This document shows positions 1 to 43,080 of a DNA stretch of 43,080 nucleotides, one piece after another. Both the position numbers and the translations under genes were made by a program. The DNA comes from Clostridiales bacterium. GTDB taxonomy: Bacteria; Bacillota; Clostridia; Caldicoprobacterales; DTU083. The notes under the pieces are model-generated. The model made no database searches, was not told where the DNA came from, and worked only from the letters and a program-made list of their open reading frames with translations. Position 1 is the stretch's first letter. Each line of letters opens with the position of its first letter. Where the stretch lies: assembly GCA_012838915.1 (NCBI GenBank), contig DUOI01000145.1, forward strand, positions 1 to 43,080. Reading direction: 5' to 3'.

Positions 1-113
1 ATATAACATATAGATGTGTTTCATATGATTGATCAGTGTAATTTATTATATAACAATATTGTTTACGCTCGTAACCCCCAATAATATACAAAAAGTGAAC
101 AAAACTGAACAAA
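1..113. other. AT-rich intergenic stretch downstream of the ROK gene
   Basis: This is the window edge, beyond the stop codon of the minus-strand ROK gene. It is AT-rich and I see no coding region and no clear hairpin terminator. A C-run followed by AATAATATAC lies on the plus strand at about 74-90, but it has no matching downstream promoter element. Confidence 0.5.
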
Positions 114-1073
114 TCAAAGCAGCTCCCGCACCAACTCCGCTGCACCAATGATACCAATGTTCTCCTTCAGCTTGGCGAATCGAAACTCCACCGGCTGGGA
201 AATGTGATTGTAGCGGTCAAATTCCCTACGTACCCGATCAAAGAGCAGGGAACCGAAATTTACCATTCCACCTCCAAATACGAACAAATTAACATTCAGC
301 ATCTGGTAAATGTTAAATATGCATATGGCAATGTAATGCGCCATCTGATCAAGAATTTCCAGCGCAAGGGTATCTCCCTCCCGGCAGCCGCGGCAAAGCT
401 CCACACAATTTAGGTCCGAATTAAGATTCATAATTGTGTTCCTGCCCTTAGCCTTCTGACGGATATGATGGGGAATATAGCGGCCGGAGGCCCAGGACAT
501 AAAGCAGCCCTGATTACGGCAGCCGCACAGCAGACCTTCATCCGGTGTAATTATCATGTGCCCGCTTTCTCCGGCCCAGCCATAGCTGCCACGGAACAGC
601 TGACCATTTAACACAAGGCCGCTGCCAATACCGGTGCTGACAGCAATATAAATCATATTACGACTGCCCTGTCCGGCACCAAAACGGTACTCTGCCAATG
701 CAGCCACATTGCTGTCATTATCCAAAATAATCGGAACCCGGAGCCGCTGGGTCAGATAATCGCGCATAGGAAAATCCCTAATGTTTACCATGGCAGAGGT
801 CATACACACATAGCCCTGGTCAAATAAAATAAATGACGGCATGCATATGCCAATACCCTGCAGTTCCTCTATTGTCATGTTGTTCTGCTTCAAAAGCTTT
901 CTGACATTTTCAATAACCAAATCAGAAAAAGTGGGACCGTCAGCTTCGATGGGAGTAAGATGCTGAAATCGATCAAGTAAGTTGTTTTGTTCATCAAACA
1001 GACCGTAGGCAACCTTGGTGCCGCCGGCATCAATGCCAATACGATAGTTCTTCACAGCAACTGACCTTTTCAT
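114..1073 (-). CDS. ROK family sugar kinase, candidate 1,5-anhydrohexitol kinase
   Basis: This is a ROK (repressor/ORF/kinase) family protein without an N-terminal winged helix, so it is a kinase rather than a repressor. The N-terminal phosphate-binding motif GIDAGGTK, the catalytic Asp in LDNDSNVAALAE, the sugar-binding ESGH and the zinc motif CGCRNQGC are all visible. The usual GCxE sugar-contact Glu after the zinc motif is replaced: the sequence reads GCFMSWASG. A sigma-A promoter at 1111-1139 places transcription start near 1104, so the GTG at 1109 cannot be the start. ATG at 1073 is used here; GTG at 1055, with AAAAGG nine bases upstream, is also good. It sits beside a DeoR gene, an activase and a YbiW-type glycyl radical enzyme, which suggests that it makes the phosphorylated substrate of that enzyme. 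The substrate is inferred. Confidence 0.85.
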   Translation of the reverse strand: MKRSVAVKNYRIGIDAGGTKVAYGLFDEQNNLLDRFQHLTPIEADGPTFSDLVIENVRKLLKQNNMTIEELQGIGICMPSFILFDQGYVCMTSAMVNIRDFPMRDYLTQRLRVPIILDNDSNVAALAEYRFGAGQGSRNMIYIAVSTGIGSGLVLNGQLFRGSYGWAGESGHMIITPDEGLLCGCRNQGCFMSWASGRYIPHHIRQKAKGRNTIMNLNSDLNCVELCRGCREGDTLALEILDQMAHYIAICIFNIYQMLNVNLFVFGGGMVNFGSLLFDRVRREFDRYNHISQPVEFRFAKLKENIGIIGAAELVRELL

Positions 1074-1110
1074 GTTTTTTTCTATCAGATTTATCCATTG
1101 TAATGACACA

Positions 1111-1139
1111 AGTATAGTCGAATATTACGAATATGTCAA
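1111..1139 (-). promoter_or_regulatory. Sigma-A promoter of the ROK kinase gene
   Basis: On the minus strand a perfect -35 TTGACA (1134-1139) is followed by a 17-base spacer and the -10 TATACT (1111-1116). The start site would fall near 1104. ATTCG occurs three times in and just upstream of the promoter (1119-1123, 1128-1132, 1150-1154). TTCG cores are common in DeoR-family operators, so this may be the site of the neighbouring DeoR protein. Confidence 0.75.
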
Positions 1140-1271
1140 TAATTAATTTCGAATGAAATCAAAAAAGTTTGTGTCGGAATATTTTAACTGTGATTTATTT
1201 AAAATAGACAAATAATGCATGAAATGAATTGCAGAATATACAAAAAGGAATAACAATGAACACTCGCCGGC

Positions 1272-2021
1272 TTAGTCAGCTTTGTATACACGTATCCCTT
1301 CCTGCCGCAGAATTTCTTCCGTTTCGGGTAAAATCTGCTTATCAGTCACCACTGCAGCTATGCCCTTATCGATTGCAAGCGGTACAACGCTGTCTTTGAA
1401 GAATTTTTCGCTTTCTGTCACTACAATCACCTGTTTGGCCTGCTCTGCCATATCACGCACTGCCTGTACGCGAAGATGGTCATTGGCTGTAAAACCTATT
1501 TTGGGAACATAGCCATCTGCCCCTACAAACAGCTTATTCACACGAAACTGTGCTGCACAGATGCGTACAATAGGCCCCACCAATACCTGCGCGTCATTTT
1601 GAAAATCGCCGCCCAGCAGGATAACCCGGGCACCTTCCACCCGGCGTATGTAGCTTGCAATAAAGGCGCTGTTGGTAATAATGGTGGAACTTGGCTTTGT
1701 TTTAGCAATTTCTTCCGCCAGCAAAGCACAGCAGCTGCCGTTTTCAATCATGACGGTTTCCCCTACGGATACTAAACTTGCAGCCTTTTCGGCAATCCGG
1801 CGCTTTTCCTCATAATGATAGGCCAGGCGGTTTCCTACATCTTCACTGCCGCCGAATATAGCCCAGCCATGTTCACGGCGAATAACTCCCTTCCGTGCCA
1901 TGCTGTCCAGGTCTTTGCGGACAGTTACCTGTGAAACACCCAAATGCTCAGCCAGGGCAGAAACCTCCATCTTTCCGTGTTGTGACAAAAGCTCCAGTAT
2001 CAACGCTTCTCTTTTTTTCAT
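1272..2021 (-). CDS. DeoR family transcriptional regulator
   Basis: This 249-residue regulator has an N-terminal DeoR winged helix-turn-helix (VSALAEHLGVSQVTVRKDLD) and a C-terminal phospho-sugar sensor domain with the LGGDFQN and FVGADGY signatures of the isomerase-like DeoR effector domain. The start is ATG at 2021, preceded by AAGGAG five bases upstream; the longer reading from TTG at 2039 would begin upstream of that site. DeoR regulators usually respond to phosphorylated sugars made by the pathway that they control. Here it lies between the activase and the ROK kinase and reads in the same direction, so it probably represses this locus. The effector is not known. Confidence 0.9.
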   Translation of the reverse strand: MKKREALILELLSQHGKMEVSALAEHLGVSQVTVRKDLDSMARKGVIRREHGWAIFGGSEDVGNRLAYHYEEKRRIAEKAASLVSVGETVMIENGSCCALLAEEIAKTKPSSTIITNSAFIASYIRRVEGARVILLGGDFQNDAQVLVGPIVRICAAQFRVNKLFVGADGYVPKIGFTANDHLRVQAVRDMAEQAKQVIVVTESEKFFKDSVVPLAIDKGIAAVVTDKQILPETEEILRQEGIRVYKAD

Positions 2022-2136
2022 TGATGCTCCTTCTTTCAAATACTATTGTAAAAATAATATAACATAAATGTACTTTTCAACCATCTTCAGATTAATAAAA
2101 TGGGATGAGCTTGCGTACAATGATATGCAGATTGTC

Positions 2137-2907
2137 TTATCGGAATGTGCAATCCAGACCGCAGTCCAGAAATACTCTTTGATAGTCTGTCAGATCTTCA
2201 GGATGCAGCTGCTTAACTCCTGTCATTTCATAGGATACTCCCATCTGCTTGTACTTATTTTCTCCAAGCTGATGGAAAGGGAGCAAATGCACTTCCTGTA
2301 TGCCCAAATCATGCAGCATTTGTGCCATATGCCGGGCGGTTGGTAAATCGTTGTTAAACCCGGGAATAACCGGTATCCGGGCGATAACCGGTATCTTTGA
2401 ATCCACAGCCTGGCGCAGATTCTTCAGAATGACATCATTATATACCCCTGTGTGGGCATGGTGAATTTCCCTGTCATAATGCTTGAAATCGTACAGGAGC
2501 AGGTCCACATAATCCAGGAAAGTGCGGAACTTGTGCGGTGCAATATAGCCGGTGGTTTCAACTGCCACATGAATGCCTTCGCTGCGGGCAGCTTTGCATA
2601 AATCCACAGCGAATTCCATTTGCTGCAGCACCTCACCCCCGGACAGGGTCATGCCGCCGCCGGACCGGTCATAAAAGGGCTTGTCCTTACGTACCTGGGC
2701 CATTACCTCTTCCACGGTGTAGTCCCTGCCGCAGTATGCTTCATCTGCAATAGCATCTGCAATGTGTGCATAGCGGTTTTGGGATTCTGGGTTGGAACAC
2801 CAGCGGCAGCGGAGGGGGCAGCCTTTAAAAAAAACCGTGGTTCGAATTCCAGGACCATCGTTTATGCTGAACTTCTGTATATTGAATATTCTTCCCGTAC
2901 GTTCCAT
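2137..2907 (-). CDS. Glycyl radical enzyme activase (radical SAM), YbiY-type but lacking the ferredoxin insert
   Basis: This is a radical SAM activating enzyme that would install the glycyl radical on the divergently encoded lyase. The start DGPGIRTTVF and the cluster motif C30-x3-C34-x2-C37 (CPLRCRWC) are intact, as are the later DRSGGGMTLSGGE and the DFKHYD region. At 256 residues it is about 50 shorter than E. coli YbiY (308 aa) and most sugar-type activases. The cysteine-rich insert that binds two extra 4Fe-4S clusters is missing: the chain passes from CSNPESQ to YCGRDYTVEEV with one Cys left. In that respect it resembles PflA. ATG at 2907 has only a weak ribosome binding site. A sigma-A promoter lies at 2941-2969. 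Confidence 0.92.
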   Translation of the reverse strand: MERTGRIFNIQKFSINDGPGIRTTVFFKGCPLRCRWCSNPESQNRYAHIADAIADEAYCGRDYTVEEVMAQVRKDKPFYDRSGGGMTLSGGEVLQQMEFAVDLCKAARSEGIHVAVETTGYIAPHKFRTFLDYVDLLLYDFKHYDREIHHAHTGVYNDVILKNLRQAVDSKIPVIARIPVIPGFNNDLPTARHMAQMLHDLGIQEVHLLPFHQLGENKYKQMGVSYEMTGVKQLHPEDLTDYQRVFLDCGLDCTFR

Positions 2908-2940
2908 TGTTTTTCAATTCCAATCATTTTTAATAACTTC

Positions 2941-2969
2941 ATTATAGTCACTCAACCCGATGATTGCAA
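2941..2969 (-). promoter_or_regulatory. Sigma-A promoter of the activase gene
   Basis: The minus strand shows TTGCAA (2964-2969), a 17-base spacer and a perfect TATAAT (2941-2946). It lies 34 bases before the activase ATG. The divergent araC promoter is about 110 bp away, so one activator or repressor could control both. Confidence 0.65.
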
Positions 2970-3049
2970 ATATACAGTTGTATTAGTTTACTTTTAACTG
3001 CATGGATATTTACCCGGCTCAAGTATGAAACATTCAAAAATCCGGCAAT

Positions 3050-3082
3050 TGATGAAAAGTCTGGTTTCCTGTTATATAATAA
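3050..3082 (+). promoter_or_regulatory. Probable promoter of the araC-type gene
   Basis: TTGATG followed after about 17 bases by TTATATAAT gives a plausible sigma-A promoter upstream of the AraC gene. The -10 hexamer can be read as TTATAT or as TATAAT with a longer spacer, so its exact placing is uncertain. Confidence 0.45.
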
Positions 3083-3134
3083 AGCTGATGAAGCAAAAAT
3101 AGAATCACAAGCAGAAAGGTAAGGTGACGGAATC

Positions 3135-3929
3135 ATGTTATTAGATGATTACTATAATATCATTCAAAACAGCCGCCCCAAGCTGAAGTTTTGTGAGCAC
3201 TTTGATGATACCAGCCCGGCATGGAATTTTTCCCGGCACAACCATCCTTATATTGAGTTGATGTATTTTTTTGAAGGTAAGGGAAATCTGGAAGTGTCAG
3301 GGACCCGGATGTCCGTCTCCCTGTTTGATACTGTGGTCTATCCGGCCCATTGGGAGCATCAGGAGGAAGTGGTCAGTGAAAAAAAGAGGGAGATTATCTG
3401 CTTGTGGATAGATTTGCCTGAGCTTGAACTAAAGGAATCCATTCAACTGAAAGACCGGGATAATACCCTAAGCCAGATATTCAGGCTCATTTATCTGGAA
3501 GCCAAGCGTGAGGAACCGGAACCCTTGCTGCTGGAATATGAGATGAAGCTGCTCTTGACTCTTATTCTTCGCAACAATAGTGAAAATAAAGATCATAAAG
3601 ATGAGTTAGCAAATGCATTGCAGTATATCCATACGCACTTTACCCGGAAGATTTCTCTGGAACAACTGGCAGACCTGGAACATATCAGTAAATCCTACCT
3701 TTCCAGGCGCTTCAAGAAGCACACCGGGATGACAGTTATCACTTATATAAATCATCTGCGCATACGGACAGCCAAGCAGCTTTTAATCAGCACTTCACTG
3801 AGTGTAAAGGAGATAGCCTATCAGGCAGGATTTGAATCGGCCAAGTATTTTATCCGTACTTTCAAGGCTCTTGCCGGAGAGTCACCCTCAAGTTTTCGCA
3901 ATCGCTACAAGGAAACCGCCAAGAAATAA
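3135..3929 (+). CDS. AraC family transcriptional regulator with cupin sensor domain
   Basis: This is a 264-residue AraC/XylS regulator. The N-terminal half is a cupin-type ligand domain (HNHPYIELMYFFEGKG near residues 35-50). The last 100 residues hold two helix-turn-helix units (ISLEQLADLEHISKSYLSRRF and LSVKEIAYQAGFESAKYFIRTFK). ATG at 3135 has AAGGTGA seven bases upstream. It lies between the divergent activase and the glycyl radical enzyme and ends 194 bases before the latter. Family members of this layout usually activate neighbouring sugar genes. A TGCAA-TTCTTTTATT direct repeat upstream of the next promoter (3937-3953, 3996-4010) is a candidate binding site. Confidence 0.9.
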   Translation: MLLDDYYNIIQNSRPKLKFCEHFDDTSPAWNFSRHNHPYIELMYFFEGKGNLEVSGTRMSVSLFDTVVYPAHWEHQEEVVSEKKREIICLWIDLPELELKESIQLKDRDNTLSQIFRLIYLEAKREEPEPLLLEYEMKLLLTLILRNNSENKDHKDELANALQYIHTHFTRKISLEQLADLEHISKSYLSRRFKKHTGMTVITYINHLRIRTAKQLLISTSLSVKEIAYQAGFESAKYFIRTFKALAGESPSSFRNRYKETAKK

Positions 3930-4044
3930 GCAACTATGCAAATTTCTTTTATTCTGCCCATATAGTCATATAGTTATGATACAACACATATTATCTGCAA
4001 TTCTTTTATTTAGAAATTAATTTTCTTTCGTTCGTAAATATAAA

Positions 4045-4073
4045 TTGACACTTTTGAAATCATTTGCTATATT
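4045..4073 (+). promoter_or_regulatory. Sigma-A promoter of the glycyl radical enzyme gene
   Basis: A perfect -35 TTGACA (4045-4050), a 17-base spacer and the -10 TATATT (4068-4073) lie about 50 bases before the ATG. Directly upstream is TTTCGTTCG (4026-4034), which shares the TTCG core found in the ROK promoter, so the DeoR protein may act on both. The candidate AraC repeats lie further upstream. Confidence 0.75.
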
Positions 4074-4123
4074 GATATTAGATAAATATAACCAGCGTAT
4101 ATGACTTTATAGGGGGTAAATCC

Positions 4124-6535
4124 ATGAAGCAAATAAATCGATTTGGTTCGCTGACACCACGCATGAAGAATTTTCGTGAGGAGCTGCTGGAAACCAAACC
4201 TCATGTCTGTGCTGAGAGGGCCGTATTAACCACTGAAAGCTACAAGTTACACGCAGATAAGCCGGTCACTTTGAAGCGAGCCTATATGCTGGAAAATATA
4301 CTTGCCAACATGTCTATATTTATAGAGCCATATACATTGCTCGCCGGCAATCAGGCCTCATCCAACCGCTATGCACCTATTTTCCCGGAGTATGCAATGG
4401 ACTGGGTCATTCAGGAATTGGATGAATTTGATAAGCGTGACGGCGACGTTTTCTATATCAGCGAGGAAACCAAAAAGCAGCTGCGGGACATATATCCTTT
4501 CTGGAAGCATAACACCCTGCTTGACAAGGGCCTGGCCGCCATGCCGCCGGAAAGCCGTATATTCTATGATCTGGGCATTATCAAAGCAGAGGGGAACCTC
4601 ACCTCCGGCGACGCCCACATTGCCGTTGCCTATGAAGATGTTCTGAGTAAGGGCTTAAAGAGTTATGAGGCACATACTCTGGAATGCATGAGCAAGCTGG
4701 ATTTATCCGATTACAAAAATCTGAAAAAATATTATTTCTATCAGAGTATTCTGATTGTGATTAAAGCAGTGAAGAACTTTGCCGCCCGGTATGCTGACCT
4801 GGCGGAGGCACAGGCAAAAAAAGCTGATCCGCAGCGGACATCTGAACTGCTGGAAATGGCACGTATTTTGCGAAAAGTACCTTATGAGCCTGCAGAAACA
4901 TTATGGGAAGCCGTTCAGTCCTTATGGCTGGTGCATCTGGTGCTACAGATTGAATCCAATGGTCATTCCCTGTCCTATGGCCGAATGGACCAGTATCTCT
5001 ATCCCTATTATTCAGACGATCTGGCTGCAGGCCGCATTACTAAGGATTCTGCCTGCGAACTGATGACAAACCTGTGGCTGAAAACTTATACAATCAACAA
5101 GATTCGTCCCTGGAGTCACACCCAATTCAGCGCCGGTTCTCCGCTCTATCAGAATGTCACAATAGGCGGCCAGACAACGGATAAAAGGGACGCTGTCAAT
5201 CCTATGTCCTATCTGATTCTGCGCAGCGTAGCCCAGACCCATCTGCCGCAGCCCAATCTGACCGTGCGATACCACGCCGGTTTACCGGATGACTTCATGA
5301 ATGAAGCTATTGAAGTAGTAAAACTGGGTTTCGGAATGCCTGCCTTCAATAACGATGAGATTATCATTCCCTCCTTCATTGCATGGGGCGTAAAGGAAGA
5401 GGATGCCTATAACTACAGCGCCATCGGCTGCGTAGAAACGGCAGTGCCCGGCAAGTGGGGCTACCGCTGTACCGGAATGAGTTTTTTAAATTTCCCCAAG
5501 TCCCTTCTCATAGCCATGAATGACGGTGTTGATCCAAAAAGCGGCATTAAGCTTGTACAAGGCACAGGTCATTTCAAAGACATGAAAAGCTATGATGAAT
5601 TAGAGCACGCGTGGGATGTTATTATCCGGGATTTCACCCGGCATAGTGCTATCATTGAAAACGTATGTGATATGGTACTGGAAGAGAATGTACCCGATGT
5701 TCTATGCTCGGCTTTAGTTGAAGACTGCATCGGACGGGGTCTGACTCTTAAAGAAGGCGGTGCCGTTTATGACTTCATAAGCGGCCTGCAGGTGGGTATC
5801 GCCAATCTTGCCGACTCTCTTGCTGCAATAAAGAAACTGGTCTTTGAAGAACGGCAGCTGACACCGGGGCAGCTTTGGGATGCACTGCAAAACAATTTTG
5901 ACGGAGAAGAAGGGGAACGCATTCGCCGAATGCTCGTGGAAGATGCCCCCAAATACGGCAATGACGACGACTATGTAGATCAACTTGTGGTAGATGCTTA
6001 TAATGTATATATCGACGAAGTTAAAAAATATCCAAATACCCGATTTGGCAGGGGACCAATCGGCGGCATCCGATATGCAGGTACCTCCTCAATTTCTGCC
6101 AACGTAGGGCAGGGCTTGGGCACTCTGGCCACTCCGGACGGTCGTCATGCAGGTGAGCCATTGGCTGAGGGCTGCTCTCCCAGCCACGCTATGGATCGCA
6201 ACGGCCCCACAGCTGTATTTAAGAGCGTTTCCAAACTGCCCACCCATGAGATTACCGGCGGTGTCCTTTTGAATCAAAAGGTTTCCCCCGCCCTGCTTTC
6301 CAAAGAGGAAAACAAACAGAAGCTCATTCTCTTAATTCGCACCTTCTTTGATGTGCTTCATGGATACCATGTACAATACAATGTCGTCTCCCACGAGACT
6401 TTAATCGATGCCCAGATACATCCCGAAAAGCATCGGGATCTGATTGTCCGCGTAGCCGGATATAGTGCATTCTTCAATGTGCTTTCCCGTCAAACCCAGG
6501 ACGACATTATTGCCCGAACAGAACAAACCTTATAA
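4124..6535 (+). CDS. ybiW: YbiW-type glycyl radical enzyme, predicted 1,5-anhydroglucitol-6-phosphate ring-opening lyase
   Basis: This is a full-length glycyl radical enzyme of 803 residues. The active-site Cys is C436 and the adjacent general base is E438 (AIGCVETAVPGKWGYRCTG). The C-terminal radical loop is VRVAGYSAFF with G779 as the radical site. From memory of the E. coli proteins, the segments IIKAEGN-TSGDAH, SPLYQNVTIGGQ, GFGMPAFNNDE and CVET-GKWGYRCTGMSF match YbiW closely, while PflD, CutC, glycerol dehydratase and true PFL (adjacent Cys-Cys) differ. YbiW was reported to cleave the ring C-O bond of 1,5-anhydroglucitol 6-phosphate to 1-deoxyfructose 6-phosphate. ATG at 4124 has AGGGGG seven bases upstream. 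The partner aldolase (FsaA in E. coli) is not in the window. The identity as YbiW type is strong; the substrate is by homology. Confidence 0.93.
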   Translation: MKQINRFGSLTPRMKNFREELLETKPHVCAERAVLTTESYKLHADKPVTLKRAYMLENILANMSIFIEPYTLLAGNQASSNRYAPIFPEYAMDWVIQELDEFDKRDGDVFYISEETKKQLRDIYPFWKHNTLLDKGLAAMPPESRIFYDLGIIKAEGNLTSGDAHIAVAYEDVLSKGLKSYEAHTLECMSKLDLSDYKNLKKYYFYQSILIVIKAVKNFAARYADLAEAQAKKADPQRTSELLEMARILRKVPYEPAETLWEAVQSLWLVHLVLQIESNGHSLSYGRMDQYLYPYYSDDLAAGRITKDSACELMTNLWLKTYTINKIRPWSHTQFSAGSPLYQNVTIGGQTTDKRDAVNPMSYLILRSVAQTHLPQPNLTVRYHAGLPDDFMNEAIEVVKLGFGMPAFNNDEIIIPSFIAWGVKEEDAYNYSAIGCVETAVPGKWGYRCTGMSFLNFPKSLLIAMNDGVDPKSGIKLVQGTGHFKDMKSYDELEHAWDVIIRDFTRHSAIIENVCDMVLEENVPDVLCSALVEDCIGRGLTLKEGGAVYDFISGLQVGIANLADSLAAIKKLVFEERQLTPGQLWDALQNNFDGEEGERIRRMLVEDAPKYGNDDDYVDQLVVDAYNVYIDEVKKYPNTRFGRGPIGGIRYAGTSSISANVGQGLGTLATPDGRHAGEPLAEGCSPSHAMDRNGPTAVFKSVSKLPTHEITGGVLLNQKVSPALLSKEENKQKLILLIRTFFDVLHGYHVQYNVVSHETLIDAQIHPEKHRDLIVRVAGYSAFFNVLSRQTQDDIIARTEQTL

Positions 6536-6583
6536 TCGATAAATCAGCAGAAGCCATCAAGCGGGGTGAAGAAACAGCTGAAA

Positions 6584-7576
6584 TCAGACCAAACCTGTTT
6601 TTCTGTAAACCTTAGCAAGTGTTCGTCCTGCAATTCGGCTGGCATTCTCTGCTCCTTTTCTCATGACATCCAGTAAATAATCCTTGGAGGCCATTAATTC
6701 GCGGTAACGCTCTTGAATCGGCCTTAAGGTTTCCGCCACCGCTTCCCCGACTGCAATTTTAAAATCGCCATAGCCCCTGCCCTCAAAATCATTCTGTATT
6801 TGCTCCAGGGTTTTGCCTGTAACGCTGGAGTAAATTGACATAAGGTTGCTGATGCCGGGCTTATTCTCCGCATCAAAGCGTATAACAGCCTCCGAATCGG
6901 TTACCGCCCGCTTGAACTTTCGTACAATTGTTTCAGGGGGATCCAACAGTGAAATATATGAATTTTTATTCTCATCGGATTTGGACATTTTACCGGTTGG
7001 ATCCTGCAGGCTCATTATCCGAGCCCCTACCTTGGGTATATAGGGCTCCGGCACCTTGAATACATCTCCGTAAATCCCGTTAAATCGGGCTGCAATATCC
7101 CTGGCGATTTCCAGATGCTGCTTCTGGTCATCCCCCACGGGAACCAAATCAGTCTGATACAGCAGAATATCAGCAGCCATCAGTACCGGATAGGTAAATA
7201 ATCCGGCATTGATATTATCCTCTTGCTTGGAGGCCTTTTCCTTAAACTGCGTCATCCTGCTCAGCTCACCCATATATGTAAAGCAGCTGAGAACCCAGCA
7301 TAATTCAGCATGAGCGCTGACATGGGACTGCATAAACAGGATATTTTTTTCCGGATTGATTCCACAGGCGATATATTGGGCCAATAACGACATTCTTCTC
7401 TCCCTTAAATCCTTTGCTTCGTTTCGGACGGTGAGAGAATGCAGATCTACCACACTGTAAATGCAATCATATTCGTCCTGAAGTGCAACCCAATTCCTCA
7501 TGGCACCCAAATAATTGCCCAGAGTAAGAAACCCCGTTGGCTGCATACCGCTGAATATTCTTTTCTTTTCGGTCAC
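6584..7576 (-). CDS. trpS: Tryptophanyl-tRNA synthetase
   Basis: This class I aminoacyl-tRNA synthetase of 330 residues charges tRNA-Trp. It has the TrpRS form of the HIGH motif (PTGFLTLGN, residues 13-21), the tryptophan-binding QTDLVPVGDDQKQH segment and KMSKS at 196-200. The length is normal for bacterial TrpRS. The start is GTG at 7576 with AAGG ten bases upstream. It converges on the glycyl radical gene, with 48 bases between the stops and no clear terminator there. I see no T-box leader upstream, which is unusual enough among Firmicutes synthetases to mention. Confidence 0.97.
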   Translation of the reverse strand: MTEKKRIFSGMQPTGFLTLGNYLGAMRNWVALQDEYDCIYSVVDLHSLTVRNEAKDLRERRMSLLAQYIACGINPEKNILFMQSHVSAHAELCWVLSCFTYMGELSRMTQFKEKASKQEDNINAGLFTYPVLMAADILLYQTDLVPVGDDQKQHLEIARDIAARFNGIYGDVFKVPEPYIPKVGARIMSLQDPTGKMSKSDENKNSYISLLDPPETIVRKFKRAVTDSEAVIRFDAENKPGISNLMSIYSSVTGKTLEQIQNDFEGRGYGDFKIAVGEAVAETLRPIQERYRELMASKDYLLDVMRKGAENASRIAGRTLAKVYRKTGLV

Positions 7577-7612
7577 GCTGTCACATCCTTAAACAATTTC
7601 ATTCTTTTTCAT

Positions 7613-7642
7613 ATTGTAGCACTTTACCAATGTGCAATTCAA
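7613..7642 (-). promoter_or_regulatory. Probable sigma-A promoter of trpS
   Basis: The minus strand shows TTGAAT (7637-7642), an 18-base spacer and TACAAT (7613-7618), about 37 bases before the GTG start. The short leader leaves no room for a T-box. Confidence 0.55.
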
Positions 7643-7935
7643 GTAAGTAAAATAACAACCGGAATCATAAAATCTTGAAGTGTCATAATATTAACACATG
7701 AACATGTTATATAACAGTAGTTCGTCAAATTGTTATCATGGAACAACTGTTATATAACTGTTATATATTGGTGTTTTGCGGTGTTTTGACAAATTTTTAT
7801 GTGTTTCCATCCTAAACCATTCAGAAAATGGTTAGATTGTTGTCAATTATAATGTGAAAGTTATAACATTTTGTCCTTCATTTATCGAAAAATTTATTTT
7901 TTATTTTGGAATAAAGGGTTTTCAATCGAAATTCG
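7643..7935. other. Intergenic region with repeated palindromes
   Basis: This AT-rich stretch between trpS and the small orphan gene has no coding potential that I can support. The perfect 10-bp palindrome GTTATATAAC occurs at 7706-7715 and 7749-7758, each within TGTTATATAAC, followed by a partial third copy (TGTTATATA) at 7759-7767. Confidence 0.55.
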
Positions 7936-7947
7936 TTGTGGTATAAT
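7919..7947 (+). promoter_or_regulatory. Promoter of the orphan small-protein gene (extended -10)
   Basis: A weak -35 (TTTTCA) is followed after 17 bases by TATAAT at 7942-7947, preceded by TGG to give the extended -10 form TGnTATAAT. It would give a leader of about 45-50 bases before the ATG at 8002. Confidence 0.6.
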
Positions 7948-8001
7948 ACGGTTACACTAAAACGTTATGGTTTCAGTACTTTTGACTTGGAGGTATCTGA
8001 T

Positions 8002-8298
8002 ATGTGTAAATACAACTTTGAATGTAAACTCTGTGGTTATCGTATTGATGTAAACGCCGTATATGAAAATATGCAGGATGTCGTTTTGAATATTTCATCT
8101 GACTGCCCTAATTTGAATCCTGTTACAAAGACACCCATTACCTTGGATGCCATGTATGAGCTGATGGTCCCCAAAGAAAAATCCGGTTTCATGAAATTGC
8201 TGAAAGATAATCATCACCATGCTGAAGGCTGCACAGTATACGAGGATGTGATGGATGCAATCGGCTTAAGCTTGGGTCGCTATTTTGAAATTGCATGA
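8002..8298 (+). CDS. Unrecognised 98-residue Cys/His-rich protein
   Basis: I do not recognise this family with certainty. It is a small soluble protein with an N-terminal CKLCGY motif, two further cysteines (SDCPNLN and AEGCTVY) and a histidine cluster NHHHAEGC, a pattern that could bind a metal or an iron-sulfur group. ATG at 8002 is chosen because TTGGAGG lies about eight bases upstream; the longer frame from 7936 would start upstream of the likely promoter. It stands alone, has its own promoter and ends just before a rho-independent terminator, so it is probably a monocistronic gene. Confidence 0.75.
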   Translation: MCKYNFECKLCGYRIDVNAVYENMQDVVLNISSDCPNLNPVTKTPITLDAMYELMVPKEKSGFMKLLKDNHHHAEGCTVYEDVMDAIGLSLGRYFEIA

Positions 8299-8330
8299 TT
8301 TGAATAAAGGTTCATCCCAAAAAGAATGAG

Positions 8331-8352
8331 CCGGCTTACAGCCGGTTTTTTG
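8331..8352 (+). terminator. Rho-independent terminator of the orphan gene
   Basis: A short GC stem CCGGC (8331-8335) and GCCGG (8341-8345) with a five-base loop is followed by seven bases of which six are T (8346-8352). It lies 32 bases after the orphan gene stop and directly before the convergent bofA stop. Confidence 0.75.
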
Positions 8353-8365
8353 TTTGAAGAGTTTT

Positions 8366-8641
8366 TTAAAGAATGATGAACTGGAGCAGAAGAATCAAGA
8401 GTAATCCGGGAATCCCCAAAAACCCTACTGTAAGGGCAGTAACGGGATTAATAGCTACTGTAACTCCTATCAGTCCTCCGGCCAAATTAAGAAGCCACAA
8501 TGCAATGCCTCCCAAAATTGCATTTATAAAAAATCGCAAAATTAGTTTCAAAGGCACCAACAGCAGCCATCCGATTAGATATAAGAGTACCAGGCCCAGG
8601 GCATAGGCAAGTATAATATCAAGAGAAATGTCCAAACCCAT
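8366..8641 (-). CDS. bofA: Pro-sigma-K processing inhibitor BofA family protein
   Basis: This 91-residue membrane protein has the hydrophobic segments and the C-terminal INPVTALTVGFLGIPGLLLI stretch typical of BofA, which in Bacillus holds the SpoIVFB protease inactive in the forespore outer membrane until engulfment signalling. ATG at 8641 has AAGGTG about seven bases upstream. It follows yaaL by 85 bases in the same direction, the normal order recR-yaaL-bofA, but here recR is 20 kb away. It supports a spore-forming host. Confidence 0.9.
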   Translation of the reverse strand: MGLDISLDIILAYALGLVLLYLIGWLLLVPLKLILRFFINAILGGIALWLLNLAGGLIGVTVAINPVTALTVGFLGIPGLLLILLLQFIIL

Positions 8642-8726
8642 CCAACCACACCTTCATATTATATTTAAGAGCAGATTGGCGTGTATCTTAACTATCCCTA
8701 TTAATACATATGCAGGATTTGTCCCT

Positions 8727-9008
8727 TTATGACTGGGCGGCTTCCTTATTTTCAAAGAGCACCCGTTTGTTCTCCAGCCCTTCCTTCTTAGCCAGATTCA
8801 ACAGATACATATACTTTCTTCTGGCTGTTTCCAATTTATAAATTGCATAATCAACCAATTCCGGTTCACTTACATTTTCAAAATAGGTTTGTGCAGCTTG
8901 CCATTCCTGCCGTGCGGCATGAACGGAATCCACCAATTTCTGCTTGTCTTCCGTATGTTCTTCCTCTGTTTTTTTACCACCAAAGAAAGCCAGCAGATAA
9001 TTTTTCAT
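8727..9008 (-). CDS. yaaL: YaaL family protein (DUF2508)
   Basis: This small, charged, mostly helical protein of 93 residues belongs to the DUF2508/YaaL family, whose gene normally lies between recR and bofA in Bacillus and Clostridia. The pattern LVDSVHAARQEWQAAQTYFEN followed by PELVDYAIYKLEAARRKY-like helices is typical. ATG at 9008 is preferred over GTG at 9017 because GGGAG lies at the right distance for the ATG. Its function is not known. It is cut off from recR by the 20-kb block upstream and must use another promoter, possibly TTTACG-18-TAATAT at about 9033-9062. Confidence 0.88.
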   Translation of the reverse strand: MKNYLLAFFGGKKTEEEHTEDKQKLVDSVHAARQEWQAAQTYFENVSEPELVDYAIYKLETARRKYMYLLNLAKKEGLENKRVLFENKEAAQS

Positions 9009-9126
9009 TTCTTTCACTCCCGCTGTAAGAAAATTATCTATATTATTACCATATTATTCTTGCCGTAAACTCGTTATACACAAGGAGTGAAAAATGGCCT
9101 GTCTTATAGAAAAATAAATAAAAGTG

Positions 9127-9155
9127 TTGACAAATATAGAATATTTCTGTACTAT
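9127..9155 (+). promoter_or_regulatory. Sigma-A promoter of the gntR-ABC operon
   Basis: A perfect -35 TTGACA (9127-9132) and a 17-base spacer lead to the -10 TACTAT (9150-9155). The -10 is embedded in the left arm of the operator described separately. Confidence 0.8.
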
Positions 9156-9182
9156 TGTATTAGTTACTTAATACAATAGTAC
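9149..9182. promoter_or_regulatory. GntR (YtrA-type) operator: 14-bp perfect inverted repeat
   Basis: GTACTATTGTATTA (9149-9162) and its exact reverse complement TAATACAATAGTAC (9169-9182) flank a six-base centre. The element spans the -10 and the transcription start and ends two bases before the ribosome binding site, so a bound repressor would block initiation. Autorepression is usual for YtrA-type regulators. Confidence 0.8.
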
Positions 9183-9196
9183 AAGGAAGTGATGCA

Positions 9197-9568
9197 ATGG
9201 CATGGGAACTGAAAACAGATCGTCCCATCTATGCCCAGTTGATTGAACAGCTGGAGCTTCGCATTTGCTCCGGTATCTATCCCCCCGGAGCCAGAATGCC
9301 CTCTGTTCGGGATCTTGCTCAGGAAGCATCGGTCAACCCCAATACCATGCAAAGGGCATTAGCCAGCCTGGAGGAAGACGGACTGCTCTACTCCCATCGT
9401 ACCAGCGGTAGGTTTGTGACGAAGGATGTCGAAATGATTCGTAAAACCAGAAATAAATTGGCTCAGGAACAGGTGCATGAATTCTTGAAAAAGATGGGGG
9501 AGCTGGGCTTTGAATACAGTGAAATTCTGTCCATTATTACTGATTTAGCAGAGGAGTTGATAAAATGA
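9197..9568 (+). CDS. GntR family regulator, YtrA subfamily
   Basis: This 123-residue regulator has an N-terminal GntR winged helix (PIYAQLIEQLELRICSGIYPPG, then MPSVRDLAQEASVNPNTMQRAL) and a short C-terminal helical dimer region, as in YtrA, with no large effector domain. ATG at 9197 has AAGGAAGTG upstream. Its stop overlaps the start of the ABC ATPase gene by four bases, so the two are translationally coupled. YtrA-type proteins repress the ABC transporter operon that they head, often with induction by cell-envelope stress. Confidence 0.93.
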   Translation: MAWELKTDRPIYAQLIEQLELRICSGIYPPGARMPSVRDLAQEASVNPNTMQRALASLEEDGLLYSHRTSGRFVTKDVEMIRKTRNKLAQEQVHEFLKKMGELGFEYSEILSIITDLAEELIK

Positions 9569-10263
9569 ATAATTTGTTGGAATGCAGAAATCTGTCCAAA
9601 TACTTTGGCCCTGTCAGGGCACTTGATAATATCTCCCTCAGCATCGGCCGAGGTCGTATTGTAGGTCTGTTGGGACCCAATGCCAGCGGCAAGAGTACAT
9701 TTATGAAAATCTGCAATGATTTGTTAACCCCAACCAAGGGTGAAATTAGAATTGCAGGTTTCAGTCCCGGTGTGGAAAGCAAGAAGATTGTATCCTATCT
9801 GCCTGAGAGAAACTATCTTAATGATTGGATGAAGGTATCGGACATTATCGCATTTTTCCATGACTTCTATACAGATTTCAATAAGGATAAAGCCTATGAT
9901 ATGCTGAAAAAGCTGAATATCCATGCAGGGGACCGATTAAAGACCATGTCCAAGGGAACAAAGGAAAAGGTACAATTGATTCTGGTTATGAGCCGGGATG
10001 CACAGCTTTATTTGTTGGATGAACCTATCGGCGGTGTTGATCCTGCGGCCAGAGATTATATTCTGGATACCATTATTGGAAATTACAATGAAAATGCAAC
10101 TGTAATTATTTCTACCCACCTGATATCCGATATAGAGAAAGTACTGGATGACATCATCTTTCTCAAAGAAGGGCAGATATTATTGCATAAAACCGTGGAT
10201 GAAATTCGTGAAGAAACCGGAAAATCCGTTGATTCACTGTTCAGGGAGGTATTCAAATGTTAG
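9565..10263 (+). CDS. ABC transporter ATP-binding protein
   Basis: This 232-residue ABC ATPase has Walker A GPNASGKST (near residue 36), Walker B LYLLDEPIGGVDP and the switch His in STHLISD. The signature motif is degenerate (MSKGTKEKVQ in place of LSGGQ), which is common in the YtrB/EcsA-like exporters of GntR-controlled operons. It overlaps gntR by four bases and the permease gene by seven, so the three form one tightly coupled operon. The exported substrate is unknown; related systems act in antibiotic or envelope-stress defence. Confidence 0.93.
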   Translation: MNNLLECRNLSKYFGPVRALDNISLSIGRGRIVGLLGPNASGKSTFMKICNDLLTPTKGEIRIAGFSPGVESKKIVSYLPERNYLNDWMKVSDIIAFFHDFYTDFNKDKAYDMLKKLNIHAGDRLKTMSKGTKEKVQLILVMSRDAQLYLLDEPIGGVDPAARDYILDTIIGNYNENATVIISTHLISDIEKVLDDIIFLKEGQILLHKTVDEIREETGKSVDSLFREVFKC

Positions 10264-11045
10264 CAAGGCTAATGAAATATGAAATTAAATCTGCTGCCCG
10301 ACTTTTTGTTCCCCTGTATGCCGTTCTGCTGATCTTTGCCCTTCTCAACCGCTTTTTAAATCCTTTCGAGGTATTGGAAGCAGCAGAAAACTTCAGTATA
10401 CAAATCTTTATAAGGAGCTTGAGCATAGGTGCATACTTCTTTCTTATCATAGCAGTGTTTGTTGTAACATTGGTAATAATTATACAAAGGTTTTATAAAA
10501 ACCTCCTAGGAGACGAAGGCTACCTGATGTTTACACTGCCTGTTAAGCCATGGCAGCATATTACCAGTAAATTGCTGACAGCCATTATATGGTGTGTTTT
10601 AAGTGCAATTGTTATAGTTGGTTCCTTCTTTATATTATTCGAATCAGGACATATTGAATTACTGACCTTTATGAAGGATTCCATAAAACATACCTTCGGA
10701 ACAACCGGGTTTGTTGTGCTTCCCCTGCTAATTATTGCCCAGCTGACATCAGGAATTATGATGATGTATAACGCCATGAGCCTGGGGCAGTTATTCCGGA
10801 AAAATAGGTTGCTGGCTTCCTTTGGCATGTACTGCCTATTATATTCTATTCAACAAGTAATTTATGTAATATGTCTGCTGCTTCTTGCAGATACCTCCTT
10901 TTTCTCGCTGATCCGTACAGGTGCCCCTACTCCAAAGGATATAAATTTGTTTTTAGGGTCGATAGCTATCGGCGGAGTAATCTTAGCAGCTGCACATTTC
11001 GTTGTAGTTAACCGTGTATTGAATAGAAAATTGAATCTTGAATAA
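10257..11045 (+). CDS. ABC transporter permease
   Basis: This 262-residue integral membrane protein has about six hydrophobic segments, starting with a helix at residues 15-30 (LFVPLYAVLLIFALL) and followed by a short helix-rich LLGDEGYLMFTLPVKPW segment typical of ABC-2-like permeases in GntR-linked operons. The last segment is near residues 230-250. It overlaps the ATPase gene by seven bases and would form the membrane pore of that exporter. The substrate cannot be inferred. Confidence 0.85.
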   Translation: MLARLMKYEIKSAARLFVPLYAVLLIFALLNRFLNPFEVLEAAENFSIQIFIRSLSIGAYFFLIIAVFVVTLVIIIQRFYKNLLGDEGYLMFTLPVKPWQHITSKLLTAIIWCVLSAIVIVGSFFILFESGHIELLTFMKDSIKHTFGTTGFVVLPLLIIAQLTSGIMMMYNAMSLGQLFRKNRLLASFGMYCLLYSIQQVIYVICLLLLADTSFFSLIRTGAPTPKDINLFLGSIAIGGVILAAAHFVVVNRVLNRKLNLE

Positions 11046-11085
11046 CTTTTAACAACCGGAATATTAAAACCTATAGCCAGGAAGA

Positions 11086-11116
11086 AGGGGATGAATGCAC
11101 ATGCATCATCTCCTCT
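11086..11116 (+). terminator. Possible terminator after the gntR-ABC operon
   Basis: AGGGGATGA-ATGCA pairs with TGCAT-CATCTCCT, with one bulge and a very short loop, followed by a weak T-rich TCTTTACTT. It lies 40 bases after the permease stop. The T-run is poor, so confidence is limited. Confidence 0.45.
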
Positions 11117-11174
11117 TTACTTATTACCGATAGTCTGAACTGCATATCCTTTTGCGTCAATACAGCAGTAAACT

Positions 11175-12032
11175 TCACTCCGGCGGTTTTCCCGCCTTCA
11201 AAGTCACCACTACAATCTCCGGCCTGTTAAATATTCTTACCGGAATTATGCTGTTTCCAAGGCCCCTGCTGACAAACATTGTGGAATTATTCTTAGTATG
11301 ACTGCCGCTTGTGTATTCAGGGAACAGCCCCTGGTCAGGAGCAACGACCCCTCCTATGAAGGGAATGCGAAATTGTCCTCCATGGGCATGCCCGGCAAAG
11401 ATTAAATCCATTTTGTTTTCAGCATAGAGGTCAAACAGCTCCGGCCTATGAGAAAGGAGAATCTTAAAACTATCATAATCAGACCATTTTCTTAATTGAT
11501 CTTCCATGGCAGACGTATTTGTACCTTCGAAATAATGAGAAGTAAAAAAATCGGGATCGCTCAAGCCTAATAGGAGAATGGAGCTGTCCCCGCACGGGAG
11601 CTCGCTCTCTGTATTATCCAGAACAGAAACACCTGCTTGTTCCAGGTTTTCTCTGATTAAATCAAACTTGCCTGACCAGGCTTCATGGTTTCCTGATACA
11701 TAATATACCGGAGCTATTTCAAGGGCACCTTCGATAAACTCCATTGCAATATCCAAACTGTAATTTCGCCTGTCTATCAGGTCTCCTGTAATGACAATGA
11801 GATCCGGAGAGGTGGACGCCAGCTTATTGAGCAGTATAGATTGTTTGCTGCCAAACCTTCTATTATGCAAATCTGATATATGGGCGATTGTAAATTCATT
11901 GAACTCTTCCTGGATTTCTGGGTTATAAAATTCCAAACTTGTAATTGTTATGCTGTTGTTTTGCCAGATGACAAAAGCAAGCATTACTAATAAAACAATT
12001 AATATAGTAATTCTTTTTCTTCTGATTTTCAT
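11175..12032 (-). CDS. Membrane-anchored calcineurin-like metallophosphoesterase (YkuE-like)
   Basis: This 285-residue protein has an N-terminal transmembrane anchor (residues 8-23) and a calcineurin-type phosphoesterase domain. The metal-binding motifs are all present: D54-x-H56, GDLID with D84, GNHE at 114-117, SHRPE and HAHGGQ with H215 and H217. Family members such as Bacillus YkuE hydrolyse phosphodiesters or act on lipid head groups outside the membrane. The catalytic domain should face outward. It is convergent with the ABC operon and is separated from the next gene by about 90 bases, so it is probably transcribed alone. Confidence 0.9.
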   Translation of the reverse strand: MKIRRKRITILIVLLVMLAFVIWQNNSITITSLEFYNPEIQEEFNEFTIAHISDLHNRRFGSKQSILLNKLASTSPDLIVITGDLIDRRNYSLDIAMEFIEGALEIAPVYYVSGNHEAWSGKFDLIRENLEQAGVSVLDNTESELPCGDSSILLLGLSDPDFFTSHYFEGTNTSAMEDQLRKWSDYDSFKILLSHRPELFDLYAENKMDLIFAGHAHGGQFRIPFIGGVVAPDQGLFPEYTSGSHTKNNSTMFVSRGLGNSIIPVRIFNRPEIVVVTLKAGKPPE

Positions 12033-12126
12033 ATGATTACCTCAATGTAAAGTCATCTTAAAGCTAGTACTATTCATTTAGTGACGCTAAAATATTATTG
12101 TGTGTCAGGGTAATAAATCTGTTCAC

Positions 12127-12849
12127 TTATAACCCTTTAATTACTTCTTCATCCAATATTTTCTTCCACTTTTTCCAGTCAGGCATTAATGATGTTAAGA
12201 ATGTATAGAATTCGTTATCGTGATATTTAAATTTGAAATGTATCAGCTCATGAAGAACAACGTAATCTATACAATGTTTTGGTGTTTTGATAAGCTCTGA
12301 GTTTAATACTATAAGCCCGGCATCCCTATGGCAGGACCCCCATCTGGACTTCATTTCCCTGATTTTTATCTCCGGTTTCGGGATATTATATTTTCTGACT
12401 GTTTCATATATCCTGTCCAAAGATTTATTAAAGTGAAAAACTGCCCTTTCATTTAACCATTGCTTATAAAGTTTTTCCTTCCCCTTTATATCATCCGGAT
12501 CTTTAACATACAAATATATGAATCCCCTGAAATATTTAACGGTTTCTGTTCCTGCTTTTCTCACCTTCAGGCGGTATTGTCTGCCAAGATACCTAAATGA
12601 TTCACCACTTACGTATTCCCTTTTTATTTTTCTATTAGGTTGAAATTCCTTGAAATACTTTAGATTCTTGCAAATCCATGCGCCCTTTTGTTTAACAAAG
12701 TCTTCGATAACTTCTAACGGTACATTTTTATTTGCTGAAACCCAGATACTCATATCCGGCCTTATACGCAGATTAATGTTTTTTACATTTTTTCTTTTCA
12801 ATTCAAAAGTTATCTGTTTTTCCCCATAGATTACTGTATGTTTTGCCAT
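12127..12849 (-). CDS. YgjP-like metallopeptidase (DUF45/M48-type)
   Basis: This 240-residue protein has the YgjP/DUF45 zinc-peptidase signature: an MKSRWGSC segment followed by HELIHFKFKYHDNEF near residues 200-215, with HExxH and a downstream His as zinc ligands. The gene follows hsdR by 11 bases and is the last of the type I restriction operon; such genes are frequently appended to type I systems. The second of two tandem ATG codons (12849) lies at a better distance from AGGTGAT than the first (12852). Whether it processes a restriction subunit or is only co-inherited is not known. Confidence 0.9.
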   Translation of the reverse strand: MAKHTVIYGEKQITFELKRKNVKNINLRIRPDMSIWVSANKNVPLEVIEDFVKQKGAWICKNLKYFKEFQPNRKIKREYVSGESFRYLGRQYRLKVRKAGTETVKYFRGFIYLYVKDPDDIKGKEKLYKQWLNERAVFHFNKSLDRIYETVRKYNIPKPEIKIREMKSRWGSCHRDAGLIVLNSELIKTPKHCIDYVVLHELIHFKFKYHDNEFYTFLTSLMPDWKKWKKILDEEVIKGL

Positions 12850-12860
12850 CATATCACCTG

Positions 12861-15800
12861 TTAATATCTTTTCAGAGCTACAGCTCTTACTTCCTTCAGT
12901 ATCCTGTCGATTAGATCAATACCAATATGTATGTTATTGGTTTCAGCAAAATCAAACAGTAAATCTTCAACTTCCTGGTCTATCCTGTTATGAACATCCG
13001 TGTTTTCATACCAATCTACCTTGGTATATTTTGATACAATCTCCTCAATGAGTATGGACAACTCAGCCAACTGCTCCCTGCTTATTTTTTTCATGTTATT
13101 CTCCGTCTGATATTCTGCACCTGTCTCCTCATTAAGCACATCAGCAGTTACCCCATAAAAGGCCTGTGCATCAGGCTGGTTCTTAATACTGTCAGGATAC
13201 TCTATGCCCGAATCGCCTTTTTGATAATCTTCCTTAATTTCATTCATCCTGTCAAAGTATTCTTTTTCACTGATTCTTTTATCCTTATATGCCTGCAGGG
13301 CTTCTTCAATTCTTTCTGAAAACTTCTTATAGTACAGAGGATTTTCATCCCATCTTGTGTTTATACTTCTTGTCATCCTTGTCCTGATGGCATCGGCCCT
13401 TGCCCTGGGCGAACCCAGCCGACCGAGCTCGTCCTCAAACCCCTTCTTATCCAGTATATCCACAGGGTTGGTTATTCTTATCACATCTTCAGCTGCAATA
13501 TAGTTATCCATAAGCTTCTGCATTTTCGATTCATATTCCTTATGGTCAATGGTATCTGAATATATTATCTTTACGCTTCTTCTCAATTCCTGATAAAACC
13601 TGAAATCTCTCTTGTACTTGTTTATTTCCTCCGGGCTCAGGGAATTGTAAACTCTTTCGGATTCAAGAGCCAGCTTCAGATGCCTGCCGAAATTGCTGAG
13701 TGTTTCGTAGAACTTCTTTCTCAATTCCTCATCTTCCAGCAGTATTTCGTATTCCCTTGTATCCGCTTTGTTTTGTACCGGAATAAATAAATTGATTAAA
13801 TCAGTATAATACTGCCTCAGTGAACCCACAATGCTGATAATATCATACAATGCACCCTTCAAATCTTTAGGATCAAAATTCTCAAGGCCTGCACCCGAGT
13901 ACATCTCCATGGCTTCGTCCAATTTTTCAAGTAGTCCCCTGTAATCTATAATCAGCCCGTAGTCTTTTCCTTCATAAAGCCTGTTTACCCTGGCTATTGC
14001 CTGCAGCAAGGTGTGCTCCTTCATCGGTTTATCTATATACATAACGGTAGCCCTGGGAGCATCAAAGCCGGTTAACAGCTTGTCCACGACTATCAGTAAA
14101 TCCAATTCATCACCGTTAACAAACTCATCCTTTATTGCCTCTTCGTAGCTTTCCTCTTCACCGTACCTTTCCATCATCCTGTCCCAGAATTTTCTTACCA
14201 TATCCCGGGATTCTTCATCCACTTCATCAAAACCCTCTCTTTGGTCCGGTGGAGATATGACAACAGCTGCATTTAAGTCTCCTGCTTCTTCAAAATGTTT
14301 TAAATACCTTATTGCTTCCCTTTTGCTGTTGGTGGCCAGCATCGCTTTAAACTGCGAACCTTCGGTTTTGTAATTCTCCACGAAATGTCTGTTAATATCA
14401 TAGGCTATAAAAGCAAGCCTTTGATCTGATGATGCTATTCTTTCAAATTGACTCCATTTTTTCATAACTTCTTCTTTTTGCTTTTTATTCAAGTCCTTTG
14501 TTATCATTTCAAGCCTTTTATCGATGGCTTTCCTGTTAACAGACTGCTCAACCATCTTTCCTTCATACAAAAGAGGAACTATCGTTTTGTCTTTGACTCC
14601 ATCTGCTATGGTATAGGCGTGAATAAGCTCACCAAATTTTATCATTGTGTTTTTTTCCTTTTTCATAAGGGGAGTGCCTGTAAATCCCAAATAGCAGGCA
14701 TTTGGAAATATCTGCTTCATTTTTATATGGAGCTCTCCATATTGAGTGCGGTGGGATTCATCCACCAAAACAAATACCTCTTTGGATAAAACCGGTTTTT
14801 GTCGTTTTGCAGCAGTGTCAAATTTGTGTACAAGGGTGGTTACTATATCAGCCTTGTTATCATTAATAAGATCAACAAGATGCTTTCCGGATGTAGCTCT
14901 GCTGGCTTTCAGCCTGGTATGATTGAATGTTTGATTAATCTGTTTATCAAGATTTATCCTGTCGGTTACTACAATAACCTTTGGGTTGAATTCCCTAAGC
15001 TCTGATAAAATATACTTGGAGAACATTACCATTGTAAGGGATTTCCCGCTGCCCTGAGTATGCCAAATTACTCCTGATTTTCTGTTTCCGTTTTCATCCC
15101 TTTCAGCTACCACCCGGGCAATTTCCTTAACTGCAAAGAACTGCTGATATCTGGCTATTTTCTTCACGTTTTTATCGAATAATACAAAGTATCTTATTAT
15201 TTCCAATAACCTTTCAGGATGAAACAGGGATATTATGTTTTTATCCTGATTGGTGGGCAGCCTGTCAAATATAGTTTTACTTAAGTTAGCCTGAAGCCAG
15301 TCTTCATATTCTTCTTTCCATACAGCCCAAAACCTTCTGGGAGTATAACAGGTTGCATATTTAGTCTCATTCTTGTTGGCAGCCATTAATATTTGACTAT
15401 ATTTGAATAAATGTGGAGCGTAATTTTTCCCCTGGTTCCGAATCATCTGCTCTATACCCTGCCTGACATGTATGGAAGCCCTTTTGCATTCAATAACTCC
15501 AAAGGGAATGCCGTTTACAAACAGTACAATATCAGGCCTTACATTGCCTTCCCCGTCTTCCCTTTGCACCGTAAACTCTTCTGTTACGTGAAAGACATTA
15601 TTGTATACATTATCCCAGTCAATATATCTTAAAGAAAAAGACTTCCTGGAGCCATCAGGCAGGCTTTCTTCATAGCTTCTGCCAAGCATCAGGGTATCAT
15701 ATATTTTTTCATTTGTCCTAACCAGCCCGTCAGTCAAAGGTTCATCCAGGTCTTTAATGGCTTGTTCAATGTTTTTTACACTGAATTTATAAGTCTGTCC

Positions 15801-15989
15801 TTTGTATTCATATCCATTCAGGTCAATAAGTTTTTCCTTTAAAATATCAGTAAGAAGTACATTATACAGATTCCCTCTCATTCTTTCCGCTTCATCCGGG
15901 GGAATGTGTATATAACCCAGGTTTTTTAATACTTCTATTGCAGGTTTTTGGCTGATATTTTCTTCGTCAATAAGATATGCTCCTGACAC
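12861..15989 (-). CDS. hsdR: Type I restriction enzyme R subunit
   Basis: This 1042-residue HsdR is the translocase and nuclease subunit. The N-terminal nuclease core is seen as PDIVLFVNGIPFGVIECK (ECK near residue 165). The SF2 motor follows, with Walker A TQGSGKS near 310, the DEAD-type box VDESH near 407 and FTGTP near 434. The C-terminal helical region would bind the methylase. The length is full. The start is GTG at 15989 with a long GGGGGGTGA ribosome binding site. It lies 12 bases after hsdS in a single operon. All key motifs look intact, so the enzyme should be active. Confidence 0.96.
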   Translation of the reverse strand: MSGAYLIDEENISQKPAIEVLKNLGYIHIPPDEAERMRGNLYNVLLTDILKEKLIDLNGYEYKGQTYKFSVKNIEQAIKDLDEPLTDGLVRTNEKIYDTLMLGRSYEESLPDGSRKSFSLRYIDWDNVYNNVFHVTEEFTVQREDGEGNVRPDIVLFVNGIPFGVIECKRASIHVRQGIEQMIRNQGKNYAPHLFKYSQILMAANKNETKYATCYTPRRFWAVWKEEYEDWLQANLSKTIFDRLPTNQDKNIISLFHPERLLEIIRYFVLFDKNVKKIARYQQFFAVKEIARVVAERDENGNRKSGVIWHTQGSGKSLTMVMFSKYILSELREFNPKVIVVTDRINLDKQINQTFNHTRLKASRATSGKHLVDLINDNKADIVTTLVHKFDTAAKRQKPVLSKEVFVLVDESHRTQYGELHIKMKQIFPNACYLGFTGTPLMKKEKNTMIKFGELIHAYTIADGVKDKTIVPLLYEGKMVEQSVNRKAIDKRLEMITKDLNKKQKEEVMKKWSQFERIASSDQRLAFIAYDINRHFVENYKTEGSQFKAMLATNSKREAIRYLKHFEEAGDLNAAVVISPPDQREGFDEVDEESRDMVRKFWDRMMERYGEEESYEEAIKDEFVNGDELDLLIVVDKLLTGFDAPRATVMYIDKPMKEHTLLQAIARVNRLYEGKDYGLIIDYRGLLEKLDEAMEMYSGAGLENFDPKDLKGALYDIISIVGSLRQYYTDLINLFIPVQNKADTREYEILLEDEELRKKFYETLSNFGRHLKLALESERVYNSLSPEEINKYKRDFRFYQELRRSVKIIYSDTIDHKEYESKMQKLMDNYIAAEDVIRITNPVDILDKKGFEDELGRLGSPRARADAIRTRMTRSINTRWDENPLYYKKFSERIEEALQAYKDKRISEKEYFDRMNEIKEDYQKGDSGIEYPDSIKNQPDAQAFYGVTADVLNEETGAEYQTENNMKKISREQLAELSILIEEIVSKYTKVDWYENTDVHNRIDQEVEDLLFDFAETNNIHIGIDLIDRILKEVRAVALKRY

Positions 15990-16001
15990 TGTTTCACCCC
16001 C

Positions 16002-17279
16002 CTAACATTTTACCCTGATGATGCCGGTTAACAGCAGCTGCATAAGGCCTTTTTTCTGGAGTTTCAGTTGTTCCAGTACCTTCTCCAATAATTCGATTTC
16101 TTTGTCCGCTGTGGAGAGAACTTGGGCGATAGCTTTTTGCTCTTGAAGGGTGGGCAGTGTAATATTAAGCTTCATAACTTCATTTTTTGATAAATTAAAC
16201 CTTGTAGAACCTTGAGACAATTTGAAAATTTCATCTCTAAATGCTTCACCCCTGAATAAGAATCTCGCAAACTCCGGGATTAGGGTTTCAAAATTATGCA
16301 GCCTATATCCAAAACAAAAACTATTTAAATACAACTCTCCCACCGTATCTAGCAACACTGAGCTCATACCTACTTCATCAGGTGTTTCAGATGAAGTGGT
16401 AAAAAATACATCCCCATACTGTACTGCGTTTTGATTCTCGTTTTCAGAAATCTTTACATATTCTACATCCTGAATATCTACCTTAGAATTATTAAAAATG
16501 TTTTTATATGTAATAAATGGCTTGCCCTCACCAAATTCTTTAGCTGTTTTACCGCTTAATCCATTAAAAGTTTGACCAATATCCCCTAACTTAACCACTT
16601 CCCACTCTCCGTCAAACCCGGGTAATCTTACTTCACCTGTTAAAAGCCACTGCATTAATCCTTTTATCTGTTCTTTCTTTTCTTCTATTAGTTGTTTTCT
16701 TAATTGTATAGCTTTGTCCCATGTTGAAAGGATTTGGGCAATTTTTTGTTGTTCAGGAAGGGGAGGTAATTTCATCATAATTCTGCTCATATTTTTATGC
16801 CCTACATGAGGCTGTCCCCCGGAATTAAATAAGGATAATAACTGTTTCCAATAAAGCCAACTATTAAGAAAAAACCAATAAAAATCATTATAGACTTCAT
16901 CAGTCGAGATGAATATTTTGAACATATTATTACTAAGAATACCATTTTTCCCTCTAAACGCTCTACCACCTGAATTACCTGTATTGGCTACACATATATC
17001 GCTTTCTTGAATAATATAATGCTCTTCACCTTTTTTTACATATGTTATATTGGAATCTGAAATGAAATCACTTATATACAAATATCTAACATATCCATCA
17101 TTTGGTGTCTTCAACTGTTTATTGCTGGGTATTTGGTATCCCTGCTTAAATTCAGATATTTCGCCTAGTCTCTTCGCTTCCCAATCCACAGGAATAATCC
17201 CCGCCTTTGCCTTCTTATACCCTTCAGGTACTTCTCCTCTATTTATCAATTCAATTCTTTCTTTTATTTCAGCCTTCAA
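16002..17279 (-). CDS. hsdS: Type I restriction specificity subunit S
   Basis: This 425-residue specificity subunit has two target-recognition domains, each ending in a conserved helix: PLPEQQKIAQILSTWDKAIQL near the middle and TLQEQKAIAQVLSTADKEIEL near the C-terminus. Each domain reads half of a bipartite DNA site. The start is taken as TTG at 17279, eight bases after GGGAG; the GTG at 17288 is too close to that site and no ATG is available. It lies between hsdM and hsdR. The target sequence cannot be derived from the protein by eye. Confidence 0.94.
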   Translation of the reverse strand: MKAEIKERIELINRGEVPEGYKKAKAGIIPVDWEAKRLGEISEFKQGYQIPSNKQLKTPNDGYVRYLYISDFISDSNITYVKKGEEHYIIQESDICVANTGNSGGRAFRGKNGILSNNMFKIFISTDEVYNDFYWFFLNSWLYWKQLLSLFNSGGQPHVGHKNMSRIMMKLPPLPEQQKIAQILSTWDKAIQLRKQLIEEKKEQIKGLMQWLLTGEVRLPGFDGEWEVVKLGDIGQTFNGLSGKTAKEFGEGKPFITYKNIFNNSKVDIQDVEYVKISENENQNAVQYGDVFFTTSSETPDEVGMSSVLLDTVGELYLNSFCFGYRLHNFETLIPEFARFLFRGEAFRDEIFKLSQGSTRFNLSKNEVMKLNITLPTLQEQKAIAQVLSTADKEIELLEKVLEQLKLQKKGLMQLLLTGIIRVKC

Positions 17280-17304
17280 TAAACCCACTCCCTGTAAAAG
17301 TTAT

Positions 17305-18828
17305 TTATAATCCCAGTTCCTTTAAATACTTTGCCATCTGATCTTCAACTTCTTTTAATTCATCTTTAATACTATCAATATTCCTAGCAACCTCTTCCAT
17401 GTCCACCGGCTCTTCTTCTTCAAAGTTATCCACATATCTGGGGATGTTCAGGTTGTAGTCATTTTCCTTTATTTCATCGTATGAAGCCACATAAGCATAT
17501 TTATCCACCGTTTCATAGTTTTCATAGGTTCTAACTATCTTTTGGATATCCTGTTCCCTAAGTTTGTTTTGATTTTTGTCCTTTTCATAGTTCTCTTCTC
17601 CTGAAGCATCTATGAATAATACATCCCTTCTGCTTCTATTCTTCTTAAATACCATAATGCATGCCGGAATGCCTGTACCATAAAACAGAGCCTCCGGGAG
17701 GCCTATTACAGCATCAAGTAAGTTCAAATCTATTATCTGCTTTCTGATTCTCCCTTCACCGGCTCCTCTGAACAATACGCCGTGAGGAAGTATTACCGCC
17801 ATTCTTCCGTCTTCAGCCAAGGAATATAACATATGCTGTACAAAGGCATAATCCCCTTTGGAGGCCGGAGGTACTCCCCATTCAAATCTTCCATAAGGAT
17901 CCAGGCTGGCCTCCATTTTGAATTTTTCATCGTTGTCTCCGGCAAACCCCATAGCCCACTTGTCCAATGAAAAGGGAGGATTAGCTACTATTACCTGGAA
18001 CTTCATCAAATTACCGTTCTCTATATGTAAGGGATTGGATAAAGTATCCCCCCACTCAATTTTGGCATCGTCTATGCCATGCAAAAACATATTCATCATA
18101 CATAGGGAATGGGTTTGTCCGTTTCTCTCCTGTCCATATATTGCCACTTTCCTACCAGGAGCTTGATTTGCTACTCTGATAAGCAGTGAGCCGGAGCCGC
18201 AGGTCGGGTCGTAGATTCTATCGTTTTCTTTTGGCTTCACCAGCCTCGCAAGAAGTTCAGATACCATTGACGGTGTGAAAAATTCCCCGCCTTTTTTTCC
18301 TGCATCTGAGGCAAACCTTTCAATCATGAACTGATAGGAATTTCCAATAATATCTTCACCATTAATTTGAGAAGGCCTTAAGTCCAGTTTAGCAAAATCC
18401 TCAAGCAAAGTTCTGAGCATTGCATTTCTGTCTCTTGTCTGACCTAATACAGCTTCACTGTTAAAATCTATATTCCTGAATACATTTCTCAATTTGCCCG
18501 GGTTATCTTCTTCCAGCTTTTCCAATGCCTTGTTGATTTCTGCTCCTACCTCCGGCGCATTTCTTTTGCTGTAAAGATAATCAAAAGTAGCCTTTTCACT
18601 GACAATGAATCTTTCCCTTGACATAGCCCTTTGGATTCTTATTTCATTTCCATTATATCTTTTTGTATACTCTTCCAGCCTTTCTTTATATGTATCACTT
18701 AAATACTTGATAAAGAGCATTACAAGGATATAATCCTTATAAATGCTTGAGTCAATTTTACCCCTGAAAGTATCCGCTGCTTCCCATAATACCTGATTAA
18801 TCTGCGTTTGTGTTGTATTTTTTCCCAT
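17305..18828 (-). CDS. hsdM: Type I restriction-modification methyltransferase M subunit
   Basis: This 507-residue N6-adenine methyltransferase has an N-terminal HsdM_N helical domain (QINQVLWEAADTFRGK), the SAM-binding motif DPTCGSGSLLI near residue 207 and the catalytic NPPF near residue 283. The length is normal. ATG at 18828 follows the half-length S gene by five bases. With hsdS it forms the methylase, and with hsdR the full restriction complex. The gene order S-like, M, S, R, peptidase on one strand points to a single transcript. Confidence 0.96.
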   Translation of the reverse strand: MGKNTTQTQINQVLWEAADTFRGKIDSSIYKDYILVMLFIKYLSDTYKERLEEYTKRYNGNEIRIQRAMSRERFIVSEKATFDYLYSKRNAPEVGAEINKALEKLEEDNPGKLRNVFRNIDFNSEAVLGQTRDRNAMLRTLLEDFAKLDLRPSQINGEDIIGNSYQFMIERFASDAGKKGGEFFTPSMVSELLARLVKPKENDRIYDPTCGSGSLLIRVANQAPGRKVAIYGQERNGQTHSLCMMNMFLHGIDDAKIEWGDTLSNPLHIENGNLMKFQVIVANPPFSLDKWAMGFAGDNDEKFKMEASLDPYGRFEWGVPPASKGDYAFVQHMLYSLAEDGRMAVILPHGVLFRGAGEGRIRKQIIDLNLLDAVIGLPEALFYGTGIPACIMVFKKNRSRRDVLFIDASGEENYEKDKNQNKLREQDIQKIVRTYENYETVDKYAYVASYDEIKENDYNLNIPRYVDNFEEEEPVDMEEVARNIDSIKDELKEVEDQMAKYLKELGL

Positions 18829-18833
18829 GATGC

Positions 18834-19421
18834 TTAATCCTCTCCATTCATGTTGATTAATTTATCCGTTATGCCCTTATAAAGCATTTCTTTTTCTCTG
18901 ATTAACCTTTTTAACAGGCTTTTTTCCTTTAAGTATAGATCCCGGATTCTTGCAATTCTTTTTTGGTCTTCGACCGGAATTTCTTTTATGTTTATTGAAG
19001 AGAGAATGGTATTATTTGTGCTCGATATGCTTGTACCCGTTTGCTTTTTGATAAGTTCTCTCTTTACTTTATCAGAATTCAGATACCATGTGATATACTC
19101 CGGAATGTAATCCGGCGTTTGAAGCCTTATTATAGAAAAATACGAAGGAACCAGCAAGCCGGCTGTTTTTTCATCAATGCATATCGTTGTAAACGGAGTG
19201 CTTAATTTTATAAGAATATCACCGTCTTTCGTAAAATACTCTTTACTTAATGCATCATTGCTTTCAAAGGTTTCAAAGGGCCCTTTATTAAATTCCCCGT
19301 CATCTTCTATGTTTTTTAAAGTTATTAATTTATATATCTTTTGTATTTCATATTCTATAGTTGCCTTTTTTCTCGTCAGAATCAGGCCGGTTCTGATAAC
19401 GGCAATTTCACCCAGCTTCAT
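18834..19421 (-). CDS. Half-length type I specificity (HsdS-like) protein
   Basis: This 195-residue protein has one target-recognition domain (KLGEIAVIRTGLILTRK at its start) and one C-terminal coiled helix (VEDQKRIARIRDLYLKEKSLLKRLI), so it matches half of a normal HsdS. It is the first gene of the hsd operon, just before hsdM. ATG at 19421 follows GAGGTG by four bases; the longer frame from 19448 lacks a ribosome binding site. It does not look like a broken copy of the downstream hsdS, because its recognition domain differs and it ends cleanly. It could dimerise to a palindromic specificity, modulate the full S subunit, or be a remnant. Confidence 0.85.
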   Translation of the reverse strand: MKLGEIAVIRTGLILTRKKATIEYEIQKIYKLITLKNIEDDGEFNKGPFETFESNDALSKEYFTKDGDILIKLSTPFTTICIDEKTAGLLVPSYFSIIRLQTPDYIPEYITWYLNSDKVKRELIKKQTGTSISSTNNTILSSINIKEIPVEDQKRIARIRDLYLKEKSLLKRLIREKEMLYKGITDKLINMNGED

Positions 19422-19479
19422 CTTACACCTCATTGTGTTAAATTTCAAATGTTTCGTTGCATTCTATTTTGTTAAATAT

Positions 19480-19508
19480 AATATATAACATGCATTAGTG
19501 TAAGTCAA
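19480..19508 (-). promoter_or_regulatory. Sigma-A promoter of the hsd operon
   Basis: The minus strand shows TTGACT (19503-19508), a 17-base spacer and TATATT (19480-19485), about 60 bases before the half-HsdS start. I see no adjacent C-protein-type operator. Confidence 0.65.
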
Positions 19509-19521
19509 TATCATTTTTAAA

Positions 19522-19566
19522 ATAAAAAAGCATAGTTCCAAGGCAATCATTTGCCTCTTCCCTATG
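19522..19566 (-). terminator. Terminator of the orange-protein-like operon
   Basis: On the minus strand the outer stem CATAG/CTATG and inner stem AGGCAA/TTGCCT (19531-19566) are followed by a T-rich run (19522-19529). It lies about 90 bases past the DUF134 stop and separates that operon from the hsd promoter. Confidence 0.65.
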
Positions 19567-19656
19567 TTTCTTTAATATTTTATTTACTTCATATAAAGCA
19601 TTTGTAAAATAAATGAATTCCGCTGGATTTGGATATAAGTAATATACACTTATAAT

Positions 19657-20091
19657 CTATTTCCCGCGCCGTCTGTGGCATGACCTGTTCTTTTTCTCAC
19701 AAATTGTTCTTTTTGAACCACAGGAAGGACATATATATCTGTCCTTATCGTAATTCGTACTATATTCTTCTCCGCAGTCCAAACACTTAAACTTACATGA
19801 GCCTAAAGTATAATTGCCCCCTCTTATGTGTATTGCATTGCCCTGGGTCAGTGCCAGGGCAACCTTATTTCTTGCGCTGTCTATGATATTTTGAAAAGTC
19901 TGCCTTGAGACCTGCATTCTCTCAGCACATTCCTGTTGGTTCAGCCCTTCAATATCCTTTAACCTCATGGCTTCCAATTCTTCAACCTTGAGGGTGGTTT
20001 CTTCAACCTCGCACTTTCTTTTGCCTAATGGTATGAAATAATTATCTTCAGGAAAGAACTCAACCCTTCTGCATTTTACAGGCCTTGCCAT
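19657..20091 (-). CDS. DUF134 family HTH protein with zinc ribbon
   Basis: This 144-residue protein begins MARPVKCRRVEFFP, the typical DUF134 start, and has a sigma-region-4-like helix-turn-helix (NQQECAERMQVSRQTFQNII). The C-terminal part is a zinc ribbon (CLDCGEEY and CPSCGSK) with extra basic Cys-containing residues. ATG at 20091 follows GGGAGGTAA; the longer frame lacks a site. DUF134 proteins are often coded beside NifX/orange-type proteins, as here, and may regulate them. A separate extended -10 promoter (TGATATAAT near 20145) suggests that this gene can also be read alone. Confidence 0.9.
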   Translation of the reverse strand: MARPVKCRRVEFFPEDNYFIPLGKRKCEVEETTLKVEELEAMRLKDIEGLNQQECAERMQVSRQTFQNIIDSARNKVALALTQGNAIHIRGGNYTLGSCKFKCLDCGEEYSTNYDKDRYICPSCGSKRTICEKKNRSCHRRRGK

Positions 20092-20197
20092 TAAATTACC
20101 TCCCTGCACCTTATACAAAGTCGCCGGATAATCTTTCAATTTATATTATATCATTACTTTTATAAGACTGGAAATATAGATGCAGGGGCACTTATCT

Positions 20198-20554
20198 TTA
20201 TTCATGGCAGGCATCTTTGTGCTGATGATCACTGCATATACTACCTGTTGATTTTAGCTCATCATTTAAATATTGCTTAACAACATCGTCGCAATTGCCC
20301 TCAGCCCCCACAACCACCTTAATATTGCTTTCAGCAAACAACTGCTGGGCTGATGCGCCCATGCCGCCTGAGATTATAACATCCGTTCCTGCTTCTTTCA
20401 AAAATTCAGGCAGAAATCCCGGCCTGTGGCCCGGGTTTTGTGTGAAGCTTTTGTTTACTATCTTATCTTCCCCAACTTCATAAAATGTAAAGCCTTCACA
20501 ATGCCCGAAATGCGGGCTTACCTGTTTTCCTTCGCTTGCAACTGCTATTTTCAT
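20198..20554 (-). CDS. NifX/orange-protein (MTH1175-like) family protein
   Basis: This 118-residue protein has the NifB/NifX/NafY fold: MKIAVASEGKQVSPHFGHCEGFTFYE at the start, and DVIISGGMGASAQQLF in the middle. The C-terminus is rich in Cys and His (CSDHQHKDACHE), unusual for the family and a possible metal site. Related proteins bind FeMo-cofactor precursors, and the Desulfovibrio orange protein binds a Mo-Cu cluster. ATG at 20554 has GGAG ten bases upstream. It is the fourth gene of a compact operon with two ferredoxin-MinD ATPases. Confidence 0.9.
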   Translation of the reverse strand: MKIAVASEGKQVSPHFGHCEGFTFYEVGEDKIVNKSFTQNPGHRPGFLPEFLKEAGTDVIISGGMGASAQQLFAESNIKVVVGAEGNCDDVVKQYLNDELKSTGSICSDHQHKDACHE

Positions 20555-20583
20555 TGATATACCGCTCCTTTTAATTACTGCTT

Positions 20584-21438
20584 TTATAGTTTTATAGATT
20601 TGCTGATGTTATTCCACATCTGTCTTATGGCATGGTTTGCCTTGCTGTTCTCATAATGGACAATGGGCTTAAGTTCATTTATTGACTTCATAACCAAGTC
20701 GTCATAGGGTATCCTGCCTGCCAGGCAGAAGTCATTCTCTCTGCAGTAATTTTCAATTTCCACTGCCTTGTTTTCGTTAATATCATACTTATTGATGCAG
20801 ACAAAGGTGAGAACTCCAAAATGCCTGCATAATTCCATCACTCTTTTTAAATCCTCCAGCCCGGACTGGGTAGGTTCTGTTACAATCAATACCGCATCGC
20901 TGCCGGTAATTGAGGATATTACCGGGCAGCCTATTCCCGGAGAGCCGTCTGAAATTATGAGAGTGTTTTCATCCGCATACCTCTTCGCATTTTTTCGGAG
21001 CCTGGTTATAAGTATTCCTGAACCCTCGCTGCCTATTTCCATCCGGGCCCTTGAAATAATGCCTTTTTTGCTGGTTTGAGTGATAAAAACATCAGCGGTT
21101 TTTACTTCCTTCAGGCTGACGGCTTCCCGGGGGCAGACCAGGGTGCAGGCACCGCAGCCCTCACATTTAAATGCATTAACTGTACCGCCCTTAATTGCAT
21201 CAAACCTGCACACCCTTTCACATTCGCCGCAGTTCGTGCACAGCCTTCTATCAACAACCGCTGTCTTCTCACCGAAAAAGGGCTCCTTTTCTATATCTTT
21301 TCCGCCGTAAAAAAGATACAAATTGGGTGCATCCACATCGCAGTCCGCTTTTACCGCCTCTTCAGCAAGCTCAGACAGGGCCAGGGCTATTGTGGTTTTA
21401 CCGGTACCGCCTTTTCCGCTTATTACTGTCAGTTCCAA
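20584..21438 (-). CDS. MinD/ParA-type ATPase with inserted 2x[4Fe-4S] ferredoxin domain (second copy)
   Basis: This 284-residue P-loop ATPase has the deviant Walker A SGKGGTGKTT at residues 7-16. A ferredoxin module is inserted near residues 67-110, with two CxxCxxCxxxC clusters (CTNCGECERVC and CEGCGACTLVC). The later DGSPGIGCPV and TEPTQSGLEDLKR motifs are typical of this family. TTG at 21438 is the start, with GGAGG seven bases upstream. It overlaps the paralogue upstream by ten bases. In Desulfovibrio such a pair works with the orange protein; the role may be assembly or insertion of a metal cluster. Confidence 0.92.
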   Translation of the reverse strand: MELTVISGKGGTGKTTIALALSELAEEAVKADCDVDAPNLYLFYGGKDIEKEPFFGEKTAVVDRRLCTNCGECERVCRFDAIKGGTVNAFKCEGCGACTLVCPREAVSLKEVKTADVFITQTSKKGIISRARMEIGSEGSGILITRLRKNAKRYADENTLIISDGSPGIGCPVISSITGSDAVLIVTEPTQSGLEDLKRVMELCRHFGVLTFVCINKYDINENKAVEIENYCRENDFCLAGRIPYDDLVMKSINELKPIVHYENSKANHAIRQMWNNISKSIKL

Positions 21439-22259
21439 GGAAACACCTCCCTGAGCCCTTCTGCAATTCCCTCAAATACTTCCCTGTATTCAGGCAGTTC
21501 AATAATCATTTTCCCGGAAGAATACAGCTCTGCAGCTTCCCTTTGGCAGGGTACGATTCCCAAAATTCTTATATTTTCCCCTTCGCAGTACCTTTGAATC
21601 CTGCTGCCGCCTTCATTATATTTATTGATAATAACTCCAAAGGGGAGACCGAAATATCTTACCAGTTCCACTGCCATTTTTAAATCGTGAAGCCCCAGGG
21701 AAGAAGGTTCTGTTACCAGAATTGCACCATCCGCATATTGCAGGGCGGTTAACACATTGCAGGAGGTTCCGGGGGGACAATCTAAAAGGTTTACCCCTGG
21801 AGGAAGGTTTCCCAGCAATTGCTTGATGACAGGTACTGCCATGGGTTCCCCCACATTCAAGATTCCCCTTTTGCAGCTTATATTCCCGGATTGACCTTCC
21901 TCAATTATCCCTGTTACTCTTTTTTCGAAGGTTACAGCCCCCTGCCTGCAGACTATCCCGCAGGCATGGCAGCTGTGACAGAGCTTCTCAAAGAGGGTTA
22001 CGTCCTTTTTTGTTTTTACCAGGGCATTAAACTGGCAGACCCTGGCACATTCCCCGCACAGGGTACATCTGCTGCTGTCTATAACCGGATAATCCACCTT
22101 AACCTCTTCACTTTTTATTTGGGAGGGATTTAAGAAAATGAAACCATTGGGCTCTTCCACATCACAATCGATGTAGCCGGCCCCTGTAACAAGAGCAAGG
22201 TTAACTGATACGGTGGTTTTTCCGGTGCCCCCCTTGCCGCTCAATATGGCTAAGTTCAA
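21429..22259 (-). CDS. MinD/ParA-type ATPase with inserted 2x[4Fe-4S] ferredoxin domain (first copy)
   Basis: This 276-residue ATPase is a paralogue of the gene that follows it. Walker A is SGKGGTGKTT, the Walker B region is DCPPGTSCNV and the switch motif TEPSSLGLHDLK. The ferredoxin insert has CTLCGECARVC and CHSCHACGIVC, giving two 4Fe-4S sites. TTG at 22259 is the start with GGAGGAAGG upstream, one base after the NifX-type stop. The two paralogues probably act as a heterodimer, like the DVU2103/DVU2104 pair of Desulfovibrio. Confidence 0.92.
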   Translation of the reverse strand: MNLAILSGKGGTGKTTVSVNLALVTGAGYIDCDVEEPNGFIFLNPSQIKSEEVKVDYPVIDSSRCTLCGECARVCQFNALVKTKKDVTLFEKLCHSCHACGIVCRQGAVTFEKRVTGIIEEGQSGNISCKRGILNVGEPMAVPVIKQLLGNLPPGVNLLDCPPGTSCNVLTALQYADGAILVTEPSSLGLHDLKMAVELVRYFGLPFGVIINKYNEGGSRIQRYCEGENIRILGIVPCQREAAELYSSGKMIIELPEYREVFEGIAEGLREVFPWN

Positions 22260-22260
22260 G

Positions 22261-22656
22261 TTACCTTCCTCCCCTGAACCCCCTGCCTGTTCCCATGCCC
22301 ATTCCTGAACGGGCAGGTCCGGCCTCGGTTAACTCATCCAACTTTCCCTCTTCCAATAGTTGTACAGCCTTTTCTACCTCAATACTTCCCGACCGATATA
22401 CCTTGATACCGGAGTTTTTGAAAAGCATAAAGGCATTGGGACCCATATTCCCGGTAATGACGGCATCCACATCTTCATTGAGAATTTCCTGGGCTGCTGC
22501 CGTTCCTGCTCCGGCTGCTGACACCTGAGCCCTGTTCTCAATTACCTTCTCCAGCCCTCTTTCTGTGTCATAGATTATAAAATAGCTGCACCTTCCAAAT
22601 CTTACATCCAGCATACTGTTTAAGTCTTTACCCATCGAAGAAATTGCTATTTTCAT
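22261..22656 (-). CDS. NifX/orange-protein family protein, first gene of the operon
   Basis: This 131-residue protein has the NifX-type fold (KIAISSMGKDLNSMLDVRFG at the start, then EDVDAVITGNMGPNAF) and a Gly/Arg/Met-rich tail (GMGMGTGRGFRGGR). ATG at 22656 follows AAAGGAGGTG; the longer frame from 22707 overlaps the promoter. It is the first gene of the five-gene set ending at the 19.5-kb terminator. The second NifX-type protein of the operon has a quite different, Cys/His-rich tail, so the two probably do different jobs. Confidence 0.9.
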   Translation of the reverse strand: MKIAISSMGKDLNSMLDVRFGRCSYFIIYDTERGLEKVIENRAQVSAAGAGTAAAQEILNEDVDAVITGNMGPNAFMLFKNSGIKVYRSGSIEVEKAVQLLEEGKLDELTEAGPARSGMGMGTGRGFRGGR

Positions 22657-22674
22657 TAATACACCTCCTTTTAT

Positions 22675-22732
22675 AATTGGCATTTGCCATTTACATTGTA
22701 CATTCATATTATGTTATTGTCAAATGCCAATT
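22675..22732. promoter_or_regulatory. Promoter and paired operator of the orange-protein-like operon
   Basis: On the minus strand TTGACA (22718-22723), a 17-base spacer and TACAAT (22695-22700) form a strong sigma-A promoter. It is framed by the exact 12-bp inverted repeat AATTGGCATTTG (22675-22686) and CAAATGCCAATT (22721-22732). One arm overlaps the -35 and the other lies just after the start site, a layout suited to repression by a bound or looping dimer. Confidence 0.75.
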
Positions 22733-22742
22733 ATTCATAAGT

Positions 22743-22796
22743 AAAAAATAACCTTAAAGCAAATGATACTATACTCCACACTTGCTGTAAGGTTAT
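22743..22796 (-). terminator. Terminator of the arsR-ABC operon
   Basis: Arms of 15 bases (22748-22762 and 22782-22796; minus strand begins ATAACCTTA and ends TAAGGTTAT) with one mismatch form a long hairpin. It is followed on the minus strand by six T (22743-22748). It lies about 50 bases after the permease stop. Confidence 0.75.
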
Positions 22797-22842
22797 GTTA
22801 CTAAATACAATTTAACTCTTTATAGACGACCCAATAAATGAG

Positions 22843-23577
22843 CTAAAGAATCCATTTTCTCTTTATATTTCTCTGGCACAAGTAGAACAATAAAGCAGCA
22901 AAAATGAGCATTACGAAAATATTAAATATGGTATTAAACATGAAATTACCTGTAAACATGCTGTTCAGTATATCCGTTCCATAGGTCAGAGGCAGGCAGA
23001 ATGATATTGGCCTTAAAACGGCCGGCAGCTTATCAACCGGTATAAAGAGACCGCATAAAAACAGCATCGGGAATCTGAAAAAGTTTGAAAAGGTCTGGGC
23101 TTCAAATACTTCTCTGGCTGAAACTGCAATCAGCAGGCCCAGCAAAGCAGAAGTTACTGCTGTCAGAATAACAGCTATGACCGTTATGCTCCAGTCTATT
23201 CCGCTTAAATCTATAAAGAAGGCTGCAAAGAAAACAGGTACAAATGCATTTAGTATTCCAAATAAAACCGCCCCCAGAATTTTGGCAAATACCAAAGTAT
23301 TGATACTTATTGGTGCCAGCAGTAATCTGTCAAATGAACGGCCTTTTCTTTCAAACGTGATTGTAACAGCCAGCATTGAAGTGGTTCCAAACAATACGCT
23401 TACCGCCATCAAACCCGGCAGCAATTCTGAAATTCCCGTATTGCCCGGTGAACGGATAAGCTGCATCAGGGTCCAGGAAAGCGGAAATATCATACCCCAG
23501 CTAATATTGGGCGGTTTTAAATAATAGTTTTCAATATCTTTTCTCAGGATGTTCCAGAATGCAATTATGGTTTTCAT
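22843..23577 (-). CDS. ABC-2 type transporter permease
   Basis: This 244-residue protein is an ABC-2 permease with six hydrophobic segments. The LLLAPISINTLVFAKILGA segment and the closing FRFPMLFLCGLFIPVDKLP and PLTYGTDILNSMF motifs are typical of NodJ/DrrB-like exporters. ATG at 23577 lies one base after the ATPase stop, with a GGCGGGG site inside the ATPase end. It would form an exporter with that ATPase. The substrate is unknown. Confidence 0.9.
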   Translation of the reverse strand: MKTIIAFWNILRKDIENYYLKPPNISWGMIFPLSWTLMQLIRSPGNTGISELLPGLMAVSVLFGTTSMLAVTITFERKGRSFDRLLLAPISINTLVFAKILGAVLFGILNAFVPVFFAAFFIDLSGIDWSITVIAVILTAVTSALLGLLIAVSAREVFEAQTFSNFFRFPMLFLCGLFIPVDKLPAVLRPISFCLPLTYGTDILNSMFTGNFMFNTIFNIFVMLIFAALLFYLCQRNIKRKWIL

Positions 23578-23578
23578 A

Positions 23579-24544
23579 CTATTTCCCCGCCTTTCCCTTT
23601 TCATTTTTAAGCTTTGAGGCTTCAATGCCTGTTATTTTAACAAATACATCCTCCAATGAGGGCTTGACTTCCTTTGCTTCGTATACGGATATTCCCCGGC
23701 TGTCCAATAGCTGAAGGAGGGGAGATAAGGCTATGCGTTCTTTGGATACTATCAGGCAGGAATTATCATCCGGGATTTCTACCCTGCAATCTGTGAAACT
23801 GTTTTCCAGTTCTCCCTTCATGTCTTTCATGCTGCAGTCAGAACGCAGCTTAATTTTATGCTCACCTTCCAGATTCTCCATCAGTTCAGTTACCGTACCC
23901 ATCTTCACAATCCTGCCGTTTACAATAAAGGCAATCCTGTCACAGATTCGTTCAGCCTCTTCAATATAGTGGGTGGTAATAAAAATGGTTTTGCCCTGAT
24001 TTTTCAAGTCCAGTATTAGCTCCCTTATCTGCCTTGCACTTTCAACATCTATGCCCGTTGTAGGCTCATCCAAAAAAAGTATCTTGGGATTATGTATGAT
24101 GCCGGCGGCTATTGTAAGCTTTCGTTTCATTCCCTTGGAATATGCTTTGAAAGGGCGCTTGCCTGCTTCAGTCAGATTAAACTGTTCCAGCAGTTCCCCG
24201 GCTCTTTTTTCCCGTTCTGCTTTGTGCATCCCGTATAACGAGGCACAAAAGCAAAGGTTGCCGAAGCCATCCATTTCATAGTATAAATTGTTTTCATCAG
24301 GAACAACCCCTATCATTCTTTGAACTTTCTTAATGTCCTTTATCGCATCAATTCCGTCAATCATAATACGGCCGCCGGAAGGCCTGGATAACCCAACCAT
24401 CATATTGATGGTAGAAGTTTTCCCTGCCCCGTTGGGACCCAGGAATCCAAAAACTTCACCCTGTTCAACGCTGAAATTGATTCCATTGACTGCCTGAAAT
24501 TCACCGTATTTCTTTATAAGATTTGTTACACTGATAATTTCCAT
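23579..24544 (-). CDS. ABC transporter ATP-binding protein (CcmA/DrrA-like)
   Basis: This 321-residue ATPase has Walker A GPNGAGKTST near residue 38, the signature YSKGMKRKL, Walker B ILFLDEPTTGID and the switch His in TTHYIEEAE. The extra C-terminal 90 residues are typical of DrrA-like drug or lipid exporter ATPases. It lies five bases after the ArsR gene and one base before the permease gene. The three genes share one promoter and a terminator at 22.75 kb. Confidence 0.93.
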   Translation of the reverse strand: MEIISVTNLIKKYGEFQAVNGINFSVEQGEVFGFLGPNGAGKTSTINMMVGLSRPSGGRIMIDGIDAIKDIKKVQRMIGVVPDENNLYYEMDGFGNLCFCASLYGMHKAEREKRAGELLEQFNLTEAGKRPFKAYSKGMKRKLTIAAGIIHNPKILFLDEPTTGIDVESARQIRELILDLKNQGKTIFITTHYIEEAERICDRIAFIVNGRIVKMGTVTELMENLEGEHKIKLRSDCSMKDMKGELENSFTDCRVEIPDDNSCLIVSKERIALSPLLQLLDSRGISVYEAKEVKPSLEDVFVKITGIEASKLKNEKGKAGK

Positions 24545-24549
24545 AGTAT

Positions 24550-24825
24550 TTACTCACCTTTCATCACAGAAGAAAGTTCTTTTATTTCAGCTGAAAGCTC
24601 ATGCAGGGTATCCCGATTCACATCATAATGCATAAAATAGCCTTTTTTTACTCCTGTAAGCAGACCTGCCTTCTTTAGAACCTTAATATGCTGCGATGTT
24701 GCCGACTCAGATATTCCAAGCTTTTTTGACAATGCCCTTACGCAATAATTATGTTTCAGGAGCAATGTAAGAATTTCAAATCTCATCTCATCTCCCATAG
24801 CCCTTAGAATCTTTATTGTATCCAT
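24550..24825 (-). CDS. ArsR family winged-helix regulator
   Basis: This 91-residue regulator has the ArsR fold with the recognition helix ISESATSQHIKVLKKAGLL and wing GYFMHYDVN. The alpha-3 metal site CxC of true ArsR/SmtB is incomplete: only one Cys remains (HNYCVRAL). It therefore may sense something other than a thiophilic metal. ATG at 24825 follows GGAGGG; the longer frame overlaps that site. It is the first gene of the ABC operon and probably its repressor. Confidence 0.9.
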   Translation of the reverse strand: MDTIKILRAMGDEMRFEILTLLLKHNYCVRALSKKLGISESATSQHIKVLKKAGLLTGVKKGYFMHYDVNRDTLHELSAEIKELSSVMKGE

Positions 24826-24845
24826 GATTACCCTCCATTGATCCA

Positions 24846-24893
24846 ATTAAGCTAGTACTTAATCAGAATATACATATTTTTTAACTTAGTCAA
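24846..24893 (-). promoter_or_regulatory. Promoter and operator of the arsR-ABC operon
   Basis: The minus strand shows TTGACT (24888-24893), 17 bases, and TATTCT (24865-24870). Just downstream, over the start site, is the inverted repeat ATTAAG-six bases-CTTAAT (24846-24863). A related ATTAAGTA half overlaps the -35, consistent with ArsR autorepression. Confidence 0.6.
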
Positions 24894-25108
24894 TACTTAA
24901 TTAAAAAACAGGCACTAATAATAACATCGGTTGCACTTCCCTTGCCTGTGCTGGTATACTGAATATTGTGGTTGTTATTGTGGTTATCACCATTGAATTG
25001 ACAGCCTTATCTCAGGTTCTGCAGCATAGATCAACTTTTGGGATATGCTGAAATTACACATAATACTCTGATACGAAAGGAAACTATTTACGGGGCGGTG
25101 TAATAATT
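24894..25108. other. Intergenic region between arsR promoter and ybaK
   Basis: No coding region is supported here. A TTGACA at about 24999-25004 has no good -10 at the right distance. No clear hairpin or riboswitch was seen. Confidence 0.4.
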
Positions 25109-25588
25109 ATGTCATCTAATCTGAAGAAAAGTGCGGCAAAAGTACAGGCTGTCCTTAATGAATTCGGCTGTAAACTCAATGTAGTGGAGTTTTCAGAATC
25201 CACCCGCACTGCACAGGAGGCAGCAGATGCCATAGGCTGTACGGTCGGCCAGATTGCAAAATCATTAATATTTAAGGGCAGAACTTCTCAAAAACCCATA
25301 TTAATTATTACAAGCGGCGCTAACCGGGTTAATGAAAAAACAATCAAGGAATACACAGGCGAAAAATTGAAAAAAGCAGATGCAGAATTTGTTTTGGAAC
25401 ATACGGGTTTTTCAATAGGCGGCGTCCCGCCCGTAGGGCACACAAAACCGTTAACCACATTTATCGATGAAGACTTAATGCAGTATGAAGAAATATGGGC
25501 GGCAGCAGGAACTCCTAATGCTGTTTTTAAACTCACACCCAAAATTCTTGCAGAAATGACAAAGGGAAGGATTATTAAAGTTAAATAG
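25109..25588 (+). CDS. YbaK/EbsC family aminoacyl-tRNA deacylase
   Basis: This 159-residue protein has the YbaK fold, with the conserved lysine in GQIAKSLIFKG (K51) and the glycine-rich GGVPPVGH near residue 108. Family members clear mischarged tRNAs (Ala- or Cys-tRNA-Pro) or related substrates in trans. It stands alone between two minus-strand units. The ATG at 25109 has a weak ribosome binding site (GGTG eight bases upstream). The exact tRNA substrate cannot be told from sequence. Confidence 0.92.
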   Translation: MSSNLKKSAAKVQAVLNEFGCKLNVVEFSESTRTAQEAADAIGCTVGQIAKSLIFKGRTSQKPILIITSGANRVNEKTIKEYTGEKLKKADAEFVLEHTGFSIGGVPPVGHTKPLTTFIDEDLMQYEEIWAAAGTPNAVFKLTPKILAEMTKGRIIKVK

Positions 25589-25659
25589 AACTCATTATCA
25601 CACCCACCCGTTTTAAGCCCTTAAACTCAAAATGCCGGGGATGTATCCGGATCTGCCTT

Positions 25660-27111
25660 TTAACGGCTTACTTCCAGCCTGGCCTTAATTTCTGCCTGTT
25701 CTTTATCAATCACCTTTTCAACAGTCAGGAATGTTAAAAGTATTATAAGAATAATTGCCGTAATAACTTCCAAGCCCAGGTAACTAAAAATAATGGCATT
25801 CCGGGTGGCAGGATTCTGTGCTGCAGCCACGGTTTTGCCGTTTATCAATGCCGGAGCCGCATATCCGGACCTGGCCAGCAATATGTTGAACAGACCGCTG
25901 GAAAGGCCGTAACCTATAGTAACAATAATAGTCTGGACAGAAGCTGACAGGCCGTCAACCCGGAAACCCGCCTTCCATTCCATATGGTCCAGTACATCGG
26001 CAAAAAGGGCCGGAAATATATAAGCTTTGGGCAAAGCTCCCATGCTTTTAATGAACTGGCCTATAAGCACCGCTGTCATATTGCGGGGATTGAGTAAACA
26101 TATAATCCCGCCGATGGCATAGAGAACATAACCTGCCATGGTCACATTTCGCTTGCCAAATCTTTTTGCCAGCGGCCATACAATGAAAATGCCGATGCCC
26201 ATGGGAAATCCGCCAATGACATTAATCCTGGTCTGGGTGATGCCGTCGTTATAACTGCCCAATACATAGTTACAATAGTAAACAAGTGATATATTTTTCA
26301 GGTTGGTTCCCAATGTGTGTATTAAATAGTAGAGGATAATAACAATCCAGTATTTATCAGTAAGCACTGCCTTAAGCTGTTTTTTTATGGGCACGGCACG
26401 CTGCTCTCTGCCTGCAGTCTCTTCCGTTACCCGCTCCTTGGTAAAATAATATTCTATCAATGTCAGTGGAAAGGCCAGAATAGATATAACTGACATTGCA
26501 GTAATCCACTTGTTTGGATCTACTCCCAGGGCCGGCAGCACCAGCATAGGAAAAATTAAAGCCACAATAACGCCGGTGACCGTAATAGCAGCTATATTGT
26601 TGAAAACAGACAATACGCCTCGCTGTGTAGTGTTCCTCGTAGACAAAGGGACCATCAGAGTATGACTCATGTTATAAATAGTATAAGCGAAGGAATAGAA
26701 CAGGTTGTAACTCACTACTACCCAGATAACCTGTACTGTCTTACTGCTTCCCGGTACTGTGAACAGCAGAATGCCGGTTACAACCGTCAGCGGTGCACTG
26801 ATCAGCAGCCAGGGCCTGGCCTTGCCCTGCTTTGAACGGGTGCGTTCAATAATCTGGCCCATAATAACATTGGTAACGGCATCGATAATCTTGCTGATAA
26901 TTGGAAATACAGCCAAAAAAGCGCCGTTCCATATGCGGGTTAACTTTAGCACATCAGTATAATAAACATTCAGGTAGGATGCCAGCACAGCGTTGAGCAG
27001 CAGTGCACCTGACGGCCCGATAAGGTAACCCAGCCATTTTTCATTCTTTTGCACATCGATGCCGGTAATTCGAGAGTTGAAATATGCTTTGTTCACCGCC
27101 TTAATCTGCAT
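25660..27111 (-). CDS. MFS transporter of the glycoside-pentoside-hexuronide:cation symporter (GPH) family
   Basis: This 483-residue protein has about 12 membrane segments and the GPH-type N-terminus ([26 protein letters not shown], then [31 protein letters not shown]). GPH proteins carry sugars or glycosides with Na+ or H+. ATG at 27111 is used because GGGGGG lies upstream; the longer frame from 27165 has no support. It stands alone, with no sugar enzyme or regulator beside it, so its substrate is unclear. It might supply the anhydrosugar locus at the window start, but that is only a guess. Confidence 0.88.
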
Positions 27112-27247
27112 ATTCCGGTCCCCCCTATTGCTTTCAGCTTCAGTGCAGCTGAAAAAAGGGAACAAGAATTTTAATTCCTTATTCCCTTAAAGACTGTTGT
27201 GAAAACAAAAATAAACTCCTCTCAGAATGCAAATAAACTTCTGTTAA

Positions 27248-27769
27248 TTATATTCTTCTGTATTTGCTTCCAAATTTCTCAACGATAAACTCCCTGAAGA
27301 CATTAATATTATCTACATCTCTTTTCCTAACCAATGACGCCTGGTTAACTGTCAGGTAAAAGATAAAATAGTCCTTACTCTCCATCAGGGCAAAAAACTG
27401 ATTGTACTTTAACTCGCCTGTTGACTTAAATTCCTTATTCTCAATAACAATTCTGTCATCAAAAAATTTCAAGGTATTAATGCTGTTAAAGGTACCTGTT
27501 TTATCAGACTTTACTCGTTGCGAATTTCTTATTTCAACTCTTAATATGACAATAATTATGGCCAGTGCAGACAATAAGACCCAGCATATAATGAGCTTTG
27601 TAAAATTAAGACTGCCGCCGTCCAAACTTACTGCTATGCTTCCGATCAAGGAAATTAAGCCCAGAAAAGGAATTACAACTTTATTTCTTCTGAAGGTTGC
27701 AATGTATAAAAACTTCCTGTAATCTTCCTTTGACATAGCTGTATTTATGATGATTTCAGGTTGCTCCAT
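27248..27769 (-). CDS. YcxB-like small membrane protein
   Basis: This 173-residue protein has two membrane helices (about residues 33-50 and 57-76) and a C-terminal YcxB-like domain with the sequence FFDDRIVIENKEFKS and YNQFFALMESKDYFIFYL. The function of this family is not known. ATG at 27769 follows GGGGGAT. It is flanked by the GPH transporter and a methyltransferase, with gaps of 80-140 bases, so it may be a separate unit. Confidence 0.82.
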   Translation of the reverse strand: MEQPEIIINTAMSKEDYRKFLYIATFRRNKVVIPFLGLISLIGSIAVSLDGGSLNFTKLIICWVLLSALAIIIVILRVEIRNSQRVKSDKTGTFNSINTLKFFDDRIVIENKEFKSTGELKYNQFFALMESKDYFIFYLTVNQASLVRKRDVDNINVFREFIVEKFGSKYRRI

Positions 27770-27854
27770 TCTTATCCCCCATATTGACTCATATTTATTT
27801 ATTATGCACTTTTCTACTGATGTTCGACATTAAAAGGATAAATGAGCCGGTTCA

Positions 27855-28607
27855 CTATTTAATTGCCCTTGTTGCATAAAAAGTGGGCACATTGAATTCA
27901 TGAAGTCTGCCTGTACCATTTGTATCCTGATATATATCTGTAAGGATAAAGCCTGCCTGTAATTGCCCCCCGATTTGTTCTTCGATGGTATGTGAAAACT
28001 GAATGCCCCAGTCATTTTTTATTGAGTCCTCGTACAATTGTTCATCCTTCAATGGATTAAACGGCAGCTTGCGGATTACCATTTTTTCTTCATCATCAAA
28101 AGCATAATTAATGCCGTTATTAAATCCTGCCAAAAGAATTCCCCCTTTTTTCAACACCCTGTAACATTCTTTCCAAACGGGGAAAACTTCCTCGATATAG
28201 CAATTGGAAACCGGATGAAAAATCAAGTCGAAGGATTCATCTTCAAGAGGCAAGGGGTTTGTCATATCTGCCTTCACCAGTTTAATCTCATAGCTTTCTC
28301 TTTCCGCAACCTCTTTTTCTTTAAGCAATTGCTTTTCTGAATAATCCAGTACCGTACATTTTGCGCCCAATGCTGCAAATATAGGTATTTGCTGGCCTCC
28401 GCCAGATGCCAGGCCTAGTATTTCAGCATTCTTCATCTCGCAAAACCAATTTTTAGGCACAGGCTTTGTAGGTGTTAACAGCACGTACCAATCATTATTC
28501 TTTGCCTTTTCAAAAACCTCATGACTAATAGGTTGCCCCCATTCCCAGCCCTTCTCTACCCATTTGTCGATAAAGCCGGAATTTATTTCTGTATATTTTT
28601 TATCCAT
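27855..28607 (-). CDS. Class I SAM-dependent methyltransferase
   Basis: This 250-residue protein has the SAM-binding motif I LGLASGGGQQIPIFAALG near residue 90, the acidic VLDYSE at the end of strand 2, and the ADMTNPLPLEDESFDLIFHP region of UbiE/Methyltransf_11 proteins. The acceptor is unknown. The N-terminal 60 residues (INSGFIDKWVEKGWEWGQPI) are typical of a clostridial subfamily of small-molecule methyltransferases. ATG at 28607 follows AGAGG by five bases. Confidence 0.88.
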   Translation of the reverse strand: MDKKYTEINSGFIDKWVEKGWEWGQPISHEVFEKAKNNDWYVLLTPTKPVPKNWFCEMKNAEILGLASGGGQQIPIFAALGAKCTVLDYSEKQLLKEKEVAERESYEIKLVKADMTNPLPLEDESFDLIFHPVSNCYIEEVFPVWKECYRVLKKGGILLAGFNNGINYAFDDEEKMVIRKLPFNPLKDEQLYEDSIKNDWGIQFSHTIEEQIGGQLQAGFILTDIYQDTNGTGRLHEFNVPTFYATRAIK

Positions 28608-28677
28608 AAAAACCTCTGATTGTTAATTACTTTAATTCTACTTGTACGGTTTAATTTTCTTTTAATACATTTAAAGC

Positions 28678-29202
28678 TTATGATTTCCTTAAAATATATC
28701 TTATAAAATTCTTTAATATTTCTTTATCTTCCAATTGCTTTAGGGCTTTGTTATGTAAAATCAGTGAAAGTATCAGTAACCCGTTGAAAATATTTAAATA
28801 TACATCTTTCAAGTCAAAGGTGAAAAATCCCTTTACCAATATATAGTCCAGGCTCCCGTCCCAAAATATCTTGTCAACCAGAGAACAAATTGCACCGGAA
28901 AACAAAAAGACAAACATGACATTGATTAGTTTATTGGTCCCTACCTGATCATTTAAGTACCTGTAAAATAAATATATCAGAATAACCATAATTAACCCTA
29001 AAGCGATGTGCACCCTTTTGCTTACACCCAACTGAAACATCGAATTAAACCAGGAATAATGCCTGTTGAACATGGGCTTAAAGTATAGAATAGGAGGCAG
29101 TATGGGAAATTGTCTTTCAAAAAAGTTATTATAAATTATTATTTTTATGATCTGCTCAATTGCTACTAGGACAAATATGCTTGCCCAGGTTTTTTTATCC
29201 AA
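28678..29202 (-). CDS. Divergent signal peptidase II (LspA-like) protein
   Basis: This 174-residue protein has four hydrophobic segments in the LspA layout. The expected motifs are present in altered form: VAIEQIIK in place of the usual DQxxK, FSGAICSLVDKIFWDGSLDYI in place of GGAxGNxxDR, and FTFDLKDVYLN in place of FNxAD. The two catalytic Asp are therefore kept (D in LVDK and D in LKDVY), but Asn is lost from NxxDR. The start is probably TTG at 29202, eight bases after GGGAG; the longer reading from GTG at 29235 lacks a site. It may be a true but divergent lipoprotein signal peptidase, or a paralogue with another substrate. Confidence 0.75.
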   Translation of the reverse strand: MDKKTWASIFVLVAIEQIIKIIIYNNFFERQFPILPPILYFKPMFNRHYSWFNSMFQLGVSKRVHIALGLIMVILIYLFYRYLNDQVGTNKLINVMFVFLFSGAICSLVDKIFWDGSLDYILVKGFFTFDLKDVYLNIFNGLLILSLILHNKALKQLEDKEILKNFIRYILRKS

Positions 29203-29302
29203 GTTTTCTTCTCCCTCTGCTTCATAATATTCCACTAATGCTTAATATGACAGAACTTTATTTATTGAGAGAACTTTATTTGGGTTTGACAAGAGTTGGT
29301 TT

Positions 29303-29902
29303 CTACATCTCCCTGCGGCCTTCCAGGGCTTTGGATAATGTTACCTGATCGGCATACTCCAGGTCGCCGCCCACCGGTATGCCGTGGGCAATCCGGGTTA
29401 CTTTAATCCCCATAGGTTTTAACAGCCTTGAAATATAGACGGCAGTGGCTTCCCCTTCCACGTCCGGATTGGTAGCCATGATCACTTCTTTAACCTGATC
29501 GCTGTTCACCCGTTGGACCAACTCCTTGATCCGGATATCATCCGGCCCGATTCCTTCCATGGGGGAAATGCTTCCGTGGAGGACATGATACACGCCTTTA
29601 TAATCCTGCAGTTTTTCCATGGCAACAACGTCACGCGGATCCTTTACCACACAAATGAGGGACTGATCTCGGTTGTGGCTGCTGCATACAACACAGGGAT
29701 CCCGATCGGTAAGATTACAGCAGACTGAACAGTAGCGGATTCCTTCTCTGGCCTTTATAATAGCCTTGGTTAAATCCATCACTCTGTCCTTTGGCAAATC
29801 AATGATATGAAAAGCCAGGCGCTGGGCGGTTTTCCCACCGATCCCCGGAAGCCTGGACAATTCATTAATTAAACGGGCAATTGATTCAATATAATAATTC
29901 AT
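29303..29902 (-). CDS. recR: Recombination protein RecR
   Basis: This 199-residue protein acts with RecF and RecO to load RecA on gapped DNA. It has the N-terminal helix-hairpin-helix ([17 protein letters not shown]), the four-Cys zinc finger ([16 protein letters not shown], residues 58-73) and the TOPRIM domain ([16 protein letters not shown], then [13 protein letters not shown]). The length is normal. ATG at 29902 follows GGGGAG. It is downstream of ybaB in the standard dnaX-ybaB-recR order, but yaaL does not follow. Confidence 0.97.
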
Positions 29903-29949
29903 GGGGGCTCCCCACCGCTTTCCTTCGTTGTTCTACAATGAGCCCGGGA

Positions 29950-30291
29950 TTAGAATAGTCCCGGAGGCATACCCATTCCGCCGGTTAATTTGCTCATCTC
30001 ACCCTGTACCATTTCGTCCGCCTTGCGGATTGCTTCATTTACTGCAGCCAATATTAAATCCTGCAGCATTTCAATATCATCGGGGTCCACTACTTCAGGT
30101 TTAATGGTGATTTCCATAATTTCCTTCCTGCCATTGGCAATAACAGAAACAACACCGCCGCCAACAGAGGCTTCCACTGTTTTTTCCTCCAGCTCCTGCT
30201 GCATTTTTACCATTTGTTCCTGCATCTTTTTGGCTTGCTTCATCAAATTGTTAATGTTCCCCATTCCACCGGGAAATCCGCCTCTTGCCAT
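29950..30291 (-). CDS. ybaB: YbaB/EbfC family nucleoid-associated protein
   Basis: This 113-residue DNA-binding protein has the usual Gly/Met-rich start ([23 protein letters not shown]), a central [20 protein letters not shown] strand region, and [24 protein letters not shown] at the C-terminal helix. ATG at 30291 follows GAGGAGGAAG; the longer frame is not needed. It lies between dnaX and recR, 90 bases after the first. Confidence 0.95.
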
Positions 30292-30381
30292 ATTTACTTC
30301 CTCCTCGAATAAGATTCCACCCAATGTGTTTTCATTATACCATATTCATGATTAGTTCAACCCTGTAAAACGAGTTTTCGA

Positions 30382-32166
30382 TTAATCCTCATCCACAACT
30401 TCAACCAAACTGCCAAATGCTTCTCTGGCCTTTTCAACTATATAATCCTCGTCGGCTGTCTGCTCCTCTATCTCATCCTCCAGCATACATTCAAGTCTGA
30501 CTTGCTGTCCGGATGTTTTTTTTATCATATCCTCAATAAAGGTACGGTTGTTTTCCTGCTCAATCAACAAAACATGAAATCCCATAGACGGCGGAAAAAT
30601 CAGTTTAAACACACCGTTTTTACCCATGCGGGGCTTTGCATCCATCAGGGTAGCGTGAATGGACGGCCTTTCCTGCTCTATACCATCCATAATTTGAGGC
30701 CATTTTGATGCCGGATCCGGGCCCGTCTGAGCATCCCCGGCTTTTGTCGCAGTTGCCGCTGCCCCGACTGCCCCTTGTCGGCTTTCCGAAGGCTCTGTTC
30801 CAACAGGCTTTCGTTCCGCTTCTTTCAAACCTGAATCGGATTTCTCCAGGTAAGAATCTGACTTTTCGCTATACATATCCATTTCTGTTCCCTGTTTGAC
30901 AGCCTTTTGTTGTTCAGCTCTTTTTTTCTGCTTAACAGGTTTATTCTCCTCCCTGGCATCATCATGTAGGATGCCGGGGGTTACCGGTGCAATCATTGCA
31001 TCGGAAGCAGCCATCCCGCCGCTGCCTAATTTCTTTTCCAGGTATTCCACCCGGTCCAGAAGCGCCTCCAATGATGCTTCCTGCTCAGGCCGGCACAGCT
31101 TGACGGCTGCCAGTTCCAACAAAACCCGGGGCTGAGTACTGTATCTCATCTCGGATTCCAGGGGAGATAAAAGTTCTATAGTGCGAATCAGCCTGCCCTC
31201 ACCGGCCTTTTCAGCCTGATTCTTCAGCTGTTTTAGAGTAGACTCAGCTACGTCCAGAAGACTTTCCGGATTGCTGCAGGACTTAACAATCAAGAGGTTT
31301 CTTATATAATGCAGCAGATCCCGCAGAAAGGCATTGAAATCCTTGCCGTCGTCTGAAAGACGGCCAATATTATGCAGCAAGCCCTGAAGATTGCCGGTCA
31401 ATATGTCTTCTGCTACCTGGAATAAAAAATCCTGATCTGCTGTCCCAAGGATATTGAGAACGTCATCATTGGTGATATGGCCGCCGCAAAAGCTCATACA
31501 CTGATCCAGAAGACTGAGAGCATCCCGCATTCCGCCTTCTGCCCAACGGGCTATGGTATGTAAACTTTCTTCATCTATGGTTACATTCATTTTATCACAA
31601 ATAGCCTTCATCCTTGCTGTCAGCACTTTTTGCGGAATTCTCCTGAAATCAAAGCGCTGACATCGGGACAAAATGGTAGCGGGCAGCTTGTGAGGCTCAG
31701 TTGTAGCCAAAACAAAGACGACATGGGGAGGGGGTTCCTCCAATGTTTTCAGCAAAGCATTAAAAGCACCGATGGACAGCATATGGACCTCGTCTATGAT
31801 ATATACCTTATATCTCCCGATAGCAGGCGGAAAACGAACCTTGTCCCGCAGATCCCGTATCTCATCAACTCCGTTATTGGATGCCGCATCAATCTCCACT
31901 ATATCCATATTGCTTTCCGAAGATAAACTGATGCAAGTCTGACATTCCCCGCATGGGCCATGCTCTGTTGGCGACGTGCAATTGATAGCCCGTGCAAATA
32001 TCTTGGCGGTACTGGTCTTCCCTGTTCCACGGGAGCCGCAGAACAAATATGCATGTGCAATATGACCGCTGGCAAGCTGATTTTTGAGAGTGCGGACAAT
32101 TGTGTTCTGCCCCACTACATCCTGAAAGGTATCCGGACGCCATTGCCGGTAAAGAGCTGTATAGAT
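30382..32166 (-). CDS. dnaX: DNA polymerase III subunits gamma/tau, with apparent ATC start
   Basis: This is the clamp-loader ATPase. The conserved N-terminus YTALYRQWRPDTFQDVVGQ is encoded, but the frame has no ATG, GTG or TTG between an upstream TGA (32173-32175) and the GTG at 32115, which would cut off 17 conserved residues. The codon before TAT is ATC (32164-32166), six bases after AGGTGA, so ATC seems to be the start. Walker A is GSRGTGKTS (44-52); the zinc cysteines are C63, C72, C75 and C78. The full protein would be 594 residues (tau). An A7 run at codons 414-416 can give a 417-residue gamma form by -1 slippage. Confidence 0.93.
   Translation of the reverse strand: MYTALYRQWRPDTFQDVVGQNTIVRTLKNQLASGHIAHAYLFCGSRGTGKTSTAKIFARAINCTSPTEHGPCGECQTCISLSSESNMDIVEIDAASNNGVDEIRDLRDKVRFPPAIGRYKVYIIDEVHMLSIGAFNALLKTLEEPPPHVVFVLATTEPHKLPATILSRCQRFDFRRIPQKVLTARMKAICDKMNVTIDEESLHTIARWAEGGMRDALSLLDQCMSFCGGHITNDDVLNILGTADQDFLFQVAEDILTGNLQGLLHNIGRLSDDGKDFNAFLRDLLHYIRNLLIVKSCSNPESLLDVAESTLKQLKNQAEKAGEGRLIRTIELLSPLESEMRYSTQPRVLLELAAVKLCRPEQEASLEALLDRVEYLEKKLGSGGMAASDAMIAPVTPGILHDDAREENKPVKQKKRAEQQKAVKQGTEMDMYSEKSDSYLEKSDSGLKEAERKPVGTEPSESRQGAVGAAATATKAGDAQTGPDPASKWPQIMDGIEQERPSIHATLMDAKPRMGKNGVFKLIFPPSMGFHVLLIEQENNRTFIEDMIKKTSGQQVRLECMLEDEIEEQTADEDYIVEKAREAFGSLVEVVDED
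30919..30947 (-). promoter_or_regulatory. Candidate dnaX programmed -1 slip site with upstream SD-like element
   Basis: The minus strand reads CAG AAA AAA AGA GCT GAA. A -1 slip on the A7 run (30921-30927) gives AAG AGC TGA, a stop after two codons. AGGGAGGAG lies 18 bases upstream (E. coli dnaX has AGGGAG at 10 bases). No strong downstream stem-loop is seen. Confidence 0.5.
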
Positions 32167-32212
32167 AACGGTTCACCTGCCTTCCACTGGGTCTTCTTTC
32201 TTTTGTCATACC

Positions 32213-32221
32213 ATTATATCA
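32213..32221 (-). promoter_or_regulatory. Possible extended -10 promoter of dnaX
   Basis: TGATATAAT on the minus strand (TATAAT at 32213-32218) is an extended -10 element about 47 bases before the ATC start. The -35 at the right distance is poor (TAACAA). Confidence 0.45.
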
Positions 32222-32284
32222 CAAAGAAATGCCTATTGTTAGTCAAAAATGGTACAGGCTGTGGCTGCTTAGCAGAAAGAATTC

Positions 32285-33382
32285 TTATACTACCTTTCGG
32301 ATTTTACCCACTGCAAGAAGAGCAACAGGCATAATAAAACATAAAAATATATTAATTGGTAAGCCAATGTAATCTGAGAACTGCTCCAGCTCCAATCTGT
32401 TACTACCCAGATAAAAGGCAAAAATGAAAGCAAATAAAATAAGCGGACTTATAAAATGTTTTACTTCTGAAAGGGAAAAAAGAAATTTTATGATACTGAC
32501 AGCCAGATAAAAAAAGAAGCTGATAACCGTGAAATCAATAAATACCCAGAATGCCAGGGCTACCGACTCAATCCGCTCTATTGTTTCCAGTAGTGATATG
32601 CTTTTTATGGATACAAAATAGGGCAGCGGAATTCGCTGTATTACAGTATGTCCATAAACACCAATGGTCTGTATCAATAGCATTAAACCTGTAATTGTAA
32701 GAAACAGGACTGCTTGCAGGCCAAACCTGCGGATGTGCTCCTTATCGTTTATTTTATCCCCAAGAAAGAACACCAGGGAAAAATATCCCCATATACCAAG
32801 CAGGGATTTAATTGTTCTGGTCAAAGGTATAATATCAAATTGTATTACCGGGAACAAATTAATAAGCTGCACATTCGGCAAGCTGAACAGGAATAATGAT
32901 AGAAAAACTATAAAAAAAAGGTAAAAAAGAAATTCAACCGTCCTGGCCATATTCACTATCCCGCCTCTGACAGCATAAAAAACAGCAGTGAGCATGGTTA
33001 TATAAAAAAAAGTGGGTGTGGTATTAGGCAGAAGGGATGATAATAATCTCTCCGCAAAATACCTTATGTATAGGCCCGTCAATATCATAAACCATACAAG
33101 ATAAAAAGCCAGTATCGCCCTTCCCACAACATTCCCGAAAACCTTTATATAAAGTCCTGCAAGGCCGGCATCCTTTTGCTTTTTAAACAACGATTGCATT
33201 ATGTAAACCAGACAGATTAATGGCAGCACTGAAAATAACGGGGCCAGCCATCCGGCCCGCCCTACCGTTTCCGAAGCATATTTTGGTATTATCCGTATAA
33301 CCGCTGAGCCTTGAGCGGTAATAAAAAGAATGACAGCCTGACGCGTAGAAATCTTGTCTGTGGATGCCAGCATCCATATCAC
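32285..33382 (-). CDS. Spore germination protein, GerAB/GerKB family permease
   Basis: This 365-residue protein has about ten membrane segments and belongs to the APC-type GerAB family that binds the germinant in the inner spore membrane. The start segment STDKISTRQAVILFITAQGSA is characteristic. It is the last of four co-directional genes in the order A, C, small protein, B. The GTG at 33382 overlaps the preceding TAG by one base; ATG at 33373 is an alternative start. Confidence 0.92.
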   Translation of the reverse strand: MIWMLASTDKISTRQAVILFITAQGSAVIRIIPKYASETVGRAGWLAPLFSVLPLICLVYIMQSLFKKQKDAGLAGLYIKVFGNVVGRAILAFYLVWFMILTGLYIRYFAERLLSSLLPNTTPTFFYITMLTAVFYAVRGGIVNMARTVEFLFYLFFIVFLSLFLFSLPNVQLINLFPVIQFDIIPLTRTIKSLLGIWGYFSLVFFLGDKINDKEHIRRFGLQAVLFLTITGLMLLIQTIGVYGHTVIQRIPLPYFVSIKSISLLETIERIESVALAFWVFIDFTVISFFFYLAVSIIKFLFSLSEVKHFISPLILFAFIFAFYLGSNRLELEQFSDYIGLPINIFLCFIMPVALLAVGKIRKVV

Positions 33383-33579
33383 TACTTCCTGCCGATTATT
33401 GAAAGCAAAAGCTTTGAAAAGCTTGTACGTTCCGGGTCAATATAATAGAATATGCCAAACAGTCCAACAAGCAGCATAAATATAACATACACCACAATTT
33501 CCTTCTTCTGCTTCTTTGTTTTCATCTGAAGGATATCATAAACACCCAGCCCGGCCATGATTATAATAAAGTAAATCAT
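33382..33579 (-). CDS. Small two-helix membrane protein of the ger operon (GerD/GerKD-like)
   Basis: This 65-residue protein has two hydrophobic segments (MIYFIIIMAGLGVYDIL and EIVVYVIFMLLVGLFGIFYY) separated by a Lys-rich cytosolic loop (KTKKQKKE). Small membrane proteins of this size are common as a fourth gene (D) in gerA-type operons, where they modulate germinant response. It follows the C gene by one base and overlaps the B gene by one. It is tied to the operon by position rather than by a strong motif. Confidence 0.75.
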   Translation of the reverse strand: MIYFIIIMAGLGVYDILQMKTKKQKKEIVVYVIFMLLVGLFGIFYYIDPERTSFSKLLLSIIGRK

Positions 33580-33580
33580 A

Positions 33581-34801
33581 TTATTTCATTCCTTTGATTC
33601 CACTTGGTTGATCCAATTCATAGCTTCTTCTTATCCGGGACTCAACCTCTACATGAATTTTCAAATATTGTAATATCTCATTCCACCGCTTCTCTATCTT
33701 GTGCCATTTCACTGGGTTTCTCAACCTGATCATGTCACAGATGTTAAGGCAATCCGATTCTGACTCCCTAACCACTTCCAACACCTTCCTCATTTCATTT
33801 TCCAAAATAGCAGATTGCTGGGCTTCCATGTACTCGATATTCTCCTCATATATGGATGGCACCTGGGATTGGATTTCCCCCAGATTGCTTACTACTTTAG
33901 TCCTCAGGGTTACTTCCTCGAGGATGTCACCTGTAAAATGAGGTATAGCCTCAGTATTGCTGAAAATGATCTCAAGGGAAACATCTTCCCCATTTAAGTC
34001 CTTTACAGTGACTATAGATGAGTCAATGTTATTGGTGATTAGATTAACTCCCCGTGATATATCTCTTCCAGTGTAGGTGACCAGCTTCAAATCTGCAGCA
34101 ATCGCATATCCATCACTCTCGATGTCAGGAGCTTTTTGCCCCTTATCGCTTTCTCGGTCAACCAGCTGGATACAGGGAATACGGGCACTGCCAAAATGGA
34201 TATCGAAAAACCTCATCAATTCCACCAGTTCCAGTTCTTCTGACGTGCCAAGCAGCTTGTAGCTCCGACCCAAACTTTCCAGCTTGTCTGCTATATAGAA
34301 TTCCGACTGATTGAACTTAATCATTAAATCCTTGGCAGTTGTCCCCTTAACGATATAAACTTTGCCGTTTAATTGAAACTCATGGTCTCGGGAAATAAAA
34401 TCAATGTATTTGGCAATATCATCACGTGCTGCTTCTTCCCCAATGAGAAAGTATTTGGTATGAGCCCAAAACAAGGTTTTGTCAGTATTGTTTTGAATGT
34501 TCCGTGCTGCATCAAAAAGCGTTTTCCCCTGAGCCGTGGTAATCAATGCCTTGCTGCCCGGGCTGATTTTCCCTTCTCCCCCGCCGCCATCCTGCTGGGT
34601 TTGCCCGCCCTCTGACTGATCCAATTTTCTGCTGGCTATAGTGATAATGTGATTACCGGGCACTTCAGTGGATTTGTCAAGGCCAAGCACCTCTGCCAAC
34701 AGCAAATCATCAATCTCTCTCCGCTGAGGCAGTGTGGCTGTGCGGCATCCCGAAATACTCAACACAACAACTACAATCAATGAAATAACCAGGGTTTTCA
34801 T
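33581..34801 (-). CDS. Spore germination lipoprotein, Ger(x)C family
   Basis: This 406-residue protein has a lipoprotein signal peptide with the lipobox LSISGC (Cys near residue 18) and the Ger(x)C fold, with the conserved start LLAEVLGLDKST and later GKTLFDAARNI and FWAHTKYFLIGEEAA segments. It sits on the outer side of the spore inner membrane as the C subunit. ATG at 34801 follows AGGTGG. It begins 11 bases after the A gene stop. Confidence 0.93.
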   Translation of the reverse strand: MKTLVISLIVVVVLSISGCRTATLPQRREIDDLLLAEVLGLDKSTEVPGNHIITIASRKLDQSEGGQTQQDGGGGEGKISPGSKALITTAQGKTLFDAARNIQNNTDKTLFWAHTKYFLIGEEAARDDIAKYIDFISRDHEFQLNGKVYIVKGTTAKDLMIKFNQSEFYIADKLESLGRSYKLLGTSEELELVELMRFFDIHFGSARIPCIQLVDRESDKGQKAPDIESDGYAIAADLKLVTYTGRDISRGVNLITNNIDSSIVTVKDLNGEDVSLEIIFSNTEAIPHFTGDILEEVTLRTKVVSNLGEIQSQVPSIYEENIEYMEAQQSAILENEMRKVLEVVRESESDCLNICDMIRLRNPVKWHKIEKRWNEILQYLKIHVEVESRIRRSYELDQPSGIKGMK

Positions 34802-34812
34802 TTAACCACCTG

Positions 34813-36342
34813 CTACCGACGCTTTTTGTTAATGGTTTTTAAGGTTTGAGGTCTTTTCATCATAAACGGCAGCGGCATCCGGAACAATGTATCATCAGCC
34901 ATTTGCTTCACCTCACTGGGAGCGAAAGGAGTAAGATAGGGTACCCCAAAGGTTTCTATGGTGCTCAAATGATATACCAGCATGATAAAGGCCAGAGAAA
35001 GCCCATATAAACCGGCAATGGAAGCGCACAGCACTAATATCATGCGTAAAAGCCGGATTGCATTGTTCATATCCTGGTTGGGTATAATGAACCCGGCAAT
35101 ACCGGTAACCGCTATGATTATTACAACAACAGGAGAGATCAGCTTGGCCTGGACGGCTGCCTGCCCCACCACCAATGCCCCGATGATGGAAACAGCCTGA
35201 CCGATGGCCCTCGGAAGCCGGATGCCGGCTTCCAGCAGCATTTCGAAAGCAATCAGCATTCCGATAATAGATGAAACGGTAGGAAAAGGAACCTCCGTTT
35301 TGCTTCTGATAATGGTGATAGCCAGTACTGTGGGTATCATCTCCTGGTGGAATGTGGTTACAGCAACATAGAATGCAGGCAGAAGAAGGGCAATAGAAGA
35401 CGAGACATAACGAAGCAGCCGAATAACGGAACTGATTGTGAAATGGTAGGCATAATCCTCAGGTGCTTGAAAAAACAGGATAATTCCGGCCGGAGCAATA
35501 TATGCAACGGGCATACCGTCAATAAGGATTCCCACCCTGCCCTCTATGATGTTGGCACAAAATTTATCTGCCCTTTCCGTGCTCAGTACCTGTGGAAAAG
35601 GGGAACCTCTTTTATCCACAATGTATTCTTCGATAAAGCCTGCAGCTATTACCGCATCTTCACTAATGCTGTCAAGACGCTCGATTACCTCCCTGACAAT
35701 GTTTTCATTAGTCAGGTTTTCAATATATACCACTGCTATCGGTGTCCTGCTTTGTCGTCCCACCGTGGTTTCCCTTATCCTCAGATAAGGTGTACGAATT
35801 CTTCGACGTACCAAAGATGTATTAACTCGGAGGACCTCAACAAATGCATCCTTGGGTCCCTTTACTGCATTTTCGCCGGTGGGCTCAGTGATGCCTCTTT
35901 TTTCAAATCCCTTGGCATCAAAGGTAACGGCCCGTTTTTCCTTATCAAATATCAAGGCAACCGAACCATTCAGAATTTCGTTCAATACGTCTCCCAAACT
36001 GGTCTGTATTTTCCGGGAGGCATGATATACCGTTCCATGTTCAATCAATCCAATTAAATCATCGAATCCCTTTACCTCCCCAAGATCCTTTTCCTGAGTC
36101 AATGGCTTCAGGATATCATCACTGACCAATTTTACATCAACCATACCGTCCACAAAAACAACCGTCACCGGAAGATGCCGATTCCCGTTTATGTAGTGTT
36201 CCTGATATATGATATCGCTGCTGTCAGCTAAAATGGTTTTCACATTGGCTGTCGTGATAACTTTATTATTGCCTTCAAATTCATCCAGCAAGTATTCTGT
36301 ATCAGGCCCGGCCGGTTTCTTCTTCGTCCAGAAATGCTTCAC
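34813..36342 (-). CDS. Spore germination protein, GerAA/GerKA family
   Basis: This 509-residue protein has a large soluble N-terminal part (residues 1-270, including DVKLVSDDILKPL and RRIRTPYLRIRETTVGRQS) and about five membrane helices in the C-terminal half (PTVSSIIGMLIAFEMLLEAG, MVYHLSTIETFGVPYL). This is the A subunit that forms a ring channel in the spore membrane. The start is GTG at 36342 after GGGGGGAG. It is the first gene of the operon. A clear sigma-G promoter could not be placed in the 110 bases upstream. Confidence 0.95.
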   Translation of the reverse strand: MKHFWTKKKPAGPDTEYLLDEFEGNNKVITTANVKTILADSSDIIYQEHYINGNRHLPVTVVFVDGMVDVKLVSDDILKPLTQEKDLGEVKGFDDLIGLIEHGTVYHASRKIQTSLGDVLNEILNGSVALIFDKEKRAVTFDAKGFEKRGITEPTGENAVKGPKDAFVEVLRVNTSLVRRRIRTPYLRIRETTVGRQSRTPIAVVYIENLTNENIVREVIERLDSISEDAVIAAGFIEEYIVDKRGSPFPQVLSTERADKFCANIIEGRVGILIDGMPVAYIAPAGIILFFQAPEDYAYHFTISSVIRLLRYVSSSIALLLPAFYVAVTTFHQEMIPTVLAITIIRSKTEVPFPTVSSIIGMLIAFEMLLEAGIRLPRAIGQAVSIIGALVVGQAAVQAKLISPVVVIIIAVTGIAGFIIPNQDMNNAIRLLRMILVLCASIAGLYGLSLAFIMLVYHLSTIETFGVPYLTPFAPSEVKQMADDTLFRMPLPFMMKRPQTLKTINKKRR

Positions 36343-36458
36343 CTATAAACTCCCCCCTTCGTTACACTGGTTGTGTATGGTAGCATTTCACCGTTTTAGC
36401 AGTTTAATTCATATCATGCTCCGATTTGCTTACACAAAGAGAGATATCTGATTCAGCC

Positions 36459-36495
36459 AAAAAACAACGCAAGCCATGATAACATGGCTTGCGTT
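36459..36495 (-). terminator. Rho-independent terminator of the SRP RNA
   Basis: A perfect 13-bp stem AACGCAAGCCATG (36466-36478) and CATGGCTTGCGTT (36483-36495) with a four-base loop is followed on the minus strand by TGTTTTTTGG. It lies ten bases after the SRP RNA 3' end. Confidence 0.9.
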
Positions 36496-36505
36496 AAAAA
36501 TTTAA

Positions 36506-36774
36506 GCTGTGCACCTGCCTCTGATCTGACCTCATAAGCGGTAACCGAGCAGTTAACTCCTACCAGGCTTCCCTGCGGCACACGCAGATGTCCACTTACT
36601 GCTGCTTCCTTCCGGACCTGACAGGGTTCATGGTTCCCCGTTGCACAGGACCCGGTACTCAACATCACTTACTCGGGCCAGAGCCCTACAAGCACCAAAC
36701 CGCGGGCAGGAATTCAACCCCGCTATAGCGGATTGCGGGTTACAGGGCACCGCTACCTCCCCGTCTAGCACAGC
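36506..36774 (-). ncRNA. ffs: Signal recognition particle RNA, large (Bacillus) type
   Basis: The domain IV hairpin is seen on the minus strand as GTCAGGTCCGGAAGGAAGCAGC (reverse complement of 36601-36622), with the GGAA tetraloop and the asymmetric loop that binds Ffh. The 5' and 3' ends pair (GCTGTGC at 36774-36768 with GCACAGC at 36512-36506). The RNA is about 269 nt, with a UGUAA motif near the 5' end that marks the Alu domain, as in Bacillus scRNA. In Bacillus the gene lies directly before dnaX; here the ger operon lies between. Confidence 0.95.
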
Positions 36775-36808
36775 AAACTTGATAACTTTTTTTATAAGAC
36801 ACCATTTT

Positions 36809-36837
36809 ATTGTACTATGACATTAACAACTATACAA
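36809..36837 (-). promoter_or_regulatory. Promoter of the SRP RNA gene
   Basis: The minus strand shows TTGTAT (36832-36837), a 17-base spacer and TACAAT (36809-36814). The start would lie about 28 bases before the mature 5' end, so the precursor would need trimming, as is known for scRNA. Confidence 0.6.
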
Positions 36838-36954
36838 GCGCCTTTTCATTCCAAAATTGCCTTTTTCGGCTGCATATCGGCCTTGTTATTATACCACGGA
36901 TATAACGAACTATCCATGAGAAAACTTACCTTAAATAAGCCTATAATCCATCTG

Positions 36955-36981
36955 GACAAAAAAACCTTAAGTGCTATTATA
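36955..36981 (+). promoter_or_regulatory. Probable promoter of the flavoprotein gene
   Basis: TGGACA, a 16-base spacer and TATTAT lie about 40 bases before the ATG. The fit is moderate. Confidence 0.4.
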
Positions 36982-37017
36982 GGATAAGAAATAAGGAAGA
37001 AAGAGGCATGCTGTCTT

Positions 37018-38247
37018 ATGGATAACAGGAACATCATAGTAATCGGCGGCGGCCCGGCAGGTATGATGGCCGCAGCTACAGCAGGCAGCCGCGGCCATCG
37101 TGTAACCCTGCTGGAGAAAAATCAAAAACTGGGCAGGAAGCTTTATCTGACAGGCAAGGGGCGCTGCAATATCACCAACAATGCAGATATGGAAGAATTT
37201 ATTGCAAATGTGCCCACCAATGCCAAGTTCCTGTACAGCGCGTTTTACGCCTTTACAAATCAGGATTTGCTGGCCTTGCTCAACCGCCTGGGATTAAAAA
37301 CCAAGGTAGAGCGGGGTAATCGGGTGTTTCCTGCCTCCGATAAATCTTCCGATGTTATTAAGGCTTTGGAAAAGCATCTGGAAAACAATAATGTACAGCG
37401 GCTGACCGGTGAAGCAGATGGCATTATAACTGAAAACAATAAAATTGCTGCAGTACGGTTGAAGGATGGCAATATGCTGCCCTGTCACAGCGTAATCGTA
37501 GCCACAGGAGGTTTGTCCTATCCGGCTACCGGGTCCACAGGCGACGGCTACCGTTTTGCCAAAGAATTGGGCCACACCATTATACCACCCAGGCCATCTC
37601 TTGTTCCGCTGGAAATTACGGAAGACTGGCCCAAGCAGGCCCAGGGACTGTCTCTCAGGAATATTTCCATAACCATTATAGACAAGCGTAATAAGAAAAT
37701 TTATGAAGATTTCGGAGAGATGATTTTTACCCATTACGGTGTTTCCGGCCCGGTAATTCTTTCCGCCAGCTCCTATATGAGAAAAATGGAGCCGGGCAAA
37801 TACCGAATCCAAATCGACCTTAAGCCTGCCTTAACAGACGAGCAATTGGATGCTCGTATTCAACGGGATTTTCTGAAATATGCCCGGAAACATTTTTCCA
37901 ACAGCCTGGATGATCTGCTTCCTCAAAAGTTAATACCGATTATCGTACAATTGTCGCAAATTCCACCTGACAAGCCTGTTCACCAAATTACAAGAGAAGA
38001 ACGTCATGCCCTTGTTTCATTGCTGAAAGGATTGCTGCTTACCGTAAAGGGGTATCGGCCGATACAGGAGGCTATCATTACTTCAGGCGGTGTTTCAGTG
38101 AAGGAAATTGACCCGGCTACCATGGAGTCCAGGCTGGTGCAAGGCCTGTTCTTTGCCGGAGAGGTTATCGATGTGGATGCCTATACCGGCGGCTTTAACC
38201 TGCAGATTGCCTTTTCTACAGGATATCAGGCGGGTCTGCATTGCTGA
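37018..38247 (+). CDS. HI0933-like flavoprotein (BaiN/RdsA family), putative NAD(P)/FAD oxidoreductase
   Basis: This 409-residue flavoprotein has the N-terminal FAD-binding motif VIGGGPAGMMAA (residues 8-19), the family sequence GRKLYLTGKGRCNITN, ATGGLSYPATGSTGDGY, and the C-terminal LFFAGEVIDVDAYTGGFNLQIAFSTG. The length is normal for HI0933-like proteins, some of which reduce bile-acid or other unsaturated substrates in Clostridia. ATG at 37018 has only a distant GAGG. It stands alone; the substrate is unknown. Confidence 0.93.
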   Translation: MDNRNIIVIGGGPAGMMAAATAGSRGHRVTLLEKNQKLGRKLYLTGKGRCNITNNADMEEFIANVPTNAKFLYSAFYAFTNQDLLALLNRLGLKTKVERGNRVFPASDKSSDVIKALEKHLENNNVQRLTGEADGIITENNKIAAVRLKDGNMLPCHSVIVATGGLSYPATGSTGDGYRFAKELGHTIIPPRPSLVPLEITEDWPKQAQGLSLRNISITIIDKRNKKIYEDFGEMIFTHYGVSGPVILSASSYMRKMEPGKYRIQIDLKPALTDEQLDARIQRDFLKYARKHFSNSLDDLLPQKLIPIIVQLSQIPPDKPVHQITREERHALVSLLKGLLLTVKGYRPIQEAIITSGGVSVKEIDPATMESRLVQGLFFAGEVIDVDAYTGGFNLQIAFSTGYQAGLHC

Positions 38248-38277
38248 CAATATTTAATTGGAATTTTGAATAAGTAA

Positions 38278-38310
38278 GGTAAAGACCGGTATCAACCCGG
38301 CCTTTTACCT
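38278..38310. terminator. Bidirectional terminator between flavoprotein and DUF5667 genes
   Basis: GGTAAAG-A-CCGG pairs with CCGG-C-CTTTTACC around a short loop (about 38279-38309). It lies between convergent stops, 30 bases after the flavoprotein gene. The T-run is weak on either strand. Confidence 0.6.
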
Positions 38311-38320
38311 CAACTTCCCT

Positions 38321-39823
38321 TTATTTTATTATACTTTTCCTTGGGTTGCAGCCCTGGTTTCCTTTCTGATATTTTTTGTGCCAGTTACCGACATTATGGC
38401 TGCTATTTTTCTTATTGTCATTCTTAGCGTTACTGTTCTTATTCCAGCCATTTCCTTTGTTCCAATTATCTTTCTTATTCCCGTTATTTCCATTATTGTT
38501 GTTCTTATTTTTCTTATTCCCGTTATTGCCGTTATTTCCATTATTGCTCTTATTATTTTTGTTCTTCTCAATAACTTTATTATTCTTGTTTTTCTCCTTG
38601 TTTTTATTGTTGTTACGTTTGCCATCGTCATCCAATGATTCGGCATCATCTTTATCATTTGATTTCTCTAAGGCATCATTATCTTTTCCATCAATGTTTT
38701 TGTTGTCATCGTCTCTGCCGTCATTGTTATTATAATCATCGTCTCTTTCATCAAGGTTTTTATCATCTTTATCTTCCTCGACGTCATCCTGGTCATCATC
38801 AATGTCAGGAAGTATCACGCCTGCTTTTACTTCCTTCCTGGCAACGGCGAAGGCAGCCTTGATATCACATTTTATGCCCTTGAATACTTCCTTGATTCCC
38901 TTGAGGGCTTCTCTTGGTTGCAGCTGCAATGCTTTTGCTGTTACGCCGATACCCTTTCCATTTTCCAGGAATATGTCCAATACCTCTTCAAAGCTCCTAT
39001 CGGTCTGCTCCGCCAGGGAGGATACAGTCAGAAGCTGTCTGAGATTCAGTTCACCCAGGGCATATAGCCTTGCTGCATCCTCCCCTATTTTATTAATTAG
39101 AACCTGCACTGTAACTGATTTCTTCAGAGGCAATACTGAATTTTCAGGTTCTTCTGTTTCACTCTCGTCTTCACTGTCTTCCTCTGTATCGACATCATCA
39201 TCGTCATTACCTTCCTCTGTTTCAGTTACCGCATCATCTTCCTCAGAGTCCGGTTCTTCACCATCTTTATCGCTTTCTTCGCCTTCTTCATCGCCTTCCA
39301 GATCAGTTACTTCGATGGTTACCTCCAAATCTTCCTTTGTTCCCAAAAGGTCTTCTTCTATTTCTTCTCGAATTTCTTCCGGCATTTCCTCCAGTATTGC
39401 ATCAACAAGCTCTTGTCGTGTCAGGAGGCTGCATCTGAATTTACTCAAAATATCATCAATGTCTTTATTATTGAGGATGGCATCATCCAACACATCAATT
39501 TTCTTTTCCAGAGCAGCCTTATATGCCTTCATAGCAACCAAGCCATATTCATGCTTGTTTTCATTCACCATTTCCCTGGCTTCCGCCAGTCTTTCCCCCG
39601 ATATATCATCCAGCAAGCAGGCTTTGTCCACTGCATCAAAGGTAAGTAACAGGCGCAGTTCCTTCATGAAATTATCAAGTCCGTACAACCAGCTGTCAGG
39701 TGTAATCCCTGCCTCCGGCACTGCGGTATCCTGCTCTGTCTTTTCATTCTGTGCTGCAAAGCCTGTTAAAGGCAGGGAGAGCAACATGAGTGTAATCAGT
39801 ATTAATATAATTCCTTTTTTCAT
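38321..39823 (-). CDS. Secreted DUF5667 protein with acidic and Asn/Lys-rich low-complexity tail
   Basis: This 500-residue protein has a signal peptide (MKKGIILILITLMLLSLPLTGFAA), then a DUF5667-like helical domain at residues 40-120 (PDSWLYGLDNFMKELRLLLTF, then KACLLDDISGERLAEA). An acidic, repetitive Glu/Asp stretch (about 170-230) follows, then a second helical part (about 245-330). The last 150 residues are rich in Asp, Asn, Lys and Gly, with repeats of the NNGN-KK type. It would be exported and lie in or on the wall. ATG at 39823 follows AGAGAGGAAG. It is the third gene after sigI and rsgI and is probably in their transcript. The function is unknown. Confidence 0.8.
   Translation of the reverse strand: MKKGIILILITLMLLSLPLTGFAAQNEKTEQDTAVPEAGITPDSWLYGLDNFMKELRLLLTFDAVDKACLLDDISGERLAEAREMVNENKHEYGLVAMKAYKAALEKKIDVLDDAILNNKDIDDILSKFRCSLLTRQELVDAILEEMPEEIREEIEEDLLGTKEDLEVTIEVTDLEGDEEGEESDKDGEEPDSEEDDAVTETEEGNDDDDVDTEEDSEDESETEEPENSVLPLKKSVTVQVLINKIGEDAARLYALGELNLRQLLTVSSLAEQTDRSFEEVLDIFLENGKGIGVTAKALQLQPREALKGIKEVFKGIKCDIKAAFAVARKEVKAGVILPDIDDDQDDVEEDKDDKNLDERDDDYNNNDGRDDDNKNIDGKDNDALEKSNDKDDAESLDDDGKRNNNKNKEKNKNNKVIEKNKNNKSNNGNNGNNGNKKNKNNNNGNNGNKKDNWNKGNGWNKNSNAKNDNKKNSSHNVGNWHKKYQKGNQGCNPRKSIIK
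38440..38640 (-). repeat. Low-complexity Asn/Lys codon repeats in the DUF5667 gene
   Basis: AAT/AAC/AAG-rich triplets run through the 3' part of the gene. A unit beginning TTTCTTATTCCCGTTATT on the plus strand recurs at 38472 and 38511 (39 bases, 13 codons apart), so the tract probably grew by in-frame duplication. Confidence 0.7.
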
Positions 39824-39862
39824 CTTCTTCCTCTCTCCTTATGTATTTTTAGTTGACTTTCT

Positions 39863-41017
39863 TCAGTGTCTTACTTTAAATAAGGTGCGTAATAAATAAG
39901 GTGCGTAATATTTGTCTTTCCCTCCTTCATTATACCTTAGTTGCTTTAAGGCACCTCGTCGGTTAAAACTGCTGTTATTGGATTGAGTTTTTTTCTCATT
40001 TTCATCATACTTCTTTTTGGCATCCTTGTTGTTCCAATATTTGCGATTGCTCTTGTTATCCTTCTTGTTATTCTTCTTGCACGTGTTGCTCTTTTCCTTA
40101 CCGTTCTGCCCTTTACCTTCTTGTTTTTTATCAGCCTGATTTTTGTTTTTTACTTCCTTATCAGCCTTGCTCTCATGCTTTTTGTTTTGACCTAAGCCAT
40201 TGTTTTGAGCAGAGTCTTCCCTTTTATTTGACTCTTTCCTTTCCTTGTCCTTCTTTCCCTTTACCGTACCCTCATCATTCACGGCTTCTTTGGTTGACCC
40301 AGGCTCAGGATTATTAATGCCCTTCCCGCTTGATTCCTTTTCAGATATCTCCTCAGTTTTCTGTTCGGTTTCCTTGTCAGCCTTGCTCCCGGTTTCCTTC
40401 AGCCTGCCGGCTGAAACACCCAGCCGATGGGCTTCCCTGTAAGTCTCCCTATCTATAACTACGGTGTTGATGGCGATTTGCTCACCGGATGACTGTAATA
40501 CCTTCCGTTGTGCCTCCATTATGCGCGTAAGCTCAGCTTCTGCTGACTGTTCATCTTCGATATGCTCCGAGTAGAAAGACACCAGTACCCGATTGGGCTC
40601 AGAATCATCCGGACGCCGGAGTGACAGGGCTGCCCTGGTAAACTCCGCCAGTACCAATTCAACTTCCCGGCCTTTGTATTCCAGCCCGGTCAGGATGTCG
40701 TCTGCTTCCTGGTTATAGGGCCGGGCCTTTAGCACAAGGTGGTGCTCATCAATAGCAAATTCCACACTGGGGTTGATATCGAGAGTAACATATGCATAGA
40801 CCTGATTTTGCCCCATTATGGCAGGTAAGGTTAACGACATGAAAATGACCACCAGGGCAATTGCAGCAAAGACTGCCCCAGGGACGGCAATACGGGATTT
40901 TATTGGTATCTCCTGTCCGACTTCCTCCCTGAAGACGCCGTACACCTTCTTAAATTTGCCTGTGGGTGTCAGGATAATAGAATAATGGGCCCGTTTTTCT
41001 ACAACCAAACCCTTCAA
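39863..41017 (-). CDS. rsgI: RsgI-type anti-sigma factor
   Basis: This 384-residue protein has an N-terminal RsgI cytosolic domain (residues 1-40), one membrane helix (42-67) and an outer domain starting VYAYVTLDINPSVEF. Autoproteolysis at Asn-Pro in this segment (here N82-P83) is reported for the family. After about residue 190 comes a Lys/Glu/Asn-rich low-complexity tail with no carbohydrate-binding module, unlike many C. thermocellum RsgIs. TTG at 41017 overlaps the sigI stop. An exact 16-bp tandem duplication (39878-39909) changes the last residues. It would hold SigI inactive until an outside signal. Confidence 0.9.
   Translation of the reverse strand: MKGLVVEKRAHYSIILTPTGKFKKVYGVFREEVGQEIPIKSRIAVPGAVFAAIALVVIFMSLTLPAIMGQNQVYAYVTLDINPSVEFAIDEHHLVLKARPYNQEADDILTGLEYKGREVELVLAEFTRAALSLRRPDDSEPNRVLVSFYSEHIEDEQSAEAELTRIMEAQRKVLQSSGEQIAINTVVIDRETYREAHRLGVSAGRLKETGSKADKETEQKTEEISEKESSGKGINNPEPGSTKEAVNDEGTVKGKKDKERKESNKREDSAQNNGLGQNKKHESKADKEVKNKNQADKKQEGKGQNGKEKSNTCKKNNKKDNKSNRKYWNNKDAKKKYDENEKKTQSNNSSFNRRGALKQLRYNEGGKDKYYAPYLLRTLFKVRH
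39878..39909. repeat. Exact 16-bp tandem duplication in the rsgI 3' end
   Basis: AAATAAGGTGCGTAAT occurs twice in tandem (39878-39893 and 39894-39909). As 16 is not a multiple of three, removing one copy would end the protein at KYYAPYLK instead of the present longer LLRTLFKVRH tail. Confidence 0.9.
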
Positions 41018-41784
41018 ACTTCATCACCTTCCTGCAGAACGTCTTTGATATAATCTTTCAAACAATCCAGGTCACTGTTGATTAATATAAAGTTGGCCAA
41101 AATATATTTGCGGTGACGTTCCAGTGTTTTTCTGCTGAAGTCTACCCTGTTTTCAATTTCCTTCATAGGCAGGGCCTTACGTTTAATGATGTAGGCACTG
41201 GCAAAGGAATCCTCCGAAAGCTTTTTAGCCAATTGTATCATCCTGCGTCTGACGGCGGCATGCTTGGGGGAAACATAGACCAATGTATCAAAGTCAATGG
41301 AGTACTCCATTAAAAGTGTTTTATATATGTTAATTTCCATCCGGAGATTGAATCGATCCTCCTGAAAACTTATGGATTGATGAACATCTTCCGGCAGGTG
41401 GAGCCCTTTGTCCCCGCTGCTATCTTCCTCTTCCGCTAACTGGCTGACACTGATCTCACGAATAGCACTGTTCTTCTTGTATAAATCTATAATGGCTCTT
41501 TTAATCAACACTCCGGCGAAGGTAAAAAATGACGCTCCCTTATCCACATCATAGCAGTCAATGGCATGGTTGAAGGCACTTAGGGCAATGGGATATTCCT
41601 CGTCGTTTTCAATGTGAATATACCTTCCCTTTACCCGGCTGGCCGTGCTCAGTATGTAGTTGGAATACTTTTCGATGAACCGGCTGCGGAGTGCTTTGTT
41701 ACCCTCTCGAATTGCCCTTATGTCATCTAAAACCGTATCCTGGCTTGTGTCTTTCAAAGCTGCTTTGAAGGAAAACACTCTCAA
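41014..41784 (-). CDS. sigI: RNA polymerase sigma factor SigI
   Basis: This 256-residue sigma factor has a region 2 with DEEYPIALSAFNHAIDCYDVDKGASFFTFAGVLIKRAIIDLYKK, typical of SigI, and a C-terminal SigI-specific helical region (RKTLERHRKYILANFILI). TTG at 41784 is taken as start: AGGTGGTGAT lies six bases upstream, and a candidate sigma-I promoter (41808-41842) lies between this and the ATG of the longer frame, which therefore is not translated. It overlaps rsgI by four bases. In C. thermocellum SigI factors respond to polysaccharides; in Bacillus to heat. Confidence 0.88.
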   Translation of the reverse strand: MRVFSFKAALKDTSQDTVLDDIRAIREGNKALRSRFIEKYSNYILSTASRVKGRYIHIENDEEYPIALSAFNHAIDCYDVDKGASFFTFAGVLIKRAIIDLYKKNSAIREISVSQLAEEEDSSGDKGLHLPEDVHQSISFQEDRFNLRMEINIYKTLLMEYSIDFDTLVYVSPKHAAVRRRMIQLAKKLSEDSFASAYIIKRKALPMKEIENRVDFSRKTLERHRKYILANFILINSDLDCLKDYIKDVLQEGDEV

Positions 41785-41807
41785 GGAAGGATCACCACCT
41801 GATATAA

Positions 41808-41842
41808 CATACGAAATGCCTCCGATTTTTTTGGGGGTAGAA
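41808..41842 (-). promoter_or_regulatory. Candidate sigma-I autoregulatory promoter of sigI-rsgI
   Basis: The minus strand shows ACCCCCAAAAAA followed by CGTATG about 19 bases later. The C-run plus A-tract and a CG(A/T)A-type -10 are hallmarks of sigma-I promoters. The start would fall just before AGGTGG, fitting the TTG start. Confidence 0.5.
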
Positions 41843-41965
41843 GTAAAATTTTTATAATAATTTCTTAATAATTTATTAATAATTAGTTTATCGTAATTGG
41901 AATTCCATACACAAGGGAAATAACTGGAAGACGGGAGTTGCGGAAAATAAGGACATGCCATCCTA

Positions 41966-41994
41966 TTGAATAATTCAAAAGGGAGTGGTATACT
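41966..41994 (+). promoter_or_regulatory. Sigma-A promoter of the small hypothetical gene
   Basis: TTGAAT (41966-41971), 17 bases and TATACT (41989-41994) form a good promoter upstream of the plus-strand hypothetical gene. Confidence 0.65.
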
Positions 41995-42056
41995 ATATTA
42001 TATATGGAACATATGTTCGGGTATGAATGAAAGGGGGCTGGCATTCGCCGCTTAGC

Positions 42057-42320
42057 ATGAAAGTCATAATGAAGCCAATCAAAATGATTGCCTGGTTCAG
42101 CGAAGACGGAACACCCAACCCCGTCCGTTTCAATATAAGTCAGGATGATGAGTCCTCTGTCACCATCCGTATCGACCGGGTCATTCAAAAACGGGAAGAA
42201 AAATTGGCAGGCAACCGGATGTTGGTTTTTACCTGCCAAAGCATGATCAATAATATGGAAAGAATCTATGAACTCAAATACGAGCTCAGCAGCTGTAAAT
42301 GGTATCTTTATAAAATGTAG
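42057..42320 (+). CDS. Conserved-looking hypothetical protein, about 87 residues
   Basis: I do not know its function. It reads MKVIMKPIKMIAWFSEDGTP at the start, continues with NPVRFNISQDDESSVTIRIDRV, and ends with CQSMINNMERIYELKYELSSCKWYLYKM. The pattern of beta strands suggests a small soluble barrel-like protein. Start codons at 42027, 42057 and 42069 are possible; none has a good ribosome binding site, although AAAGGGGG lies at 42030-42038. It has its own promoter and lies between sigI and the phosphofructokinase gene. Confidence 0.65.
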   Translation: MKVIMKPIKMIAWFSEDGTPNPVRFNISQDDESSVTIRIDRVIQKREEKLAGNRMLVFTCQSMINNMERIYELKYELSSCKWYLYKM

Positions 42321-42353
42321 CTGTTATTGTGAATATAACAAGGTTCCCGGGAT

Positions 42354-42382
42354 CCAACAGCAATCTTTGATTGCGTTGTTGG
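42354..42382. terminator. Hairpin between convergent small gene and phosphofructokinase gene
   Basis: CCAACA-GCAATC and GATTGC-(GT)-TGTTGG form a stable hairpin with a TTT loop. It has no T-run on either strand, so it may be a weak terminator or an mRNA 3' end stabiliser. Confidence 0.45.
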
Positions 42383-42391
42383 GTGAGATTC

Positions 42392-43080
42392 TCATTTTAC
42401 CAGCTTTTCCACCATAGGTGCTCTCAGTCTGCCGGCTACGGGCAGGCCGGAACCCATCAGGGGCCTCACATAGGAGCGGAACGCTTCTGTAACATGATTT
42501 CCTTCCGCATTGATAAATTCGTCAGGCATCAGCTTGGTCAATGCTGCAATCTCTTTAATATCAGTCAACTGATAATCCACAGCATAATTTCCTGTCCTGT
42601 GGATGGTTACTGAGCCCTCCAGGTTGTGGACAATTGCATATTGTGCTGCCCTTTCTCCTACTTCTCGTGCTTCTATCTGATCCACTTCAGACACACATCC
42701 CATGAAGGAACGCTGCAGATAACCGAAGGTATCGGCACGAACACGCTTGATATTCAGGTTGTCCTTAATATGCTTGGACAATACGTCTCCCAGGGCACCG
42801 GAGCCGGACAACTGAACATTGCCATGAGCATCCTTTTCCACCTTCTCTGCAAATTTGGTGATAATCGGAACATCGTTTTCGTCCTGTATTCCTTCGGAAA
42901 CGGCGATAACACAGCGGCCGTATTTATCATACACCTTCTTTACATCTGCCAGGAACTTATCCGTGTCAAAGCTGCGCTCCGGTACATAGATGAGATGCGG
43001 GCCGTCATCAGGGAATTGTTGAGCCATGGCAGCCGCTGCCGTTAAGAAACCGGCATGCCTGCCCATGACAACTCCGATAT
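42392..43080 (-). CDS. 6-phosphofructokinase, pyrophosphate-dependent type (3' part, truncated by window end)
   Basis: The gene enters from the window edge and is read to its stop at 42392; about 229 codons are seen. VMGRHAGFLTAAAA is the PFK motif that follows the catalytic part, in which Met-Gly-Arg contacts fructose 6-phosphate. The YVPERSFDTDKFLADVKKVY and TFGYLQRSFMGCVSEVDQIEA segments resemble the PPi-type clade of clostridial enzymes. The residues that decide ATP or PPi use lie upstream outside the window, so the donor is inferred by resemblance. The N-terminal part is missing only because of the window. Confidence 0.9.
   Translation of the reverse strand, partial: IGVVMGRHAGFLTAAAAMAQQFPDDGPHLIYVPERSFDTDKFLADVKKVYDKYGRCVIAVSEGIQDENDVPIITKFAEKVEKDAHGNVQLSGSGALGDVLSKHIKDNLNIKRVRADTFGYLQRSFMGCVSEVDQIEAREVGERAAQYAIVHNLEGSVTIHRTGNYAVDYQLTDIKEIAALTKLMPDEFINAEGNHVTEAFRSYVRPLMGSGLPVAGRLRAPMVEKLVK

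Follow-up and report, generated by a model that had tools for sequence, protein, structure and literature searches.

Locus and Sequence around the dnaX Start

The question raised by this locus is where translation of dnaX, the gene of the DNA polymerase III subunit gamma/tau, begins: the conserved N-terminus of the protein is encoded here in a frame that lacks an in-frame ATG, GTG or TTG for it. The gene occupies positions 30382..32166 of the minus strand (stop codon TAA included; 594 residues counted from the ATC discussed below) in the window, by which we mean the whole analysed stretch of 43,080 nucleotides, located in contig C111 of the draft assembly (2.18 Mb, 149 contigs) of a spore-forming representative of Clostridia. 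The product is DnaX: it matches TIGR02397 with an E-value of 1e-140 over all model positions (1-355 of 355) as well as NF004046 (E-value 4e-184), and its orthologues from the same family are identical to it by 60-76% over the full length or by 83% over the N-terminal part. The genes following dnaX are a YbaB/EbfC gene and then recR.

Read along the minus strand in the dnaX frame, the sequence is ...GGAAGGCAGGTGA ACC GTT ATC TAT ACA GCT CTT TAC CGG CAA TGG. The codon TAT of the conserved tyrosine (32163-32161), which corresponds to the first position of the TIGR02397 model, directly follows ATC (32164..32166, minus strand), and the latter stands 6 nt after the putative Shine-Dalgarno sequence AGGTGA (32173..32178, minus strand), whose last three bases are an in-frame TGA (32175-32173). 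After this stop codon the first ATG, GTG or TTG of the frame is GTG at 32113..32115, the 17th codon from the tyrosine. The earlier note on this DNA had described both the lack of a standard start between the TGA and this GTG and the position of ATC right before TAT, six bases after AGGTGA; sequence, coordinates and spacing agree with that description. Based on the comparisons given below, we consider it very probable (about 0.92) that translation of dnaX starts at ATC in this organism.

Between the large SRP RNA and dnaX, the window contains a spore-germination cluster (32285-36342 and 36507-36773, both on the minus strand) with the domains PF03323 (GerA), PF05504 (GerAC) and PF03845 (permease). 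Since the SRP RNA directly precedes dnaX in three relatives (G001, G003, and G010), this cluster may have been inserted here.

Conservation of the Probable Start Codon in Related Species

A search within the family retrieved eight species forming one clade (support 100/98), the deep branching order of which is poorly supported by the tree. The codon before the tyrosine is ATC in three of them (G000, G001, G003), ATT in two (G002, G005), and ATG in the remaining three (G004, G009, G010). Thus, its first two bases are invariant in all eight species and ATH is exchanged only with ATG, while the two codons preceding it vary, the nearest of them being GTT, CTT, CTT, GTC, ACC, GTG, CCA, and CCA. This pattern exceeds chance: fixed AT amid variable neighbors would be unexpected in an internal or untranslated codon but is what one would expect if the initiator tRNA, with its anticodon CAU, decodes this triplet as the start. 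In four of the ATC/ATT species (G000, G001, G002, G005) an in-frame TGA is located three codons upstream. The fifth, G003, is the only one of them with in-frame ATG and GTG upstream of ATC; its ATC may be internal, and we treated this species as ambiguous and left it out of the unambiguous ATC/ATT cases.

The Shine-Dalgarno sequence is shared as well. The distance from AGGTGA to the codon in question is 6 nt in G000, G001, G002, G004, and G005 and 5 nt in G003, and comparable motifs in the remaining families of the order precede the TTG, ATG, or GTG starts of dnaX by about 5 nt. Initiation at the preceding codon, GTT, would reduce this distance to 3 nt in the window. AGGTGA is complementary to the 16S rRNA 3' end, GGATCACCTCCTTT, as read in the relative G009; a search for this end in the organism's own draft genome gave no match.

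The start codon in close relatives, the check that had been suggested for this locus, thus lends support to initiation at ATC. It also bears on the possibility of a sequencing or assembly error, with ATG as the true codon or an indel hiding an upstream start, which might be suspected in a draft of 149 contigs. The relatives are represented by separate assemblies (e.g., LFTC01, DURK01, DUSN01, JAAZHD01, DUOA01), and those that come from different species and genera (LFTC01, DURK01, DUOA01, JAAZHD01) likewise have ATC or ATT at this place. Such independent recurrence excludes a read error as the general cause: as an explanation for the whole group it is already refuted by these sequences, and for the window itself we regard it as extremely unlikely. 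Together with the shared Shine-Dalgarno sequence, the same evidence excludes a local frameshift and a start at the later GTG as the explanation.

Several other findings in related genomes should be mentioned. The draft G005 contains a second dnaX (L016, G005:C21), which has a TTG start and groups with the family f2 beside G017; it is probably a contamination of that draft. In the dnaX of G008 (L015), the nearest standard start before the tyrosine is a TTG four codons upstream (TTG AGT GAA GAG TAT), and a Shine-Dalgarno-like motif lies far from this candidate start. As to G011 and G012, no dnaX was found in them: their weak matches (about 35% identity) were rejected as dnaX and probably represent the delta-prime paralogue.

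Other Possible Routes of Translation

A start at GTG (32113..32115), giving DnaX without its first 17 or so residues, would be the choice of any gene finder restricted to ATG, GTG, and TTG, this being the first standard start in the frame. However, GTG is not conserved, as G001 has GTT at this position; the next standard start comes at codon 86 in G001 and at codon 63 in G002, in both cases past the Walker A motif, which would thereby be removed from the protein. Moreover, the residues that would be skipped are nearly invariant, and inspection by eye revealed no AGGTGA-like site before GTG. We therefore reject this codon as the start, its use being hardly credible.

Upstream of dnaX, a promoter scan predicted an extended -10 element, TATAAT (32213..32218, minus strand; TGATATAAT; 10/12 matches with TG), which is conserved within the family and would give a 5' leader about 40 nt long. 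Folding of this leader revealed no structure at the start stronger than in shuffled sequences. An ATG (at 32209 in the window) adjoins the likely transcription start in G000, G003, and G004, and in G000 the open frame crosses the dnaX start; one might imagine that ribosomes slip from an upstream ORF begun at this ATG into the frame of dnaX, or that initiation on dnaX depends on coupling to an upstream ORF that stops at the TGA. However, the frame of the ORF relative to dnaX differs among the relatives, a shared slippery site was not seen in them, and in G000, G001, G002, and G005 a TGA interrupts the upstream frame 0, all of which makes such routes very unlikely. In particular, the out-of-frame ORF 31889..32209 (minus strand), which overlaps the dnaX start, was rejected as a leader or frameshift route after inspection of the relatives by eye revealed no ORF in a constant frame. 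Another candidate, a slippery A-run at codon 414 of the organism's own dnaX that could be related to tau/gamma formation, was also dismissed, as it is not conserved in the relatives.

Rarity of the Proposed Near-Cognate Start

In a sample of the class taken outside the order, we considered 94 dnaX starts, 90 of which were readable (71 located by motif and 19 by position); the loci L120, L126, L127, and L204 were unreadable by motif and left out. All 90 readable genes have a standard start close to the tyrosine. Among those located by motif, it is placed two codons before the tyrosine in 41/71 and directly before it in 25/71. This qualifies the earlier claim that ATC stands exactly where other DnaX proteins start: it is true of the organism's own subclade (8/8), but most DnaX proteins have the arrangement Met-x-Tyr, with methionine one residue further upstream, and the start directly before the tyrosine is a local form of this subclade of the family.

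The organism's own genome was scanned by comparing about 316 kb of it with about 1.1 Mb of relatives, which provided 147 genes that had homologues as well as a stop codon upstream in the same frame. Only two of them, infC and dnaX, have an N-terminus that is conserved at the protein level and lacks a standard start, which indicates that the lineage does not use near-cognate starts freely. The other 16 of the 18 raw candidates were rejected on reading; they proved to be either conserved leaders preceding a standard start or the antisense of the SRP RNA.

A further objection concerns not the start itself but its meaning: the ATC/ATT start may be real and non-regulatory, a drift from ATG made tolerable by a good Shine-Dalgarno sequence. 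Indeed, ATG, ATT, and ATC occur side by side in a single clade with poorly supported deep branches, and its three members with ATG show that the weak codon is not indispensable. On the other hand, ATC or ATT is found in species whose DnaX is only 67-76% identical to that of the window, though a single base change would restore ATG, and no other such case except infC occurs among the 147 genes. Tolerated drift is quite possible, and we regard it as a serious rival to selected control.

infC and Other Genes with Near-Cognate Starts

Near-cognate starts as such are a known kind, represented by infC, pcnB, sigR, ccpN, and cvfC1. The infC gene, to which the dnaX start had been likened, proved an apt comparison: the organism's own infC reads AGGTGA-ACAAAT-ATT with an in-frame TGA and thus shares with dnaX not only an ATH start and a close AGGTGA but also the 6 nt spacing and the position of the stop codon, and it serves as an internal positive control. 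Its first in-frame standard start is codon 49 after the TGA, so gene finders limited to ATG, GTG, and TTG would truncate IF3. Across most of the order, infC starts with ATT, ATC, or ATA (including L218, L088, and L094) after AGGTGA with an in-frame TGA. There are differences, too: IF3, the product of infC, controls the translation of its own gene, whereas DnaX is not an initiation factor, and the unusual start of infC is kept across the order as well as in Escherichia coli, Streptomyces, and Staphylococcus aureus (PMC5472188, PMC13009471), while that of dnaX is confined to one clade in our survey.

As for non-regulatory genes, the enzyme encoded by pcnB of E. coli (AUU), the subject of the work of Binns and Masters of 2002, is reportedly held at a low level by its inefficient start. 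This was said to be shown by experiment, and it concerns another gene in another phylum.

Within Firmicutes, a likeness is provided by ccpN (AUA) and cvfC1 (AUU) of S. aureus, whose conserved non-canonical starts are directed by extended start-proximal Shine-Dalgarno sequences (PMC13009471). However, ccpN encodes a transcriptional repressor and cvfC1 a small putative regulator, while dnaX is an essential replication gene; besides, their starts were mapped by ribosome profiling and reporters (PMC13009471), whereas that of dnaX is placed here by comparison. Expression from AUU and AUA starts that have an extended Shine-Dalgarno sequence reaches about 10% of the AUG level in S. aureus in poor medium (PMC13009471). 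In Streptomyces, sigR is likewise a gene other than infC with a non-canonical start, GTC and not ATC, and its repression by IF3 is experimental (PMC5472188), in contrast to dnaX, for which it is only presumed; infC has ATC there and ATT in E. coli (PMC5472188). In vitro, the first two codon positions tolerate Watson-Crick pairs only, and IF3 excludes weak pairs at the third position (PMC10158994). No earlier report of a near-cognate dnaX start was found in the open-access literature.

Proposed Mechanism and Its Implications

In this organism and in its sister genera, translation of dnaX very probably begins at a conserved near-cognate codon, which is AUC in the window and either AUC or AUU in relatives. 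The start-proximal AGGUGA would place the 30S subunit at AUC, which the initiator fMet-tRNA (anticodon CAU) should read through its first two bases, the predicted N-terminus of the protein being (f)Met-Tyr-Thr-Ala-Leu-Tyr. According to published results on other genes with near-cognate starts and on IF3, AUC should lower the synthesis of DnaX and confer sensitivity to IF3. The decrease, which could be several-fold relative to AUG, is probable by this analogy. As IF3 discriminates against AUC initiation, the output of DnaX could follow the IF3 state in the way that of infC does, although a physiologically meaningful link of this kind appears rather unlikely.

Few bacterial genes with near-cognate starts have been described, and they are mostly known from regulators; dnaX would add to them an essential replication gene with such a start in several genera, beside an infC of the same layout. 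Genome annotation restricted to ATG, GTG, and TTG would misplace its start. As to the biology of the family, its DnaX synthesis might belong, together with infC, to a small set controlled by IF3, with AUC or AUU linking the supply of the clamp loader to how translation initiation stands at a given time and, through it, replication capacity to the growth state. We find this doubtful; the case of dnaX makes it possible to test directly if the activity of IF3 adjusts the supply of the clamp loader.
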